Positions 1 to 64,000 of a DNA stretch of 64,000 nt are shown piece by piece. Source of the DNA: Cellulomonas sp. ES6 (lineage in GTDB: Bacteria > Actinomycetota > Actinomycetes > Actinomycetales > Cellulomonadaceae); NCBI RefSeq assembly GCF_030053835.1, contig NZ_CP125655.1:124001-188000 (forward strand), in the 5' to 3' direction. Positions within the stretch are counted from its first letter, which is position 1. Each line of letters begins with the position of its first letter. Both the position numbers and the translations under genes were made by a program. Below the pieces are notes generated by a model. The model worked only from the letters and a program-made list of their open reading frames with translations, searched no databases and had not been told where the DNA came from.

Positions 1-59
1 GCCTCACGATGCGCGAGGTCGCCGACGCGGTCATCGAGCAGGTCGGCGGCGGCGCCTGA
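1..59 (+). CDS. C-terminal end of an unidentified protein (partial)
   Basis: Only the last 18 codons are inside the window, read in the frame that starts at base 3 and ends in TGA at 57-59. Every codon ends in G or C, the coding signature of this genome, and a strong hairpin follows 27 bases later, so this is very probably a real gene end. The peptide reads LTMREVADAVIEQVGGGA. That is too short to assign a family. Confidence 0.6.
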   Translation, partial: LTMREVADAVIEQVGGGA

Positions 60-86
60 CGCCCCACCCCGCCCGGTTGCTCCCCG

Positions 87-120
87 AGGCCCGGTCCGTC
101 CGTCGTGGCGGACCGGGCCT
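87..120 (+). terminator. Rho-independent type hairpin after the partial gene
   Basis: A perfect 12-bp stem (87-98 with 109-120) encloses a 10-base loop. No T-tract follows, as is usual for the GC-rich terminators in this window. It isolates the livK-like gene from the upstream gene. Confidence 0.75.
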
Positions 121-161
121 CGGCGCGTCCGGGCGGAGCGCGGCCCACGAACCGCTCGTTG

Positions 162-177
162 GTCACGAATCGGCAAC
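162..177 (+). promoter_or_regulatory. GlnR-like box upstream of livK-like gene
   Basis: The sequence GTCAC-N6-GCAAC fits the actinobacterial GlnR half-site pair GTnAC-N6-GnAAC exactly. It lies 115 bases before the start codon of the binding protein. GlnR is the nitrogen regulator of many actinomycetes, so nitrogen control of uptake would make sense. A similar box precedes the permease operon at 6533-6548. Such short motifs can occur by chance. Confidence 0.4.
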
Positions 178-197
178 AACCACTCGTTGAGACACAG

Positions 198-218
198 CCG
201 ACACATGTCGGACACATG
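198..218 (+). repeat. Small inverted and direct repeat in the livK leader
   Basis: CCGACA-CA-TGTCGG (198-211) is an inverted repeat with 6-bp arms. The octamer GACACATG occurs at 200-207 and again at 211-218. The placement, about 80 bases before the start codon, suits an operator, but I cannot name a regulator. Confidence 0.3.
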
Positions 219-292
219 CGGCCCCTACGTTCACGGCCACAGCACCGGCCGGGGCTCCCGGCCGGCAGTACTCACCGACAGGGGTACCACGC

Positions 293-1555
293 ATGATTCG
301 TACGACACACGCCGTCCAGGCGGCGGCCCTCGCCGGCGCCGTCGCGCTGGTGCTCACCGCGTGCTCCAGCTCCGACGACGGCGGGTCCGGCGACGACGAG
401 ACGGCCGGCGGTGACGGCAGCCCGCTGATCGTCGGCACGCTCCTCCCGCAGACCGGCACCCTGGCGTACCTCGGCCCGCCGGAGGTCGCCGGCGTCGACC
501 TGGCGATCAAGGAGATCAACGAGGCGGGCGGCGTCCTGGGTCAGGACGTCGAGGTCACGCACGCGGACTCCTCGGACGCCGACCACGCCGAGGTCGCGAC
601 CCAGTCGGTGACCGACCTGCTCTCGCAGGACGTGCAGGTCATCATCGGTGCGGCGTCCTCGTCCGTCACGCTCAACGTGATCGACGACATCACGGGCGCC
701 GAGGTCGTGCAGATCTCGCCGGCGAACACCGCGACGTCGCTGTCCGGCTACTCGGACTTCTACTTCCGCACCGCCCCGCCGGACACGGTCCAGGGCTCGG
801 CGCTCGGCAACCTCATCACCGGTGACGGGCACTCCAACATCGGCATCCTGGTGTTCAACGACGACTACGGCACCTCGCTGCGCGACGTCGTCAAGGAGAC
901 CGTCGAGGCCACGGGCGCGACCGTCGTCTACGGCAACCCGGGCGAGGAGTTCGACCCGGCCGCGAGCAGCTTCGCGACCGACGTCACGGCGCTCATGGCC
1001 ACCAACCCCGACGCGGTCGTGGTGCTGGCGTTCGAGCAGACCAAGCAGATCATCCCCGAGCTCGCCGCCGCCGGCGTCGACCCGTCGACGATCTACATGG
1101 TGGACGGCAACACGGCGGACTACTCGGCGGACTTCGAGCCGGGCACGCTCGAGGGCGCCCAGGGCACCATCCCCGGCGCGTTCCCGAGCGACGAGTTCCA
1201 GGCGCGCCTCAAGGAGGTCGACGCGAACCTCACCGACTACGCCTACGGCCCCGAGTCGTACGACGCGACGATCCTGGCGGCCCTCGCGGCGGTCAAGGGC
1301 GGCGCCACCGACGGCCCGACGATCCAGGCGAACCTGGCGGCGGTCTCCGGCGCGGACGGCGGCGAGGAGTGCTCCACGTTCGCGGACTGCGTCGAGCTCC
1401 TGGACGGCGGCAGCGACATCCACTACGTCGGCCAGGCGGGCACCGGCCCGTTCAACGCGGACAACGACCCCTCGTCGGCGTTCATCGGCGTCTACAAGTA
1501 CGGGGCCGACAACAAGAACGTCTGGGTGAAGGCGGTCGAGGGCTCCGTCGAGTGA
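293..1555 (+). CDS. Branched-chain amino acid type ABC transporter substrate-binding lipoprotein
   Basis: This 420-residue protein is the extracytoplasmic binding component of a HAAT-family importer. It starts with a lipoprotein signal peptide whose lipobox LTAC places the lipidated cysteine at residue 24, followed by an acidic, Ser/Gly-rich linker. The mature part is a type I periplasmic binding fold of LivK type (it opens IVGTLLPQTGTLAYLG, about residues 45-60). A late Cys pair (ECSTFADC) could form a disulfide. The ATG is preceded by a purine-rich AGGGG. The gene has its own terminator, while the permease and ATPase genes lie nearby on the opposite strand, an unusual split of the transporter. 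The substrate is inferred from family only; other amino acids, amides or small acids are possible. Confidence 0.85.
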   Translation: MIRTTHAVQAAALAGAVALVLTACSSSDDGGSGDDETAGGDGSPLIVGTLLPQTGTLAYLGPPEVAGVDLAIKEINEAGGVLGQDVEVTHADSSDADHAEVATQSVTDLLSQDVQVIIGAASSSVTLNVIDDITGAEVVQISPANTATSLSGYSDFYFRTAPPDTVQGSALGNLITGDGHSNIGILVFNDDYGTSLRDVVKETVEATGATVVYGNPGEEFDPAASSFATDVTALMATNPDAVVVLAFEQTKQIIPELAAAGVDPSTIYMVDGNTADYSADFEPGTLEGAQGTIPGAFPSDEFQARLKEVDANLTDYAYGPESYDATILAALAAVKGGATDGPTIQANLAAVSGADGGEECSTFADCVELLDGGSDIHYVGQAGTGPFNADNDPSSAFIGVYKYGADNKNVWVKAVEGSVE

Positions 1556-1592
1556 CGCGAGCCTGACCGGCGGCAGCCGGCACAGCACCACC

Positions 1593-1629
1593 CCGGGGCC
1601 CGGGACGCCACGCGCGTCCCGGGCCCCGG
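1593..1629 (+). terminator. Terminator of the livK-like gene
   Basis: A perfect 15-bp GC-rich stem (1593-1607 with 1615-1629) closes a 7-base loop, starting 38 bases after the stop codon. Confidence 0.8.
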
Positions 1630-1729
1630 CGCGTGCCCCGGAGGGCTTCCACGGGCGCGGTGGGGCGGCGTACGGTCGGCCGGGCACGGGCCGCGCGGCC
1701 CGGCGCACCGTCCGCGAGGGGGACCAACG

Positions 1730-2137
1730 ATGTGCCGGAACATCACGACGCTGCGGGGGCTGGAGCCGGCCGCGACGCCCGAGGAGGTCGAGGCCGCCGC
1801 GCGGCAGTTCGTCCGCAAGGTCACGGGCGTCCAGGCCACCAGCGCGGCGACCCACGAGCCCGTCGAGCGGGCCGTCGCGGAGGTGGCGGCGATCGTCACG
1901 CGGCTGCTCGCCGAGCTCCCGGACCGGCGGCGCCCGCCGGCCACCGTGCCGCCGCTGCGGCGCCCGGAGGTGCGGGCACGCCTCGGGATGGAGCCGTTCG
2001 ACGCGGGGGAGCCGGAGGACGGCGCGGGGCACGACCGCGCGCACCCGCACGACCACGACCACCCGCACGCGCACCCGCACGACCACGCGCACCCGGACCA
2101 CGCGCACCCGCACACGCACGAGCCCGCGCCCGCCTGA
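1730..2137 (+). CDS. DUF2277 family protein with His/Asp-rich tail
   Basis: The first 85 residues match the small cytosolic DUF2277 family: the MCRNITTL opening, the conserved helix PEEVEAAARQFVRKVTG, and the AVAEVAAIVTRLL helix. The function of this family is unknown. The last 40 residues are different: a low-complexity tract of alternating His, Pro and Asp (for example HPHDHDHPHAHPHDHAHP) containing about 14 histidines, which looks like a metal-binding or metal-storage tail. The ATG has a good GAGGGGG ribosome-binding site at 1716-1722. The gene is monocistronic and convergent with livF. The family assignment is firm; metal binding is inference. Confidence 0.8.
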   Translation: MCRNITTLRGLEPAATPEEVEAAARQFVRKVTGVQATSAATHEPVERAVAEVAAIVTRLLAELPDRRRPPATVPPLRRPEVRARLGMEPFDAGEPEDGAGHDRAHPHDHDHPHAHPHDHAHPDHAHPHTHEPAPA

Positions 2138-2154
2138 CGGCGGACGCGGGCTCG
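2119..2154. terminator. Bidirectional hairpin between the DUF2277 gene and livF
   Basis: An outer 10-bp stem (2119-2128 with 2145-2154) and an inner 5-bp stem (2130-2134 with 2139-2143) form one hairpin that contains the stop codon of the DUF2277 gene. It can end transcription from both convergent genes. Confidence 0.6.
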
Positions 2155-2170
2155 CGACGGGGAGGCGGGC

Positions 2171-2989
2171 TCAGCCCTGCGGGGCGTCCCGCTGCGCCGC
2201 GGCCTCGACGTCGGTGGCGAGCGTCCCGAGGTACAGCTCGATGACCTTCGGGTCGTTCATCAGCTCGCGCCCGGGGCCCGAGTAGGCGTTCGACCCCTGG
2301 TCGAGCACGTACGCGCGGTCGCAGATCTGCAGGCACCGCCGGGCGTTCTGCTCGACGATGACGACCGACACGCCCGCCTTGTTGATCTTGCGGGTCCGCA
2401 GGAACGTCTCGTCCTGGCGGACGGGGGACAGGCCCGCGGACGGCTCGTCGAGCAGCAGCACGGACGGGTCCATCATGAGCGCGCGCGCCATCGCGACCAT
2501 CTGCCGCTCGCCGCCGGACAGCGACCCGGCGCGCTGCTTGCGCCGCTCGCCGAGCACCGGGAACAGGTCGACGATGAAGTCGAACCGCTCCGCGAACCGC
2601 TTGGGGGCCTGGAACAGCCCCATCTCGAGGTTCTCCTGGATGGACAGCGACGGGAACACGTTGTTGGTCTGCGGCACGAACCCGACGCCGCGCCGCACCA
2701 GCGAGTCGGCACGGTGGTTGGTGATGTCCTCGCCCTTCAGCACCACCGAGCCGGACCGGATCGTCACGAGCCCGAACAGCGCCTTGAGCAGCGTCGACTT
2801 GCCGGCGCCGTTCGGGCCGATGATGCCGACGAGCTCCCCGGGGTGCACCACGAGGTTGCAGTCGTTGAGGATGTTGACGCCCGGCACGTAGCCCGCCACC
2901 AGGTCGGTCGCGGCGAGCAGCGGCTCGCCCGCGGGCGCCCCGCGGTGGACGGTCGAGGGGTCGGACCCCTGCACGGCGGTGCTGCTCAT
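2171..2989 (-). CDS. livF: Branched-chain amino acid type ABC transporter ATP-binding protein LivF
   Basis: This 272-residue ATPase is the second nucleotide-binding subunit of the importer. Walker A GPNGAGKST is at about residues 58-66, the signature LSGGERQ at 157-163 and Walker B VLLLDEP at 177-183. It ends with the typical LivF C-terminal segment (ELYLGTLA). The ATG overlaps the stop of livG by ATGA, so the two are translationally coupled. The same frame stays open upstream through livG, but that part is antisense-like shadow and not coding. It is the last gene of a four-gene - strand operon livH-livM-livG-livF. Confidence 0.9.
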   Translation of the reverse strand: MSSTAVQGSDPSTVHRGAPAGEPLLAATDLVAGYVPGVNILNDCNLVVHPGELVGIIGPNGAGKSTLLKALFGLVTIRSGSVVLKGEDITNHRADSLVRRGVGFVPQTNNVFPSLSIQENLEMGLFQAPKRFAERFDFIVDLFPVLGERRKQRAGSLSGGERQMVAMARALMMDPSVLLLDEPSAGLSPVRQDETFLRTRKINKAGVSVVIVEQNARRCLQICDRAYVLDQGSNAYSGPGRELMNDPKVIELYLGTLATDVEAAAQRDAPQG

Positions 2990-3999
2990 CGGGTGCCCTC
3001 CTTCGTGTCGGTGCCGGTGTCGGTGCCGGCGAACGCGTCGTCCACCTCGCCGGCCTCCTCGGCCTCGAGGCGCGCGATGCCGTCCTCGAGCAGCGCGTCG
3101 TCGCCCAGGTCGGTGTCGTGGTGCGCGCCCAGGTACGCGTCGATCACGGCCTGGTCGGCCATCACGGCCTCGGGCGGCCCCTCGGCGACGATCCGGCCCT
3201 CCGCCATGACGACCACCCAGTCCGAGATGTGCCGGACCATGTGCATGTCGTGCTCGACGAACAGCACGGTCGTGCCGTCCTCGCGCAGCGCCTGGATGTG
3301 GCCGAGCAGCGACTGCGTCAGCGCCGGGTTCACGCCGGCCATCGGCTCGTCGAGCATGACCATCGTGGGGTCCGACATCAGCGCCCGCGCCATCTCGAGC
3401 AGCTTGCGCTGGCCGCCGGACAGCGAGCCCGCGTAGTCGTCGCGCTTGGCGTCGAGCTTGAACCGGACCAGCAGCTCCTCGGCCTTCTCGGTGATCTCCT
3501 TCTCGCGCGCCCTCCACAGCGGCGGCACCAGCGCGGTGAACAGGTTCTCGCCGGGCTGGCGGGTGGCCCCGAGCCGCATGTTCTCGATGACGGTCATGCG
3601 GGACAGCGCCTTGGTCAGCTGGAAGGTGCGGACCATGCCGGAGCGGGCGACGCGCGCCGCCGCGACCCCGGACAGGGACCGTCCCTCGAACGACCACGTG
3701 CCGGTGCTCGGCCGGTCGAACCCGGTCAGCAGGTTGAACAGCGTCGTCTTGCCGGCGCCGTTCGGGCCGATGAGGGCGGTGATCGCGCCGCGCTGCACCT
3801 CGAGGTGCTCCACGTCGACGGCGGTCATGCCGCCGAAGTGCCGGGTGACCCCGTCGGCGACGACGATCGCGTCGGGCTTCGGGATGCCGGGGGTGCGGGC
3901 GACGTGCGCCAGGTCGGCCGTGACGCGGTCCTTGCCGCTGGCCGTCGTCGCGTGCGGGACGGGCGGCGGCACGTGGCCGCGGGGGACGTCAGCGGACAT
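2986..3999 (-). CDS. livG: Branched-chain amino acid type ABC transporter ATP-binding protein LivG
   Basis: This 337-residue ATPase pairs with LivF. Walker A GPNGAGKTT is at about 78-86, the signature LSGGQRK at 193-199 and Walker B VMLDEP at about 214-219. It is longer than a usual LivG (about 255 residues) because of a 45-residue Pro/Ala-rich N-terminal extension and an acidic C-terminal tail of about 50 residues after the LivG-typical YLGAHHD. The ATG overlaps the end of livM by 11 bases. The subunit energises uptake of the ligand delivered by the lipoprotein encoded at 293-1555. Confidence 0.9.
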   Translation of the reverse strand: MSADVPRGHVPPPVPHATTASGKDRVTADLAHVARTPGIPKPDAIVVADGVTRHFGGMTAVDVEHLEVQRGAITALIGPNGAGKTTLFNLLTGFDRPSTGTWSFEGRSLSGVAAARVARSGMVRTFQLTKALSRMTVIENMRLGATRQPGENLFTALVPPLWRAREKEITEKAEELLVRFKLDAKRDDYAGSLSGGQRKLLEMARALMSDPTMVMLDEPMAGVNPALTQSLLGHIQALREDGTTVLFVEHDMHMVRHISDWVVVMAEGRIVAEGPPEAVMADQAVIDAYLGAHHDTDLGDDALLEDGIARLEAEEAGEVDDAFAGTDTGTDTKEGTR

Positions 4000-4975
4000 C
4001 GATCGCCAGCTCCTTCTTGTCGCCGAGGATGCCTTGGGGCCGGAAGATCACCAGCAGCATGAGCGTCACGCCGACGACGATCCAGCCGAACTGCTCGATC
4101 TGCTCGGTGCGCATCACGGACTCGGGGACGCCGACGCGCATGACGGACTTGATGAGCATGAGCGAGACCCAGAAGATGATCGACCCGAGCACCGGCCCGA
4201 ACACCGTCGCGGCGCCGCCGAGCAGCAGGATCGTCCAGACGAAGAACGTCATGGGGCGGCCCATCGAGTCGGGCTGCACCGCCCGGGGCAGGACGTAGAT
4301 GATGCCCGCCACGGCGCCGATCACCCCGCCGAGCACCAGGGACTGCATCTTGTACGAGTAGACGTTCTTGCCCAGCGACCGCACGGCGTCCTCGTCCTCG
4401 CGGATGCCCTTGAGCACCCGGCCCCACGGGCTGCGGATGAGCAGCCACACCAGCAGGCACGCCAGGGCGACGACCGCCCAGCCCACGATGCGGATCCACC
4501 ACGAGTTGGACGCGTTCATCGAGTACTCGAACGGTCCGATCGCGAGGTTGCCGTCCGGGAACGGCGACGCGTCCTGGAACGTGTCCTTGTACGAGTTGCC
4601 GCGCAGCCCGGACGAGGCGCCCGTCAGGTCCGTCAGGGCCGTGGACCGCCCGACGAGGCGGATGATCTCGGCGGCGGCGATCGTCACGATCGCCAGGTAG
4701 TCGCCGCGCAGCTTGAGCGTGGGGATGCCGAGCAGCAGGGCGAACACGGCGGCGCAGGCGATCGCGACGAGCACCGCGGCCCACAGCGGCCACCCGGCGA
4801 TGGTCGAGATCGCGAAGCCGTAGGCACCGAGCAGCATGAACCCGGCCTGGCCCATGTTCAGCAGGCCGGTGAGGCCGAAGTGCACGTTGAGGCCGATGGC
4901 CGCCAGCGCGTAGGCGGCGGTGGTCGGGGCGAAGATCTCGCCCGCCACGTTGACGAGGATGCGGGACCACTCCAT
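3989..4975 (-). CDS. livM: Branched-chain amino acid type ABC transporter permease LivM
   Basis: This 328-residue membrane protein belongs to the LivM permease family, with about eight to ten hydrophobic segments. It shows the family features GLTGLLNMGQAGFMLLGAYG near residue 35 and a C-terminal VIFRPQGILG motif. The ATG is preceded by a strong AAGGAG site. The stop of livH lies only nine bases upstream, so the genes form one operon. It makes the transmembrane pathway together with LivH. Confidence 0.9.
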   Translation of the reverse strand: MEWSRILVNVAGEIFAPTTAAYALAAIGLNVHFGLTGLLNMGQAGFMLLGAYGFAISTIAGWPLWAAVLVAIACAAVFALLLGIPTLKLRGDYLAIVTIAAAEIIRLVGRSTALTDLTGASSGLRGNSYKDTFQDASPFPDGNLAIGPFEYSMNASNSWWIRIVGWAVVALACLLVWLLIRSPWGRVLKGIREDEDAVRSLGKNVYSYKMQSLVLGGVIGAVAGIIYVLPRAVQPDSMGRPMTFFVWTILLLGGAATVFGPVLGSIIFWVSLMLIKSVMRVGVPESVMRTEQIEQFGWIVVGVTLMLLVIFRPQGILGDKKELAIDVR

Positions 4976-4984
4976 GACGGCTCC

Positions 4985-6397
4985 TTAACCGATCCGCTCG
5001 GCGCGTCCGAGGATGCCCTGGGGCCGCAGCAGCAGGACGAGGATGAGGATGAGCAGGGCGCCGGCGTAGCGCATGTCGCTCGGGATGACGAGGTTCGACA
5101 TCTCGACCACCAGGCCGATGACGATCGAGCCGGCCAGCGCGCCGAACGCCTGGCCGAGGCCGCCCAGCGTCACCGCGGCGAACATGAGGAGCAGCAGCGC
5201 GCCGCCCATGTTCCACGACGTCGCGTTGAGGTACAGGCCCATGAGCACGCCGCCGAGCGCGGCGAGCGCCGCACCGAGCACCCAGACGAGCCGCACGATG
5301 CGGTCGACGGTGATGCCCGACGCCGCCGCCAGCGCGGGGTTGTCGGAGACCGCCCGGGTGGCGCGGCCGACCCGGGTGCCGAGCAGGAAGTACGCCACCG
5401 CGGCGAGCACGACGGCCGCCAGCAGCAGCGACCACAGCGACGTCGTGCTGATCCGGACCGGACCGAGCGTGACCGTCGTCGGGTTCGTCGTGACGATGCG
5501 CAGCGCGCCCCCGCCGAAGAAGAACTGGTACGTGTACTGCAGCGCCATCGACAGACCGATCGTGACGATCATCTGCTGCGTGGTGCCGACCCGCCGCTTG
5601 CGCAGCGGGTGCCACATCCCCGCGTCCTGCAGCCAGCCCGACGCCGCGCCGACCACCACGGCCAGCACGCCCGCGACGAGCAGCGGCAGGCCCCAGAGCT
5701 GGACGCTGACGTACGCGGCGATCGCGCCGAGCGTCACCTGCTCGCCGTGCGCGAAGTTCGACAGGCCCGTGGTGCCGTAGATCAGCGACAGACCGACGGA
5801 GGCCAGCGCGAGCAGCACGCCGAACACCAGGCCGCTGCTCGCCTGCTGCGCGAGCCGCCCCCAGGAGAAGCCGCCGGAGCTGGACGACCCGGTGGGGGCC
5901 CCCACCTCGTCGGACGGGGCCGGCGCGGTGCTGGCCGGGTCGGGGGCGGCGGTCTCGTCGCCACCCCCGGCGGGCGCCGCGGGCTCGCCCAGCGGGAACA
6001 GCACGCCCGCGGAGGACCCGAGCGCGACCGTGACGGTGCGCGGGTTGCCCGACGGGTCGCGCAGCGTCTCGCCCGCGGGGAGCGTCGCGGTGTCGAGCGT
6101 GACCGTGTAGTCGCCCGCCTCGGTCACGGCCAGCGTCCAGCGGCCGTCGGCGTCCGTGGTGGCCTGGCTCGCGCCCCCGGGACCCTCGACGTCGAGCACG
6201 ACGCCGGCAGCGGGCTGCTGGTCGGACGTGCGGATGGTGCCGTTGAGGCAGCCGGTGGCGGCGTCGGCGACGCACCCGGCCGCCGCCGCCCGGGCGGTGC
6301 CCGGGACGGCCACGGTGAGGAGCAGGGTCAGCAGGAGCGCGCCGAGGACGGCGAGCGCCCCGGCGGTGGAACGGTCCCTGGTTGCGGCTCGGCGCAC
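4985..6397 (-). CDS. livH: LivH-type permease with N-terminal exported domain
   Basis: The C-terminal 290 residues (from about 180) are a LivH permease: GLSLIYGTTGLSNFAHGEQV near 205-225 and the closing LLLRPQGILGRAERIG. Unusually, this is preceded by a Sec signal peptide (hydrophobic residues 13-37, cleavage near ARA-AAAG), a Cys-containing beta-rich domain of about 90 residues resembling a carboxypeptidase-regulatory or Ig-like fold (GVVLDVEGPGG, TDADGRWTLAV, GDYTVTLDTATLPAGE), and a Pro/Ser linker. Total length is 470 residues against about 300 for a normal LivH. Translation starts at GTG with a GGAGGA site at plus-strand 6402-6407. An extracytoplasmic role in binding-protein docking is possible but unproven. 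Confidence 0.85.
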   Translation of the reverse strand: MRRAATRDRSTAGALAVLGALLLTLLLTVAVPGTARAAAAGCVADAATGCLNGTIRTSDQQPAAGVVLDVEGPGGASQATTDADGRWTLAVTEAGDYTVTLDTATLPAGETLRDPSGNPRTVTVALGSSAGVLFPLGEPAAPAGGGDETAAPDPASTAPAPSDEVGAPTGSSSSGGFSWGRLAQQASSGLVFGVLLALASVGLSLIYGTTGLSNFAHGEQVTLGAIAAYVSVQLWGLPLLVAGVLAVVVGAASGWLQDAGMWHPLRKRRVGTTQQMIVTIGLSMALQYTYQFFFGGGALRIVTTNPTTVTLGPVRISTTSLWSLLLAAVVLAAVAYFLLGTRVGRATRAVSDNPALAAASGITVDRIVRLVWVLGAALAALGGVLMGLYLNATSWNMGGALLLLMFAAVTLGGLGQAFGALAGSIVIGLVVEMSNLVIPSDMRYAGALLILILVLLLRPQGILGRAERIG

Positions 6398-6532
6398 CTG
6401 GTCCTCCGTCCGGTCGTGGCCGACGGATCGGCCGGAGTCGGCTGCGGTTTCCGGCGAGCAGGCAGCACGACCGGGAGGTCGGGCGCGTCACGTTCTGCTC
6501 TCCGTGAGTTGGCGCGACAGTAGGGAGCAATA

Positions 6533-6548
6533 GTTTCCGGATGATTAC
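6533..6548 (-). promoter_or_regulatory. GlnR-like box upstream of the livHMGF operon
   Basis: Read on the - strand, the sequence is GTAAT-N6-GAAAC, nine of ten matches to the GlnR pair GTnAC-N6-GnAAC. It sits just upstream of a possible -10 box. Together with the box before the livK-like gene it suggests joint nitrogen control of the two halves of the transporter. Experimental proof is lacking. Confidence 0.4.
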
Positions 6549-6777
6549 GGGCGTGTTCGAGGCGTTCGCGGCCTGCGGGCGCCGGGCGGGCGCCGGTGCG
6601 CGGCCGGCCGTCCCGCTCCTCCGGAGGGCCGTTCACCCGGGCGTGTGAGCCGGTTCACGGCCCGGCGTGCTGACCAGGCCGTTCGCGGACGGACGCCGGG
6701 ACCGCTGCCGGGGGCGACTAGGCAGAACGGGCGGTCGTGGGCCATGATCGGGCTGCCGCAGGGGGTGCAGCAGGCTC

Positions 6778-6799
6778 GCGACGACATCGTTGTCGTCGC
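6778..6799. repeat. Inverted repeat in the GNAT leader
   Basis: GCGACGACA-TCGT-TGTCGTCGC has perfect 9-bp arms and a 4-base centre. It ends 15 bases before the GAGGAGG ribosome-binding site, so it could be an operator or a leader hairpin affecting translation. Confidence 0.4.
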
Positions 6800-6828
6800 C
6801 CCGTCCGAGTGCCGAGGAGGAGGTCGCC

Positions 6829-7512
6829 GTGCCGTCACCCGTCGCCGTGCGCCCTGCCCGACCCGAGGACCTCGACGTCCTCGTCGCCCTGAGCCTCGCC
6901 GCCCGCGCGGAGTCGGTGGTGGGCGCGCAGCTCTGCACGGACGACGCGGACCGGCTGCGGCACCAGATCGGCGCGCTCGTGGGCGAGCCCGGGGCGTGCG
7001 GGCTCGTCGGCCTGCTGGACGGCGAGGTCTGCGGCCTGGCCCTCGCCCGCATCGTCGGGCCGAGCCTGTTCACCGACGAGGTGGCCGTGTCGATCGAGGC
7101 GGTCTACGTCGCCGAGGGCGCGCGCCGCCGCGGCGTGGGTCACGCGCTGCTCGGCGCCGTGGTCGAGGAGGCGCAGCGGGCCGGTGCCGCGGACGTGCTC
7201 GCGGTGCCGCTGCCGGGCGCGCGCGGGATGCTGCGGTTCCTCGCCCGCCTGGGGTTCGCCCCGGCGGCGGCCCACCGCGTGGCCAGCACCGAGGCGCTGC
7301 AGCGCCGGCTCGTCGCGGACGCCCCCGCCCGCCGCAGCGCGCGCGTCGGGCTGGACGACCTCATCGCGCGCCGGCGCCGGGCCCGGGCCGGCCGGGCGGC
7401 GACGCCGGCGGAGGCCGCGGTGGCTCAGACCGGCCGGTCGTCGATCAGCATGCAGGTCAGCCGCGCGGAGCAGATCCGCCGGCCGCGCGGGTCCTCGACC
7501 ACGACGTCGTAG
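6829..7512 (+). CDS. GNAT family N-acetyltransferase
   Basis: This 227-residue protein carries one GNAT domain. The N-terminal strand (VAVRPARPEDLDVLVALS), the acceptor-site region and the acetyl-CoA pyrophosphate loop RRRGVGHALL (about residues 103-112) are all visible, followed by the RFLARLGF strand. The substrate cannot be told. I chose GTG at 6829 because GAGGAGG ends eight bases upstream; an in-frame TTG at 6790 falls inside an inverted repeat. The last 88 bases overlap the convergent thioesterase gene, so the basic C-terminal tail may be poorly conserved. Confidence 0.8.
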   Translation: MPSPVAVRPARPEDLDVLVALSLAARAESVVGAQLCTDDADRLRHQIGALVGEPGACGLVGLLDGEVCGLALARIVGPSLFTDEVAVSIEAVYVAEGARRRGVGHALLGAVVEEAQRAGAADVLAVPLPGARGMLRFLARLGFAPAAAHRVASTEALQRRLVADAPARRSARVGLDDLIARRRRARAGRAATPAEAAVAQTGRSSISMQVSRAEQIRRPRGSSTTTS

Positions 7513-7877
7513 GTCGCCACCCGCCCGCCGAGGTGCACGGCGGTCGCGGTGCCCGTGACCACGCCCTCGGTCGCCGACCGGTGGTGCGTGCAGCTCAGCT
7601 CGATGCCCACGGCGCGCCGCCCGGGACCCGCGTGCGCGGCGGCGGCGTACGAGCCGAGGGTCTCGGCCAGCACCGCCGACGCCCCGCCGTGGAGCAGGCC
7701 GTAGGGCTGCACGTTGCCGGCGACCGGCAGCGTCCCGACGGCGCGCTGCGGCGTCACCTCCAGCAGCGTCATGCCGAGGCGCTCCATGAGCGTGCCGGGC
7801 GGGAAGGCGAGGCCGGGGTCGCCGGGGGCGCCGGTGGTCTCGGGGGCGTCGGTGGGGTGCGGGCCGGTGTCGGACAT
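7425..7877 (-). CDS. PaaI-type hotdog-fold thioesterase
   Basis: This 150-residue protein has a single hotdog domain, with the family core GNVQPYGLLHGGASAVLAET (about residues 54-73), GIELSCTHHR and a C-terminal beta strand ICSARLTCMLID. Such enzymes hydrolyse acyl-CoA thioesters, often aromatic or hydroxylated ones. A 25-residue Pro/Gly-rich N-terminus precedes the domain. It is divergent from polA (20 bases between starts) and overlaps the 3' end of the GNAT gene. A longer open frame continues upstream to 8372 but lies inside polA and is not coding. Confidence 0.85.
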   Translation of the reverse strand: MSDTGPHPTDAPETTGAPGDPGLAFPPGTLMERLGMTLLEVTPQRAVGTLPVAGNVQPYGLLHGGASAVLAETLGSYAAAAHAGPGRRAVGIELSCTHHRSATEGVVTGTATAVHLGGRVATYDVVVEDPRGRRICSARLTCMLIDDRPV

Positions 7878-7883
7878 GCCCGA

Positions 7884-7889
7884 TAGGTT
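7884..7889 (+). promoter_or_regulatory. -10 box TAGGTT of polA
   Basis: TAGGTT fits the actinobacterial -10 pattern TANNNT and ends seven bases before the GTG of polA. Transcription would then begin at or next to the start codon, predicting a leaderless mRNA. No clear -35 element is seen. Confidence 0.5.
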
Positions 7890-7896
7890 GGCACCC

Positions 7897-10605
7897 GTGA
7901 CTGACGCGACGCGACTCCCCGCCGGCGGGCAGCCCGCACGACTGCTCCTGGTCGACGGCCACTCGATGGCGTACCGGGCCTTCTTCGCCCTCCCGGTGGA
8001 CAAGTTCGCCACCTCGACCGGGCAGCCCACCAACGCGGTGTTCGGGTTCGTGTCGATGCTCGCCAACCTGCTGCGGGACGAGGAGCCGACGCACGTCGCG
8101 GTGGCGTTCGACGCCGGCCGCACGACGTTCCGCACCGAGCAGTACGAGGAGTACAAGGCCAACCGCTCGGCCTCCCCGGAGCCGTTCCGCGGGCAGGTCG
8201 ACGTCATCAAGCAGGTCCTGGCGACCATGCACATCCCGACGCTCGACAAGCCCGGGTTCGAGGCCGACGACATCCTCGCGACGCTCGCGCGCCAGGGCGC
8301 GGCCGAGGGCATGGACGTGCTCATCTGCTCCGGCGACCGCGACTCGCTCCAGCTCGTCAACGAGCGGGTCACCGTGCTCTACCCCGTCAAGGGCGTGTCC
8401 GAGCTCGCGCGGATGACGCCCGAGGCGGTCGAGGCCAAGTACGCCGTGCCGCCGTCCCGGTACCCCGACGTCGCGGCGCTGGTCGGGGAGTCCTCCGACA
8501 ACCTCCCGGGTGTGCCGGGCGTCGGGCCGAAGACGGCCGCGAAGTGGATCACGACGTACGACGGCCTGCAGGGCGTCGTCGCCCACGTCGACCAGATCAC
8601 CGGCAAGGCGGGGGAGTCGCTGCGCGCGCACCTCGACCAGGTGCTGCTCAACCGCCAGCTCAACCGCCTGCTGGACGACCTGGAGCTGCCGCTCGGCCCG
8701 GAGGACCTGGCCGCGCGCCCGTGGGACCGCGAGGCGCTGCACACCATCCTCGACGAGCTCGAGTTCCGGACCCTGCGGGACCGGCTGTTCGCGATGCTGC
8801 CGGGCGAGGGCGACGGGGCGAGCGACGTCGCGGGCCCGTCCGAGGGCCCCGGGATGGTCACGCCGGTGGACGGCGGGCTGGCCGCGTGGCTCGAGCGGCA
8901 CGCCGGCGCGCGCACCGCGGTCGACGTGCAGGGCTCGGCGTCCCCGGCGGGCGGCGACGCGTGGGGGATCGCCCTGGTCGTCGGCGACGAGGCCGTGGCG
9001 TACGACCTGGCGCAGATCGCCCCGGAGGACGAGGCGGCGCTCGGCGCCTGGCTGGCGGACCCCGCGCAGCCGAAGGTGCTGCACGCCGCGAAGGAGGCCT
9101 GGCACGCGCTGGCCGGCCGCGGGTTCGCGCTCGAGGGCGTCGAGTTCGACACCGAGCTGGGGGCGTACCTGCTGCAGCCGGACCGCCGCGGCTACGACCT
9201 GTCGGACCTCGCGATCGGCTACCTGCGGCGCGAGCTCGGCGCGGTGGCGGACGACTCCGGCCAGGGCGCGCTCGACCTCGACCTGGAGGGCTCGCAGGAG
9301 GGTGCCCGCGGCGCCGTCCGCGCGGCGGCGGTGCTGGACCTCGTCGACGTGCTCGGCGGGCAGCTCGCGGACCGCGGGGCCGACCACCTGCTGCGCGACG
9401 TCGAGCTGCCGCTCGAGGGCGTGCTGGAGCGCATGGAGCACGTCGGCATCGCCGCCGACGCCGAGTACCTCTCGGCGCTCGAGAAGGAGTACGACACCGC
9501 GGTGCAGCGCGCCGCCGCCGAGGCGTACGACGTCATCGGGCGGGAGGTGAACCTCGGCTCGCCGAAGCAGCTCCAGGAGGTGCTGTTCGACCAGCTCGAG
9601 ATGCCGAAGACCAAGAAGATCAAGACCGGCTACACGACCGACGCCAACGCGCTGGCGGACCTGTTCGCCCGCACCGGCCACCCGTTCCTCGAGCACCTGC
9701 TCGCGCACCGCGACGCGATCCGGCTCCGGCAGACCGTCGAGGGCCTGCTGCGGTCCGTCGCACCCGACGGGCGGATCCACACGACGTTCCAGCAGACGAT
9801 CGCGGCGACCGGGCGGCTGTCGTCCACGGACCCGAACCTGCAGAACATCCCGATCCGCACCGAGGCCGGCCGGCAGATCCGCCGGGCGTTCGTGGTCGGC
9901 GCGGGCTACGAGACGCTGCTGACGGCCGACTACTCGCAGATCGAGATGCGGATCATGGCGCACCTGTCCGGCGACGCCGGGCTCATCGAGGCGTTCACCG
10001 CGGGGGAGGACCTGCACTCCTACGTCGGCTCCCGGGTGTTCGGCGTGCCGACCGACCAGGTGAGCAGCGCGCAGCGTTCCAAGATCAAGGCGATGTCCTA
10101 CGGCCTGGCGTACGGCCTGTCGTCGTACGGCCTGTCGCAGCAGCTCAAGATCGACGTCGCCGAGGCGTCGGCGCTCATGCGGGACTACTTCTCGCGGTTC
10201 GGCGGCGTGCGCGACTACCTGTCCGGTGTGGCCGACGAGGCGCGGGCGACCGGCTACACCGCGACGATCCTCGGCCGGCGCCGCTACCTGCCGGACCTGA
10301 CGAGCGACAACCGGATCCGCCGGGAGGCCGCCGAGCGCATGGCGCTCAACGCGCCCATCCAGGGCAGCGCGGCCGACATCATCAAGCTGGCGATGCTCGG
10401 CGTGCAGCGGGAGCTCGACGCCCAGGGGCTCGCCTCCCGGCTGCTGCTCCAGGTGCACGACGAGCTCGTGCTCGAGGTCGCGCCCGGCGAGCGCGAGGCC
10501 GTCGAGGCGCTGGTACGCGCGCAGATGGGTTCGGCGTACGCGCTCGACGTGCCCCTGGACGTGTCGGTCGGCGTCGGCCCGAGCTGGCACGCCGCCGGCC
10601 ACTGA
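7897..10605 (+). CDS. polA: DNA polymerase I
   Basis: This 902-residue enzyme fills gaps in replication and repair. Residues 1 to about 300 form the 5' nuclease (LLLVDGHSMAYRAFFALP, VAFDAGRTTFR, ICSGDRDSLQLV, GVPGVGPKTAAKW). About 320-510 is a 3'-5' exonuclease-like domain in which the DTE motif reads VDVQ, so proofreading is probably lost. The polymerase domain keeps motif A DYSQIEMRIMAHLSGD, motif B RSKIKAMSYGLAYG and motif C LLLQVHDELVLEV. The GTG at 7897 follows a -10 box by seven bases and opens VTDATRLPAGGQ. Longer upstream starts would overlap the divergent thioesterase. It is monocistronic. Confidence 0.95.
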   Translation: MTDATRLPAGGQPARLLLVDGHSMAYRAFFALPVDKFATSTGQPTNAVFGFVSMLANLLRDEEPTHVAVAFDAGRTTFRTEQYEEYKANRSASPEPFRGQVDVIKQVLATMHIPTLDKPGFEADDILATLARQGAAEGMDVLICSGDRDSLQLVNERVTVLYPVKGVSELARMTPEAVEAKYAVPPSRYPDVAALVGESSDNLPGVPGVGPKTAAKWITTYDGLQGVVAHVDQITGKAGESLRAHLDQVLLNRQLNRLLDDLELPLGPEDLAARPWDREALHTILDELEFRTLRDRLFAMLPGEGDGASDVAGPSEGPGMVTPVDGGLAAWLERHAGARTAVDVQGSASPAGGDAWGIALVVGDEAVAYDLAQIAPEDEAALGAWLADPAQPKVLHAAKEAWHALAGRGFALEGVEFDTELGAYLLQPDRRGYDLSDLAIGYLRRELGAVADDSGQGALDLDLEGSQEGARGAVRAAAVLDLVDVLGGQLADRGADHLLRDVELPLEGVLERMEHVGIAADAEYLSALEKEYDTAVQRAAAEAYDVIGREVNLGSPKQLQEVLFDQLEMPKTKKIKTGYTTDANALADLFARTGHPFLEHLLAHRDAIRLRQTVEGLLRSVAPDGRIHTTFQQTIAATGRLSSTDPNLQNIPIRTEAGRQIRRAFVVGAGYETLLTADYSQIEMRIMAHLSGDAGLIEAFTAGEDLHSYVGSRVFGVPTDQVSSAQRSKIKAMSYGLAYGLSSYGLSQQLKIDVAEASALMRDYFSRFGGVRDYLSGVADEARATGYTATILGRRRYLPDLTSDNRIRREAAERMALNAPIQGSAADIIKLAMLGVQRELDAQGLASRLLLQVHDELVLEVAPGEREAVEALVRAQMGSAYALDVPLDVSVGVGPSWHAAGH

Positions 10606-10649
10606 CCCACGCCCCCCTGCCCCACCGCGCCCCCACCCCCGGCCCGCGT

Positions 10650-10736
10650 CGAGGTCGTCCTCCAGGCCCGAGGTCGTCACCTCGGGCCGAGGTCGTCAGG
10701 TGGGACGCACGACCTCGGCCGCAGGTGACGACCTCG
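10650..10736. repeat. Nested palindromic repeat element, copy A (also polA terminator)
   Basis: Two 12-mers related to CGAGGTCGTCAC start at 10669 and 10688, and their reverse complements at 10706 and 10725. The element of 68 bp is symmetric about 10702.5, with start spacings 19, 18 and 19. A further shortened forward unit sits at 10650, again 19 bp away. Bases 10685-10696 and 10709-10720 form a perfect 12-bp stem, so it can end transcription between convergent polA and the methyltransferase gene. Copy B at 25823-25890 has exactly the same geometry. Confidence 0.85.
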
Positions 10737-10766
10737 CCGGTTGCGTCGGCACCCGGCCGGCGGCGG

Positions 10767-11726
10767 TCAGGCCGGGCGGTGCGCCACGAGGATCAGCGTG
10801 CCGGGCAGGTGCGCGCCGCGCAGCGGGCTCCAGCCGCCCCACGTCCGGTCGTGCCCCTCGGGCCAGGCGGGCTCGACCAGCGCGTCCAGCACCAGGCCGG
10901 CCGCGACGACGTCGGCCACGTGGTCCCCGACGGTCCGGTGGTACTCCGCGTACAGCACGCGCCCCTGGTCGTCCTGCTCCACGTAGGGCCGCCGGTCGAA
11001 GTACGAGCGGTCCGCGGTCAGGCCCCGCGGGCCCGGGTCGTCGGGGAACGCCCACCGCACGGGGTGCGTCACCGAGCACACCCACCGGCCGCCCGGCCGC
11101 AGCACCCGGGCCGCCTCGGCGTGGACCCGAGCGGCGTCGGGGACGAACGGGATCGCGCCGTAGGCGGTGAACACGGCGTCGAACGACGCGTCCGGGAACG
11201 GCAGCGCCCGCGCGTCGGCCTGGACGAGCGGCACCGGGGTGCGCGCGCCGTCGACCGGCCCGGCGTCGGAGAGCCGGCCCGCACCGGACGCGGCCCGCTC
11301 ACCGGCACCCGCGCCGCCGCCCGCGCCGCCGCCCGCGACCCGGTCGGCCCGGTCCAGCCGCGCGGCGGCCCGCAGCATCCCGCCGGAGACGTCGGTCGCC
11401 ACCGCCAGCGCCCCGTGCGCGGCGAGCCAGCGCGAGCACTGCGCCGCGCCCGCCCCGACCTCGAGCACCCGTCGCCCGGCGACGTCGCCGAGCAGCCGCG
11501 CGTCCGCCTCGCGCAGCCCCTCCGGGCACCACACGAAGTCGGCGTCGCCGAGGAACGACCCGTGCTCGTCGAGGTACTCGCCGGCGTTCGCGTCCCACCA
11601 GCGACGGCCCGCGCCCTCGACGGCGCCCGCGGGGACGTCGACGTAGCCGGCGGACGCCAGCGGGCCCGGGGCCGGCGCGCCGCCCGGACCCGCGTCCCGG
11701 CTGCCGGGCTGCTCCTGGCTGGTCAC
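10767..11726 (-). CDS. Class I SAM-dependent methyltransferase
   Basis: This 319-residue protein has a Rossmann methyltransferase core. Motif I is VLEVGAGAAQCSRWLAAHG, the acidic residue after strand 2 is in VATDVSGGML, and the post-motif PFPDASFDAVF and LRPGGRWVCSV are typical. A Gly/Ala-rich insertion of about 30 residues follows strand 2 and is unlike the usual compact family. The substrate is unknown. Start is GTG with no proper ribosome-binding site; a TACGGT box ends six bases before it, so it may be leaderless. It is convergent with polA across the palindromic repeat. Confidence 0.8.
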   Translation of the reverse strand: MTSQEQPGSRDAGPGGAPAPGPLASAGYVDVPAGAVEGAGRRWWDANAGEYLDEHGSFLGDADFVWCPEGLREADARLLGDVAGRRVLEVGAGAAQCSRWLAAHGALAVATDVSGGMLRAAARLDRADRVAGGGAGGGAGAGERAASGAGRLSDAGPVDGARTPVPLVQADARALPFPDASFDAVFTAYGAIPFVPDAARVHAEAARVLRPGGRWVCSVTHPVRWAFPDDPGPRGLTADRSYFDRRPYVEQDDQGRVLYAEYHRTVGDHVADVVAAGLVLDALVEPAWPEGHDRTWGGWSPLRGAHLPGTLILVAHRPA

Positions 11727-11732
11727 CCCCCG

Positions 11733-11738
11733 ACCGTA
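11733..11738 (-). promoter_or_regulatory. -10 box TACGGT of the methyltransferase gene
   Basis: On the - strand TACGGT is followed by six bases and the GTG start codon, the leaderless arrangement seen repeatedly in this window. Confidence 0.4.
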
Positions 11739-11848
11739 GTGCCCCGGGACCTCCGGCTCACGGCCGCGGACCGGGTACGGATAGCCTGGTCGCGTCGCGC
11801 GACGGAGCTGCGGCCCACCCCCACCCCCTGGATGAAGGAGACCTCAGC

Positions 11849-12874
11849 GTGCGAGTCGGACTGCTCACCGGCGGCGGCGACGTCCCCGGCCTGAACGCCG
11901 CGATCCGGGCCGTGGTCAAGCGCGGCGAGGGGGAGTACGGGCACTCGATCATCGGGTTCCGCAACGGCTGGCGCGGCGTCGTCGACGGCGACATCGTGCC
12001 GCTCACCCGCAACCACATCCGCAACGTCCTGCCGATCGGCGGCACGCTGCTCGGCACGGCCCGGTACCACCCGCACGCCTCGAACGGCGGCATGGACGGT
12101 GTGCTGGCGACGCTCGAGGCGGAGCGCATCGAGGCCCTCATCTGCATCGGCGGCGACGGCACCCTGCACGCGGCGTCGAAGGTGGCCGAGGCCGGCGTCA
12201 AGATCGTCGCGATCCCCAAGACGATCGACAACGACGTGTGGGGGACCGACCGGTCGATCGGCTTCGACACGGCCGTGGAGATCGCCACGGAGGCCCTGGA
12301 CCGGGTCCACACGACGGCCGAGTCGCACAACCGCGTCATGATCGTCGAGGTCATGGGCCGGCACGCCGGGTGGATCGCGGTCACGTCGGGCATCGCCGGC
12401 GGGGCCGAGGTCGTCCTCGCGCCGGAGGAGCCGTTCGACATCGACGCGGTCATCAAGTTCCTCAAGCACCGGCACCGCGCGCACGCGAACTTCTCGATCG
12501 TCGTCGTGGCGGAGGGCGCGGTGCCCGCCGAGGGCACGTCGATGTCCTACGAGGCGCCGGTCGGCCAGTTCGGCGAGATCGTCGCGGGCGCCATCGGCGA
12601 GCGGGTCAAGGCGGAGATCGAGCAGCGCACCGGCTTCGACACGCGCGTGACCGTCCTCGGGCACGTGCAGCGCGGCGGCAGCCCCGTCCCGGCGGACCGG
12701 ATCCTCGGCAGCCGCTTCGGCGTGGCGGCCATCGACGCGATCAGCCGCGGGGAGTCCAACGTGATGACCGCGCTGCGCGGCGAGGAGGTCGTCCTGGTGC
12801 CGCTGCCCGAGATCGCGGGCAAGGTCAAGCACGTGCCGGCGGACCTCCTGCGGGTGGCCCGGGCCCTGGCCTGA
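11849..12874 (+). CDS. pfkA: 6-phosphofructokinase, probably ATP-dependent
   Basis: This 341-residue enzyme phosphorylates fructose 6-phosphate in glycolysis. It belongs to the actinobacterial group III PFKs: TGGGDVPGLNAAIR at the N-terminus, GGDGT at 101-105 and PKTIDND at 123-129 with catalytic Asp127. Gly104 is the residue of ATP-using enzymes, while PPi-using ones carry Asp. Lys124 is shared with both types in this group, so ATP is the likely donor. MGRHAGWIA and the GHVQRGGSP loop are also present. GTG start with AAGGAG at 11835-11840. The rpsA promoter begins right after the stop. Confidence 0.92.
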   Translation: MRVGLLTGGGDVPGLNAAIRAVVKRGEGEYGHSIIGFRNGWRGVVDGDIVPLTRNHIRNVLPIGGTLLGTARYHPHASNGGMDGVLATLEAERIEALICIGGDGTLHAASKVAEAGVKIVAIPKTIDNDVWGTDRSIGFDTAVEIATEALDRVHTTAESHNRVMIVEVMGRHAGWIAVTSGIAGGAEVVLAPEEPFDIDAVIKFLKHRHRAHANFSIVVVAEGAVPAEGTSMSYEAPVGQFGEIVAGAIGERVKAEIEQRTGFDTRVTVLGHVQRGGSPVPADRILGSRFGVAAIDAISRGESNVMTALRGEEVVLVPLPEIAGKVKHVPADLLRVARALA

Positions 12875-12879
12875 TCGCT

Positions 12880-12909
12880 TTGACCGGCCGTCACCGCGAC
12901 CGGTAAGGT
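12880..12909 (+). promoter_or_regulatory. Housekeeping promoter of rpsA
   Basis: TTGACC (12880-12885) and TAAGGT (12904-12909) are separated by 18 bases, the best -35/-10 pair in the window. Transcription would start near 12916, giving a leader of roughly 105 bases before rpsA. A strong promoter suits a ribosomal protein gene. Confidence 0.8.
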
Positions 12910-13021
12910 ATTCGGCGGTGTGGCGTGCCCTGCCGCGACCTCCCGGGGTCGCCCCGAGGGGCCGCCGCGCCGTCGAATCCCTGTCCGCACGACAACTGTC
13001 CGCATCGGAGCCCATCCCTAC

Positions 13022-14509
13022 ATGAGCATCTCCACCCCCGCCAAGCCCGGCACCCCGCAGGTCGCGGTCAACGACATCGGCTCGGCCGAGGACTTCCTCG
13101 CCGCCGTCGACGCCACCATCAAGTACTTCAACGACGGTGACATCGTCGAGGGCACCATCGTCAAGGTCGACCGCGACGAGGTCCTGCTCGACATCGGCTA
13201 CAAGACCGAGGGCGTCATCCCGTCCCGCGAGCTGTCCATCAAGCACGACGTGGACCCGGGCGAGGTCGTCAAGGTCGGTGACGAGGTCGAGGCCCTCGTC
13301 CTCCAGAAGGAGGACAAGGAAGGCCGGCTGATCCTGTCCAAGAAGCGCGCCCAGTACGAGCGCGCCTGGGGCACGATCGAGAAGATCAAGGAGGAGGACG
13401 GCGTCGTCACCGGCACCGTCATCGAGGTGGTCAAGGGTGGCCTCATCCTCGACATCGGCCTCCGCGGCTTCCTGCCCGCCTCCCTGGTGGAGATGCGTCG
13501 CGTCCGCGACCTCCAGCCGTACGTCGGCAAGGAGATCGAGGCGAAGATCATCGAGCTCGACAAGAACCGCAACAACGTGGTCCTGTCGCGCCGCGCGTGG
13601 CTCGAGCAGACGCAGTCCGAGGTCCGCTCCACCTTCCTGCAGACCCTGCAGAAGGGCCAGGTGCGCCCCGGTGTCGTGTCCTCGATCGTCAACTTCGGTG
13701 CGTTCGTCGACCTGGGCGGCGTGGACGGGCTCGTGCACGTCTCCGAGCTGTCCTGGAAGCACATCGACCACCCGTCCGAGGTCGTCGAGGTCGGCCAGGA
13801 GGTCACGGTCGAGGTCCTGGACGTCGACTTCGACCGCGAGCGGGTCTCGCTGTCGCTGAAGGCGACGCAGGAGGACCCGTGGCAGGCGTTCGCCCGGACG
13901 CACGCCATCGGCCAGGTCGTCCCCGGCAAGGTCACCAAGCTCGTCCCGTTCGGTGCGTTCGTGCGCGTCGAGGACGGCATCGAGGGCCTGGTGCACATCT
14001 CGGAGCTGGCCGTGCGCCACGTCGAGATCCCGGAGCAGGTCGTGCAGGTCGGCGACGACGTGTTCGTCAAGGTCATCGACATCGACCTGGAGCGCCGCCG
14101 CATCTCGCTGTCGCTCAAGCAGGCGAACGAGGGCTTCGACCCGACCTCCGAGGACTTCGACCCCGCGCTGTACGGCATGGCGGCCGAGTACGACGAGGAG
14201 GGGAACTACAAGTACCCCGAGGGCTTCGACCCGGCGACCAACGAGTGGCTCGAGGGCTACGAGACCCAGCGCGAGGCCTGGGAGGCGCAGTACGCCAAGG
14301 CCCACGAGCGCTGGGAGGCGCACCGCAAGCAGGTCCTGGACGCCGTCCAGGCCGACGCGGAGGCCGCGTCGGAGGGCTCGTCGTCCTCCTCCTCGGCCCC
14401 GGCCGGCGGTTCGTCGTCCTACTCCTCGGCCCCGGCCCAGGAGGCGACCGGCACACTGGCGTCGGACGAGGCGCTCGCCGCGCTGCGCGAGAAGCTCACC
14501 GGCAACTGA
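13022..14509 (+). CDS. rpsA: 30S ribosomal protein S1
   Basis: This 495-residue protein contains four S1 RNA-binding domains, at about residues 36-105, 123-188, 209-277 and 294-363 (recognisable by GTIVKVDRDEVLLDIGYKTEG, GGLILDIGLRGFLPAS, SSIVNFGAFVDLGGVDGLVH and TKLVPFGAFVRVEDGIEGLVH). The four-domain form is typical of Actinobacteria, against six in E. coli. The tail is acidic, then Ser/Ala/Pro-rich. It binds mRNA on the small subunit. I chose ATG at 13022 because the S1 homology begins right after it. The frame is open upstream to 12920, but that segment lies across the promoter leader. The ribosome-binding site is weak. Confidence 0.95.
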   Translation: MSISTPAKPGTPQVAVNDIGSAEDFLAAVDATIKYFNDGDIVEGTIVKVDRDEVLLDIGYKTEGVIPSRELSIKHDVDPGEVVKVGDEVEALVLQKEDKEGRLILSKKRAQYERAWGTIEKIKEEDGVVTGTVIEVVKGGLILDIGLRGFLPASLVEMRRVRDLQPYVGKEIEAKIIELDKNRNNVVLSRRAWLEQTQSEVRSTFLQTLQKGQVRPGVVSSIVNFGAFVDLGGVDGLVHVSELSWKHIDHPSEVVEVGQEVTVEVLDVDFDRERVSLSLKATQEDPWQAFARTHAIGQVVPGKVTKLVPFGAFVRVEDGIEGLVHISELAVRHVEIPEQVVQVGDDVFVKVIDIDLERRRISLSLKQANEGFDPTSEDFDPALYGMAAEYDEEGNYKYPEGFDPATNEWLEGYETQREAWEAQYAKAHERWEAHRKQVLDAVQADAEAASEGSSSSSSAPAGGSSSYSSAPAQEATGTLASDEALAALREKLTGN

Positions 14510-14542
14510 GCCGACCGCCGGGCGTCCAGCCCGGCCACCGGT

Positions 14543-14580
14543 CCGACGGGCCGGCCACCTGCGGGTGGCCGGCCCGTCGG
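14543..14580 (+). terminator. Terminator of rpsA
   Basis: A perfect 17-bp stem (14543-14559 with 14564-14580) has a 4-base loop and lies 33 bases after the rpsA stop. Confidence 0.85.
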
Positions 14581-14674
14581 CGTTCCCGCACCCGGTCCCG
14601 CCCCGGGCCGGGTGTCGGTGCTGCGTGAGAGGATCGATCCCGCCGCCCACCACCCCTTCCCGAGAGGCTGAGCT

Positions 14675-16621
14675 GTGCCTGCCCGCTCCACCACGCCCCG
14701 CCCGGCGACGCTCACCGGCTCGGTCCTGCGGCGCTCCCTGCTGCTCATGGGCCGCGGCATCGCGTCGCAGCCGCGCACGTACGTGCTGGCCATCAGCACG
14801 TCGGCCGCCTTCGGCGCGCTGACGGTCGCGGTGAGCCGCGTGCTCGGGTGGGCGACGGACACCGTGGTGGTGCCGGCGCTCGACGGCGACCCGGTCGCCC
14901 GGGGCCGCATCTGGCTGGCGGGCGGCGTGCTCGCGCTCGTGGCGGTCTCGCTCGCGGCGGCGGTCGCGGGTCGGCGCATCTTCGCGGGCATGGGCGTGGC
15001 CGACCAGCAGGCGATGCACCGGCGCGCCGTGACCCGGCAGTACCTCCGCCTGCCCATGACGTGGCACCGGCAGCACCCCACCGGCCAGCTGCTGTCCAAC
15101 GCGTCGGCGGACGTCGAGGCCGCGACCGGTGTGTTCAACCCCCTGCCGTTCGCGCTGGGTGTCGTCGTGATGATCGGCGTCGCGGCCGTCGCGCTGCTGG
15201 CGACGGACGTGTGGCTGGCGGTGGCGGCGCTCGTGGTGCTGCCGGTGGCGGTGCTCGCGAACCTCGTGTTCCAGCGGCGGATGTCGCCGGCCGCGACGCG
15301 CGCGCAGCAGCTGCGGGCCGAGGTCGCGGACATCGCGCACGAGAGCTTCGAGGCGGCGCTGCTCGTGAAGTCCCTCGGCACGGAGGACCGGGAGGAGCGC
15401 CGGTTCGCCGAGCGCGCCGACCGGCTGCGGGCGGCGAACGTCCGCGTCGGCGTGGTCCGGGCCTACTTCGACCCGGTGATCGACATGCTGCCCGGCGTCG
15501 GCACGCTGCTGGTGCTGCTCGTGGGCGTCCAGCGCGTCGCGGCCGGGGCGGTGCAGACCGGGGACGTCGTGGCCGCCGCCTACCTGCTGACGCTCATGGC
15601 CGTCCCGGTGCGCGCGTTCGGGTGGGTGCTCGGGGAGCTCCCGCGGGCGCTCGTCGGCCACGACCGCGTCGCGCGGGTCGTCGACGCCGAGGGCGAGCTG
15701 CTCCCCGGGACGCGCCCCCTCGCGCGGGCGCCGCAGGGCGCGTCGCTGCGGATGTCCGGGGTCGGCGTGCGGGTGCCGGGGCCGGACGGGCCGGTCGACC
15801 TGCTGCGCGACGTCGACCTCGACGTGGCGCCCGGGCGCGTGGTCGCGGTGGTCGGGCCGACCGGTGCGGGCAAGACGACGCTCGTGTCGCTGGTCGCGCG
15901 GCTGACCGACCCGACCTCGGGCACCGTGGAGGTCGACGGCACGGACGTGCGCGACCTCGTGCCCGGCGACCTCACGGCGCAGGTGGTCCTGGTCGGCCAG
16001 CAGACCTTCGTGTTCGAGGACACCGTGCGCGGCAACGTCACGCTGTGCGACGCGGACGACCCGGACGCGCCCGGCGACGACGAGGTCTGGGCGGCCCTGC
16101 GGCTCGCGCGGGTCGACGGCGTCGTCAAGGACCTCCCGGGCGGGCTCGACGCCCCGCTCGGCGAGCGCGGGTCGAACCTGTCCGGCGGGCAGCGGCAGCG
16201 GCTGGCGATCGCGCGGGCGCTGGTCCGGCGCCCGCGGCTGCTCGTGCTGGACGACGCGACGTCGGCCGTCGACCCGCGCGTGGAGCAGGGGATCCTCACG
16301 GGGCTGCGGGAGCACACCGGGGGCGCGGCGGGCGGCCCGACGGTGCTGCTCGTCGCGTACCGGATGTCGTCGGTGCTGCTGGCGGACGAGGTCGTGCACG
16401 TCGCGGGCGGCCGGGTCGTCGACCGGGGGACGCACGCGGAGCTGCTCGCCCGCGACCCGGGGTACCGGGAGCTGGCGACCGCGTACGAGCAGGAGTCGGA
16501 GCGCCGCGCGGCCCGCCGCGCCGAGGCCCTGGAGGCGGAGCTCGAGGCCGAGGAGGCCGAGGAGGAGCTCGAGACCGAGCTGCTCGTGGTGGAGGAGCAG
16601 GACGAGGAGGAGGTCCGATGA
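14675..16621 (+). CDS. ABC exporter half-transporter, degenerate-site subunit
   Basis: This 648-residue protein joins a six-helix exporter domain (about 20-330) to a nucleotide-binding domain. Walker A GPTGAGKTT is at 394-402, the signature LSGGQRQ at 502-508 and Walker B LLVLDD at 522-527. The catalytic Glu is Asp527 and the switch His is Tyr562 (VAYRMSS), so its own ATP site should hydrolyse poorly. The C-terminal 30 residues are extremely Glu-rich. The next gene overlaps by ATGA and carries the complementary features of a heterodimeric exporter. GTG start with GAGAGG upstream. The cargo cannot be told; lipids, drugs or peptides are all possible. Confidence 0.88.
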   Translation: MPARSTTPRPATLTGSVLRRSLLLMGRGIASQPRTYVLAISTSAAFGALTVAVSRVLGWATDTVVVPALDGDPVARGRIWLAGGVLALVAVSLAAAVAGRRIFAGMGVADQQAMHRRAVTRQYLRLPMTWHRQHPTGQLLSNASADVEAATGVFNPLPFALGVVVMIGVAAVALLATDVWLAVAALVVLPVAVLANLVFQRRMSPAATRAQQLRAEVADIAHESFEAALLVKSLGTEDREERRFAERADRLRAANVRVGVVRAYFDPVIDMLPGVGTLLVLLVGVQRVAAGAVQTGDVVAAAYLLTLMAVPVRAFGWVLGELPRALVGHDRVARVVDAEGELLPGTRPLARAPQGASLRMSGVGVRVPGPDGPVDLLRDVDLDVAPGRVVAVVGPTGAGKTTLVSLVARLTDPTSGTVEVDGTDVRDLVPGDLTAQVVLVGQQTFVFEDTVRGNVTLCDADDPDAPGDDEVWAALRLARVDGVVKDLPGGLDAPLGERGSNLSGGQRQRLAIARALVRRPRLLVLDDATSAVDPRVEQGILTGLREHTGGAAGGPTVLLVAYRMSSVLLADEVVHVAGGRVVDRGTHAELLARDPGYRELATAYEQESERRAARRAEALEAELEAEEAEEELETELLVVEEQDEEEVR

Positions 16622-18438
16622 CCGCGCCGCAGGCCGACGCGCTCGGAGGCGGCGCGCAGCTCGGAGTGCTCGGCACCCTGCGGCGCGGCGTGCAGGTGTC
16701 GCCGCAGCTCGTGCAGGGGCTGTGGCTGACGTTCGTGCTCGCGGTGCTGGCCGCCGCGGGCAAGGTCGTCGTGCCGGTCGCCGTGCAGCAGGTCATGGAC
16801 ACGGGCATCCTCGCCGAGGGCGGTCCGGACGTGCGCCGGGTCGTCACGCTCGTGACGCTCGCCGCGGTCGCGCTGCTCGCCGGCGGGCTCTGCTCCGCCC
16901 TCGTCAACGTGCGCCTGTTCCGCGCGTCGGAGGCCGGGCTCGCCCAGCTGCGGGTCCGGGCGTTCCGGCACGTGCACGACCTGTCGGTGCTCACGCAGAA
17001 CACCGAGCGCCGCGGCTCGCTCGTGTCCCGCGTGACGTCGGACGTCGACACGATCTCGATGTTCGTGCAGTGGGGCGGCATCATGCTGCTCGTCTCCACC
17101 CTCCAGGTCGCGGTGGCGACGGCCCTCATGGCCGTGTACTCGTGGCAGCTCACCGTGCTCGTGTGGCTCTGCTTCGGCCCGCTGGCGCTGGCCCTGCGGC
17201 CCCTGCAGCGCCGGGTGAACGTGGCGTACACGCGGGTGCGCGAGCGGGTCGGAGCCATGCTCGGCGCCGTGTCGGAGGCCGTCGTCGGTGCCGAGACCAT
17301 CCGCGCCTACGGGGTGCAGCGCCGCGTGCAGCGCACGGTCGACGGCCGCATCGACGCCACGCGCGACGCGATGGTGCGGGCGCAGAACACCGTCGCGGTC
17401 GTGTTCTCCTCCGGCGTGCTGGTGGCGAACCTCGTGCTGGCGGTCGTCGTCGTGGCGGGCACCGCGCTGGGCGCGGCCGGCGACCTGAGCGTCGGGCGCC
17501 TGCTGGCGTTCCTGTTCCTCGTCCAGCTGTTCACCGGCCCGGTGCAGCAGGCCACCGAGGTGCTGAACGAGCTCCAGAACGCGGTCGCCGGGTGGCGGCG
17601 CGTGCTGGGCATCATCGACACGCCCGTGCAGGTGGCCGACCCCGGCCCGCGCGGCGTCCCGTCGCAGCGCGGCCCCGCGCAGGTCGAGCTGCGGGGCGTC
17701 GGCTTCGCGTACCCCGGCGGCCCGCCCGTGCTGCACGACGTCGACCTGAGCCTGCCCGCGGGCCGCTCGGTGGCCGTCGTCGGGGCGACGGGCTCGGGCA
17801 AGACGACGATCGCCAAGCTCGTCACGCGGCTCATGGACCCGACGTCCGGTGCGGTGCTGCTCGACGGCGCCGACCTGCGCACCGTCAGCACCGACCACCT
17901 GCGCCGCCGCGTGGTGATGGTGCCGCAGGAGGGGTTCCTGTTCGACAGCACCCTCGCGGACAACCTGCTGTACGGCCTGCGCCCCGGCCCGGACGGCGCG
18001 ACGCCCGACCGCGCCGCCGCCGAGCCGCAGCTGCGCGCCGCGCTCGAGGAGCTCGGGATCGCGGACTGGGCGCAGGAGCTGCCGTCGGGCCTCGACACGC
18101 CCGTCGGGCAGCGCGGCGAGGCGCTGTCCGCGGGGGAGCGGCAGCTCGTCGCGCTCACCCGGGCGTACCTGGCGGACGCCGACCTCCTGGTGCTCGACGA
18201 GGCGACCTCGGCGGTCGACCCGGCGACGGAGGTCCGCATCGCACGCGCCCTGGACTCGCTCACCAGCGGCCGCAGCACGATCACCATCGCGCACCGGCTG
18301 TCCACCGCGGAGGCCGCCGACCTCGTCGTGGTCGTGGACGCCGGCCGGGTCGTGGAGGTCGGGCCGCACGAGCAGCTCGTGGCCCGGGACGGCGTGTACG
18401 CGGCGATGCACCGGGCGTGGGTCTCGCAGACGCGCTGA
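16618..18438 (+). CDS. ABC exporter half-transporter, catalytic-site subunit
   Basis: This 606-residue half-transporter is the partner of the preceding gene. Six membrane helices precede a nucleotide-binding domain with Walker A GATGSGKTT at 389-397, Walker B LLVLDE with Glu528, and the switch His559 (IAHRLST). Its signature is degenerate, LSAGERQ at 503-509 instead of LSGGQ. In the dimer this signature faces the Asp/Tyr site of the partner, while the intact LSGGQ of the partner faces the intact Walker B here. That gives one active and one degenerate ATP site, as in TM287/288. ATGA overlap indicates translational coupling. Confidence 0.88.
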   Translation: MTAPQADALGGGAQLGVLGTLRRGVQVSPQLVQGLWLTFVLAVLAAAGKVVVPVAVQQVMDTGILAEGGPDVRRVVTLVTLAAVALLAGGLCSALVNVRLFRASEAGLAQLRVRAFRHVHDLSVLTQNTERRGSLVSRVTSDVDTISMFVQWGGIMLLVSTLQVAVATALMAVYSWQLTVLVWLCFGPLALALRPLQRRVNVAYTRVRERVGAMLGAVSEAVVGAETIRAYGVQRRVQRTVDGRIDATRDAMVRAQNTVAVVFSSGVLVANLVLAVVVVAGTALGAAGDLSVGRLLAFLFLVQLFTGPVQQATEVLNELQNAVAGWRRVLGIIDTPVQVADPGPRGVPSQRGPAQVELRGVGFAYPGGPPVLHDVDLSLPAGRSVAVVGATGSGKTTIAKLVTRLMDPTSGAVLLDGADLRTVSTDHLRRRVVMVPQEGFLFDSTLADNLLYGLRPGPDGATPDRAAAEPQLRAALEELGIADWAQELPSGLDTPVGQRGEALSAGERQLVALTRAYLADADLLVLDEATSAVDPATEVRIARALDSLTSGRSTITIAHRLSTAEAADLVVVVDAGRVVEVGPHEQLVARDGVYAAMHRAWVSQTR

Positions 18439-18471
18439 CCGCCGCCCGCGCGCTCGTGGGAGGATCGCCCG

Positions 18472-18903
18472 GTGGCACAGCACCCTGCTCCCGACACCTC
18501 CCGCTCGCCCGCGCGGCCGTCCGCGCTCGACCCCGCCGTCGCCGCCCGGCTGAGCCGTGACCCGGCCGGCCTGGTCGCCGCCGTGGTGCAGCAGCACGAC
18601 ACCGGCGACGTCCTCATGGTCGGCTGGATGGACGACGAGGCGCTGCACCGGACGCTCACGACCGGCCGCGTCACGTTCTGGAGCCGCTCGCGGCAGGAGT
18701 ACTGGCGCAAGGGCGACACGTCCGGTCACGCCCAGTACGTGAAGTCGGTCGCGCTGGACTGCGACGGCGACGCCCTGCTGGTCCGCGTCGACCAGGTCGG
18801 CGCGGCCTGCCACACGGGGGCACGGACGTGCTTCGAGGCGGGCGGCCCGCTGGCCGCCGTCGTGGGGGAGCGCCCGGTCGCGACCGCCGGGGGTGCGGCG
18901 TGA
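18472..18903 (+). CDS. hisI: Phosphoribosyl-AMP cyclohydrolase
   Basis: This 143-residue enzyme opens the purine ring of phosphoribosyl-AMP in histidine synthesis. The conserved blocks are [32 protein letters not shown] and the zinc/magnesium motifs DCDGD and [10 protein letters not shown]. It lacks a HisE domain, as usual in Actinobacteria. GTG start with GGGAGG upstream. Its TGA overlaps the trpE GTG by GTGA. The hisI-trpE junction is conserved in actinomycetes and couples two aromatic/heterocyclic amino acid pathways that share PRPP-derived intermediates. Confidence 0.95.
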
Positions 18904-20513
18904 CCGCGCCGGCAGCCGCGCAGCCGCTCCCGACGTCGCCCGGCACGCCGCCGGTGCCGGCCGAGGCGCCCGTCGAGGTCCCGTGGGGCGCCACGTGGCC
19001 CCACCTCGACGAGTTCCGCACCCGCGCCGCCGACCGCCGCGTCATCCCCGTGGTGCGCCGGCTGCTGGCCGACGACACCACGCCGGTCGGTCTGTACCGC
19101 ACGCTCGCGGCCGGCCGGCCGGGCACGTTCGTGCTGGAGTCGGCGGAGCAGGACGGCACCTGGTCGCGCTGGTCGTTCGTCGGCGTGCGGTCCCGGGCGA
19201 CGCTCAGCGTCCGCGACGGCCGCGCGGTGTGGACCGGTGACGTGCCTGCGGGCGTGCCGACCGACGGGGACCCGCTGGAGGTGCTCGGCGGCACGCTCGA
19301 GGTGCTGCGCACGCCCGCCGTGCCGGGGCTGCCCCCGCTGACGGGCGGTCTCGTCGGCGCGCTCGGGTGGGACGTGGTGCGGCACTGGGAGCCGACGCTG
19401 CCGGCCGCGGCTCCGGACGAGCTCGGCGTGCCCGAGCTCACCCTGTGCCTGGCCACCGACCTCGCGGTCACCGACCACCGGGACGGCTCCGTGTGGCTGA
19501 TCGCGAACGCGATCAACTTCGACGGCACCGACGAGCGCGTGGACGAGGCGCACGCCGACGCGGTGGCGCGGCTCGACGCGATGCAGGAGGCCCTGCTGCG
19601 TCCCGCGGCGCCCGCGGCGGCTGAGCTCGGGGACGCACCGGTGCCGGAGCTCGAGTTCCGCTCCACCGCCGAGGAGTACGAGCGGGCCGTCCTCACCGGC
19701 AAGGAGGCGATCCGCGACGGCGAGGTGTTCCAGGTCGTGCTGTCCCAGCGCCTCGACCTCGACTGCCCCGCCGACCCGCTCGACGTGTACCGCGTGCTGC
19801 GCACGGTGAACCCGAGCCCGTACATGTACTACCTCCAGCTCCAGGACGCCCACGGCCGCGACTTCGCGGTGGTCGGGTCGAGCCCGGAGACGCTGGTGAA
19901 GGTCACCGAGGGGCACGTCACGACGTTCCCCATCGCCGGGTCCCGGCCGCGCGGGGCCACCCCGGAGGAGGACCGGGAGCTGCACGACGCGCTGCTCGCG
20001 GACCCGAAGGAGCGCGCGGAGCACCTCATGCTCGTCGACCTGGCGCGCAACGACCTGGTCAAGGTGTGCGAGCCCGCGACCGTCGAGGTGGTGGAGTTCA
20101 TGGAGGTCCGCCGCTTCAGCCACATCATGCACATCTGCTCGACGGTCGTCGGGCGGCTGCGTGCCGGCGCGACGGCGCTGGGCGCGCTGACCGCGACGTT
20201 CCCGGCCGGGACGCTCTCGGGGGCCCCGAAGCCGCGGGCGATCGCCCTGATCGACGAGATCGAGCCGGCGCGCCGCGGGATCTACGGCGGCACGGTCGGC
20301 TACTTCGACCTGGCCGGCGACATGGACATGGCCATCGCGATCCGGACGGCGCTCATCCGCGACGGCCGCGCCAGCGTGCAGGCGGGCGCGGGCATCGTCG
20401 CCGACTCGGTGCCGGAGACCGAGTACCGGGAGTCGCGCGACAAGGCGGCGGCCGCCGTCCGGGCGGTGCAGATCGCGTCGCGCCTGCGCGGGGCGGGACG
20501 GCATGGCGGCTGA
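18900..20513 (+). CDS. trpE: Anthranilate synthase component I
   Basis: This 537-residue enzyme makes anthranilate from chorismate using ammonia supplied by a TrpG partner, which is not encoded nearby. The N-terminal half keeps the LES element (FVLESAEQ) of the tryptophan feedback pocket. The catalytic half shows [49 protein letters not shown] and [20 protein letters not shown], without the Lys of PabB, separates it from aminodeoxychorismate synthase. GTG start overlaps the hisI stop. The stop overlaps the following membrane-protein gene by 11 bases. Confidence 0.95.
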
Positions 20514-21183
20514 GGACGCCGCGGCAGGGGCGGCGCCCCGGCGGCGCGCCGCCGCCGGTCGTGGCCGGGCGGTGCTCGCGCTGCTGGTGCTCGCCGGGCT
20601 GGCCGGGGTCGTGACGCTGCCCGCGTGGGTGACGGCCGAGGGGGCCGACGCGCTCGGTGAGCCGGTCGCGGTCACCGTGCGCGGCTCGGCCGCTGCGCCG
20701 GGGATCGTCGCCGGCGCGCTGGTGCTCCTCGCGGCGGCCGGTGCGGTGGGGCTCGTCGGCCGGGTGGGGCGCTGGGTGGTCGTCGCCGTCGTGGCCGCCG
20801 CCGGCGTGCTCGTCACCGCCTCGGCGCTGGCGGCACGCAGCGGGGCCCGGTCCGTGGCGGAGCGGGCCGCGGCCGACGCGACGGGCGTGGCGACCCTGGC
20901 GGGCGAGGCCGTCGTGGGCGCCTGGCCCGTCGTCGCCGCCGCCGTGGGGCTGCTCGCCGTCGCCGCCGCGGCGTGGCTCGCCGTCGCGTCGGGCCGGTGG
21001 GCGGCACCGTCCGACCGCCACGAGCGCGCCGCACGGGCCGGCGGTGGGGGCGGTGCCGTCGAGGCCGGCACCCCGGGCGCCGGGACCTCCCGTCCCGTCG
21101 CCGCCGCGGGCACCGACGGCACGCCGACCGCGGACGAGCGCAGCACCTGGGACGCGCTGAGCCGGGGCGACGACCCGACCTGA
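20503..21183 (+). CDS. Trp biosynthesis-associated membrane protein
   Basis: This 226-residue protein belongs to the actinobacterial family found between trpE and trpC. About four hydrophobic segments (around 23-40, 66-82, 87-108 and 145-165) are followed by a Gly/Ala-rich cytoplasmic tail ending in the family motif TWDALSRGDDPT. The role is unknown; the constant location suggests a link to tryptophan synthesis or aromatic transport. The ATG lies within the 3' end of trpE, so it is probably coupled. Confidence 0.85.
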   Translation: MAAEDAAAGAAPRRRAAAGRGRAVLALLVLAGLAGVVTLPAWVTAEGADALGEPVAVTVRGSAAAPGIVAGALVLLAAAGAVGLVGRVGRWVVVAVVAAAGVLVTASALAARSGARSVAERAAADATGVATLAGEAVVGAWPVVAAAVGLLAVAAAAWLAVASGRWAAPSDRHERAARAGGGGGAVEAGTPGAGTSRPVAAAGTDGTPTADERSTWDALSRGDDPT

Positions 21184-21202
21184 GCGGCGCCCGCGCGTCC
21201 GC

Positions 21203-21208
21203 TAGGGT
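21203..21208 (+). promoter_or_regulatory. Possible -10 box TAGGGT before the HGxxPAAW gene
   Basis: TAGGGT is followed by a 34-base leader to the ATG at 21243. No -35 is recognisable. It would allow expression of the small genes independently of trpE. Confidence 0.35.
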
Positions 21209-21242
21209 GACGACACCACGTCATGAAAGGTGTGTTGCCACG

Positions 21243-21563
21243 ATGGTCGAGCAGTCGGTCCGTTCCCCCGGTGTCGTGACCGGTGCCCCGCAGTCCCCGG
21301 GTTCCGAGACGCTGCGGCTGCCGCCGTCGGCGCCCCCCACGAACCACGGCCACACCACGGCCGCGTGGACGACCACCGTCATCGTGCTCGTCGGCGCCGT
21401 GGCGGCCGCGCTCGGCATGATCGTCGGGCAGGTCTGGCTGTTCTGGGTCGGCATGGGCGTCGCGCTCGGCGGCGTCGTGGTCGGCAAGGTCCTGCAGGTC
21501 GCGGGCTACGGCCAGGGCGGCCGGCACACGCTGGAGAAGCAGCGCCGCACCGGCGGGCACTGA
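21243..21563 (+). CDS. HGxxPAAW family membrane protein
   Basis: This 106-residue protein has a Pro/Ser-rich N-terminus, then NHGHTTAAWTT, a variant of the HGxxPAAW motif that names the family, followed by two hydrophobic helices (about 42-62 and 65-82). The family is restricted to Actinobacteria and typically sits in trp operons; its function is unknown. The ATG has a modest AAAGG site about 12 bases upstream. The frame is open to 20973 but that overlaps the preceding gene and is not used. Confidence 0.8.
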   Translation: MVEQSVRSPGVVTGAPQSPGSETLRLPPSAPPTNHGHTTAAWTTTVIVLVGAVAAALGMIVGQVWLFWVGMGVALGGVVVGKVLQVAGYGQGGRHTLEKQRRTGGH

Positions 21564-21722
21564 CGCGTCGCGCGGGTCGGAGCCGTCCGGCTGAACCTGG
21601 GCGCACGGGGATCCCACCGCTGGACGGCGGCCCCCGGCTCCGGTACACCTGAGGGGCCGCTGAGAGCGCTCATCTGCGCAGACGCGAACGATCCACCGAC
21701 GGACCACCACGACAGGAGCGCC

Positions 21723-22172
21723 ATGTCGACGCCCAACCAGCCGCAGGACCCGTACTCCCACCCCGAGGGCGACGGCTCCGGCCAGCAGCCCGGCGGCACG
21801 CCCGGCGGCATCCCGCAGTACGGCCAGTACTCGTCCAGCGACCCGGCGGGCGGCTACGGCCAGCCCGGCGCGTACGGCCAGCCCGCGGGCTACGGGCAGC
21901 AGGGCTACGCCGCACCGCCGCAGAACTACCTCGTCTTCTCGATCCTCGCGACGGTGCTGTGCTGCATCCCGCTGGGCATCGTGTCGATCGTCTTCGCCTC
22001 GCAGGTCAACACGAAGTGGAACGCCGGTGACCAGGCCGGTGCTCTCGAGTCCGCCCGCAAGGCCAAGCAGTGGGCGATCTGGAGCGTCGTCGCAGGCCTG
22101 GTGTTCACGATCCTGTACGGGATCCTGATCTTCGCCGGCGTCCTCAGCACGGACTTCACCTCGTCGTACTGA
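21723..22172 (+). CDS. CD225/dispanin family membrane protein
   Basis: This 149-residue protein has a 68-residue Gly/Gln/Tyr/Pro-rich N-terminus with repeats of the type YGQP, then a CD225 domain: a first helix NYLVFSILATVLCCIPLGIV, the conserved intracellular loop with KWNAGDQAGALESARKAKQW, and a second helix. Eukaryotic relatives (IFITM) affect membrane fusion; the bacterial role is unknown. A clear AGGAG site precedes the ATG. It lies inside the trp gene group, followed after six bases by a DUF2752 gene. Confidence 0.88.
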   Translation: MSTPNQPQDPYSHPEGDGSGQQPGGTPGGIPQYGQYSSSDPAGGYGQPGAYGQPAGYGQQGYAAPPQNYLVFSILATVLCCIPLGIVSIVFASQVNTKWNAGDQAGALESARKAKQWAIWSVVAGLVFTILYGILIFAGVLSTDFTSSY

Positions 22173-22178
22173 GCCACC

Positions 22179-22658
22179 GTGGTCACCGACCGGCAGCTTC
22201 CCGACGCCGTCGGGTCGGCGCACGCCGACCCGCGCCGCAGCACGTCGCCCCAGGGCGGTGCGCTGCGGCGCGTGGCGTCGGGGCCGCTGCTCGTGGCCGG
22301 TGCGGCGGGCGCGGCCCTGGCGGTGCTGGCGACGGTCGACCCGAACCGCCCGGGCCACTACCCGACCTGCCCGTTCCTCATGCTGACCGGGCTCTACTGC
22401 CCGGGGTGCGGCTCGCTGCGGGCGCTGCACGACCTCACGCAGCTCGACGTCGCGGGCGCGTGGGGCATGAACCCGCTGCTCGTCGTGGCCCTGCCGTTCC
22501 TCGTCGCGAGCTGGCTCGCGTGGACCCGCCGCTCGGCGCGGGGGACCCCCAAGTCGCGCCTGCTGCCCGGGTGGACCGTCAACGCCCTGCTCGTCCTGCT
22601 GCTCGTCTACTGGGTGGCCCGCAACGTGCCGGCGCTGGCCCCCTGGCTGGCCCCCTGA
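22179..22658 (+). CDS. DUF2752 family membrane protein
   Basis: This 159-residue protein has three to four hydrophobic segments and the DUF2752 core CPFLMLTGLYCPGCGSLRAL, with three cysteines that could bind metal or form disulfides. Its function is unknown. In Actinobacteria DUF2752 genes often sit beside CD225 genes, as here with six bases between them, so the two probably act in one membrane complex (inference). GTG start. Confidence 0.85.
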   Translation: MVTDRQLPDAVGSAHADPRRSTSPQGGALRRVASGPLLVAGAAGAALAVLATVDPNRPGHYPTCPFLMLTGLYCPGCGSLRALHDLTQLDVAGAWGMNPLLVVALPFLVASWLAWTRRSARGTPKSRLLPGWTVNALLVLLLVYWVARNVPALAPWLAP

Positions 22659-22737
22659 CCTGCTCCTGCGCGGACGGCGGCGGTCTCGTCGCGTCCCACC
22701 GGCTGGGCCGTGGTCGGGCCCTGTGCCCGGCGCCCCC

Positions 22738-22743
22738 TACGAT
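22738..22743 (+). promoter_or_regulatory. Possible -10 box TACGAT of trpCBA
   Basis: TACGAT lies in the 140-bp gap between the DUF2752 gene and trpC and would give a leader of about 50 bases. It suggests that trpCBA can be transcribed separately from trpE. Confidence 0.45.
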
Positions 22744-22798
22744 GGCGAGGGCGGCACCGCGCGGCGGGCAGCCGCGGACTCGGGGGAGATGAGGACCG

Positions 22799-23614
22799 AT
22801 GGGCACCGTGCTGGACGACATCGTGGCGGGCGTCCGCGAGGACCTCGCCGTGCGTGAGGCCGCGACGCCGCTGGCCGTGCTCAAGGAGCGCGCCGCCCGC
22901 GTGCCCGGCGCGAAGGACTGCGTCTCGCGGCTGCGGCTCGACGACGCCGTCACGGTCATCGCCGAGGTCAAGCGGTCCAGCCCGAGCAAGGGCGCCCTCG
23001 CGACGATCACCGACCCGGCCGCGCTCGCCGCCGAGTACGAGAAGGGCGGCGCGACCGTCATCTCGGTGCTCACCGAGCAGCGCCGGTTCAACGGCAGCCT
23101 GACCGACCTCGACCACGTGCGCGCCGCGGTGGACATCCCGGTGCTGCGCAAGGACTTCGTCGTCACGCCGTACCAGGTGTGGGAGGCGCGGGCGCACGGC
23201 GCCGACCTGGTGCTGCTCATCGTGGCGGCGCTCGAGCAGACCGTCCTGACCTCGCTCGTGGAGCGCGTGCACTCCCTCGGCATGACCGCCCTGGTCGAGG
23301 TGCACGACACCGAGGAGGTGCTGCGCGCGGTGGACGCGGGCGCCCGCGTCGTCGGCGTGAACGCCCGGAACCTCAAGACGCTCGACGTGGACCGCGGCAC
23401 GTTCGCCCGCGTCGCGCCGGCCATCCCGGCGGACGTCGTCAAGGTGGCGGAGTCGGGCGTGCGGGGACCGCACGACGTCATGGACTACGCCCGGGCGGGC
23501 GCCGACGCGGTGCTCGTGGGCGAGGCGCTCGTCACGGACGACGCGCCGCGGCAGTCGGTCGCGGACCTCGTGGCGGCGGGCGCGCACCCGTCGCTGCGCG
23601 CCGTCCGGCAGTGA
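22799..23614 (+). CDS. trpC: Indole-3-glycerol phosphate synthase
   Basis: This 271-residue TIM-barrel enzyme forms indoleglycerol phosphate. The catalytic strands are visible: [13 protein letters not shown] (Glu and Lys), VLRKDFVV (Lys), [15 protein letters not shown] and VAESGV, with the phosphate site [11 protein letters not shown]. There is no fused TrpF domain, so phosphoribosylanthranilate isomerase must be supplied elsewhere, in Actinobacteria usually by the bifunctional PriA. The ATG has GGGGGAG upstream. trpB follows after 34 bases. Confidence 0.95.
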
Positions 23615-23648
23615 CACGCACCAGCAGCACGGCAGCGAGGAGCAGCGA

Positions 23649-24959
23649 GTGACCACGGGTCGGCAGGGTCCGCAGGTCCCCCTGGTGGGGGAGACGCCCG
23701 GGGGGCCGCTCGGCACCCACACGGGCCCGTACTTCGGTGACTTCGGTGGCCGGTTCGTCCCGGAGGCGCTGGTCGCGGCGCTCGACGAGCTCGACACGGA
23801 GTTCCACAAGGCGCTGGCGGACCCGTCGTTCGGCGCGGAGCTCGCCCGGCTGCACCGCACGTACACCGGGCGGCCGAGCCCGCTCACCGAGGTCAGGCGG
23901 TTCGCGGAGCACGTCGCCCCGGGCGTGCGGGTGTTCCTCAAGCGCGAGGACCTCAACCACACCGGCTCGCACAAGATCAACAACGTGCTCGGCCAGGCGC
24001 TGCTCGTGAAGCGCATGGGCAAGACGCGCGTGATCGCGGAGACCGGCGCGGGCCAGCACGGTGTGGCCACGGCCACCGCGGCGGCGCTGCTCGACCTCGA
24101 GTGCGTCGTCTACATGGGCGAGGAGGACACGCAGCGCCAGGCGCTCAACGTCGCCCGGATGCGGCTGCTCGGCGCGACCGTCGTCCCGGTGACCATCGGG
24201 TCGCGCACCCTGAAGGACGCGATCAACGAGGCCCTGCGCGACTGGGTGGCGAACGTCGAGACGACGCACTACCTACTCGGCACCGTGACGGGCCCGCACC
24301 CGTTCCCCGAGATGGTCCGCGACTTCCACAAGATCATCGGCGAGGAGGCGAAGGCCCAGCTCGCCGAGGAGATCGGCCGGCTGCCCGACGCCGTGGCGGC
24401 CTGCGTGGGCGGCGGGTCCAACGCGATGGGCATCTTCAACGCGTTCCTCGACGACCCGTCGGTGCGGCTGTTCGGCTTCGAGGCCGGTGGCGAGGGCATC
24501 GCGTCCGGGCGTCACGCGTCCCGGTTCAGCGGCGGCTCGCCGGGCGTGCTCCAGGGCACCAGGTCGTACCTGCTCCAGGACGACGACGGCCAGACGCTGC
24601 CCAGCCACTCGGTCTCGGCGGGCCTGGACTACCCGAGCGTCGGTCCCGAGCACGCGTGGCTGCACGACATCGGCCGGGCGCAGTACCGGCCCGTCACCGA
24701 CGCCGAGGCGATGGACGCCTTCCAGCTCCTGTGCCGCACCGAGGGCATCATCCCGGCGATCGAGTCGGCGCACGCCCTCGCGGGCGCGATCCAGCTCGGC
24801 CGGGAGGTCGCGGGCTGGGAGACGCCCGACGGCCGCGAGCCCGTCCTGCTGGTGAACCTCTCGGGGCGCGGCGACAAGGACGTGGCGACCGCGGCGGCGT
24901 GGTTCGACCTGCTGGAGGACAAGCCGGTCGTGCAGGCGGACGAGGGAGAGCAGCTGTGA
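23649..24959 (+). CDS. trpB: Tryptophan synthase beta chain
   Basis: This 436-residue PLP enzyme condenses indole with serine. The PLP lysine is Lys109 in [10 protein letters not shown]. The motifs ETGAGQHG and the phosphate-binding GGGSNAMG are intact, as is the [12 protein letters not shown] region. It is a TrpB1-type chain expected to pair with TrpA from the next gene. The start is GTG. The end overlaps trpA by GTGA, so the two subunits are made together. Confidence 0.96.
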
Positions 24960-25774
24960 GCGACGTGGCGACGACCTCGCGGACGGCCGCGACGCTGGAC
25001 CGCGTGAAGGCCGAGGGCCGGGCCGCGCTCGTCGGGTACCTGCCGCTCGGCTTCCCGAGCGTCGCGGGTTCCGTCGCCGCCGCCCGCACGATGGTGGAGG
25101 CCGGCGTCGACGTGGTCGAGCTCGGCCTGCCGTACTCCGACCCCGTGATGGACGGGCCCGTCATCCAGCACGCCGTCGACCACGCGCTGGCCGGCGGCAC
25201 CCGGGTGCGCGACGTCCTCGGTGCCGTCGAGCAGATCGCGGCCACCGGCGCGCCCGTGCTCGTCATGACGTACTGGAACCCGGTGCTGCGCTACGGCGTC
25301 GACGCGCTCGCCCGCGACCTCGCGTCGGCCGGCGGGGCCGGGCTCATCACGCCGGACCTCATCCCCGACGAGGGTCAGGACTGGATCGCCGCCTCGCGCG
25401 AGCACGACCTCGACCGGGTGTTCCTCGTCGCGCCGTCGTCCACGCCCGAGCGCCTGGCGATGACGGCCGCGGCGTCGCGCGGGTTCGTGTACGCGGCGTC
25501 CACGATGGGCGTGACGGGGGAGCGGACCACGGTCGGCGCCCGCGCGGAGCAGCTCGTCGCGGACACCCGCGCGGCGGGCGCGGACCACGTGTGCGTCGGC
25601 CTGGGCGTGTCCCGGCCGGAGCAGGCGCAGGACATCGGGCGGTACGCGGACGGCGTCATCGTCGGCTCGGCGTTCGTCCGGGCGCTGGCCGGCGCCGACG
25701 ACGAGCGCGCGGGGCTCGACGCCCTGGCGGCGGTCGCGTCCGGCCTGGCCGACGGCCTCCGCCGCTCCCGCTGA
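24956..25774 (+). CDS. trpA: Tryptophan synthase alpha chain
   Basis: This 272-residue TIM barrel releases indole from indoleglycerol phosphate and channels it to TrpB. Catalytic Glu and Asp are in [29 protein letters not shown], the loop [11 protein letters not shown] and the phosphate site [12 protein letters not shown] are present. GTG start with GAGGGAGAG upstream inside the trpB end. The frame is open far upstream within trpB, which is a shadow. It is followed by the nested palindrome that probably ends the operon. Confidence 0.95.
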
Positions 25775-25822
25775 CCGGCCCCGCCCGCCGACCCGCGCCG
25801 CCCGCCGTCCCGCGCCGCCCGC

Positions 25823-25890
25823 CGAGGTCGTCACACCCGGCCGAGGTCGTCACGTGCACGTGACGACCTCGGCCCGACGTGACGACCTCG
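25823..25890. repeat. Nested palindromic repeat element, copy B (also trp operon terminator)
   Basis: The 12-mer CGAGGTCGTCAC occurs at 25823 and 25842 and its exact reverse complement at 25860 and 25879. The 68-bp element is symmetric about 25856.5. The central 36 bases (25839-25874) are a perfect palindrome able to form an 18-bp stem. Spacings of 19, 18 and 19 equal those in copy A at 10669-10736, while the spacer bases differ. It lies between trpA and lgt. Confidence 0.9.
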
Positions 25891-25939
25891 CGCGCCCGGG
25901 CGCTGCCGGACGCGCTGCCGACCGCCCAGCGGCGTGGCC

Positions 25940-25945
25940 TAGGCT
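25940..25945 (+). promoter_or_regulatory. -10 box TAGGCT of lgt
   Basis: TAGGCT is followed by six bases and the GTG start of lgt, predicting a leaderless transcript. Confidence 0.5.
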
Positions 25946-25951
25946 CGCGTC

Positions 25952-26845
25952 GTGATCCTCAGCCTCGCCACGGCCCTCCCGGCCGCGATCCCGAGCCCGT
26001 CGCAGGGCGTCTGGCACCTCGGCCCGGTGCCGCTGCGCGCCTACGCCCTGGCGATCCTGCTCGGCATCGTCGCGGCCGTCCTGCTGACCCAGCGGCGGTG
26101 GAGGGAGCGTGGCGGCGACCCCGACCAGGTGCTCGAGATCGCGTTCTGGGCGGTCCCGTTCGGCATCGTCGGCGGCCGGCTGTACCACGTGGTCTCCTCG
26201 CCGGACGCGTACTTCGGGGCGGGCGGCGACCCGTGGAAGGCGTTCGCGATCTGGGAGGGCGGCCTCGGCATCTGGGGGGCGATCGCGCTGGGTGCGGTCG
26301 GCGCGTACATCGGCTGCCGCCGGCAGGGCGTGTCGTTCCCGGTGTTCGCGGACGCGCTGGCTCCCGGCCTCCTGGTCGCGCAGGCCATCGGGCGGCTCGG
26401 CAACTGGTTCAACCAGGAGCTGTTCGGCGGCCCGACGACGCTGCCCTGGGGCCTGCGGATCGACGACGCGCACCTGCCCGCCGGCTACGAGCCCGGCACG
26501 CTGTTCCACCCGACGTTCCTGTACGAGCTGCTGTGGAACCTGGCCGGCGCGGCGCTGCTCATCTGGCTCGACCGCCGGTTCCGGCTCGGTCACGGCCGGG
26601 TGTTCTGGCTGTACGTCGTGGTCTACACGACGGGGCGGCTGTGGATCGAGCTGCTGCGCATCGACCCCGCGGAGATGATCGGCCCGTTCCGGCTCAACGT
26701 GTGGACGTCGATCATCGTCGGGCTGGGCGCGCTGGTAGCGTTCGTGGTCGTCGGACGTCGTCATCCTGGACGCGAGACCACACCCGACCTGCGCGGATCC
26801 GGTACGCAGGACGCCGATGTGGAGGAGCACGGCACCGCCCGCTGA
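25952..26845 (+). CDS. lgt: Prolipoprotein diacylglyceryl transferase
   Basis: This 297-residue membrane enzyme transfers diacylglycerol from phosphatidylglycerol to the lipobox cysteine of prolipoproteins, such as the binding protein at 293-1555. Seven hydrophobic segments are visible. Conserved motifs are GRLYHVV, the Lgt signature AIGRLGNWFNQELFGGP (about 148-164) and FHPTFLYELLWNL. The C-terminus ends in a short hydrophilic tail, unlike the long tails of mycobacterial Lgt. The start GTG lacks a ribosome-binding site and follows a -10 box, so it is probably leaderless. The trpA-lgt order is conserved. Confidence 0.93.
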   Translation: MILSLATALPAAIPSPSQGVWHLGPVPLRAYALAILLGIVAAVLLTQRRWRERGGDPDQVLEIAFWAVPFGIVGGRLYHVVSSPDAYFGAGGDPWKAFAIWEGGLGIWGAIALGAVGAYIGCRRQGVSFPVFADALAPGLLVAQAIGRLGNWFNQELFGGPTTLPWGLRIDDAHLPAGYEPGTLFHPTFLYELLWNLAGAALLIWLDRRFRLGHGRVFWLYVVVYTTGRLWIELLRIDPAEMIGPFRLNVWTSIIVGLGALVAFVVVGRRHPGRETTPDLRGSGTQDADVEEHGTAR

Positions 26846-26860
26846 CCGCGGCTCAGCCCG

Positions 26861-26876
26861 TGTGACCCACGTCACT
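26861..26876 (+). promoter_or_regulatory. CRP/GlxR-like operator upstream of gltB
   Basis: TGTGA-CCCACG-TCACT matches the CRP family consensus TGTGA-N6-TCACA in nine of ten positions. It lies about 54 bases before the predicted transcription start. CRP-type regulators of Actinobacteria (GlxR, Mycobacterium CRP) bind this sequence. Confidence 0.5.
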
Positions 26877-26910
26877 TTCTCGCGATGTGAGCGCCTGTGT
26901 TTCCGGCAGG

Positions 26911-26916
26911 TATCGT
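26911..26916 (+). promoter_or_regulatory. -10 box TATCGT of gltBD
   Basis: TATCGT in a comparatively AT-rich stretch would start transcription near 26923 and give a leader of about 75 bases before gltB. Confidence 0.5.
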
Positions 26917-26996
26917 CGCCACACTGTTGCCCGGGCCGATGACGTCCCAGCCCCCCAAGCTCTATCTGGCCCCCACGGGTCGTGAGGACGGTGCTG

Positions 26997-31572
<4,576 letters not shown>

Positions 31573-31580
<8 letters not shown>

Positions 31581-33054
31581 CCCCCGTGGGTTTCTGAAGG
31601 TGCGGGAGCGCGAGCTGCCCGCCAACCGTCCGGTGCCCCTGCGGCTCATGGACTGGCGCGAGGTGCACGAGCACCGCAGCGTCGCCGACGACCCGCAGTC
31701 CGCGACCCTGCTGCACCGGCAGGCCGGGCGCTGCATGGACTGCGGCGTGCCGTTCTGCCACAACGGCTGCCCGCTCGGGAACCTCATCCCCGAGTGGAAC
31801 GACCTGGTGTGGCGCGGCCAGTGGGGCGACGCGATCGAGCGCCTGCACGCGACGAACAACTTCCCGGAGTTCACGGGCCGGATCTGCCCGGCCCCGTGCG
31901 AGTCGGCGTGCGTGCTGGGGATCAACCAGCCCGCGGTGACGATCAAGAACATCGAGGTCTCGATCATCGACGAGGCCTTCGACCGCGGGCTCGTGCAGCC
32001 GCAGGTGCCGCAGCGCCTCTCCGGGCACACCGTCGCCGTCGTGGGCTCCGGCCCCGCCGGTCTGGCGGCCGCCCAGCAGTTGACGCGCGCCGGGCACACC
32101 GTGGCGGTGTACGAGCGGGACGACGCGATCGGCGGTCTGCTGCGGTACGGCGTGCCGGACTTCAAGCTCGAGAAGCGGCACATCGACCGCCGCCTCGAGC
32201 AGATGGCGGCGGAGGGCACCCGCTTCCGCCCGAACGTGGCGATCGGCCGCGACATCACCTGGGAGCAGCTGCGTGCCCGGTACGACGCCGTGGTGGTCGC
32301 CACCGGCGCGACCGTGCCGCGCGAGCTGCCGCTGCCGGGCCGCGAGCTGGCGGGCATCCACCCGGCGATGGAGTACCTGCACCGCTCGAACGCCCAGGTG
32401 GCGGGCAAGGCGGTGCCGGACCCGATCGACGCGCGCGGCAAGCACGTGGTGGTCATCGGCGGCGGCGACACCGGCTCCGACTGCGTCGGCACCGCGCTGC
32501 GGCAGGGTGCCGCGTCGGTCACGACCCTGGCGATCGGCAAGCAGCCCCCGGTGGAGCGCCCGGCGAACCAGCCGTGGCCGACCGACCCGGTGCTGTTCGA
32601 GGTGTCGTCCTCGCACGAGGAGGGCGGCGAGCGCGCGTACCTGGCGTCGACCGTGGCGTTCGTCGGCGACGACGAGGGCCGGGTCACGCACCTGCGGCTC
32701 GCGACGACCGAGTACCTGCCCGACGGCCGCCGCGTCCCCACCCCGGGAACGGAGCGCGACGTGCCGGCGGACCTGGTGCTCATCGCCATGGGCTTCACGG
32801 GCCCGGAGACGCAGGAGCTCGTCGAGCAGGCCGGCGTCGACCTCACCGCGCGCGGCACGGTGGCGCGCACGGACGACTTCGCGACGTCCGTGCCCGGCGT
32901 GTTCGTGGCCGGCGACGCGGGCCGCGGCCAGTCGCTCATCGTGTGGGCGATCGCCGAGGGCCGCGCGGCCGCCGCGGCGGTCGACACCTACCTCGGCGGG
33001 TCGACCGAGCTGCCCGCGCCGGTGACGGCGGGGACGGTCGCGCTGCGCGCCTGA
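31573..33054 (+). CDS. gltD: Glutamate synthase small subunit
   Basis: This 493-residue flavoprotein passes electrons from NADPH to GltB. The N-terminal cysteines for two 4Fe-4S clusters are in [16 protein letters not shown] and [12 protein letters not shown]. The FAD site is [14 protein letters not shown], the NADPH site is [13 protein letters not shown], and the C-terminal FAD motif is [19 protein letters not shown]. The GTG overlaps the gltB end, with GGAGG upstream, so the two subunits are coupled. A strong terminator follows immediately. A paralogue lies downstream. Confidence 0.95.
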
Positions 33055-33062
33055 GACGGTGC

Positions 33063-33102
33063 CGACGGTGCCCGGGCGGGGCGACCCGCCCGGGCACCGT
33101 CG
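33063..33102 (+). terminator. Terminator of gltBD
   Basis: A perfect 18-bp stem (33063-33080 with 33085-33102) with a 4-base loop begins eight bases after the gltD stop. It separates gltBD from the second gltD-like gene. Confidence 0.88.
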
Positions 33103-33253
33103 TGTCCGGGCCGCGCGTGCGCGTGCGGCGGTCGCGCCGGCGTCGCGGTCGTGCCCGCGGCGACCCGCCGCGTCCGTGATGCGGGACGGCACGGTCCACG
33201 GGTCGGGCCGGGAGGCGGGACGTTCGGTCCAGTCCGGGGCCCGCGCGGAGCCG

Positions 33254-33259
33254 TAGGTT
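33254..33259 (+). promoter_or_regulatory. -10 box TAGGTT of the second gltD-like gene
   Basis: TAGGTT ends eight bases before the ATG at 33268, consistent with a leaderless or nearly leaderless mRNA separate from gltBD. Confidence 0.5.
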
Positions 33260-33267
33260 CGGGCACC

Positions 33268-34740
33268 ATGGCCGACCCCCGGGGCTTCCTCGCCCACCGC
33301 TCGCGCGAGCTGCCCGCGAACCGTCCCGTGGCGCTGCGGCTCCTGGACTGGCGCGAGGTCCACGCGCACCGCGCCGGCCACCCGGAGGACCTGGAGCGGC
33401 TGCACCGGCAGTCGTCGCGGTGCATGGACTGCGGCGTCCCGTTCTGCCACCACGCGTGCCCGCTCGGCAACCTCATGCCGGAGTGGAACGACCTGGTGTG
33501 GCGGGGCCAGTGGGGCGACGCCGTCGAGCGGATGCACGCGACGAACAGCTTCCCGGAGATCACCGGGCGGGTGTGCCCGGCGCTGTGCGAGGCGTCCTGC
33601 GTGCTGGGCCTCAACCAGGAGGCGGTGACGATCCGCGAGATCGAGCTGGCGATCGCCGAGGAGGGCTTCGCTCGCGGGCTCGTGGAGCCGCAGGTGCCGC
33701 AGTGGCTCACCGGCCAGACCGTGGCCGTCGTCGGCTCCGGCCCCGCCGGCCTGGCCGCGGCGCAGCAGCTCACGCGCGCCGGGCACACGGTGGCGGTGTA
33801 CGAGCGCGCGGACGCGCCCGGCGGCCTGCTGCGGTACGGCATCCCCGAGTACAAGCTCGAGAAGGCCGTGCTGGACCGGCGCATCGCCCAGATGACCGCC
33901 GAGGGGACCCGGTTCCGGTGCGGCGTCGAGGTCGGCGCCGACGTCTCCGGCGAGGAGCTGCGGGACCGGTACGACGCCGTGCTGCTGTGCGTCGGGTCCA
34001 CCGTCCCGCGCGACCTGCCGGTACCGGGGCGCGACCTGGCCGGCGTGCTGCCCGCGATGGACTACCTGGTGCCCGCCAACCGGGCCGCGGTCGGCCTGCC
34101 CGCGCCCGGCCAGGTGCTCGCGACCGGGCTCGACGTGGTGGTCGTGGGCGGCGGCGACACCGGCGCGGACTGCCTCGGCACGGCGCTGCGCCAGGGCGCC
34201 CGGTCGGTCACGCAGCTCGAGATCATGCCGGCCCCGCCCGCCGAGCGGTCGCCCGAGCAGCCGTGGCCGCTGTGGCCGGTGCTGTTCAAGGTGTCGTCGG
34301 CGCACGAGGAGGGCGGCGAGCGGGAGTTCGCCGCCGCGACCACGGCGCTGCTCGGGGACGACGCCGGGCACGTGCGGGCGCTGCGTCTCGCCGAGGTCCG
34401 CCTCGAGGACGGCCGCCCGGTGCCCGTGCCCGGCACGGAGCGGGAGGTCCCGGCCCAGCTGGTGCTGCTCGCCCTCGGCTTCACCGGGCCGGAGCAGGGG
34501 CCGCTCCTGGAGCAGCTCGGCCTCGCGACCGGCCCGCGGGGGACGGTCGAGCGCCGCGACGACTTCAGGACCAAGGTCCCGGGTGTCTACGTCGCCGGTG
34601 ACGCAGGCCGCGGGCAGTCCCTCGTGGTGTGGGCCGTGGCTGAGGGCCGTGCCGCTGCGGCGGCCGTAGACTCCTACCTGTCCGGCAGTACCGCGCTGCC
34701 CGCTCCGGTGACCGCGAGCACGGCTGCGATGCGGCCGTGA
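33268..34740 (+). CDS. Second GltD-like NADPH-dependent flavoprotein (orphan small subunit)
   Basis: This 490-residue protein is a close paralogue of the preceding gltD, colinear over its whole length. It keeps both Fe-S clusters ([28 protein letters not shown]), the FAD site [14 protein letters not shown], the NADPH site VVVVGGGDTGADC and the final [18 protein letters not shown]. All catalytic features are intact, so it is not a decaying copy. It has its own promoter and is cut off from gltBD by a terminator, and no second gltB is near. It could replace GltD under other conditions or feed electrons to another partner. Function beyond electron transfer is unknown. Confidence 0.85.
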   Translation: MADPRGFLAHRSRELPANRPVALRLLDWREVHAHRAGHPEDLERLHRQSSRCMDCGVPFCHHACPLGNLMPEWNDLVWRGQWGDAVERMHATNSFPEITGRVCPALCEASCVLGLNQEAVTIREIELAIAEEGFARGLVEPQVPQWLTGQTVAVVGSGPAGLAAAQQLTRAGHTVAVYERADAPGGLLRYGIPEYKLEKAVLDRRIAQMTAEGTRFRCGVEVGADVSGEELRDRYDAVLLCVGSTVPRDLPVPGRDLAGVLPAMDYLVPANRAAVGLPAPGQVLATGLDVVVVGGGDTGADCLGTALRQGARSVTQLEIMPAPPAERSPEQPWPLWPVLFKVSSAHEEGGEREFAAATTALLGDDAGHVRALRLAEVRLEDGRPVPVPGTEREVPAQLVLLALGFTGPEQGPLLEQLGLATGPRGTVERRDDFRTKVPGVYVAGDAGRGQSLVVWAVAEGRAAAAAVDSYLSGSTALPAPVTASTAAMRP

Positions 34741-34815
34741 CCCACCACCCGCGTACGTCCGGGCCGCTCCGTGCCCAGCAGGACGTTCGGTCCGAACCGC
34801 CATCCACGAAAGGCC

Positions 34816-34821
34816 TAGGCT
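34816..34821 (+). promoter_or_regulatory. -10 box TAGGCT of pyk
   Basis: TAGGCT plus six bases leads to the ATG of pyk. No ribosome-binding site lies between, which predicts a leaderless transcript of a highly expressed gene. Confidence 0.5.
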
Positions 34822-34827
34822 TTCCCC

Positions 34828-36258
34828 ATGCGTAGAGCGAAGATCGTCTGCACCATCGGCCCCGCCACGGAGTCCGCCGAGCAGATCCAGGCCCTGGTGG
34901 ACGCCGGCATGGACGTCGCGCGGCTGAACCGCAGCCACGGCGACACCGAGGTGCACAAGCGCGTGTACGACAACGTGCGCGCCGCCGCGAAGGCGTCGGG
35001 CCGGTCGGTGGCCGTCCTGGTCGACCTGCAGGGCCCGAAGATCCGCCTCGGCCGCTTCGTCGAGGGCAAGCACGAGCTCGCCGAGGGTGACGTCTTCACG
35101 ATCACCACCGAGGACGTGCCGGGCACCAAGGAGCTCGTCTCCACGACCCACAAGGGCCTCGCGGACGACGCCCGCGTCGGCGACCCGCTGCTCATCGACG
35201 ACGGCCGCGTGCTGGTGCGCGTCACCGCCGTCGAGGGCCCGCGCGTGGTCACCCGCGTCGAGGTCGGCGGCCCGGTCTCCAACAACAAGGGCATCAACCT
35301 GCCGGGCGTTGCCGTCTCCGTCCCCGCGATGAGCGAGAAGGACGAGGAGGACCTGCGCTGGGCCCTGCGCACCGGCGCCGACATCATCGCCCTGTCCTTC
35401 GTCCGCAACGCCGCCGACTACGACGACGTGCGCCGGATCATGGAGGAGGAGGGCCGGGTCGTCCCGGTCATCGCCAAGGTCGAGAAGCCGCAGGCCGTCG
35501 AGAACCTGGCCGAGATCGTCGACGCGTTCGACGGCATCATGGTCGCCCGCGGCGACCTCGGCGTGGAGCTCCCGCTGGAGCAGGTCCCGCTGGTCCAGAA
35601 GCGCGCCGTCGAGCTGGCCCGCCGCAACGCCAAGCCGGTCATCGTCGCCACGCAGGTGCTCGAGTCGATGACGAACAACCCGCGCCCGACGCGTGCCGAG
35701 ACCTCGGACTGCGCCAACGCGGTGCTCGACGGCGCGGACGCGGTCATGCTGTCCGGCGAGACCAGCGTCGGCGAGTACCCGATCGAGACGGTCCGCACCA
35801 TGGCCCGGATCATCGAGGCGACCGAGGAGCTCGGCCGGGAGCGCATCGCCCCGCTCGGCTCGACCCCGCACACCCGCGGTGGCGCGATCACCCGCGCGGC
35901 GGCCGAGATCGGCGAGACGCTCGGCGTGAAGTACCTCGTCACGTTCACGCAGTCCGGTGACTCGGCGCGCCGCATGTCGCGCCTGCGCTCGCCGATCCCG
36001 CTGCTCGCCTTCACCCCGAAGGCCGCGGTGCGCAACATCCTGTCGCTGAGCTGGGGCGTGCAGACCTACGAGGTCCCGCAGGTCGAGCACACCGACGCGA
36101 TGGTGCAGCAGGTCGAGTCCACCCTGCGCGCCCAGGGCCTGGCCGAGGTCGGCGACTACGTCGTCGTCGTCGCCGGCACCCCGGTCGGCGTCGTCGGGTC
36201 GACCAACACGGTCGTCGTGCACAAGATCGGCGACGAGGCCGCGGGCCGCATCGCCTGA
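34828..36258 (+). CDS. pyk: Pyruvate kinase
   Basis: This 476-residue enzyme makes pyruvate and ATP from phosphoenolpyruvate. It starts RRAKIVCTIGPAT, with the substrate loop ARLNRSHG (Arg replacing the common Phe), the catalytic region VIAKVEKPQAVEN, the metal site GIMVARGDLGVELP and ATQVLESM. DLQGPKIRLG carries Lys at the position equivalent to rabbit residue 117, with Leu113, Gln114 and Leu120. This combination marks K+-independent pyruvate kinases. The ATG follows a -10 box by six bases. A perfect terminator follows the gene. Confidence 0.96.
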   Translation: MRRAKIVCTIGPATESAEQIQALVDAGMDVARLNRSHGDTEVHKRVYDNVRAAAKASGRSVAVLVDLQGPKIRLGRFVEGKHELAEGDVFTITTEDVPGTKELVSTTHKGLADDARVGDPLLIDDGRVLVRVTAVEGPRVVTRVEVGGPVSNNKGINLPGVAVSVPAMSEKDEEDLRWALRTGADIIALSFVRNAADYDDVRRIMEEEGRVVPVIAKVEKPQAVENLAEIVDAFDGIMVARGDLGVELPLEQVPLVQKRAVELARRNAKPVIVATQVLESMTNNPRPTRAETSDCANAVLDGADAVMLSGETSVGEYPIETVRTMARIIEATEELGRERIAPLGSTPHTRGGAITRAAAEIGETLGVKYLVTFTQSGDSARRMSRLRSPIPLLAFTPKAAVRNILSLSWGVQTYEVPQVEHTDAMVQQVESTLRAQGLAEVGDYVVVVAGTPVGVVGSTNTVVVHKIGDEAAGRIA

Positions 36259-36274
36259 CGTCACCGTCGCACCC

Positions 36275-36313
36275 GCCGAGGGCCCCGCAGCCGCGTGCTG
36301 CGGGGCCCTCGGC
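36275..36313 (+). terminator. Terminator of pyk
   Basis: A 17-bp perfect stem (36275-36291 with 36297-36313) with a 5-base loop follows the pyk stop by 16 bases. It may also serve the convergent peptidase gene. Confidence 0.88.
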
Positions 36314-36338
36314 GCGTCCGGGCCCCGGCGAGGGCCGA

Positions 36339-37007
36339 TCAGGGCCGCGCTGCCATGAGGCGCTCGGCGACCGCGGCGACCTCCTGCGGCGTGCCGACGA
36401 TCTCGAAGTGCGTCTCGTCGGGCCGGTCGAAGTCGCCACCCCACGCCACCACCGGCGCGAACTCGGCGAGGATGTCCCGCACCGTGGCGACCTGGGCCTC
36501 GGTGAACGTGCCGGACTCGCCCTCCGGGTGCGCCGTCGCGTTGAAGTCGACCGCCGTGCCCGAGGCGTGGTTGGACAGCGGGTCGCCGTCCTCGCGCTGC
36601 TCCGCGGCCGCCCAGCCCCACGAGGTCGCGCGGTCGATCGGCTCCACCTCGTCGTTGAAGCGGTCCGCCACGTGGATGAGGACGACGTCGACGTCGCCGG
36701 CGCGCACGCGTCCCGTGACCCAGGCGAACGGCGTCAGCCGGCGGTCGTGCGCCTCGCCGATCGCGGGCCAGCCGTTGGCCGTCGTCGGGCCGGTCCCGAG
36801 GACCGGCGGGCGACCGAGCACCCGGACGCCGACGGCCGCACCGGCCAGGAGCGCCAACGCGATCCCGGCGACCGCGAGCACCACGCCCGGCCCGCGCCGG
36901 GGGTCGGGGACGTGGCGTGCCCGGCGCCGGGCGGGCGCGCGCGGCGAGGGTGAGGGCGGCGGCGGTGCCGCACCGGCGGAGGTCGCGGTGACGGGGGACG
37001 AGGGCAC
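36339..37007 (-). CDS. M15 family D,D-/L,D-carboxypeptidase-like membrane-anchored protein
   Basis: This 222-residue protein has a 40-residue Pro/Arg-rich cytoplasmic N-terminus, one membrane anchor (about 42-64) and an extracytoplasmic zinc peptidase domain. The zinc motif HASGTAVDFN (HxxGxAxD) is at about 151-160 and the second metal His lies in DETHFEIVG near the end. This matches the VanY/M15 group, which trims peptidoglycan peptides. GTG start with GGAG upstream. It stands alone and is convergent with pyk. The exact bond cleaved is not known. Confidence 0.8.
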   Translation of the reverse strand: MPSSPVTATSAGAAPPPPSPSPRAPARRRARHVPDPRRGPGVVLAVAGIALALLAGAAVGVRVLGRPPVLGTGPTTANGWPAIGEAHDRRLTPFAWVTGRVRAGDVDVVLIHVADRFNDEVEPIDRATSWGWAAAEQREDGDPLSNHASGTAVDFNATAHPEGESGTFTEAQVATVRDILAEFAPVVAWGGDFDRPDETHFEIVGTPQEVAAVAERLMAARP

Positions 37008-37218
37008 GGGCGCTCCGGGGGCTGGTCGCGGGTGGCGTGGCCGGCCGCGTCACGGGCGCCGTCGGGGCGGTCGGGCGCGTGCGGCCGCCTCCATCGTGCT
37101 CGGCGGGCGGGGGTGGACGGGGTCCACCTGCCACGCCGGTGGCAGGCCGCAGCGGCGCACGGGAGCCCGGGACCGACGGCCCTGGTGGGACGCCCCGCCG
37201 GCTGGTGGAGTGGCGGGC

Positions 37219-37845
37219 ATGACACGTGCGCGGCGGGTGCTGGCCGGGATCGGGGTCGTCGCGGGGGCCGCGGTCGTGCGGCACCGGGCGCTCCACTGGG
37301 GTGCGACGCAGGTCGAGCGCGCCGTGGACCTCCCGGGCGACGGCCTGCTCGTGCGGTCCGACCTCACCGCGACGCGGGCGATCACCGTCGCCGCGCCGCC
37401 CGGGCGCGTGTGGCCGTGGCTGGTGCAGCTCGGCTGGGGGCGTGGCGGCTTCTACTCCTACGACGCGCTCGAGAACCTCATCGGGCTCGGCATCCACTCG
37501 GCGGAGCGTGTGGAGCCGCAGTGGCAGGGCCTCGCCGTGGGCGACGCGGTGCACCTCGCGCCGCAGGTGGGGCTCGAGGTGCGCGTGCTCGAGCCCGAGC
37601 GCGCCCTGGTGCTCGCCGGCACCGCGCCGCAGGGCGGTCCCGCCGCGGTGCCCTACGACTTCACGTGGGCGTTCGTGCTCCGGCCCGGGCCCGAGGCCGG
37701 CACGACGCGCCTGGTCGTGCGCGAGCGGTACCTCTGCCGCACACCCGCGGCCCGGCCGCTGGTCGAGGTGGTGTCGGTGCTCAGCACCGTGATGTCCGAG
37801 CGGATGCTGCGGGGCGTCCGCGACCGCGCGGAGCGTGCCGCGTAG
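37219..37845 (+). CDS. SRPBCC family protein
   Basis: This 208-residue protein has a short basic, hydrophobic N-terminus (about 1-23), then a START/Bet v 1-like SRPBCC domain: RAITVAAPPGRVWPWLVQLGWGRGGFYSYD, a family-typical lipid-pocket opening, and a C-terminal helix. It probably binds a hydrophobic ligand. The frame is open far upstream, but ATG 37219 has GGTGGAG nine bases before it and the domain begins soon after. The next gene encodes a DinB-fold protein. Confidence 0.75.
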   Translation: MTRARRVLAGIGVVAGAAVVRHRALHWGATQVERAVDLPGDGLLVRSDLTATRAITVAAPPGRVWPWLVQLGWGRGGFYSYDALENLIGLGIHSAERVEPQWQGLAVGDAVHLAPQVGLEVRVLEPERALVLAGTAPQGGPAAVPYDFTWAFVLRPGPEAGTTRLVVRERYLCRTPAARPLVEVVSVLSTVMSERMLRGVRDRAERAA

Positions 37846-37936
37846 CGCGGTCGGCCACCACGGCATAGCGTCGGGAGGACGGGACCGGCGCCCGGGTGCA
37901 CGGGTCCCGCGGGACGGACGGACGACGGGAGCGGGC

Positions 37937-38443
37937 GTGGACGGGATCGGGGTGCTGACCGACGGGTTCGGCCGGATCGGCGGGCTGGTGCACGGCGTGC
38001 TGGACGGCCTGGGGGAGCAGGAGCTCACCGCCCGCCTCGGCCCGGAGGCCAACACGATCGCCTGGCTGGTGTGGCACCTGGCACGCGTGGAGGACGCCCA
38101 GGTCGCCGACCTCGCCGGGACCGAGCAGGTCTGGCACGCGCAGGGCTTCGCCGACCGGTTCGCGCTGCCGTTCGACCGCGGTGCCACCGGGTACGGGCAG
38201 TCGCCGGACGAGGTCGCGCAGGTGCGCGCGGACGCGTCGCTGCTGGGGGAGTACGCCGACGCGACGCGCGCCGCGACCGACGCCTACCTGGCGACCCTCG
38301 AGGACGCCGACCTCGCCCGCGTGGTCGACGAGCGCTGGGACCCGCCGGTGACGGTCGGCGTCCGGCTCGTCAGCGTCCTGGGGGACGTGCTCGAGCACGC
38401 CGGGCAGGCGGCGTACGTGCGCGGCGTCGTCACCGGGCGCTGA
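37937..38443 (+). CDS. DinB/DUF664-type mycothiol transferase-like protein
   Basis: This 168-residue four-helix protein belongs to the DUF664 branch of the DinB superfamily. Characteristic helices are NTIAWLVWHLARVEDAQVADL, with the first metal His, and VSVLGDVLEHAGQAAYVRG, with the later His. Members in Actinobacteria are mycothiol-dependent transferases or related enzymes used in detoxification. The substrate is unknown. GTG at 37937 is preceded by GACGGGAGCG. Mycothiol use agrees with the lineage but is inferred. Confidence 0.78.
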   Translation: MDGIGVLTDGFGRIGGLVHGVLDGLGEQELTARLGPEANTIAWLVWHLARVEDAQVADLAGTEQVWHAQGFADRFALPFDRGATGYGQSPDEVAQVRADASLLGEYADATRAATDAYLATLEDADLARVVDERWDPPVTVGVRLVSVLGDVLEHAGQAAYVRGVVTGR

Positions 38444-38484
38444 CCGCCGCGCGCCCCGAGCACCCGCACCGACCCCGCCGACCC

Positions 38485-39126
38485 GTGCGCGTCGAGCCCG
38501 TCAGCCCCGAGGTCGTCGTCCGGCGCCTCACCGACCGCGTCGACGCCGACCTGGCGGGTGCGGCGCCCGGACGGCGGTGGCGGGTCGTCCTCGACGGCGC
38601 ACCGCCCACCCTCCCGGGTGACCTGGCGGAGGCGCTGGTCGACCCGTTGCGGGCCCGCGGGCACGCGGTGGTCGTCGTGGCGGCGGCCGACTTCCTCCGT
38701 CCCGCCGGGGTCCGCCTCGAGCAGGGCCGCACGGACCCGGACGCGCTGCTCGACGACGCGCTCGACGACGCCGCGCTGGTCCGGGAGGTGCTGCACCCGC
38801 TCGGCCCGGACGGCGACGGGACCTACCTGCCCGCGCTGCGCGACGCCGCCCGCGACCGCTCGGCGCGCGCCCGGCGCACCGCGGCCCCCGCGGGATCGGT
38901 GCTGCTGCTGCACGGCGGCCTGCTGCTCGGGCGGCGGCTGCCGGCCGACCTGACCGTGCACCTCGCCGTCCGTCCCGCCACCCTGGCCCGGCTGACACCG
39001 CCGCAGGACGCGTGGCGCCTGGCCGCGGAGGAGCGGTACCGCACGGAGGCGGACCCGGAGGGCACCGCGGACGTGGTCGTGCGCGTCGACGACCCGAGGC
39101 GGCCCGGCTGGGTCGTCGAGCGCTGA
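38485..39126 (+). CDS. Uridine kinase-like protein with lost P-loop
   Basis: This 213-residue protein follows the layout of actinobacterial proteins annotated as uridine kinase: RWRVVLDGAPPTLPGDLAEAL where the P-loop should be, ADFLRPAGVRLEQGRTDPDALLDD, then GSVLLLHGGLLLGRRLP and a C-terminal DVVVRVDDPRRPGWVV. The Walker A GxxGxGK(S/T) is absent: no Lys or Ser/Thr follows the Gly. ATP binding in the normal way is therefore unlikely, and it may be a pseudokinase or bind a nucleotide differently. GTG start. It follows the DinB gene after 41 bases. Confidence 0.65.
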   Translation: MRVEPVSPEVVVRRLTDRVDADLAGAAPGRRWRVVLDGAPPTLPGDLAEALVDPLRARGHAVVVVAAADFLRPAGVRLEQGRTDPDALLDDALDDAALVREVLHPLGPDGDGTYLPALRDAARDRSARARRTAAPAGSVLLLHGGLLLGRRLPADLTVHLAVRPATLARLTPPQDAWRLAAEERYRTEADPEGTADVVVRVDDPRRPGWVVER

Positions 39127-39198
39127 GCGGCGCCGGGGCCGGAGGTCCGTGGCAGCGCTCGTCCCGCGGGTGCATCCTGGGTGCGGGAGGCGAGGACG

Positions 39199-40131
39199 AT
39201 GGCGGCGACGACGAGGTCGGCGGAGTACGACGCGTTCGGGCCCTGGGTCGACCGGGTCCGCGGACTCCAGGACGTGCCGCGGCTCTACCGCGACCACCCG
39301 CTCGACCTGGCGGCCAGCAGGCTGGTGCTCAAGGTCCCGCGCGACATCGCCCGGCGCGACGCGACGCCCGACATGGACCTCTACGACCACCTGCTCGTCC
39401 TCGGTCCCGACCGCTTCACCGCGCTGAGCCGCCGCGAGGGCGCGCGCTACGACGTGCGGGAGGTGCCGTACGCCGGCGTCGCCGCGGTCCGCACCAGCGT
39501 CGACCTGCTCGACGGCCGGCTCACCGTGCACGCGCTGACCGGGAGCCCGGTGCAGGTGCGGTTCAGCGGCTCCTCGGCGGACGTCGTCGGCGGCTTCGTC
39601 GACCTGCTGCGGCTGCTCGCCTGGCCGGCCGGCGCCGGCGGGGCGGACGCGGAAGCGCCGGCGCCGGGCGGTCCGGTGGACGACCACGGGCGCGTGCTGT
39701 CCCGCCGGGCGCTGGGCGACCGCGAGATCGGCCTCGTCGGCGCGTACCGGGAGGTCGCGGACCGCGAGCCCCGCCTCCGCACGCTCGCGGCGCACCCGCG
39801 GCGCGTCGTCACGCCGGCGTCCGGCGCGAGCCGCCTGCTGCACCTGCTGCACCCCATGACCGTCCAGGGCGCGGTCATCTGCTCCGACGGCCGCGAGCTC
39901 CAGGTGTTCGGCCGCGCGGCGTGGCTGGTCCGCGGCCGCACCCCGGTGCACTCCGAGTCGCGCCTGGTCCTGCCGGTCGCGCGCCTGACCGCCGTGCAGG
40001 AGCTCAGGCACCCGCGCTACCCGGACGTCACGGTCGTGGTGCTGCGCGCCGGCAACACCGAGATCGAGCTGCCGGTCCCGTCGGACTCCGACGCGCGGCG
40101 GGTGCTCACCGGCCTGGCACCGGGGGCGTGA
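39199..40131 (+). CDS. Conserved hypothetical soluble protein
   Basis: I do not recognise this 310-residue protein. It has no signal peptide and no clear membrane segment. The first half contains alternating strands (LYDHLLVLGPDRFTALSRRE, VPYAGVAAVRTSVDLLDGRL, GSPVQVRFSGSS) reminiscent of a PH-like barrel. A Gly/Ala-Pro linker at about 151-165 leads to a second, similar beta-rich half (HPMTVQGAVICSDGRELQVFG, RLVLPVARLTAVQELRHP). Two tandem PH-like domains are thus possible. ATG 39199 has GAGGCGAGGA upstream; a start at 39181 is an alternative. Function unknown. Confidence 0.65.
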   Translation: MAATTRSAEYDAFGPWVDRVRGLQDVPRLYRDHPLDLAASRLVLKVPRDIARRDATPDMDLYDHLLVLGPDRFTALSRREGARYDVREVPYAGVAAVRTSVDLLDGRLTVHALTGSPVQVRFSGSSADVVGGFVDLLRLLAWPAGAGGADAEAPAPGGPVDDHGRVLSRRALGDREIGLVGAYREVADREPRLRTLAAHPRRVVTPASGASRLLHLLHPMTVQGAVICSDGRELQVFGRAAWLVRGRTPVHSESRLVLPVARLTAVQELRHPRYPDVTVVVLRAGNTEIELPVPSDSDARRVLTGLAPGA

Positions 40132-40149
40132 GGGAGAGGCGTCCCGGGA

Positions 40150-40171
40150 GCGCCCGACCCCGGCCGGGCGC
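40150..40171. terminator. Weak bidirectional hairpin between convergent genes
   Basis: GCGCCCG (40150-40156) pairs with CGGGCGC (40165-40171) over an 8-base loop in the gap between the convergent hypothetical and DUF1905 genes. The stem has only 7 bp. Confidence 0.4.
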
Positions 40172-40185
40172 CGTCGAGCGCCCTG

Positions 40186-40458
40186 CTACCTCTTGGTGAC
40201 GGTCACGTCGACGGTGTCACCGACGTCCTTGCCGAGCGCCCGGCGGACCTTCGCGCTGAGCGAGATCATGTGCGCGCCCGTCCCGGTGACCATGGCCCCG
40301 ACGTCGTCCAGGACGACGTCGTCGACCGTCGCGTCGACCCTGACGGTCCTGCCGGTCCCGAAGAACTCAGCGGATCCCGGGATCTCGACGCAGCTCCACA
40401 CGTCCCCCTTGATCTCGACGCCGATCGACGTCCGGAAGCTCAGCTTCTCCGTGGTCAC
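40186..40458 (-). CDS. DUF1905 family protein
   Basis: This 90-residue protein is a stand-alone DUF1905 domain, a small beta barrel: WSCVEIPGSAEFFGTGRTVRVDATV-like strands and the closing LSAKVRRALGKDVGDTVDVTV. The family is often fused to a YdeI-type domain, but here it is alone. Function unknown. The GTG start has no ribosome-binding site; TAGGCT precedes it by six bases on the - strand, so it is probably leaderless. Confidence 0.8.
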   Translation of the reverse strand: MTTEKLSFRTSIGVEIKGDVWSCVEIPGSAEFFGTGRTVRVDATVDDVVLDDVGAMVTGTGAHMISLSAKVRRALGKDVGDTVDVTVTKR

Positions 40459-40464
40459 GCGCCG

Positions 40465-40470
40465 AGCCTA
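40465..40470 (-). promoter_or_regulatory. -10 box TAGGCT of the DUF1905 gene
   Basis: On the - strand TAGGCT is followed by six bases and GTG, the same spacing as before lgt and pyk. Confidence 0.5.
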
Positions 40471-40586
40471 TGCGGCCTCCGCGCGACCCGCCCTCCGCGG
40501 TGGCCCACCGGAGGCCGCCGCGGTCGTCGCGCCCGGCCGGGGTCGCGACCGAGCCGGGGGGGCGTGACCTGCACCCGGGGACGACG

Positions 40587-40615
40587 AGAGCCCCAGGTCT
40601 GTGACCTGGGGCTCT
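40587..40615 (-). terminator. Terminator of the tRNA cluster
   Basis: A perfect 13-bp stem (40587-40599 with 40603-40615) with a 3-base loop lies just beyond the 3' end of tRNA-Val(GAC). Confidence 0.85.
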
Positions 40616-40621
40616 GCGTGG

Positions 40622-40693
40622 TGGGCGATACTGGGATCGAACCAGTGACCTCTTCCGTGTCAGGGAAGCGCGCTACCGCTGCGCCAATCGCCC
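40622..40693 (-). tRNA. tRNA-Val (anticodon GAC)
   Basis: The 7-bp acceptor stem (GGGCGAT/ATCGCCC), D arm, anticodon stem CTTCC/GGAAG around loop CTGACAC, and T arm with GGTTCGATCC are all present. The anticodon GAC reads valine codons. Discriminator A is followed by an encoded CCA (40619-40621), which the other tRNAs here lack. It differs from tRNA-Val(CAC) at 43770 in only about six positions. Confidence 0.96.
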
Positions 40694-40703
40694 GGGCGAT
40701 ACG

Positions 40704-40774
40704 AGGTGGAGATGGGATTCGAACCCACGTATACGGCTTTGCAGGCCGCTGCCTCGCCTCTCGGCCACTCCACC
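40704..40774 (-). tRNA. tRNA-Cys (anticodon GCA)
   Basis: The gene is 71 bases long, with acceptor stem GGTGGAG/CTCCACC, discriminator U as expected for cysteine tRNA, and anticodon loop CTGCAAA. CCA is not encoded. It lies 10 bases upstream of tRNA-Val in the same transcript. Confidence 0.96.
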
Positions 40775-40828
40775 CTGAGACCTCAGTCCTCAGCGACCGA
40801 GGTGGTCGGCCGGGAGTGTCTGCCTCCG

Positions 40829-40900
40829 AGCGGACGACGGGATTCGAACCCGCGACCCTCACCTTGGCAAGGTGATGCTCTACCACTGAGCCACGTCCGC
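40829..40900 (-). tRNA. tRNA-Gly (anticodon GCC)
   Basis: The gene is 72 bases long, with acceptor stem GCGGACG/CGTCCGC, discriminator U, anticodon stem CACCT/AGGTG region around loop TTGCCAA, and a standard T arm. CCA is not encoded. It is the first gene of the Gly-Cys-Val cluster. Confidence 0.96.
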
Positions 40901-40946
40901 GCGCCACGTTCCACCGGTTCTCACCGGCTTTCCGGGTGCGTCGAGA

Positions 40947-40977
40947 ACTTTAGCCCAGTCCGGACGCGAGAGTCCAA
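40947..40977 (-). promoter_or_regulatory. Promoter of the tRNA Gly-Cys-Val cluster
   Basis: On the - strand TTGGAC (complement of 40972-40977) and TAAAGT (complement of 40947-40952) are separated by 19 bases, about 45 bases before tRNA-Gly. Confidence 0.6.
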
Positions 40978-41078
40978 CCGGCCCCCGGCACCCCCGGAGT
41001 TCCGCACGATCACGCGGGTCGCCCGGCGTGTCGGCCGGCGCGGACGTGCGCCGGGGGAGTCGCGGGGCGGCGGCTGGC

Positions 41079-41084
41079 TACCGT
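41079..41084 (+). promoter_or_regulatory. -10 box TACCGT of pabB
   Basis: TACCGT is followed by six bases and the GTG start of pabB, predicting a leaderless mRNA. Confidence 0.45.
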
Positions 41085-41090
41085 GAGCCC

Positions 41091-42233
41091 GTGTCCCGCG
41101 ACTCCCGTGCCGCTCGCCGCCGCCCCGTCCGCCGGCCGGACGGGGCCGCGGGCGGCGTGGCGTGGTTCGGCGGGCGGGTGCTGCACGACGCGGTCGAGCA
41201 CGTGCCGGACGTGGCCGCCGAGCCGGACCGCCTCCGGGCGCCGGGGCACTGGGTGCTGGTCGGGGAGTTCGAGGGGCGGGTCGCGGCCTGGCGGTTCGCG
41301 TCGTCGCGACCTGGTGCCGTCGACGACGACGACGGCACGGGGTGGCACGGCCCCGGCCCCGGGAGCTGGCGGTCGTCGCTGTCCCGGCAGGGGTACGTCG
41401 ACGGCGTCGGGGCGGTGCGGTCCGCGATCCGGGAGGGGACGGTCTACCAGGCCAACCTCTGCCGGGTGCTGAGCGCCCCGCTGCCCGCCGGTCCGGGCGG
41501 CGCCGAGCCCGACGCGCGCGCCCTGGGCGCCCTGCTCGCGGCGGGCAACCCCGCGCCGTACGCGGGCGGCGTCCACGTCCCGGCGGGGGCGGCGGTGCCG
41601 CCGGTGTGGGTGGTCACCGCGTCGCCGGAGCTCTTCCTGCGGGTCGCGGACGGCTGGGTGACGTCCGCGCCGATCAAGGGCACCGCGCCGGAGCCGGAGG
41701 GCCTGACCGCCAAGGACCACGCCGAGAACGTGATGATCACCGACCTGGTGCGCAACGACCTCCAGCGGGTGTGCGAGCCGGGGACGGTCGAGGTCACGAC
41801 GCTGCTGGGCGTCGAGCGGCACCCGGGCCTCGCCCACCTCGTCTCGACGGTGCGCGGCCGTCTCCGCGCGGACGTGCTGGGCGGTCCGCTCTGGGGCGAC
41901 CTGCTGGGGGCGACGTTCCCGCCCGGCTCGGTGTCCGGGGCGCCGAAGCGGGCGGCGCTCGACCTGCTGGCGTCCCTCGAGCCCGTGCCCCGCGGGGTGT
42001 ACTGCGGCGCGGTCGGCCTGGTCGACATCGCGGAGGACGGCGCCGTGGCCGGCGAGCTGGCCGTCGGGATCCGGACGTTCGCGTGGCGGGACGGCATGCT
42101 GCGGTTCGGGACCGGTGCGGGCATCACGTGGGGGAGCGACGCCGAGGCCGAGTGGGCGGAGACGGAGCTCAAGGCGCGGCGGCTCGTCGCGCTGGCGTCG
42201 GGCGCGGGGGACGCGGCCCCGGTGCGAGACTGA
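41091..42233 (+). CDS. pabB: Aminodeoxychorismate synthase component I
   Basis: This 380-residue chorismate-binding enzyme makes 4-amino-4-deoxychorismate for folate. The core shows REGTVYQANLCRVL, VTASPELFLR, PIKGT, MITDLVRNDLQRVCEPGTVEV, LAHLVSTVRGRL and TFPPGSVSGAPKRAAL. The Lys in PIKGT is the PabB-specific residue; TrpE of this window has PIAGS there. It is shorter than TrpE and has a reduced N-terminal half. No PabA is adjacent, so it probably uses a shared glutamine amidotransferase encoded elsewhere. GTG 41091 follows a -10 box. pabC starts six bases after its stop codon, so the two genes do not overlap. Confidence 0.88.
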   Translation: MSRDSRAARRRPVRRPDGAAGGVAWFGGRVLHDAVEHVPDVAAEPDRLRAPGHWVLVGEFEGRVAAWRFASSRPGAVDDDDGTGWHGPGPGSWRSSLSRQGYVDGVGAVRSAIREGTVYQANLCRVLSAPLPAGPGGAEPDARALGALLAAGNPAPYAGGVHVPAGAAVPPVWVVTASPELFLRVADGWVTSAPIKGTAPEPEGLTAKDHAENVMITDLVRNDLQRVCEPGTVEVTTLLGVERHPGLAHLVSTVRGRLRADVLGGPLWGDLLGATFPPGSVSGAPKRAALDLLASLEPVPRGVYCGAVGLVDIAEDGAVAGELAVGIRTFAWRDGMLRFGTGAGITWGSDAEAEWAETELKARRLVALASGAGDAAPVRD

Positions 42234-42238
42234 CCGGC

Positions 42239-43081
42239 GTGGTGACGGCGACGACGGTGCTGTGGGCGGACGGGCGGCTCCGCGACCCGGCCGAGCCCGT
42301 GCTGCCCGGCACCGACGCCGGGTTCACGACCGGGCTCGGGGTGTTCGAGACCTGCGCGGTGCGGTCGGGGCGCGCGTTCGCCCTGAGCCGGCACCTGGCG
42401 CGGCTCGCCGCCTCGCTGCGGGCGCTGGACCTGCCGCCCGTCCCGGAGCAGGACGTGCGCGAGGCCGTCACGGCCGTCCTCGGCGCGGGGGGTCCGGAGG
42501 TGGGCCGGCTCCGGGTCACCGTGGGCGCGGGCGTCCCGTCCAGGCGCCCCTCGCTCGTGGTCGCCGCCGGCCCGGCGCCCGTCCGCGGTCCCGCGCACGT
42601 GGTGCGCTCGCGCTGGGTGCGCAACGAGCGCTCGCCGCTCGCGGGGCACAAGTCGACGTCGTACGCCGCGGACGTGCTCGCTCTGGCCGCGGCGACGGCG
42701 GCCGGGGGGAACGAGGCGCTGCTGGCCAACACGCGCGGTGAGCTCTGCGAGGGGACCGGCTCCAACGTGTTCGTCGAGCGCGACGGGGAGCTGCTGACCC
42801 CCGCGACGGCGTCCGGGTGCCTGCCCGGCGTGACGCGGGCGCTGGTCCTGGAGTGGGCTGAGGAGGCCGGCCTGCCGGTGCGGGAGGCCCACGAGGGCGA
42901 GCTGCCGTGGTCCGTCGTGGAGGACCTGCGCCGCGCAGGGGCCGGGATGGCGCTGAGCGGGTCGCTGCGCGGGTTCGCGGCGGTGGCCGTCGTGGAGGGC
43001 ACGGAGGTGGCCGCGGGTCCGCTGACGGAGCGGGTGGCCGCGCTCGTCGCCGAGCGGTCGGCGTCGGACCTCGACCCCTGA
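42239..43081 (+). CDS. pabC: Aminodeoxychorismate lyase (PLP fold type IV)
   Basis: This 280-residue protein is a class IV PLP enzyme. The PLP lysine lies in LAGHKSTSYAADVLAL, and the cofactor-binding loop is NTRGELCEGTGSNVFV. TTGLGVFETC near residue 32 and SGCLPGVTR are typical. Directly behind pabB, it very likely releases pyruvate from aminodeoxychorismate to give 4-aminobenzoate, although branched-chain or D-amino acid transaminases share the fold. Start is GTG 42239 or the in-frame GTG 42242. Confidence 0.85.
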   Translation: MVTATTVLWADGRLRDPAEPVLPGTDAGFTTGLGVFETCAVRSGRAFALSRHLARLAASLRALDLPPVPEQDVREAVTAVLGAGGPEVGRLRVTVGAGVPSRRPSLVVAAGPAPVRGPAHVVRSRWVRNERSPLAGHKSTSYAADVLALAAATAAGGNEALLANTRGELCEGTGSNVFVERDGELLTPATASGCLPGVTRALVLEWAEEAGLPVREAHEGELPWSVVEDLRRAGAGMALSGSLRGFAAVAVVEGTEVAAGPLTERVAALVAERSASDLDP

Positions 43082-43101
43082 CCGGGTGGAGCCGGCCGGT
43101 G

Positions 43102-43530
43102 TCAGGCGGTGAGGAGCGCGGCGATCAGCGCCGCGATCTCGCCCTCCATGCGGTCGCTCTCGGCGCCCAGGGCGACGAGCTGCTCCGTGGCGGTGAGGAA
43201 GCGCTCGAGCGGCTCCGACGGGGCGGCGAGCAGCGCGCTGCCCTCGACGCCCGTCAGGGAGATGAGCGTGAACAGCGGGTCCTCGTCGCGCCAGACCTGC
43301 ACGTCGCCGCTGCCCGCGGGGTCGTCGGCGTCGGCGAGCATGCCCTGGAGCAGCAGCTCGCGGCCGAGCAGCCACACGGAGGTGGACTGCGGGCTCGTGA
43401 ACACGGCGCGCACCGTGTAGGGGTCGCTCACGCGGTACGACAGCTCCGCGGTCACCGGCAGGACGCTGGCGTCGGAGCTGATGAGCTGCATGGCGACGGA
43501 CTCGACGACGTCGTACGAGCGCTGGGCCAC
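43102..43530 (-). CDS. SsgA-like sporulation/cell division regulator
   Basis: This 142-residue protein belongs to the SsgA-like (SALP) family: PVTAELSYRVSDPYTVRAVF, SVWLLGRELLLQGM, GDVQVWRDEDPLFTLISL and the helix EPLERFLTATEQLV. SALPs help place division septa or peptidoglycan enzymes in actinomycetes. I chose GTG 43530 because a full AAGGAGG lies five bases upstream (complement of 43536-43542). The frame runs to 43548, but that would put the ribosome-binding site inside the gene. It is convergent with pabC. Confidence 0.85.
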   Translation of the reverse strand: MAQRSYDVVESVAMQLISSDASVLPVTAELSYRVSDPYTVRAVFTSPQSTSVWLLGRELLLQGMLADADDPAGSGDVQVWRDEDPLFTLISLTGVEGSALLAAPSEPLERFLTATEQLVALGAESDRMEGEIAALIAALLTA

Positions 43531-43535
43531 CGCAT

Positions 43536-43542
43536 CCTCCTT
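43536..43542 (-). promoter_or_regulatory. Strong ribosome-binding site deciding the ssgA-like start
   Basis: AAGGAGG on the - strand is five bases before the GTG at 43530, and is the most complete anti-16S match in the window. Confidence 0.75.
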
Positions 43543-43684
43543 CACCACACGTCTGACGTGGAGACCATGATGGCAGCCACGGTGGCCCGCGCCGAGACGT
43601 GGACGCGAGTTTCACCCGGTGGGACTGCTCAGCGACGCGTCGGGGCTGCCGAGAACGGTCCCCGCACGGGTGCCCGGCGGGCTC

Positions 43685-43707
43685 GATCCCGCCGGTGGAG
43701 CGGGATC
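43685..43707. repeat. Small inverted repeat between ssgA-like gene and tRNA-Val
   Basis: GATCCCGC (43685-43692) and GCGGGATC (43700-43707) form an 8-bp stem with a 7-base loop in a 230-bp gap between divergent genes. I see no gene there. Confidence 0.4.
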
Positions 43708-43752
43708 CCCGGGGGTCGCGCCGCCGGTTTCGTCTCCCGGCCGCGGGTCGGG

Positions 43753-43758
43753 TAGAGT
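43753..43758 (+). promoter_or_regulatory. -10 box TAGAGT of tRNA-Val(CAC)
   Basis: TAGAGT lies 11 bases before the mature 5' end, the usual distance for a tRNA promoter. A -35 is not obvious. Confidence 0.5.
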
Positions 43759-43769
43759 TGTCGACCGCC

Positions 43770-43841
43770 GGGCGATTGGCGCAGTGGTAGCGCGCTTCGT
43801 TCACACCGAAGAGGTCACTGGTTCGAACCCAGTATCGCCCA
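43770..43841 (+). tRNA. tRNA-Val (anticodon CAC)
   Basis: The gene is 72 bases long, with acceptor stem GGGCGAT/ATCGCCC, anticodon stem CTTCG/CGAAG around loop TTCACAC, T arm GGTTCGAACC and discriminator A. It reads the GTG codon that this GC-rich genome uses heavily. CCA is not encoded. It is an inverted near copy of tRNA-Val(GAC) at 40622-40693. Confidence 0.96.
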
Positions 43842-43848
43842 CCGGCTC

Positions 43849-43880
43849 ACGGCCCCCGGTCCCTGCGGACCGGGGGCCGT
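43849..43880 (+). terminator. Terminator of tRNA-Val(CAC)
   Basis: A perfect 14-bp stem (43849-43862 with 43867-43880) with a 4-base loop starts seven bases after the tRNA. Confidence 0.85.
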
Positions 43881-43925
43881 CCGCGTCCCCGGGCCCTGCG
43901 TCCCGGAGGTGTCGTGACCGGTCGG

Positions 43926-43931
43926 TAGCAT
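43926..43931 (+). promoter_or_regulatory. -10 box TAGCAT of thrS
   Basis: TAGCAT would start transcription near 43938, giving a leader of about 45 bases. That is too short for a T-box element. Confidence 0.4.
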
Positions 43932-43981
43932 CGACCCGGACCCCGTGCGCCAGGCGCGGGCCGACCGGAGGAGACATCTCA

Positions 43982-45997
43982 GTGTCCGAGCTCATCAGCC
44001 TCACCGTCGACGGCACCCGCACCACCGCCGAGACGGGGACGACGGGCACGGACCTGTTCGCCGACCGCCGCGACGTCGTCGTGGCCCGCGTCGACGGCGA
44101 GCTCTGGGACCTGTCCCGGCCGCTGCCCGACGGCGCCGTCGTCGAGGGCGTCACCATCGGCTCGCCGGACGGCCTGGCGGTGCTCCGCCACTCCGCGGCG
44201 CACGTGCTGGCGCAGGCCGTCCAGGAGGTCAACCCGAAGGCGCGCCTGGGCATCGGCCCGCCCGTCACCGACGGCTTCTACTACGACTTCGACGTCGAGA
44301 CCCCGTTCACCCCGGAGGACCTCAAGGCCCTCGAGAAGGTGATGAGCCGCATCGTGCGCGAGGGGCAGACCTTCCGGCGCGTCGAGGTGACGGACGACCA
44401 GGCGCGCGAGCTCGCCGCCGACGAGCCGTACAAGCTCGAGCTCATCGGCCTGAAGTCGACGGCCGACACCGCGGGCGAGGGCGCGTCGGTGGAGGTGGGC
44501 TCCGGCGGGCTGACCTACTACCAGAACGTGCGCGGCGCGGGCCGGGAGTCGGAGACGGTCGTGTGGCAGGACCTCTGCCGCGGCCCCCACCTGCCCAGCA
44601 CCAGGCTCATCGGCAACGGGTTCCAGCTCACCCGCTCCGCGGCGGCGTACTGGCGCGGCTCGGAGAAGAACCCGCAGCTCCAGCGCATCTACGGCACCGC
44701 GTGGCCGACCAAGGACGAGCTCAAGGCGTACCTGGACCGGGTTGCGGAGGCCGAGCGCCGCGACCACCGGCGCCTGGGCGCCGAGCTGGACCTGTTCTCG
44801 TTCCCGGACGAGATCGGCTCGGGGCTCGCGGTGTTCCACCCCAAGGGCGGCATCATCCGCATGGAGATGGAGGAGTACTCGCGTCGCAAGCACGTCGAGG
44901 CGGGCTACTCGTTCGTCAACTCCCCGCACATCACCAAGGGCAAGCTGTTCGAGACCAGCCGGCACCTCGACTGGTACGCGGACGGCATGTACCCGCCGAT
45001 GAAGCTCGACACCGAGTACCACGAGGACGGCACGGTCAAGCGCGAGGGCCAGGACTACTACCTCAAGCCCATGAACTGCCCGATGCACAACCTGGTGTTC
45101 GGCGCGCGCGGCCGCTCCTACCGCGAGCTCCCGCTGCGGCTGTTCGAGTTCGGCACGGTGTACCGGTACGAGAAGTCGGGCGTCGTGCACGGCCTGACGC
45201 GCGCCCGGGGGTTCACCCAGGACGACGCGCACATCTACACGACCCGCGAGCAGATGCGTGACGAGCTCGCCTCGCTGCTCGGGTTCGTGCTCGACCTGCT
45301 GCGCGACTACGGCCTGGACGACTTCTACCTCGAGCTCTCGACGCGGGACCCGGAGAAGTCCGTCGGTGACGACGCGACCTGGGACGAGGCGACCGAGACG
45401 CTGCGCGAGGTCGCGACCGGGTCGGGCCTGCAGCTCGTCGACGACCCGGGCGGCGCCGCGTTCTACGGGCCGAAGATCTCGGTCCAGGCCAAGGACGCGA
45501 TCGGCCGGACGTGGCAGCTGTCGACGATCCAGCTGGACTTCTTCGAGCCGGAGCTCTTCGAGCTCGAGTACACGGCGGCCGACGGCACCCGGCAGCGGCC
45601 CGTGATGATCCACCGCGCGCTGTTCGGCTCGATCGAGCGGTTCTTCGCGATCCTCGTCGAGCACTACGCGGGCGCGTTCCCGGCCTGGCTCGCGCCGGTC
45701 CAGGTGCTCGCCGTGCCGGTCGCCGAGCCGTTCGAGCCGTACCTGGACGAGGTGGTGGCCCGGCTGCGCGCCCAGGGCATCCGCGCCGAGCTCGACCGCT
45801 CCAGCGACCGGTTCGGCAAGAAGATCCGCAACGCCAGCACGCAGAAGATCCCGTTCGTGCTCATCGCCGGCGGCGAGGACGCGGAGGCCGGCGCGGTGTC
45901 GTTCCGGTACCGCGACGGCCGCCAGGAGAACGGCGTGCCCGTGGCGGACGCGATCGAGCGCATCGTGGCGGCCGTGCGCGAGCACGCGCAGGTCTGA
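43982..45997 (+). CDS. thrS: Threonyl-tRNA synthetase
   Basis: This 671-residue class II synthetase charges tRNA-Thr. An N-terminal TGS domain (about 1-65) precedes the editing domain, with its zinc-like [11 protein letters not shown] motif. The catalytic core shows motif 2 region [30 protein letters not shown], the zinc ligands in [10 protein letters not shown], and motif 3 [15 protein letters not shown]-terminal anticodon-binding domain follows. GTG start with GGAGGAG about ten bases upstream. The frame is open back into tRNA-Val and is not used there. It heads the conserved thrS-HIT-pgsA-patA-pimA row. Confidence 0.96.
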
Positions 45998-46001
45998 GCG
46001 G

Positions 46002-46616
46002 ATGGTCCAGGACGCGCCGGACGGCGTGCCCGGCGACGCGGTGGTGCAGGACGACACCGCGCTCGCCGGGGTGCCGGACGGCTTCGGGCGGCTCTGGGTC
46101 CCGCACCGCATGGCGTACATCGGCGGGGAGAACAAGCCGGCCGACGCGTCGGCGGGTGACGGCTGCCCGTTCTGCCGGGCACCGACGCTGAGCGACGAGG
46201 ACGGCCTGGTCGTCGCGCGCGGCCGGACGGCGTACGTGCTGCTGAACCTCTACCCGTACAACGGCGGCCACGTGCTGGTCGCCCCGTACCGGCACGTCGC
46301 GGACTACACCGACCTCACCGGGGACGAGGTGGCCGAGGTCGCCGAGCTCACCCGCACCGCGATGCAGGTGCTCCGCGCCGTCAGCGCCCCGCACGGGTTC
46401 AACCTCGGCATGAACCAGGGTGACGTCGCGGGGGCCGGCATCGCCGCGCACCTGCACCAGCACGTCGTGCCCCGGTGGCCGGGCGACGCGAACTTCCTGC
46501 CCGTGATCGGCCGGACGCGCGCCCTGCCCGAGCTGCTGTCCGACACCCGCGCGCGGCTCGCCGCCGCGTGGCCGCCCGCGCCCGCCGGGGACCCGGCCGG
46601 CGCCCAGAGAGGATGA
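46002..46616 (+). CDS. HIT-family diadenosine tetraphosphate phosphorylase-like protein
   Basis: This 204-residue protein has a HIT domain with the triad motif HLHQHVVPRW (about residues 151-160), preceded by NLYPYNGGHVLVAPYRHVADY and a CPFC pair near residue 55. In M. tuberculosis the equivalent gene Rv2613c, in the same position between thrS and pgsA, encodes an Ap4A phosphorylase. That activity is likely here by synteny. The ATG starts four bases after the thrS stop. Confidence 0.88.
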   Translation: MVQDAPDGVPGDAVVQDDTALAGVPDGFGRLWVPHRMAYIGGENKPADASAGDGCPFCRAPTLSDEDGLVVARGRTAYVLLNLYPYNGGHVLVAPYRHVADYTDLTGDEVAEVAELTRTAMQVLRAVSAPHGFNLGMNQGDVAGAGIAAHLHQHVVPRWPGDANFLPVIGRTRALPELLSDTRARLAAAWPPAPAGDPAGAQRG

Positions 46617-46623
46617 CCCGCCT

Positions 46624-47232
46624 GTGCTGAACGGACTGCGGGGAGCCATGACGCGGCTCTTCACGCCGGTGGCCGACGCCCTGCTCAAGCGGGGGGTGTC
46701 CCCGGACGCCGTCACGGTCACCGGCACCGTGGCCGTGGTCGCGGCCGCGCTGTGGCTGTACCCGACCGGGCACTTCCTGGCGGCGAGCCTCGTCATCGCG
46801 TTCTTCGCGCTGACCGACTCGCTCGACGGCGTCATGGCGCGCCGCGCCGGGCGGTCCGGCCCGTGGGGCGCGTTCCTCGACTCGACGCTGGACCGGTTCG
46901 GCGACGCGGCGATCTTCTCCGGCCTCGTGCTGTGGTTCGCGGGGGAGGGCGACTCCCGCTGGGGCCTGGCCGCCGCCCTCGCGTGCCTCGTGACGGGGTC
47001 CGTCGTGCCGTACGCCCGGGCGCGCGCCGAGGGCCTCGGGATGACGGCGGCCGTCGGCATCGCGGAGCGCGCGGACCGGCTCGCGACCGTGCTGGTCGCG
47101 ACCGCGCTGGTCGGCGTCGGCCTGCCGCAGGTGGTCCTGGAGGTCGCGCTGACCCTGCTGGCGGTCGCGGCGCTCGTGACGGTGGTGCAGCGGATGGTGA
47201 CGGTCCGGCGGCAGGCGGGGGCGGCGGCGTGA
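46624..47232 (+). CDS. pgsA: Phosphatidylinositol phosphate synthase (CDP-alcohol phosphatidyltransferase)
   Basis: This 202-residue membrane enzyme has about six helices and the full CDP-alcohol phosphotransferase motif in DSLDGVMARRAGRSGPWGAF followed by LDSTLDRFGD. Basic residues in the cytoplasmic loops fit binding of inositol 1-phosphate. Together with the acyltransferase and PimA genes behind it, it makes phosphatidylinositol phosphate, the anchor for mannosides. GTG start. It ends in a GTGA overlap with the next gene. The same gene order is Rv2612c-Rv2610c in M. tuberculosis. Confidence 0.9.
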   Translation: MLNGLRGAMTRLFTPVADALLKRGVSPDAVTVTGTVAVVAAALWLYPTGHFLAASLVIAFFALTDSLDGVMARRAGRSGPWGAFLDSTLDRFGDAAIFSGLVLWFAGEGDSRWGLAAALACLVTGSVVPYARARAEGLGMTAAVGIAERADRLATVLVATALVGVGLPQVVLEVALTLLAVAALVTVVQRMVTVRRQAGAAA

Positions 47233-48239
47233 GCGCGCCGGCGGACGAGCCGCGGGGCCGGTTCGACGTCGCACGGGTGTTCGCGCTCGGCTGGCGCGTC
47301 GTCGGCAAGGTGCCCGACCCGGTGGTGCGGGGCCTGTTCCGCCTCGTCGCCGACGTCGCGTGGGTGCTGCGGGGCAGCGGGGTCCGCCAGCTCGAGGCGA
47401 ACCTGCGCCGCGTGCGGCCGGACGCCCGGCCCGACGAGCTGCGTCGCCTCACCCTGCTCGGCATGCGCTCGTACATGCGCTACTACGGCGAGGCGTTCGC
47501 GCTGGTCGGCGCCACGCAGGACCAGATCGCCGCGCGCGTGCGCCTGGTGGACCCCGGCGAGGTGGTCGGCGAGATCCGGCGTGGCCGCATGGTCGTCATG
47601 GCGCTGGGGCACCTGGGCAACTGGGACCTCGCGGGCGCGTGGGCGACGACGCACCTGGGCCGGACGGTGACGGTCGCGGAGCGGCTCGAGCCCGAGGCCC
47701 TGTTCCAGGAGTTCCTGCGCTTCCGCGAGGGCATCGGGCTGGAGATCATCCCGCTGTCCGGGGCCGGCGGCGGGGTGTTCCGCGAGCTGGTGCGCGCCGT
47801 CAAGCAGGGCCCCGGCGGGCTCGTGCCGCTGCTCGCCGACCGCGACCTGACGGCGCGCGGCGTGGAGGTCGACCTGTTCGGCGAGCGCGCCCGCGTCGCC
47901 GCCGGGCCGGCGGCGCTGGCGGTGGCCACCGGCGCCCCGCTGTGCGCCGCCTCGATCACCTACGAGCGGCTGCACGGCGAGCGGCGGCGCCGGGCGGGCA
48001 CCGCCTGGGGCGTGGTCATCGAGTTCGGCCGGATGCTGACGGTGCCCGAGGACGTGCCGCGCGCCCAGCGGGTCGCCGTCCTCACGCAGGCCTGGGTGGA
48101 CGACCTGGAGGCCGGCATCGGGCGGGCGCCGCAGGACTGGCACATGCTGCAGAAGGTCTTCGTCGCCGACCTCGACCCCGAGCGGTACGCCCGCACCCGC
48201 GCCGCCGCGGGGGAGACGACGGGGGAGGCCGCACCGTGA
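47229..48239 (+). CDS. patA: Phosphatidylinositol mannoside acyltransferase
   Basis: This 336-residue protein belongs to the LpxL/HtrB acyltransferase family. The catalytic H(x)4D motif is GHLGNWDLAG (about 123-132), followed by GGVFRELVRAVKQGPGGLVPLLADRDL and the family block GPAALAVATGAPL. It should acylate the mannose of PIM at the inner membrane face. It overlaps pgsA and pimA by GTGA at both ends, a tightly coupled trio. I name it after the mycobacterial enzyme on family and synteny. Confidence 0.88.
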   Translation: MSAPADEPRGRFDVARVFALGWRVVGKVPDPVVRGLFRLVADVAWVLRGSGVRQLEANLRRVRPDARPDELRRLTLLGMRSYMRYYGEAFALVGATQDQIAARVRLVDPGEVVGEIRRGRMVVMALGHLGNWDLAGAWATTHLGRTVTVAERLEPEALFQEFLRFREGIGLEIIPLSGAGGGVFRELVRAVKQGPGGLVPLLADRDLTARGVEVDLFGERARVAAGPAALAVATGAPLCAASITYERLHGERRRRAGTAWGVVIEFGRMLTVPEDVPRAQRVAVLTQAWVDDLEAGIGRAPQDWHMLQKVFVADLDPERYARTRAAAGETTGEAAP

Positions 48240-49453
48240 CGCCCGCCGCCGGCCGGCCGCTGCGGATCGGCATCGTCTGCCCGTACTCGTTCGACGTCCC
48301 GGGCGGCGTGCAGTTCCACGTCCGGGACCTCGCGGAGGCGCTCATCGCCCGCGGTCACAGCGTGGGCGTCCTCGCGCCCGCGGACGACGACACCCCGATC
48401 CCGCCGTACATGACGTCGGCCGGCAAGGCGGTCCCGGTCCGCTACAACGGCGCCGTCGCCCGCCTGACGTTCGGTCCGCTCACGGCGGCGCGCGTCCGGC
48501 GCTGGCTCGAGGCCGGGCAGTTCGACGTGCTGCACCTGCACGAGCCCGTGACCCCGTCGCTCAGCATGCTGGCGCTGTGGATCGCCGACGGCCCCGTCGT
48601 CGCGACCTTCCACTCCTCGCTCGTGCGCTCCCGGTCGCTGCAGCTCGCGTACCCGCTGGTGCGGCAGTCGCTCGAGAAGATCAGCGCCCGGATCGCGGTG
48701 TCCGAGGACGCGCGCCGCACCCTCGTCGAGCACCTCGGCGGCGACGCCGTGGTGATCCCCAACGGCGTCTACGTGGACGCGTTCGCCCGGGCGGGCACGG
48801 ACCCGCGCTGGGTCGGCACCCCCGAGAGGCCGACCGTGGTGTTCCTCGGCCGCCTGGACGAGTCCCGCAAGGGCCTGCCGGTGCTGCTCGACGCGGTCCC
48901 GGCGGTCCGGCGGGCGTTCCCCGGGGTCCGGTTCCTGGTCGCCGGCCGCGGCGAGACCGGCCCCGAGGAGGCGCGCGAGCTGCTCGGGGACGACGCGGAG
49001 GCCGTCGAGTTCCTGGGCGGCGTCAGCGACGAGGACAAGGCGCGTCTCCTGGCGTCGGCCGACGTCTACTGCGCGCCCCAGACCGGCGGCGAGTCGTTCG
49101 GGATCGTGCTCGTGGAGGCGATGAGCGCCGGCACGGCGGTCGTGGCCTCGGACCTCGGGGCGTTCCGCCGGGTGCTCGACGACGGCCGGGCCGGCGTGCT
49201 GTTCCGCACCGGCGACTCCGCGGACCTCGCCCGCACGCTCGGTGACCTGCTGGCCGACCCGGACCGTCGCGCACGCGTCGCGGCGGCGGGGGAGGCGGCC
49301 GTCGGCCGGTACGACTGGTCGTCGGTCACCCACGAGGTGCTGACGGTGTACGAGATGGCGGTGGAGGGCAGCGAGGCGCCCGTCGGCGAGGACCCGACGT
49401 CCCGCCGCGGCGCGCGGCTCGACGTGCTGCGCCGGCGGAGGGGTGACGAGTGA
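48236..49453 (+). CDS. pimA: Phosphatidylinositol alpha-mannosyltransferase PimA
   Basis: This 405-residue GT4 enzyme adds the first mannose from GDP-mannose to phosphatidylinositol. The N-terminal acceptor domain shows CPYSFDVPGGVQFHVRDLAE and HLHEPVTPSLSMLAL, with TFHSS. The donor domain shows VFLGRLDESRKGLPVLLDAV and the EX7E motif in GGESFGIVLVEAMSAGTAVV. A C-terminal basic tail follows. GTG overlaps the acyltransferase stop. It completes the PIM module. Confidence 0.92.
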   Translation: MTPAAGRPLRIGIVCPYSFDVPGGVQFHVRDLAEALIARGHSVGVLAPADDDTPIPPYMTSAGKAVPVRYNGAVARLTFGPLTAARVRRWLEAGQFDVLHLHEPVTPSLSMLALWIADGPVVATFHSSLVRSRSLQLAYPLVRQSLEKISARIAVSEDARRTLVEHLGGDAVVIPNGVYVDAFARAGTDPRWVGTPERPTVVFLGRLDESRKGLPVLLDAVPAVRRAFPGVRFLVAGRGETGPEEARELLGDDAEAVEFLGGVSDEDKARLLASADVYCAPQTGGESFGIVLVEAMSAGTAVVASDLGAFRRVLDDGRAGVLFRTGDSADLARTLGDLLADPDRRARVAAAGEAAVGRYDWSSVTHEVLTVYEMAVEGSEAPVGEDPTSRRGARLDVLRRRRGDE

Positions 49454-50091
49454 GCTGGTCCGAGACGGCCGTCCTGGTGGTGGCCGTGGTGCTGCTGGTG
49501 GTCTGGTGGTCGTGGGTGGCCGCGTCCCGGATCGACCGGCTGCACCGCAAGGTCGCGGCGTCGCGCGCCGTCGTCGACACGCAGCTGCTCCGGCGTGCCT
49601 CCGCGGCGTCCACGCTCGCCGCGTCCGGCGTGCTCGACCCCGTGAGCAGCGTGCTCGTGGGCGAGGCGTCGTGGGCGTCCATCACCGCGGGCGACGCGCA
49701 GACGCAGGGCATGGCGCGCCTGCCGGCCGAGCTGCGCGGCACGGCCCGTGCGGGCACCGGCAGCCCCGACGTCGCCGACCGGGGCCTGGTGGAGAGCGAG
49801 CTGTCCGCGACGCTGCGCGAGGCCCTCGCCGACCCGCAGGAGGTCGCGGAGCTGCGCGAGGAGCCGGGCGCGGCCGAGCTGCTCGCCGCGCTGGCCGACG
49901 CCTGGTACCGCGTGCAGCTCGCCCGGCGCTTCCACAACGAGGCCGTCGCCCAGGCGCAGCGCATGCGCCGCGGCTGGGCGGTCCGCACGCTGCGGCTCGC
50001 CGGGCGCGCGCCCATGCCGCAGACGCTCGAGCTCGACGACGCGTGGCCGCCGGCGCTGGGCCGGCCGGGAGCGCCGCCCGCCGCACCCTGA
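49450..50091 (+). CDS. Conserved actinobacterial membrane-anchored protein behind pimA
   Basis: This 213-residue protein has one N-terminal membrane helix (about 6-24) and then long helices rich in charged residues: [37 protein letters not shown], a helical segment with [13 protein letters not shown], and [19 protein letters not shown]. The spacing of the helices recalls LemA-like proteins, but I cannot prove it. It overlaps pimA by GTGA, so a role at the PIM machinery is plausible. M. tuberculosis has a different gene (a NUDIX-type membrane protein) at this place. Confidence 0.7.
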
Positions 50092-50208
50092 GCCGGTCGC
50101 CCGCCCCGGGGCAGCGGGCCGCCGGTCGCCACCGGCCGCCCGGGCGCACGGGCGGCGACACCGTCCTCCGAGGCGCGGACGGCACCGCGACGGCCCCTCC
50201 GCCGCGAC

Positions 50209-50214
50209 TACGAT
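50209..50214 (+). promoter_or_regulatory. -10 box TACGAT of pdxS
   Basis: TACGAT in the 163-bp gap before pdxS would start transcription near 50221, giving a leader of about 34 bases. The nearby in-frame ATG at 50213 lies inside this box and is unlikely to be the start. Confidence 0.5.
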
Positions 50215-50254
50215 GACCGAGGAACCCATCCCCCTCCCGAACTGCGAGGCCACC

Positions 50255-51175
50255 GTGACCAGCGACACCACCCCCTCCGCCCCCGCCGACGCGCCCGCGG
50301 TCGGCACCGCCCGCGTCAAGCGCGGCATGGCGGAGATGCTCAAGGGCGGCGTGATCATGGACGTCGTCACCCCGGAGCAGGCGAAGATCGCCGAGGACGC
50401 CGGCGCGGTGGCCGTCATGGCGCTGGAGCGCGTGCCCGCCGACATCCGCGCCCAGGGCGGCGTCGCCCGCATGAGCGACCCCGACCTGGTCGACGGCATC
50501 GTCAACGCGGTGTCCATCCCCGTGATGGCCAAGGCCCGCATCGGCCACTTCGTCGAGGCGCAGGTGCTCCAGGCGCTCGGCGTCGACTACGTGGACGAGT
50601 CGGAGGTGCTGACCCCGGCCGACTACGCGCACCACATCGACAAGTGGCAGTTCACCGTGCCGTTCGTGTGCGGCGCCACCAACCTCGGCGAGGCGCTGCG
50701 GCGCATCACCGAGGGCGCGGCGATGATCCGCTCCAAGGGCGAGGCCGGCACCGGCGACGTGTCGAACGCCACGACGCACATGCGGACCATCCGCGACGAG
50801 ATCCGCCGCCTGTCCTCGCTGCCGGAGGACGAGCTGTTCCTCGCCGCCAAGGAGCTCCAGGCGCCGTACGACCTGGTGGTCGAGGTCGCCCGGGCCGGCA
50901 AGCTGCCGGTCGTGCTGTTCACGGCGGGCGGCATCGCGACCCCCGCGGACGCGGCGATGATGCGCCAGCTCGGCGCCGAGGGCGTGTTCGTCGGATCCGG
51001 CATCTTCAAGTCGGGCAACCCGGCTCAGCGCGCCGCGGCGATCGTCAAGGCGACGACGTTCTACGACGACCCCGACGTGATCGCCAAGGTCTCGCGCGGC
51101 CTGGGTGAGGCGATGGTCGGCATCAACGTCGACGACGTGCCGGTGCCGCACCGTCTGGCCGAGCGCGGCTGGTGA
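50255..51175 (+). CDS. pdxS: Pyridoxal 5'-phosphate synthase lyase subunit PdxS
   Basis: This 306-residue TIM barrel makes PLP from ribose 5-phosphate, glyceraldehyde 3-phosphate and ammonia. Signature parts are [64 protein letters not shown] and [16 protein letters not shown]. The catalytic lysines lie in MAKAR and [10 protein letters not shown] chose GTG 50255 with GAGG upstream. It overlaps the NUDIX gene by GTGA. Its partner PdxT is two genes further on. Confidence 0.95.
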
Positions 51176-51786
51176 CCGGACCGCTGCCGTCCGACGGCCC
51201 GTCGACCCCCGCGGGGGCCGGCGGGCCGTCGCCGTCCGCGACCGCGTCGGCGCTCGGTGCCGACTGGGTGCTGGGGGAGGACGGCCTGCGGTTCCGGCGG
51301 GCCGCCCGCGTGCTGCTGCTCGACGCGGACGACCGGTTGCTGCTGGTGCGCGGGCACGACGCCGACCAGCCGGAGCGGTCCTGGTGGTTCACGGTCGGCG
51401 GGGGCATCGACCCGGGGGAGGACGAGAGGGCCGCAGCGCTGCGGGAGCTGCGCGAGGAGACCGGGCTGCTGCTGGACGACGGGGCGCTGGTGGGGCCGGT
51501 GCTGACGCGGTCCGCGGTGTTCGACTTCTACGCCGAGCGGTGCCGCCAGGACGAGGTGTTCTTCCTGGCGCGCGTCGGGTCGGCGCTCGACACCGGGGCG
51601 ATCGACCGGGCGGGGTGGACGGACGTCGAGCTCGACCTGCTGGACGAGATGCGGTGGTGGCACCTGGACGACCTGGCCGCGGAGAGCCGCGAGGTGTTCC
51701 CCGAGGGGCTGCCGGACCTCGTGCGGCCGCTGCTCGGCGGGTGGGACGGGACCGTGCGCCACCTCGGCCTCCAGCGCGACGACTGA
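51172..51786 (+). CDS. NUDIX hydrolase
   Basis: This 204-residue protein has a complete Nudix box ([20 protein letters not shown] then TGL, about 77-99), within a typical alpha/beta/alpha fold starting [21 protein letters not shown] 33-residue Pro/Ser/Ala-rich N-terminus precedes it. The substrate (nucleotide sugar, damaged nucleotide, or CoA) cannot be told. GTG overlaps pdxS by GTGA, so it is co-translated with PLP synthase, an uncommon partner. Confidence 0.85.
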
Positions 51787-51826
51787 TTTCCGTACCGGGG
51801 GGTAACTTCGGGGGTCGCGGTTCAGG

Positions 51827-51832
51827 TATCGT
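51827..51832 (+). promoter_or_regulatory. -10 box TATCGT of the aminotransferase gene
   Basis: TATCGT plus six bases leads to the GTG at 51839, again the leaderless arrangement. It separates this gene from pdxS-NUDIX. Confidence 0.5.
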
Positions 51833-51838
51833 CGGCCG

Positions 51839-53053
51839 GTGCCCATCTCGACCTCCCCTGTGACCCGCATGCACCGCAGCGGCATCCGCACGCTCATGGA
51901 GCTGGCGATGCGCGACCCGGAGGCCATCCGGCTGGAGATCGGCGAGCCCGACGTGCCGACGCCCGCGCACGTCGTCGAGGCGGCCGGCCGCGACGCCGCC
52001 GCCGGGCACACCGGCTACACGTCCAGCACCGGCAGCCCCGAGCTGCGCGAGGCCCTGGCCGAGAAGGTGCGCCGCGTCAACGGCCTCGACGTCACCGCGG
52101 CCGACGTCGTCGTCACGCACGGCGCGATGCACGGGCTCGCCATGGCGATCAACGCGCTCGCCGGGCCGGGGGACGAGATCCTCGTGCCGGACCCGGAGTT
52201 CCCGAACTGGCGGATGGCCGCCGTGGCCGCGGGCGTCGGCGTCGGCACCTACCCGGCACGGGCCGCGAACGGGTTCGTGCCGACGCTCGCCGACATCGAG
52301 GCGGCGATCACCCCGGCGACCCGCGCGGTCGTGGTCTGCTCCCCGAACAACCCCACCGGCGCGATGTACCCGGCCGAGCTGCTCGCGGGCGTCGTCGAGC
52401 TGGCGCGCGAGCACGACCTGTGGGTGTTCTCGGACGAGTGCTACGAGGCCATCACGTTCGACCAGCCGCACGCCAGCCCCGCCGCGTTCGACACCGACGG
52501 GCGCGTGCTGACGTTCTTCTCGTTCTCCAAGACCTACGCGATGACGGGCTGGCGCCTCGGCTACGTCGTCTCGCGCGACCCCGGGGTGATCGACCTGCTC
52601 GGCCAGGTCGCCGAGGCGACCGTCGCCTGCCCGTCCTCCGTCAGCCAGCGGGCCGCCCTCGCCGCGCTGTCCGGGCCGCAGGACGACGTCGCCGCCGCGG
52701 TCGCGTCCTACCGGGAGCGGCGCGACGCCGCGGTGGCGCTGCTCGACGCGCGCGGCGTGCCGTCCGTGCCGCCGCGCGGGGCGTTCTACCTCATGGTCGA
52801 CGTCTCGGCCGCGACGACCGACTCGGAGGCGTTCGCCCTGCGGCTCCTCGACGAGCGGCACGTCTCCGTCTCGCCCGGCAGCGCGTTCGGCGCCGGGGGC
52901 GAGGGCATGGTCCGGGTCTCGCTCGCGAGCGAGCGCACGGCGCTGCTCGAGGGGCTGTCCCGCCTGGCCGACATGGTCGACGCGTGGCAGGCCGTCGAGG
53001 TCCCGGCGGCCGTGCGCGAGGCGCTGGACGGAGCAGTCACCGCCGATTCGTAG
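51839..53053 (+). CDS. Class I/II pyridoxal phosphate-dependent aminotransferase
   Basis: This 404-residue fold type I enzyme resembles the aspartate aminotransferase family. Motifs are [57 protein letters not shown], the PLP lysine in [18 protein letters not shown], and the carboxylate-binding Arg in MVRVSLASE. The amino donor is unknown. It lies between pdxS-NUDIX and pdxT; the product PLP is its cofactor, so a functional link is possible. GTG start behind a -10 box. Its TAG stop is part of the -10 box of pdxT. Confidence 0.88.
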
Positions 53054-53056
53054 GAT
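53051..53056 (+). promoter_or_regulatory. -10 box TAGGAT of pdxT
   Basis: TAGGAT overlaps the stop codon of the aminotransferase gene and ends seven bases before GTG 53064. This supports GTG 53064 over the ATG at 53055, which overlaps the box. Confidence 0.5.
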
Positions 53057-53063
53057 GAGGCGC

Positions 53064-53681
53064 GTGAGCGCTTCCCCCACCATCGGTGTCCTCGCCCTGC
53101 AGGGCGACGTCCGCGAGCACCTCGCCGCCCTCCGCGGCAGCGGTGCCGAGGCCGTGCCCGTGCGGCGCACCTCCGAGCTCGACGCCGTCGACGCCCTCGT
53201 GCTGCCCGGCGGCGAGTCCACGACCATCGACAAGCTGCTGCGCGCGTTCGACCTGGACGCGCCCGTGCGGGAGCGGCTCGCGGGCGGCATGCCGGCGTAC
53301 GGGTCCTGCGCCGGCATGATCCTGCTCGCCGACCGGATCGAGGGCGGCATCGACGGGCAGCGGACCCTGGGCGGGCTCGACGTGACCGTGCGGCGCAATG
53401 CCTTCGGCCGGCAGGTCGACTCGTTCGAGACCGACCTGCGCATCGACGGCGTCCCCGGCAGCGACACCGACCCGGTGCACGCCGTCTTCATCCGGGCGCC
53501 CTGGGTCGAGGAGGTCGGACCCGCCGCCACCGCCCTGGCCCGCGTGGAGTCCGGGCCCGCCGCCGGTAGGATCGTCGCGGTGCGCCAGGGCTCGTTGCTC
53601 GCCACGTCCTTCCACCCGGAGGTGACGGGGGACACGCGGGTGCACCGGCTGTTCGTCGAGATCGTCCGCGACGCCCTGTGA
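53064..53681 (+). CDS. pdxT: Pyridoxal 5'-phosphate synthase glutaminase subunit PdxT
   Basis: This 205-residue class I glutamine amidotransferase supplies ammonia to PdxS. It shows [14 protein letters not shown], the family block [14 protein letters not shown], the nucleophile in [25 protein letters not shown], and the His/Glu pair in SFHPEVTGD. The nucleophile elbow reads GSCAG where most have GTCAG. The start is discussed with the -10 box. Separate transcription from pdxS is suggested by two intervening genes. Confidence 0.94.
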
Positions 53682-53765
53682 GAGCGGGGCGCGACCCGCT
53701 GCCGGGTCGCGCCGCACCGCCGGCCGGGGGAGCGCAGGGACGGCGCGGGATACGAGAGGGAAGCG

Positions 53766-54521
53766 ATGTCGGGGCACTCCAAGTGGGCCACCACGAAGCA
53801 CAAGAAGGCCGTGATCGACGCGAAGCGCGGCAAGCTCTTCGCGAAGCTCATCAAGAACATCGAGGTCGCCGCGCGCACCGGCGGCGGTGACCCGGCGGGC
53901 AACCCGACGCTCTACGACGCGATCCAGAAGGCCAAGAAGACCTCGGTCCCGAACGACAACATCGAGCGCGCGGTCAAGCGCGGCTCCGGTGCCGAGGCCG
54001 GCGGCGCGGACTACCAGACGATCCTGTACGAGGGCTACGGCCCCGGCGGCATCGCGGTGCTCGTCGAGTGCCTCACCGACAACCGCAACCGCGCGGCCGC
54101 CGACGTGCGCGTGGCGTTCACGCGCAGCGGCGGGCAGATGGCCGACCCCGGATCGGTGTCGTACCTGTTCTCGCGCAAGGGCGTCGTCATGGTCCCCAAG
54201 GAGGGCACCACCGAGGACGACGTCATGATGGCGGTGCTCGAGGCCGGCGCCGAGGAGGTCAACGACGCGGGCGACCAGTACGAGGTGCTGTCCGAGGCCA
54301 CCGACCTGGTGCCCGTCCGGACCGCGCTGCAGGAGGCCGGCATCGAGTACGACTCCGCCGACGTGGTGTTCTACCCGGCCACCCAGATCGAGGTGGACGC
54401 CGAGGGCGCCCGCAAGATCCTGCGCCTCATCGACGCGCTCGAGGACTCCGACGACGTGCAGAACGTCTACGCGAACTTCGACGCCTCCGACGAGGTCATG
54501 GCGGAGCTCGACGCCGACTGA
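53766..54521 (+). CDS. YebC/PmpR family translation or transcription factor
   Basis: This 251-residue protein is a full YebC: the N-terminal [22 protein letters not shown] is nearly invariant, followed by [56 protein letters not shown] and VQNVYANFD. Relatives have been described as DNA-binding regulators and, more recently, as ribosome-associated factors that help translate difficult proline stretches. GAGAGGGAAG precedes the ATG. The pdxT-yebC-ruvC order is conserved in Actinobacteria. Confidence 0.94.
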
Positions 54522-54552
54522 CCCCGCGTGGCGGCCCCCGCGGCCGCGCGCC

Positions 54553-54595
54553 CGACGACGCCCCGCCCCGCCCCGTGCGCCGCGGGGCGTCGTCG
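54553..54595 (+). terminator. Terminator after the YebC gene
   Basis: A perfect 14-bp stem (54553-54566 with 54582-54595) with a 15-base loop separates the yebC-type gene from ruvC. Confidence 0.75.
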
Positions 54596-54638
54596 CGTCC
54601 GGGCGCCTGCCGGGGCGGCGGACGGATCCGGACGCACC

Positions 54639-54655
54639 GACACGCCGGGCGTGTC
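54639..54655. repeat. Palindrome upstream of ruvC flanked by a direct repeat
   Basis: GACACGCC-G-GGCGTGTC is a 17-base palindrome about 50 bases before the ruvC start. The motif CGGATCCGGACG occurs on both sides (from 54623 and again from 54664). It may be an operator; it does not resemble an SOS box. Confidence 0.4.
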
Positions 54656-54704
54656 CGCCCGCCCGGATCCGGACGGTGCGTCGGGGGGCTGCGAGGATGG
54701 CCGG

Positions 54705-55274
54705 GTGCGCGTACTCGGTGTGGACCCCGGCCTGACCCGGTGCGGGCTGGGCGTCGTCGACGGGCTGCCCGGCCGAAAGGTGCGGATGGTCGCCGTCGGC
54801 GTCGCGCAGAGCGCGGCCACGCAGGACGTCGACCAGCGCCTGCTGGTGATCGCGGCGAGCATCGACGAGTGGCTCGAGGAGCACGCGCCCGACGCGCTCG
54901 CCGTGGAGCGCGTGTTCGCGCAGCACAACGTCCGGACCGTCATGGGCACCGCGCAGGTCGCGGGCATCGCGATGCTGGCCGCCGCGCGTCGCCGCATCCC
55001 GGTGGCCATGCACACGCCGTCGGAGGTCAAGGCCGCGGTGACCGGCAACGGCCGCGCCGACAAGCCGCAGGTGCAGTCGATGGTGCAGCGGCTGCTGTCC
55101 CTCGACGAGCTGCCGCGCCCGGCCGACGCCGCCGATGCGCTGGCGCTGGCGATCTGCCACCTGTGGCGCCCCGCGGGGGCGGTCGGCGCGCCGCAGCGGG
55201 CGCCGGGCTCGCTCACCGCCGCGCAGCGGGCCTGGGCGCAGGCGGAGCAGGCGGCGCGCCGCGTCCGCGCCTGA
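54705..55274 (+). CDS. ruvC: Crossover junction endodeoxyribonuclease RuvC
   Basis: This 189-residue nuclease resolves Holliday junctions. The four acidic residues are recognisable: Asp7 in [12 protein letters not shown], Glu in [14 protein letters not shown], and two Asp in [13 protein letters not shown]. The DNA-binding segment [20 protein letters not shown] is typical. GTG start; GAGGAT lies six bases before it and may be a weak -10 of the leaderless type. The frame is open upstream through the intergenic repeats but is not coding there. ruvA and ruvB follow after a 108-bp gap with its own regulatory site. Confidence 0.94.
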
Positions 55275-55304
55275 CCCCGCGCCCGGCGGGGCGGCGCGTG
55301 TCGT

Positions 55305-55320
55305 TCGTACACGTGTTCGC
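55305..55320 (+). promoter_or_regulatory. SOS box (LexA site) upstream of ruvA
   Basis: TCGTAC-ACGT-GTTCGC matches the actinobacterial/Bacillus LexA site CGAAC-N4-GTTCG with a single mismatch in the core. It lies about 63 bases before the ruvA start, where a DNA-damage controlled promoter is expected. Confidence 0.6.
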
Positions 55321-55382
55321 ACGGCCGTGGCAGACTGCACGCCGACGTCCGACCTCGCGGCGTCCGACGGGAAGGAGCCGGT

Positions 55383-56003
55383 GTGATCGCCTCGGTGCAC
55401 GGGACGGTGCAGGCCGTGCGGCTGGACGCCGCCGTGGTGGAGGTCGGCGGCGTCGGCATGCTCGTGCAGGCGACCCCGGCCACGCTCGCCGGCCTGCGCG
55501 TCGGCCAGCAGGCCACGCTGCACACGTCGCTCGTCGTCCGCGAGGACTCGCTGACGCTGTTCGGGTTCGCGGACGGCGACGAGCGGGAGGTGTTCGAGGT
55601 GCTCCAGACGGTCAGCGGCGTCGGGCCCCGGCTCGCGCTGGCGATGCTCGCGGTGCACACCCCGGACGGCCTGCGGCGCGCGGTCGCGGACGAGGACCTC
55701 GCGGCCCTCAAGCGGGTCCCCGGCATCGGGCACAAGGGCGCGCAGCGGATCGTCCTCGAGCTCGCCGACCGGCTCGGCGCCCCCGCGGTGGTCGGCGTCC
55801 CGGGCGGCCCGGCGGCGGCGGCGCGCCCCGGCGACCGCCGCGACCAGGTCGTCGAGGCGCTGGTCGGGCTGGGGTGGAACCAGAAGGCGGCGGCCGACGC
55901 GGTCGCGGGCGTGCTGGAGGGCGGCGACGAGCCGGTCGCCGAGTCCGAGGTCGCGGGCGTGCTGCGCGCGGCGCTCCGGGCCCTGGGCGGTGGGCGTGGC
56001 TGA
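55383..56003 (+). CDS. ruvA: Holliday junction helicase subunit RuvA
   Basis: This 206-residue protein binds four-way junctions as a tetramer. It begins with an OB fold ([25 protein letters not shown]), then two helix-hairpin-helix motifs ([16 protein letters not shown] and [19 protein letters not shown]), and ends with the RuvB-binding domain ([20 protein letters not shown]). AAGGAG precedes the GTG at 55383; a second GTG two bases earlier is out of frame. It overlaps ruvB. Confidence 0.95.
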
Positions 56004-57021
56004 CGCGGACTCCGTCGTGCGCCCGGAGGCCGACGACCTCGAGCGGGCGGCCGAGGCGGCGCTGCGGCCCCGCCACCTCGCGGAGTTCGTCGGGCAGCGG
56101 GTGGTGCGCGAGCAGCTCTCGCTGGTGCTGCAGGCGGCGCTCGGCCGGGGGCGTGCACCGGACCACGTGCTGCTGTCCGGCCCGCCCGGGCTCGGCAAGA
56201 CGACGCTGGCCATGATCATCGCGGCGGAGCTGGGGACGTCGCTGCGCGTCACGAGCGGCCCGGCGATCCAGCACGCGGGGGACCTCGCGGCGATCCTGTC
56301 CTCGCTCGAGGAGGGCGAGGTGCTGTTCCTCGACGAGATCCACCGCCTCGCGCGTCCCGCGGAGGAGCTGCTGTACGTGGCGATGGAGGACTTCCGCGTC
56401 GACGTGGTCGTGGGCAAGGGCGCGGGGGCCAGCGCCATCCCGCTGTCGCTGCCGCCGTTCACGGTGGTGGGCGCGACCACGCGCGCCGGCCTGCTGCCCG
56501 CGCCGCTGCGGGACCGGTTCGGCTTCACGGGCCACCTCGACTTCTACGCCGACGACGAGCTCGAGCGGGTGCTGCTGAGGTCTGCCGGGCTGCTGGGTGT
56601 GCCGCTCGCGCACGACGCCGCCGCGGAGATCGCGTCGCGCTCCCGCGGGACGCCGCGCATCGCGAACCGGTTGCTGCGCCGGGTGCGGGACTGGGCGCAG
56701 GTGCGCGGGGACGGCACCCTCTCCCTCGACGCGGCCCGCGCCGCCCTCGAGGTGTACGAGGTGGACGTGCGCGGGCTCGACCGCCTCGACCGGGCGGTGC
56801 TCACCGCGCTGTGCACCCGGTTCGGGGGCGGCCCGGTCGGCCTGACGACGCTCGCGGTGGCCGTCGGGGAGGAGCCGGAGACGGTCGAGACCGTCGCCGA
56901 GCCGTTCCTGGTCCGCGAGGGCCTGATCGGCCGGACCCCGCGCGGCCGGGTCGCGACGCCCGACGCCTGGGCGCACCTCGGGCTCGCGGCGCCGGCGCCC
57001 ACGGACACGCTGTTCGGCTGA
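55996..57021 (+). CDS. ruvB: Holliday junction helicase ATPase RuvB
   Basis: This protein of 341 residues is the AAA+ motor of branch migration. It shows [18 protein letters not shown], Walker [13 protein letters not shown], Walker [11 protein letters not shown], sensor 1 [11 protein letters not shown], the arginine-finger region [10 protein letters not shown], sensor 2 [19 protein letters not shown] and a C-terminal winged helix ([17 protein letters not shown]). GTG 55996 opens VADADSVV; the in-frame GTG 55990 is an alternative. It overlaps the ruvA stop, so the two subunits are coupled. Confidence 0.95.
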
Positions 57022-57073
57022 GCGGGGAACCCGCCGGCGCCCCCGCTCGTTAGGTGCCCGGGACCGTGGCGCC

Positions 57074-57079
57074 TAGACT
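57074..57079 (+). promoter_or_regulatory. -10 box TAGACT of yajC-secDF
   Basis: TAGACT would start transcription near 57086, with a leader of about 30 bases containing the AGGAG of yajC. Confidence 0.45.
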
Positions 57080-57116
57080 GCGGCCGACGTCAGACGCGAT
57101 CAGGAGCTGTTTCTCC

Positions 57117-57530
57117 GTGGACTACTCGTTTCTCCTCATCCTCGCCATCGGGCTCGGGGCGATGTTCCTGCTGTCCTCCCGGCAGCGGAAGGCCCAGCGC
57201 CAGCAGCTGAGCTTCCGGGACAACCTGCAGCCGGGCCAGGAGGTCATGACCGGCTCGGGCATGTACGGCACCGTGGTCGAGGTCGAGGACGACGTCGTGA
57301 CGCTCGAGTCGACCCCGGGCAACCGGTCGCGCTGGATCAAGGCCGCGATCGCCCGCCTGGTCGAGCCGCCGGTCGAGGAGGACGAGGTCGAGGACGAGGA
57401 CGACGCCGAGTGGCGCGACGAGCCCGGCGCCGTGCCGCCGGGCCTCATCGACGTGCCGGACGACCTGTCCTCGCTGCAGCCGCCGCGCGACGACGAGGGC
57501 CCGGACGGCCGCAAGAAGCCGCAGCAGTAG
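57117..57530 (+). CDS. yajC: Preprotein translocase accessory subunit YajC
   Basis: This 137-residue protein has one N-terminal membrane helix (YSFLLILAIGLGAMFLLSS) followed by the YajC domain (RKAQRQQLSFRDNLQPGQEV, TGSGMYGTVVEVEDDVVTLE). A long acidic tail, about 45 residues rich in Glu and Asp, extends beyond the usual family length. It accompanies SecDF in the translocon. I chose GTG 57117, with AGGAG ten bases upstream. Confidence 0.93.
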   Translation: MDYSFLLILAIGLGAMFLLSSRQRKAQRQQLSFRDNLQPGQEVMTGSGMYGTVVEVEDDVVTLESTPGNRSRWIKAAIARLVEPPVEEDEVEDEDDAEWRDEPGAVPPGLIDVPDDLSSLQPPRDDEGPDGRKKPQQ

Positions 57531-57567
57531 TCGAGGGGCCGGGCCACCGGGCCGGCCGCCCACCACC

Positions 57568-57596
57568 CGTACCGCCCGCAGCCCGCGGGCGGTACG
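57568..57596 (+). terminator. Hairpin between yajC and secD (possible attenuator)
   Basis: A perfect 12-bp stem (57568-57579 with 57585-57596) with a 5-base loop lies 21 bases before the secD start codon. It could weaken read-through or translation of secDF relative to yajC. Confidence 0.55.
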
Positions 57597-57617
57597 CGCA
57601 CGAGAGAAGACGATCCG

Positions 57618-59561
57618 TTGGCCCCACCCACCCGCCGCCGGCACCCGGCGCGCACCCTGATCACGCTCGCCGTCCTGACCGTCGCGGTCTTCGCCACGAT
57701 CTTCGCGGGCACGCGCCTCTCCGACGCCACGTGGACGCCGAAGCTCGCGCTCGACCTCGAGGGCGGCACGCAGCTGATCCTCGCGCCGGTCGCCGAGGAC
57801 GAGTCGCAGGTTACGCAGGAGACCATCAACCAGGCGATCCAGGTGATCCGGCAGCGCGTCGACTCCTCGGGTGTCGCCGAGGCGGAGATCACGAGCCAGG
57901 GCGGGTCCAACATCGTCGTGGCCCTGCCGGGCCGGCCGAGCGAGGAGACGCTCGACCTGGTGCGCACGTCCGCCCAGATGGAGTTCCGGCCGGTCCTGAC
58001 GTACGCCGGGCCGCAGCCCACCGCCGCCGCGACGGCCGACCCGTCGGCGGCCCCGACGGACGGCGCCACGGCGGCCGCGGACGACGCGGCGGCCGACGAC
58101 GCGGCGGCCGGCAGCGACGCCGAGGAGCCGTCGGACGAGCCGACCAAGGACGCCCCGGACTCCCCGAGCGACGCCGCGTACTACATCACCCCGGCCGTGC
58201 AGGCGCGGTTCGACGAGCTCGACTGCACCGACCCCGCGAACCTCACGGGCGGGAAGTCGGGCGACGCCGACAAGGCGCTCGTCACCTGCGACCCGGACGG
58301 CACGCTGAAGTACATCCTCGGGCCGGTGGAGATCCAGGGCTCGAGCATCGCGAACGCGTCCTCGGGCCTGCGGGTCAACCAGAACGGCACCGTCACGAAC
58401 GAGTGGGTCGTCGACCTGGAGTTCGACGGGCAGGGGACCAAGGAGTTCGCGGCCGTCACGGAGCGGCTGCAGGGCCTGACCTCGCCGCAGAACCAGTTCG
58501 GCATCGTGCTCGACGGCCTGGTGATCTCGGCGCCGTCCCTCGACCCCGGCGTCGTCATCTCGGACGGCAAGGCGCAGATCTCGGGCTCGTTCACCCGCGA
58601 CACCGCGACGGGCCTGGCGAACCAGCTGAAGTTCGGCGCGCTGCCGCTCACGTTCGAGGTGCAGAGCCAGGAGCAGATCTCCGCGACGCTCGGCTCCGAG
58701 CAGCTCGAGAAGGGCCTCATCGCGGGCCTCATCGGCCTGCTGCTCGTGGTCGTGTACTCGCTGTTCCAGTACCGCGCCCTCGGCCTGGTGACCGTCGCCT
58801 CGCTGGTGATCGCGGCGGTCCTGACCTACGGCGTCATCACGCTGCTGTCGTGGACGCAGGGGTACCGCCTGTCGCTGCCCGGCGTCGCCGGCCTGATCGT
58901 GGCGATCGGTATCACGGCGGACTCGTTCATCGTGTACTTCGAGCGCATCCGCGACGAGCTGCGCGAGGGCCGCACCCTCGTGGCGGCGGTCGACCGCGGG
59001 TGGGAGCGCGCGCGGCGGACCATCCTGGCGTCCGACGCCGTGAACTTCCTGGCCGCCGTGGTGCTCTACTTCCTCGCGGTCGGCTCGGTGCGCGGCTTCG
59101 CGTTCACGCTCGGGCTGACGACGCTGCTCGACCTGCTCATCGTCTTCACGTTCACCCACCCGGTGATGCTGCTCATCGCGAAGACGCGGTTCTTCGCGAG
59201 CGGCCACCGGTTCTCCGGGCTCGACCCGCGCCGCCTCGGCGCCCCGGACCAGTCCCGGTACGTGGGCCGCGGCCGGGTGGCGCGCGGACCGCGCACCGAG
59301 CCCGCGGCCGACGCCGGCACCCCGGACGCCGAGCGGGCCGGGCTGACCCGCCCGGCCGCCGCCTCGACGCTCGTGGCCACGCCCACGGCCCCCGGCGGCA
59401 CGATCGCCGAGCGGCGGGCGGCCGCCCGCGCCGCCCAGCAGGCGGCGCAGGACGCGCAGGCGGGTGACGCCCCGCCGGACGCGCCGCCGCAGGACAGCCC
59501 GGGCGACACCGGCCCCGCCGGGCAGGGCGACGCACGACGGACCGAGGGGAGCGACGCCTGA
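57618..59561 (+). CDS. secD: Protein translocase subunit SecD
   Basis: This 647-residue membrane protein uses the proton gradient to complete export through SecYEG. After helix 1 (about 12-30) comes the exposed P1 domain with LALDLEGGTQLILAP and IQVIRQRVDSSGVAEAEI. It is interrupted by an Ala/Asp-rich insertion near 136-180. Helices 2-6 follow, with the family motifs and GIAITADSFIVYFERI-like IGITADSFIVYFERIRDELR. The C-terminus has an Ala/Pro/Asp-rich extension of over 90 residues. It starts at TTG with a weak purine site. It overlaps secF by TGATG. Confidence 0.93.
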   Translation: MAPPTRRRHPARTLITLAVLTVAVFATIFAGTRLSDATWTPKLALDLEGGTQLILAPVAEDESQVTQETINQAIQVIRQRVDSSGVAEAEITSQGGSNIVVALPGRPSEETLDLVRTSAQMEFRPVLTYAGPQPTAAATADPSAAPTDGATAAADDAAADDAAAGSDAEEPSDEPTKDAPDSPSDAAYYITPAVQARFDELDCTDPANLTGGKSGDADKALVTCDPDGTLKYILGPVEIQGSSIANASSGLRVNQNGTVTNEWVVDLEFDGQGTKEFAAVTERLQGLTSPQNQFGIVLDGLVISAPSLDPGVVISDGKAQISGSFTRDTATGLANQLKFGALPLTFEVQSQEQISATLGSEQLEKGLIAGLIGLLLVVVYSLFQYRALGLVTVASLVIAAVLTYGVITLLSWTQGYRLSLPGVAGLIVAIGITADSFIVYFERIRDELREGRTLVAAVDRGWERARRTILASDAVNFLAAVVLYFLAVGSVRGFAFTLGLTTLLDLLIVFTFTHPVMLLIAKTRFFASGHRFSGLDPRRLGAPDQSRYVGRGRVARGPRTEPAADAGTPDAERAGLTRPAAASTLVATPTAPGGTIAERRAAARAAQQAAQDAQAGDAPPDAPPQDSPGDTGPAGQGDARRTEGSDA

Positions 59562-60664
59562 TGGCCGTCAACTTCGCCCAGTGGGGCAACGACCTGTACA
59601 CCGGCCGCCGCTCGTACGACATCGTCGGGCGCCGCCGCGTGTGGTTCACGATCTCCGCGGTCCTGGTGCTCCTGTCGGCCGTGTTCCTGGTCAAGCCGGG
59701 GCTGCAGCCCGGCATCGAGTTCCGGGGCGGGTCGGAGTTCACCGTCTCGAACGCCGCGACGTCCGACCAGCAACCCGCGATGGACGCGGTCGCCGAGGTC
59801 GCGCCGGAGGAGGTGCCCCGTGTCACGAACGTCGGGTCGTCGTCCATCCGGATCCAGACGACCGAGCTGACCAACGACCAGGTCGACCAGGTCCGGACCG
59901 CGCTCGAGGAGGCGTACGGCGTCACGGAGGACGACGTCGCGAGCTCGTTCATCGGCCCCACGTGGGGCAAGGACGTGTCGCAGAAGGCCGCGATCAGCCT
60001 CGTGGTCTTCCTCGTGCTCGTCGCGCTGGTGCTGACGGTCTACTTCCGCAACTGGCGGATGGCGGTCGCGGCGATCATCGCGCTGTTCCACGACCTGATC
60101 GTGACGGTCGGCGTGTACGCCGCCGTCGGATGGGAGGTCACGCCGGCCACCGTGATCGGGTTCCTCACGATCCTCGCGTACTCGATCTACGACACCGTCG
60201 TGGTCTTCGACAAGGTGCGCGAGAACACCACCGGCGTGCTCGACCAGACCCGCGCGACCTACGCCGAGCGCGCGAACCTGGCCGTGAACCAGACGCTGGT
60301 CCGGTCGATCAACACCTCCGTCGTGGCGCTGCTGCCGGTCGCGGGCATCCTGTTCATCGGGGCGTTCGTGCTCGGTGCCGGCACCCTGCGGGACATCGCG
60401 CTGGCGCTGTTCGTCGGCATGATCGTCGGGGCGTTCTCGTCGGTGTTCCTCGCGACGCCGCTGGAGGTCGCCCTGCGGGTGCGCGAGCAGCCGATCCGCG
60501 AGCACACCGCGAAGGTGCTGGCCGCCCGCGCCCGCGCGGCCGGTGCGACCGACGCCCCCGGCACGGAGGGTGCGCCGGTCGCCGTGGCCCGCGCGACCGG
60601 TCAGGTCCGCCCCGGCGGGCACCAGGGTCCCGTTGCCCAGCCCCGCAGGAAGGGACGCCGATGA
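59561..60664 (+). CDS. secF: Protein translocase subunit SecF
   Basis: This 367-residue partner of SecD has six helices. Helix 1 (about 29-46) leads to the P4 domain with IEFRGGSEFTV. The membrane half shows AIIALFHDLIVTVGVYA, ILAYSIYDTVVVFDKVREN, NQTLVRSINTSVVALLPV and GAFSSVFLATPLEV. The C-terminal tail is basic. The ATG overlaps the secD stop, and its own stop overlaps apt by ATGA, so export and purine salvage genes are read together as in many actinomycetes. Confidence 0.95.
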   Translation: MAVNFAQWGNDLYTGRRSYDIVGRRRVWFTISAVLVLLSAVFLVKPGLQPGIEFRGGSEFTVSNAATSDQQPAMDAVAEVAPEEVPRVTNVGSSSIRIQTTELTNDQVDQVRTALEEAYGVTEDDVASSFIGPTWGKDVSQKAAISLVVFLVLVALVLTVYFRNWRMAVAAIIALFHDLIVTVGVYAAVGWEVTPATVIGFLTILAYSIYDTVVVFDKVRENTTGVLDQTRATYAERANLAVNQTLVRSINTSVVALLPVAGILFIGAFVLGAGTLRDIALALFVGMIVGAFSSVFLATPLEVALRVREQPIREHTAKVLAARARAAGATDAPGTEGAPVAVARATGQVRPGGHQGPVAQPRRKGRR

Positions 60665-61224
60665 CCGGCCGCCCGCTGGACGCCGTGACGCTGACGGGCC
60701 AGGCGCTGGTGGACCGGGTCGACGCGCTGGTGCGCGACGTCCCCGACTACCCGACGCCCGGGGTCGTGTTCAAGGACATCACCCCGCTGCTGGCGGACGG
60801 CCCGGCGTTCGCCGCGGTCGTCCAGGAGATGGCCGCCCGCGCGCCCGGCCCGGTCGACCTGGTGGCCGGCATGGAGGCCCGGGGCTTCATCCTCGCGGCA
60901 CCCGTCGCCGCCGCGCTGGGCGCCGGGTTCCTGCCGGTGCGCAAGGCCGGCAAGCTGCCCGGTCCGACCGCCCGCCGCGACTACTCCCTGGAGTACGGCG
61001 CGGCGTCGGTCGAGCTGCACCCGTTCACGGTGCCCGCCGGGTCCCGCGTGCTCGTCGTCGACGACGTGCTGGCGACCGGCGGCACCGCCGCGGCGACCGT
61101 CGAGCTGCTGCACGAGTGCGGCGCCGAGGTCGTGGGGCTGTCGTTCCTCCTGGACCTCACGTTCCTCCCGGGGCGGTCGCGGCTGGCGGGTCACCACGTG
61201 GACGCGCTGCTCGCCGTGGGCTGA
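60661..61224 (+). CDS. apt: Adenine phosphoribosyltransferase
   Basis: This 187-residue enzyme converts adenine and PRPP to AMP. It shows DYPTPGVVFKDITPLL, the adenine-binding MEARGFILAAPVA, RKAGKLPGPT, YSLEYGAASVELH and the PRPP loop VLVVDDVLATGGTAAAT. The ATG overlaps the secF stop. The next gene is rel; secD-secF-apt-rel is a conserved order in Actinobacteria. Confidence 0.95.
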   Translation: MTGRPLDAVTLTGQALVDRVDALVRDVPDYPTPGVVFKDITPLLADGPAFAAVVQEMAARAPGPVDLVAGMEARGFILAAPVAAALGAGFLPVRKAGKLPGPTARRDYSLEYGAASVELHPFTVPAGSRVLVVDDVLATGGTAAATVELLHECGAEVVGLSFLLDLTFLPGRSRLAGHHVDALLAVG

Positions 61225-61250
61225 CGAGCGGCAGCACCGCGCCGACGCCG

Positions 61251-61256
61251 TAGAAT
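61251..61256 (+). promoter_or_regulatory. -10 box TAGAAT of rel
   Basis: TAGAAT would start transcription near 61263 and leave a leader of about 105 bases before rel. A -35 is not clear. Confidence 0.5.
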
Positions 61257-61367
61257 CGTGCGGATAGGCGGCTCGGCCGAGGCGACCCCCGGCCGGGCGG
61301 TGGCACGAGACCGGGACGCCACCACGGCACCGGCGGACGCCGGCGGCGACCGGCACGGGAGGCGCGC

Positions 61368-63692
61368 ATGGCGGACCAGGCACGGACGTCGGTCCCGGAC
61401 GCACGGCCGGAGGCACCCCCGAGCACGGGGTCCACCAGCCGCGTGCGCTCGCGCCTGGCCCGGTTCGGGCAGGGTCGTGCCGTCGGCCAGTCGCCGGTCA
61501 TCGAGCCGCTGCTGCAGGCGGTGCGGACCAACCACCCGAAGGCGGACCTCGCGCTGCTGGAGCGCGCGTACGCCACGGCGGAGGCCGCGCACCGAGGCCA
61601 GCTGCGCAAGAGCGGCGACCCCTACATCACGCACCCGGTCGCGGTCGCGACGATCCTCGCCGAGCTCGGCATGACGCCTCCGACGCTCGCCGCCGCGCTG
61701 CTGCACGACACGGTCGAGGACACCTCGTACTCCCTCGAGCAGCTGCGCGCCGAGTACGGCCCCGAGATCGCGATGCTGGTCGACGGCGTCACGAAGCTCG
61801 ACAAGGTCACGTACGGCGACGCGGCGCAGGCCGAGACCGTGCGCAAGATGGTCGTCGCGATGTCGCGCGACATCCGGGTGCTGGTCATCAAGCTCGCCGA
61901 CCGGCTGCACAACGCCCGCACGTGGAAGTTCGTCCCGGCCGCCTCCGCGGAGAAGAAGGCCCGCGAGACGCTCGAGATCTACGCCCCGCTCGCGCACCGC
62001 CTGGGCATGAACACGATCAAGTGGGAGCTCGAGGACCTCTCGTTCCAGACGCTGTACCCCAAGGTCTACGACGAGATCGTCCACCTGGTCGCGGAGCGGG
62101 CCCCGGCGCGCGAGGAGTACCTGGCCGTCGTCCGGGAGCAGGTCGGGGCCGACCTGCGCAGCGCGAAGATCCGCGCGACCGTGACCGGCCGGCCGAAGCA
62201 CTACTACTCGATCTACCAGAAGATGATCGTGCGGGGCCGCGACTTCGCCGACATCTACGACCTGGTGGGCGTGCGCGTCCTGGTCGACACGGTGCGGGAC
62301 TGCTACGCGGCGCTCGGCGCGCTGCACGCGCGGTGGAACCCGGTGCCGGGCCGGTTCAAGGACTACATCGCGATGCCGAAGTTCAACCTGTACCAGTCGC
62401 TGCACACCACGGTGATCGGCCCGGGCGGCAAGCCGGTGGAGATCCAGATCCGCACGCACGACATGCACCGCCGGGCGGAGTACGGCGTCGCCGCGCACTG
62501 GAAGTACAAGGAGAACGCCAAGAACGCCGGCGGCACGGACACCGACGGCAACGACATGGCGTGGCTGCGTCAGCTCGTCGACTGGCAGAAGGAGACGGCC
62601 GACCCGTCGGAGTTCCTCGACTCGCTGCGGTTCGAGATCGCGGACGGCGAGGTCTACGTCTTCACGCCCAAGGGCGACGTCATGTCGCTGCCCGCCGGCG
62701 CGACGCCGGTGGACTTCGCGTACGCCGTGCACACGGAGGTCGGGCACCGCACGATGGGCGCTCGCGTCAACGGCCGGCTCGTGCCGCTCGACTCCACGCT
62801 GGAGAACGGCGACGTCGTCGAGGTCTTCACGTCGAAGTCGGAGACCGCGGGCCCGTCCCGCGACTGGCTGGGCTTCGTCACCAGCCCCCGCGCGCGCAAC
62901 AAGATCCGCCAGTGGTTCACCAAGGAGCGGCGCGAGGAGGCGATCGAGCACGGCAAGGACGCGATCGCGAAGGCGATGCGCAAGCAGAACCTCCCGATCC
63001 AGCGCCTGCTGTCCCACGAGTCGCTCGTCACGCTCGCGAACGAGATGCGCTACGCCGACGTCTCCGCGCTGTACGCGGCCATCGGCGAGGGACAGGTCTC
63101 CGCGGCGACCGTCGTGCAGCGGCTCGTGCACGCCATGGGCGGGGAGCCGGGTGCCGAGGAGGACATCGCCGAGGTCGCCCGACCGGGCCAGACCGCGCGG
63201 CGCGTCCGGACCGGCGACCCGGGCGTCGTGGTCAAGGGCGTGGAGGACATCTGGGTCAAGCTCGCCAAGTGCTGCACGCCGGTGCCGGGCGACGACATCA
63301 TCGGGTTCGTCACCCGCGGCCAGGGCGTCAGCGTCCACCGGTCCGACTGCATCAACGTGGCCCAGCTCCGCATGCAGCCCGAGCGCATGGTCGAGGTCGA
63401 GTGGAGCCAGGGGAGCAGCGCGCTGTTCCTCGTGCAGATCCAGGTGGAGGCGCTCGACCGCAACCGCCTGCTGTCGGACGTGACCCGGGTGCTGTCCGAC
63501 CACCACGTGAACATCCTGTCCGCGTCGGTGTCCACCTCCCGCGACCGGGTCGCGCAGTCCCGGTTCGTGTTCGAGATGGCCGAGCCGTCGCACCTCGCCT
63601 CGGTGCTCGCCGCGGTGCGGAAGGTGGAGGGCGTGTTCGACGTCTACCGCATCACCGGCGCCAAGGCGGAGCAGCCGGCCGTCGACGCCTGA
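61368..63692 (+). CDS. rel: Bifunctional (p)ppGpp synthetase/hydrolase (long RSH)
   Basis: This 774-residue protein makes and degrades (p)ppGpp in the stringent response. The HD hydrolase motif HDTVED (about 110-115) and RLHNARTW are intact. The synthetase domain shows [16 protein letters not shown] and [20 protein letters not shown]; its RFKD is the RxKD form of bifunctional enzymes, unlike the ExDD of RelA. The TGS domain ([20 protein letters not shown]), zinc-finger-like [14 protein letters not shown] and C-terminal ACT domain follow. GGGAGG precedes the ATG. Its last 49 bases overlap the convergent AbiEi-like gene. Confidence 0.95.
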
Positions 63693-64000
63693 CCCGGGAG
63701 CGACCCGGCGGCGGTCGCGCGGACGACCTCGCCCAGCAGGGCCAGCCCGCGGTCGACCCCGCGGTGCCCCGACGCGGCCGCGAGCCGGGTCCGGAGCCGT
63801 GCGGCGTCCACCCCCGCGCGCAGCAGCCCCGGCAGCAGCGCGTGGACCACGTCCGGGGCGTCCCGGCGCAGCAGGTCGACGGCGGTCCGCGCCGGCGACG
63901 TGACCAGGACGCCGCCGAGCCGGACGACGTCCCGCGGCCCGAGCGCGGCGCCGTCCACCACCACGGCGCGCGGCGGCGGCGGGCCGCCGAGGTGGACCCA
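63644..64000 (-). CDS. AbiEi-type antitoxin domain / DUF559-like protein, C-terminal part (partial)
   Basis: The frame is open from the window edge to TAG at 63644-63646. The visible 118 residues read [21 protein letters not shown], then [20 protein letters not shown] and [14 protein letters not shown]. This is the C-terminal pattern of actinobacterial AbiEi-like antitoxin proteins, often found without a toxin partner. The GTG at 63964 could be an internal Val; the true start lies outside the window. It overlaps the rel 3' end by 49 bases on the opposite strand. Confidence 0.6.

Follow-up and report, generated by a model that had tools for sequence, protein, structure and literature searches.

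A candidate REP-like family of dispersed, nested palindromes at gene 3′ ends in Cellulomonas sp. ES6

What is the symmetrical element that lies between trpA and lgt in Cellulomonas sp. ES6, and does it end transcripts, bind a protein or move? The stretch of DNA analysed, here called the window, is 64,000 nucleotides long and corresponds to positions 124001-188000 of the ES6 genome (G000), which is one contig of 4,124,887 bases. Window positions are marked as such below and all other positions are those of the contig.

The element between trpA and lgt

The element, F1 copy B, occupies window positions 25823..25890 (68 bp, no strand assigned) and is built from four 11-bp units separated by gaps of 8/8/8 bp. 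Units 1 and 2 read CGAGGTCGTCA on the plus strand (25823..25833 and 25842..25852), and units 3 and 4 are exact inverted copies on the minus strand (25861..25871 and 25880..25890); the unit starts are 19 bp apart throughout, centre included, and the order is > > < <. Direct reading of the sequence bears out the four exact half-sites and the perfect 36-base centre (25839..25874, no strand) described in the initial annotation, and by eye this centre consists of 14-bp arms and a palindromic 8-bp loop. Overall, the 34-nt arms of copy B are 91% complementary. Copy B begins 48 bp past the stop codon of trpA (24956..25774, plus strand), and lgt (25952..26845, plus strand) starts 61 bp beyond it. Pfam confirmed both neighbours as first named (Trp_syntA, 1.7e-68; LGT, 2.4e-67).

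A single long hairpin can form from either strand of copy B, with fold energies of -71.5 and -76.2 kcal/mol (z = -9.3 and -8.3 versus shuffled sequences). A gapped pattern of two facing half-sites, which is self-complementary and gives equal counts on both strands, matched 13 times in the ES6 genome versus 0 for its reversed control, and a 30-bp two-unit pattern with up to 3 mismatches gave 44+33 matches, the reversed control giving 0. Together, the fold and the counts show that the symmetry of copy B is not due to chance. Rfam assigns no family to window positions 25823-25891, mir-9456 reaching 34.4 bits against a gathering score of 80. The mir-9456 and mir-4854 models both match the hairpin far below their gathering scores; we read this as a match of shape and rejected copy B as a microRNA. 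The box GCCTAGGCT before lgt is kept in ES6, in the near-identical genome G075 and in the sister species G078, and has one change in G051. Since this box is kept, lgt probably has its own promoter behind copy B.

The window contains a second copy, copy A (window positions 10669..10736, no strand), located between polA and a convergent methyltransferase gene, so the proposal that both copies sit at the end of a gene or operon stands. The two had also been called equal to the base in geometry. They do share the 19-bp grid, but unit 3 of copy A is GCACGACCTCG, with two changes, and copy A has a fifth unit, CGAGGTCGTCC, on the same grid at 10650..10660 on the plus strand. A pair of half-sites at window positions 40519 and 40538 had been put forward as a possible decayed relative. 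Each of its units has 7 of the 9 fixed positions, no inverted partners were seen alongside, and the window away from copies A and B holds three more same-strand pairs of this kind (23815, 27640 and 42651). We therefore rejected the pair as a decayed element and attribute it to chance.

Two families in the chromosome and their position relative to genes

The F1 family comprises 31 elements in the 4.12-Mb chromosome (30 in one listing and the array at 1545483), and the 27 F1-flavour inner palindromes listed separately all fall within these 31. Unit mismatches amount to 20 of 1364 bases. Mean pairwise identity is 0.973 in the units, 0.60 and 0.63 in the gaps, 0.51 in the loop and 0.39 in the 8 bases outside. 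After shuffling of gap columns 46 similar F1 pairs are found versus 56 observed, and because this excess is small, recent copying does not account for the 97% unit identity. The genome yielded no unpaired two-unit halves of F1 flavour. Of the 31 copies, 22 are found on a single replication arm (0.4-2.2 Mb) and two are less than 0.5 Mb from dnaA (2.34 Mb), an apparent skew.

A sister family, F2, has units CGAGNTCGGCA and gaps of 8/8/9 bp, and at least 14 copies are present in the chromosome: 10 elements (F2 positions, all outside the window, include 36461, 717673, 825484, 1009155, 1321178 and 2571271) and four later ones, of which those at 933865, 1734339 and 3172448 have four units in the 8/8/9 frame and that at 749305 has three. 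There is an imperfect extra F2 at 3639258. One 8-bp and one 9-bp outer gap are nearly always found in F2 (17+14 of 32 elements).

The grid is closely kept. In the fetched ES6 loci, facing units are spaced by exactly 19 bp in 39 of 59 distances of 11-31 bp; same-direction units are exactly 19 apart in 41 of 60 distances in that range and 20 apart in 7 of 60. Arrays of 5 to 8 units occur at 134650, 403249, 1425543, 1545483 and 4075740, with the extra units mostly on the grid, and in 88 of 124 four-unit cores even a loose threshold revealed no further unit. An unbiased search for other units in identical geometry gave 0 hits (control, 1 each) in 200 kb of each of two motif-free genomes, and 3 hits, one of them an F1 element, with 3 control hits in 248 kb of G078; this is too little sequence to exclude other units.

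The elements lie mostly at the 3′ ends of genes. Genes were called with a custom codon-model script that had been trained on the window, in place of an annotator. Of the 30 F1 elements placed in ES6, 12 lay in convergent gaps, 16 in co-directional gaps and 1 in a divergent gap, and the last was inside a reading frame. Across all loci, 156 elements (41 from ES6 and 27 from G078, the loci of the near-identical genome being omitted save three) fell into 55 convergent, 71 co-directional and 11 divergent positions, with 4 inside genes and 15 at locus edges. The 55 convergent and 11 divergent cases among 137 placed elements compare with 45 and 69 among 260 background gaps (minimum length 80 bp), taken from the named loci that hold elements and including the elements' own gaps. 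The p-values for the convergent excess (1.5e-6) and the divergent lack (6e-6) are optimistic because many elements share ancestry. In co-directional gaps, 59 of 71 copies are closer to the upstream stop than to the downstream start (medians, 52 versus 158 bp). Genome-wide recurrence and 3′ placement thus support the earlier suggestion of a dispersed intergenic repeat at gene ends, and dispersed palindromes in 3′ intergenic space are REP-like in the wide sense.

In ES6, G078 and C. pakistanensis, an ABC-ATPase gene carries an F1 element in frame at its 3′ end and is followed directly by a CbiQ-family gene (L070:4925-5779, ES6 approx. 34.7 kb; L314; L226). Both genes were named from profile matches, and we take the pair to be of the bioM-bioN type. 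Between ES6 and C. pakistanensis the units of this element differ at 3 of 44 positions and its gaps and loop at 15 of 24. A separate reading frame is flanked at 888.9 and 890.0 kb by F1 copies (L077:4490-5720, ES6 888.9-890.1 kb), and a diverged form of it lies between two F2 in the sister species (L313); by eye its product resembles a DUF559/AbiEi-type protein. It was rejected as an element-linked gene since it is not recurrent, and among 275 neighbours no recurrent partner gene was found beyond common paralogues and orthologues.

The same placement bears on the reading of the element as an ordinary bidirectional intrinsic terminator that shares its sequence by happenstance. Copy B is a GC-rich hairpin of -71.5 kcal/mol, and elements sit at gene ends and often occupy much of a convergent gap. 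Intrinsic terminators, however, need neither a fixed 11-bp sequence nor a 2+2 grid. A run of three or more T was present in only 2 of 311 flanks of 15 nt, and the sites 788487 and 1292728 hold, by eye, a separate conserved hairpin as well. A 3′-end role without a U-tract is reasonable because ends of this kind are frequent in Streptomyces clavuligerus, where they account for 353 of the 535 structured transcript ends (in the portion of PMC8269248 available to us). F1 resembles these U-less ends and the I-shaped terminators of GC-rich bacteria in having a GC-rich hairpin at the 3′ end, but differs from them in its conserved unit sequence, its copy number and its fixed internal grid. An ordinary intrinsic terminator is unlikely because one copy lies in frame inside the bioM-bioN-type operon, before its next gene, in three species; the classical form was rejected on this ground and for want of a U-tract, and we regard the happenstance reading as highly improbable.

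Distribution and divergence among genomes

A generalised two-unit pattern with at most 1 mismatch matched in 42 of 81 same-genus genomes, 26 of them with five or more matches; its reversed control gave one match in each of three same-genus genomes. A three-unit pattern was found in 10 of 396 sampled genomes of the order, in 5 of 109 genera. The scan of named genomes yielded 90 stretches in Cellulomonas species, Actinotalea, Promicromonospora, Cellulosimicrobium, Sanguibacter, Cryobacterium and some MAGs. No match was found in the viral contigs, plasmids and phages searched, and a plasmid or phage origin was rejected. Seven contigs of G075 (C89, C158, C223, C259, C265, C328 and C345) begin within approx. 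65 bp of an element, and this suggests that assemblies break at the palindromes and that counts from draft genomes are too low. No description of the repeat turned up in the literature listings examined.

The ninth base of the unit varies by lineage. It is T in ES6, G in five Promicromonospora loci and in two of the three Cellulosimicrobium loci shown, A in 4 of 5 Actinotalea loci and mostly C in the single C. telluris element shown, and it is uniform across all four units in 139 of 156 elements; the CGTC of the F1 unit becomes CGGC, CGAC or CGCC in other flavours. In a genome of another family, G146, there are 13+8 matches, with units CGAGTTCGCCA and TATCGAACTCG-like inverted units, three of them spaced 122 and 141 bp apart. 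This is another flavour, possibly amplified with flanking DNA.

The closest comparison is with G075 (MAG DE14.004, labelled as the same species), which is 97-100% identical to ES6 over matched stretches. All 13 F1 sites with both flanks available in G075 carry the element, and the comparison shows extra 19-bp units at 1276268 and 403249. Of 48 aligned G075 loci, 44 map to the ES6 stretches compared and the remaining four carry F2 at places outside those stretches. In 12 F1 pairs the units differ at 3 of 528 positions, the gaps at 4 of 192 and the loop at 3 of 96.

For the sister species G078, whose flanks are 88-99% (mostly 93-97%) identical, 26 of the 31 F1 sites could be compared: 8 carry F1 (two of these are one array), 2 are decayed, 9 lack it and 7 carry F2 instead. 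Three of the absences (749218, 1012408 and 4075740) keep a neighbouring F2 common to both genomes, and a remnant of the first unit is kept at 149823. The G078 F2 elements lie in the gaps of the ES6 F1 at 479900, 774915, 788487, 993286, 1038782, 1292728 and 2168772; seven such swaps were observed versus about 0.2 by chance, a rough estimate from 26 sites, some 25 F2 and some 2,500 gene ends. As the sequence round the swapped elements aligns poorly, replacement in place and separate gain and loss look alike here.

Seven F1 pairs from ES6 and G078 differ at 6 of 308 unit positions, 14 of 112 gap positions and 4 of 56 loop positions (p = 4e-5; three of ten rows were dropped, one decayed, one F2 and one duplicate). 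More distant species show the same contrast against ES6, in totals that count some loci twice: in C. hominis, units differ at 12 of 220 positions and gaps at 55 of 80, and in C. pakistanensis at 12 of 308 and 65 of 112, the latter becoming 7 of 176 and 35 of 64 once repeats are removed. Two C. hominis loci, L362 (78%) and L377 (85%), map to one ES6 site, so one may be paralogous. These comparisons indicate that the units are under selection while the 8-bp gaps drift. Because the units stay constant as the intervening bases drift, something may recognise them. Insertion of a species' own flavour at favoured sites would equally yield equal units and different gaps between the more distant species. 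Similar element pairs are in excess in C. hominis (132 observed versus 26 expected), less so for the F2 of G078 (18 versus 11) and C. pakistanensis (3 versus 0.4), and some copying between elements is likely in C. hominis.

At the trpA-lgt gap itself, the element is present in 5 of 30 genomes inspected (G000, G075, G014, G069 and G090), and a short gap without it is found in G051 and G016, whose Lgt is 93% and 92% identical. Given its absence from 25 of the 30, including these species, no copy need be important. The initial annotation held that unrelated terminators at this position in relatives, together with a motif that did not recur, would tell against the element; the interval is indeed other sequence or a short gap in most relatives examined, but the motif recurs in the genome. 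The family as a whole is probably old.

Mobility, recognition of the units and a possible role

The repeat had been proposed to be mobile. It is dispersed and intergenic, but signs of mobility are wanting: the RAYT transposase domain (Y1_Tnp, PF01797) was found in 0 of 10 genomes, ES6 included, with a positive control that matched in 5 of 14 known genomes, and neither a clear target duplication nor a recurrent partner gene was found. Equal direct flanks of 122 elements in the 19-19-19 frame number 31 versus 23.5 expected for k = 2, 12 versus 11.4 for k = 3, 2 versus 2.8 for k = 4 and 1 versus 0.6 for k = 5, and those of 33 elements in the 19-19-20 frame 2 versus 0.6 for k = 4. These flanks hold no clear duplication, and a miniature transposon with target duplication was rejected. 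For a MITE, the search for a partner covered unpaired F1 halves in the ES6 genome and recurrent neighbours, with neither found; a partner may lie elsewhere.

A selfish miniature mobile or REP-type repeat could nevertheless be spread by an unrecognised transposase, its 3′ placement marking where insertions are tolerated. The patchy distribution in the genus and the order would fit this, as would the many similar copies in C. hominis and the intergenic 3′ bias known from published REPs (PMC3733652, in the part available). To be set against these are the lack of a Y1 transposase, clear target duplication and unpaired halves, the unchanged F1 positions wherever the 97-100% identical genome was compared, and the far better conservation of units than of gaps within the same 68 bp. 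We consider a purely selfish repeat improbable.

Comparison with known REPs shows both shared and differing features. According to the sections of PMC3733652 at hand, GTAG REPs are short dispersed palindromes that favour convergent and co-directional gaps, lie near the upstream stop and sometimes fall inside genes; this 3′ preference is shared by F1 and F2. REPs, BIMEs and REPINs with a RAYT are, however, GTAG-tagged hairpins of 20-40 bp, whereas F1 and F2 measure 68-69 bp, have four 11-bp units on a 19-bp grid and lack both GTAG and, in the 10 genomes, a Y1 transposase. REPs usually exceed 100 copies (PMC2817692, from an excerpt) and F1 and F2 number tens. Membership of the RAYT/REP (GTAG) group was rejected, since copy B has no RAYT, no GTAG and 68 bp of four units. 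The CGTC REPs, which include Neisseria dRS3, are likewise reported to have no dedicated transposase and to lie near gene 3′ ends (PMC3733652, same sections), and F1 units contain CGTC. Their stem of 8-9 bp opens with AT pairs, their loop measures 4-5 nt and their tail is CCA-like (PMC3733652, likewise), whereas the F1 half element is a direct repeat with a lineage-variable ninth base, and the structure of copy B does not match this group. The working analogy is therefore REP-like, on account of the shared 3′ preference and the transposase-free CGTC group, while tag, stem and length speak against membership. In that large survey, tagged REPs are found chiefly in proteobacteria, and the word Actinobacteria is absent from its main text (PMC3733652).

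Substitutions in the units bear on whether the element acts as a hairpin or as duplex DNA. Among the 123 elements with a 19-19-19 frame, a change at a fixed position is seldom matched across the hairpin (units 1 and 4, 2 same versus 65 single changes; units 2 and 3, 3 versus 41). The arm gaps in ES6 do not covary (155 matches versus 153.1 expected, p = 0.39), with position 8 the sole exception (p = 0.0003), and G-U and A-C mismatches in the transcribed strand are similar in number (20 versus 15, p = 0.5). Substitutions thus give no support to action at the RNA level, and the uncompensated unit changes point to constraint on the unit sequence itself. In the F2 frame (33 elements), the variable fifth base agrees between hairpin partners in 24 (p = 0.01) and 22 (p = 0.0005) cases and shows no clear agreement between non-partner units (p 0.11-0.58); in single genomes the signal is weaker (G078, n = 20, p = 0.08 and 0.045; ES6, n = 10, p = 0.19 and 0.16). 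Pairing has some support, then, in F2 only. The suggested cruciform or hairpin is possible by fold energies, but covariation is confined to one F2 position and absent from the 19-19-19 frame.

These data would also fit a four-site DNA operator, bound as duplex in the order > > < < by a dimer of dimers or a tetramer and working at gene ends as a roadblock, an insulator or an organiser of the nucleoid, with no RNA role. Four spaced sites of one sequence are what a tetrameric regulator would use, and the fixed 19-bp grid, the free gap sequence, the lack of stem compensation in the 19-19-19 frame, the presence of four units in nearly all cores examined and the adherence of extra units to the grid all agree with such a site. 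The geometry and unit conservation behind the dimer-of-dimers proposal thus hold, but no protein is known for it. A symmetric duplex binder would hardly be expected to use the unequal 8/9-bp outer gaps of F2, the hairpin partners of F2 covary at position 5, and the promoter location expected of such an operator is not seen, with divergent gaps depleted and most co-directional copies nearer the upstream stop. We regard the duplex operator as doubtful.

Taken together, we favour, with a probability of about 0.45, a REP-like family of dispersed nested palindromes at gene 3′ ends, whose units may be recognised by a putative sequence-specific factor. Against it, no gene family recurs near the copies and no binding protein was found. 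Such a factor would bind the 11-bp units in duplex DNA or in the long hairpin of either strand, and the bound or folded element could mark or protect transcript 3′ ends, from both sides in convergent gaps and between cistrons in operons. New sites would arise rarely, by copying or conversion between elements, and the unit flavour would change by lineage. More speculatively, and with little probability, the REP-like family may be part of a gene-end marking system in some Micrococcales. In this system, a putative factor would read the four units in the > > < < frame, on duplex or folded strand, and, working from both sides, set or protect transcript ends. As factor and unit co-evolved within each lineage (ninth base T, G, A or C), sister species would come to carry different flavours of element at corresponding gene ends.

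The data describe a rigidly built actinobacterial repeat family, with no REP transposase in the 10 genomes searched, in which the units evolve as if read while the gaps drift. If a factor were found, these bacteria would offer a 3′-end or gene-boundary mechanism to test, and the change of flavour between sister species would be a natural series for the joint change of factor and site.
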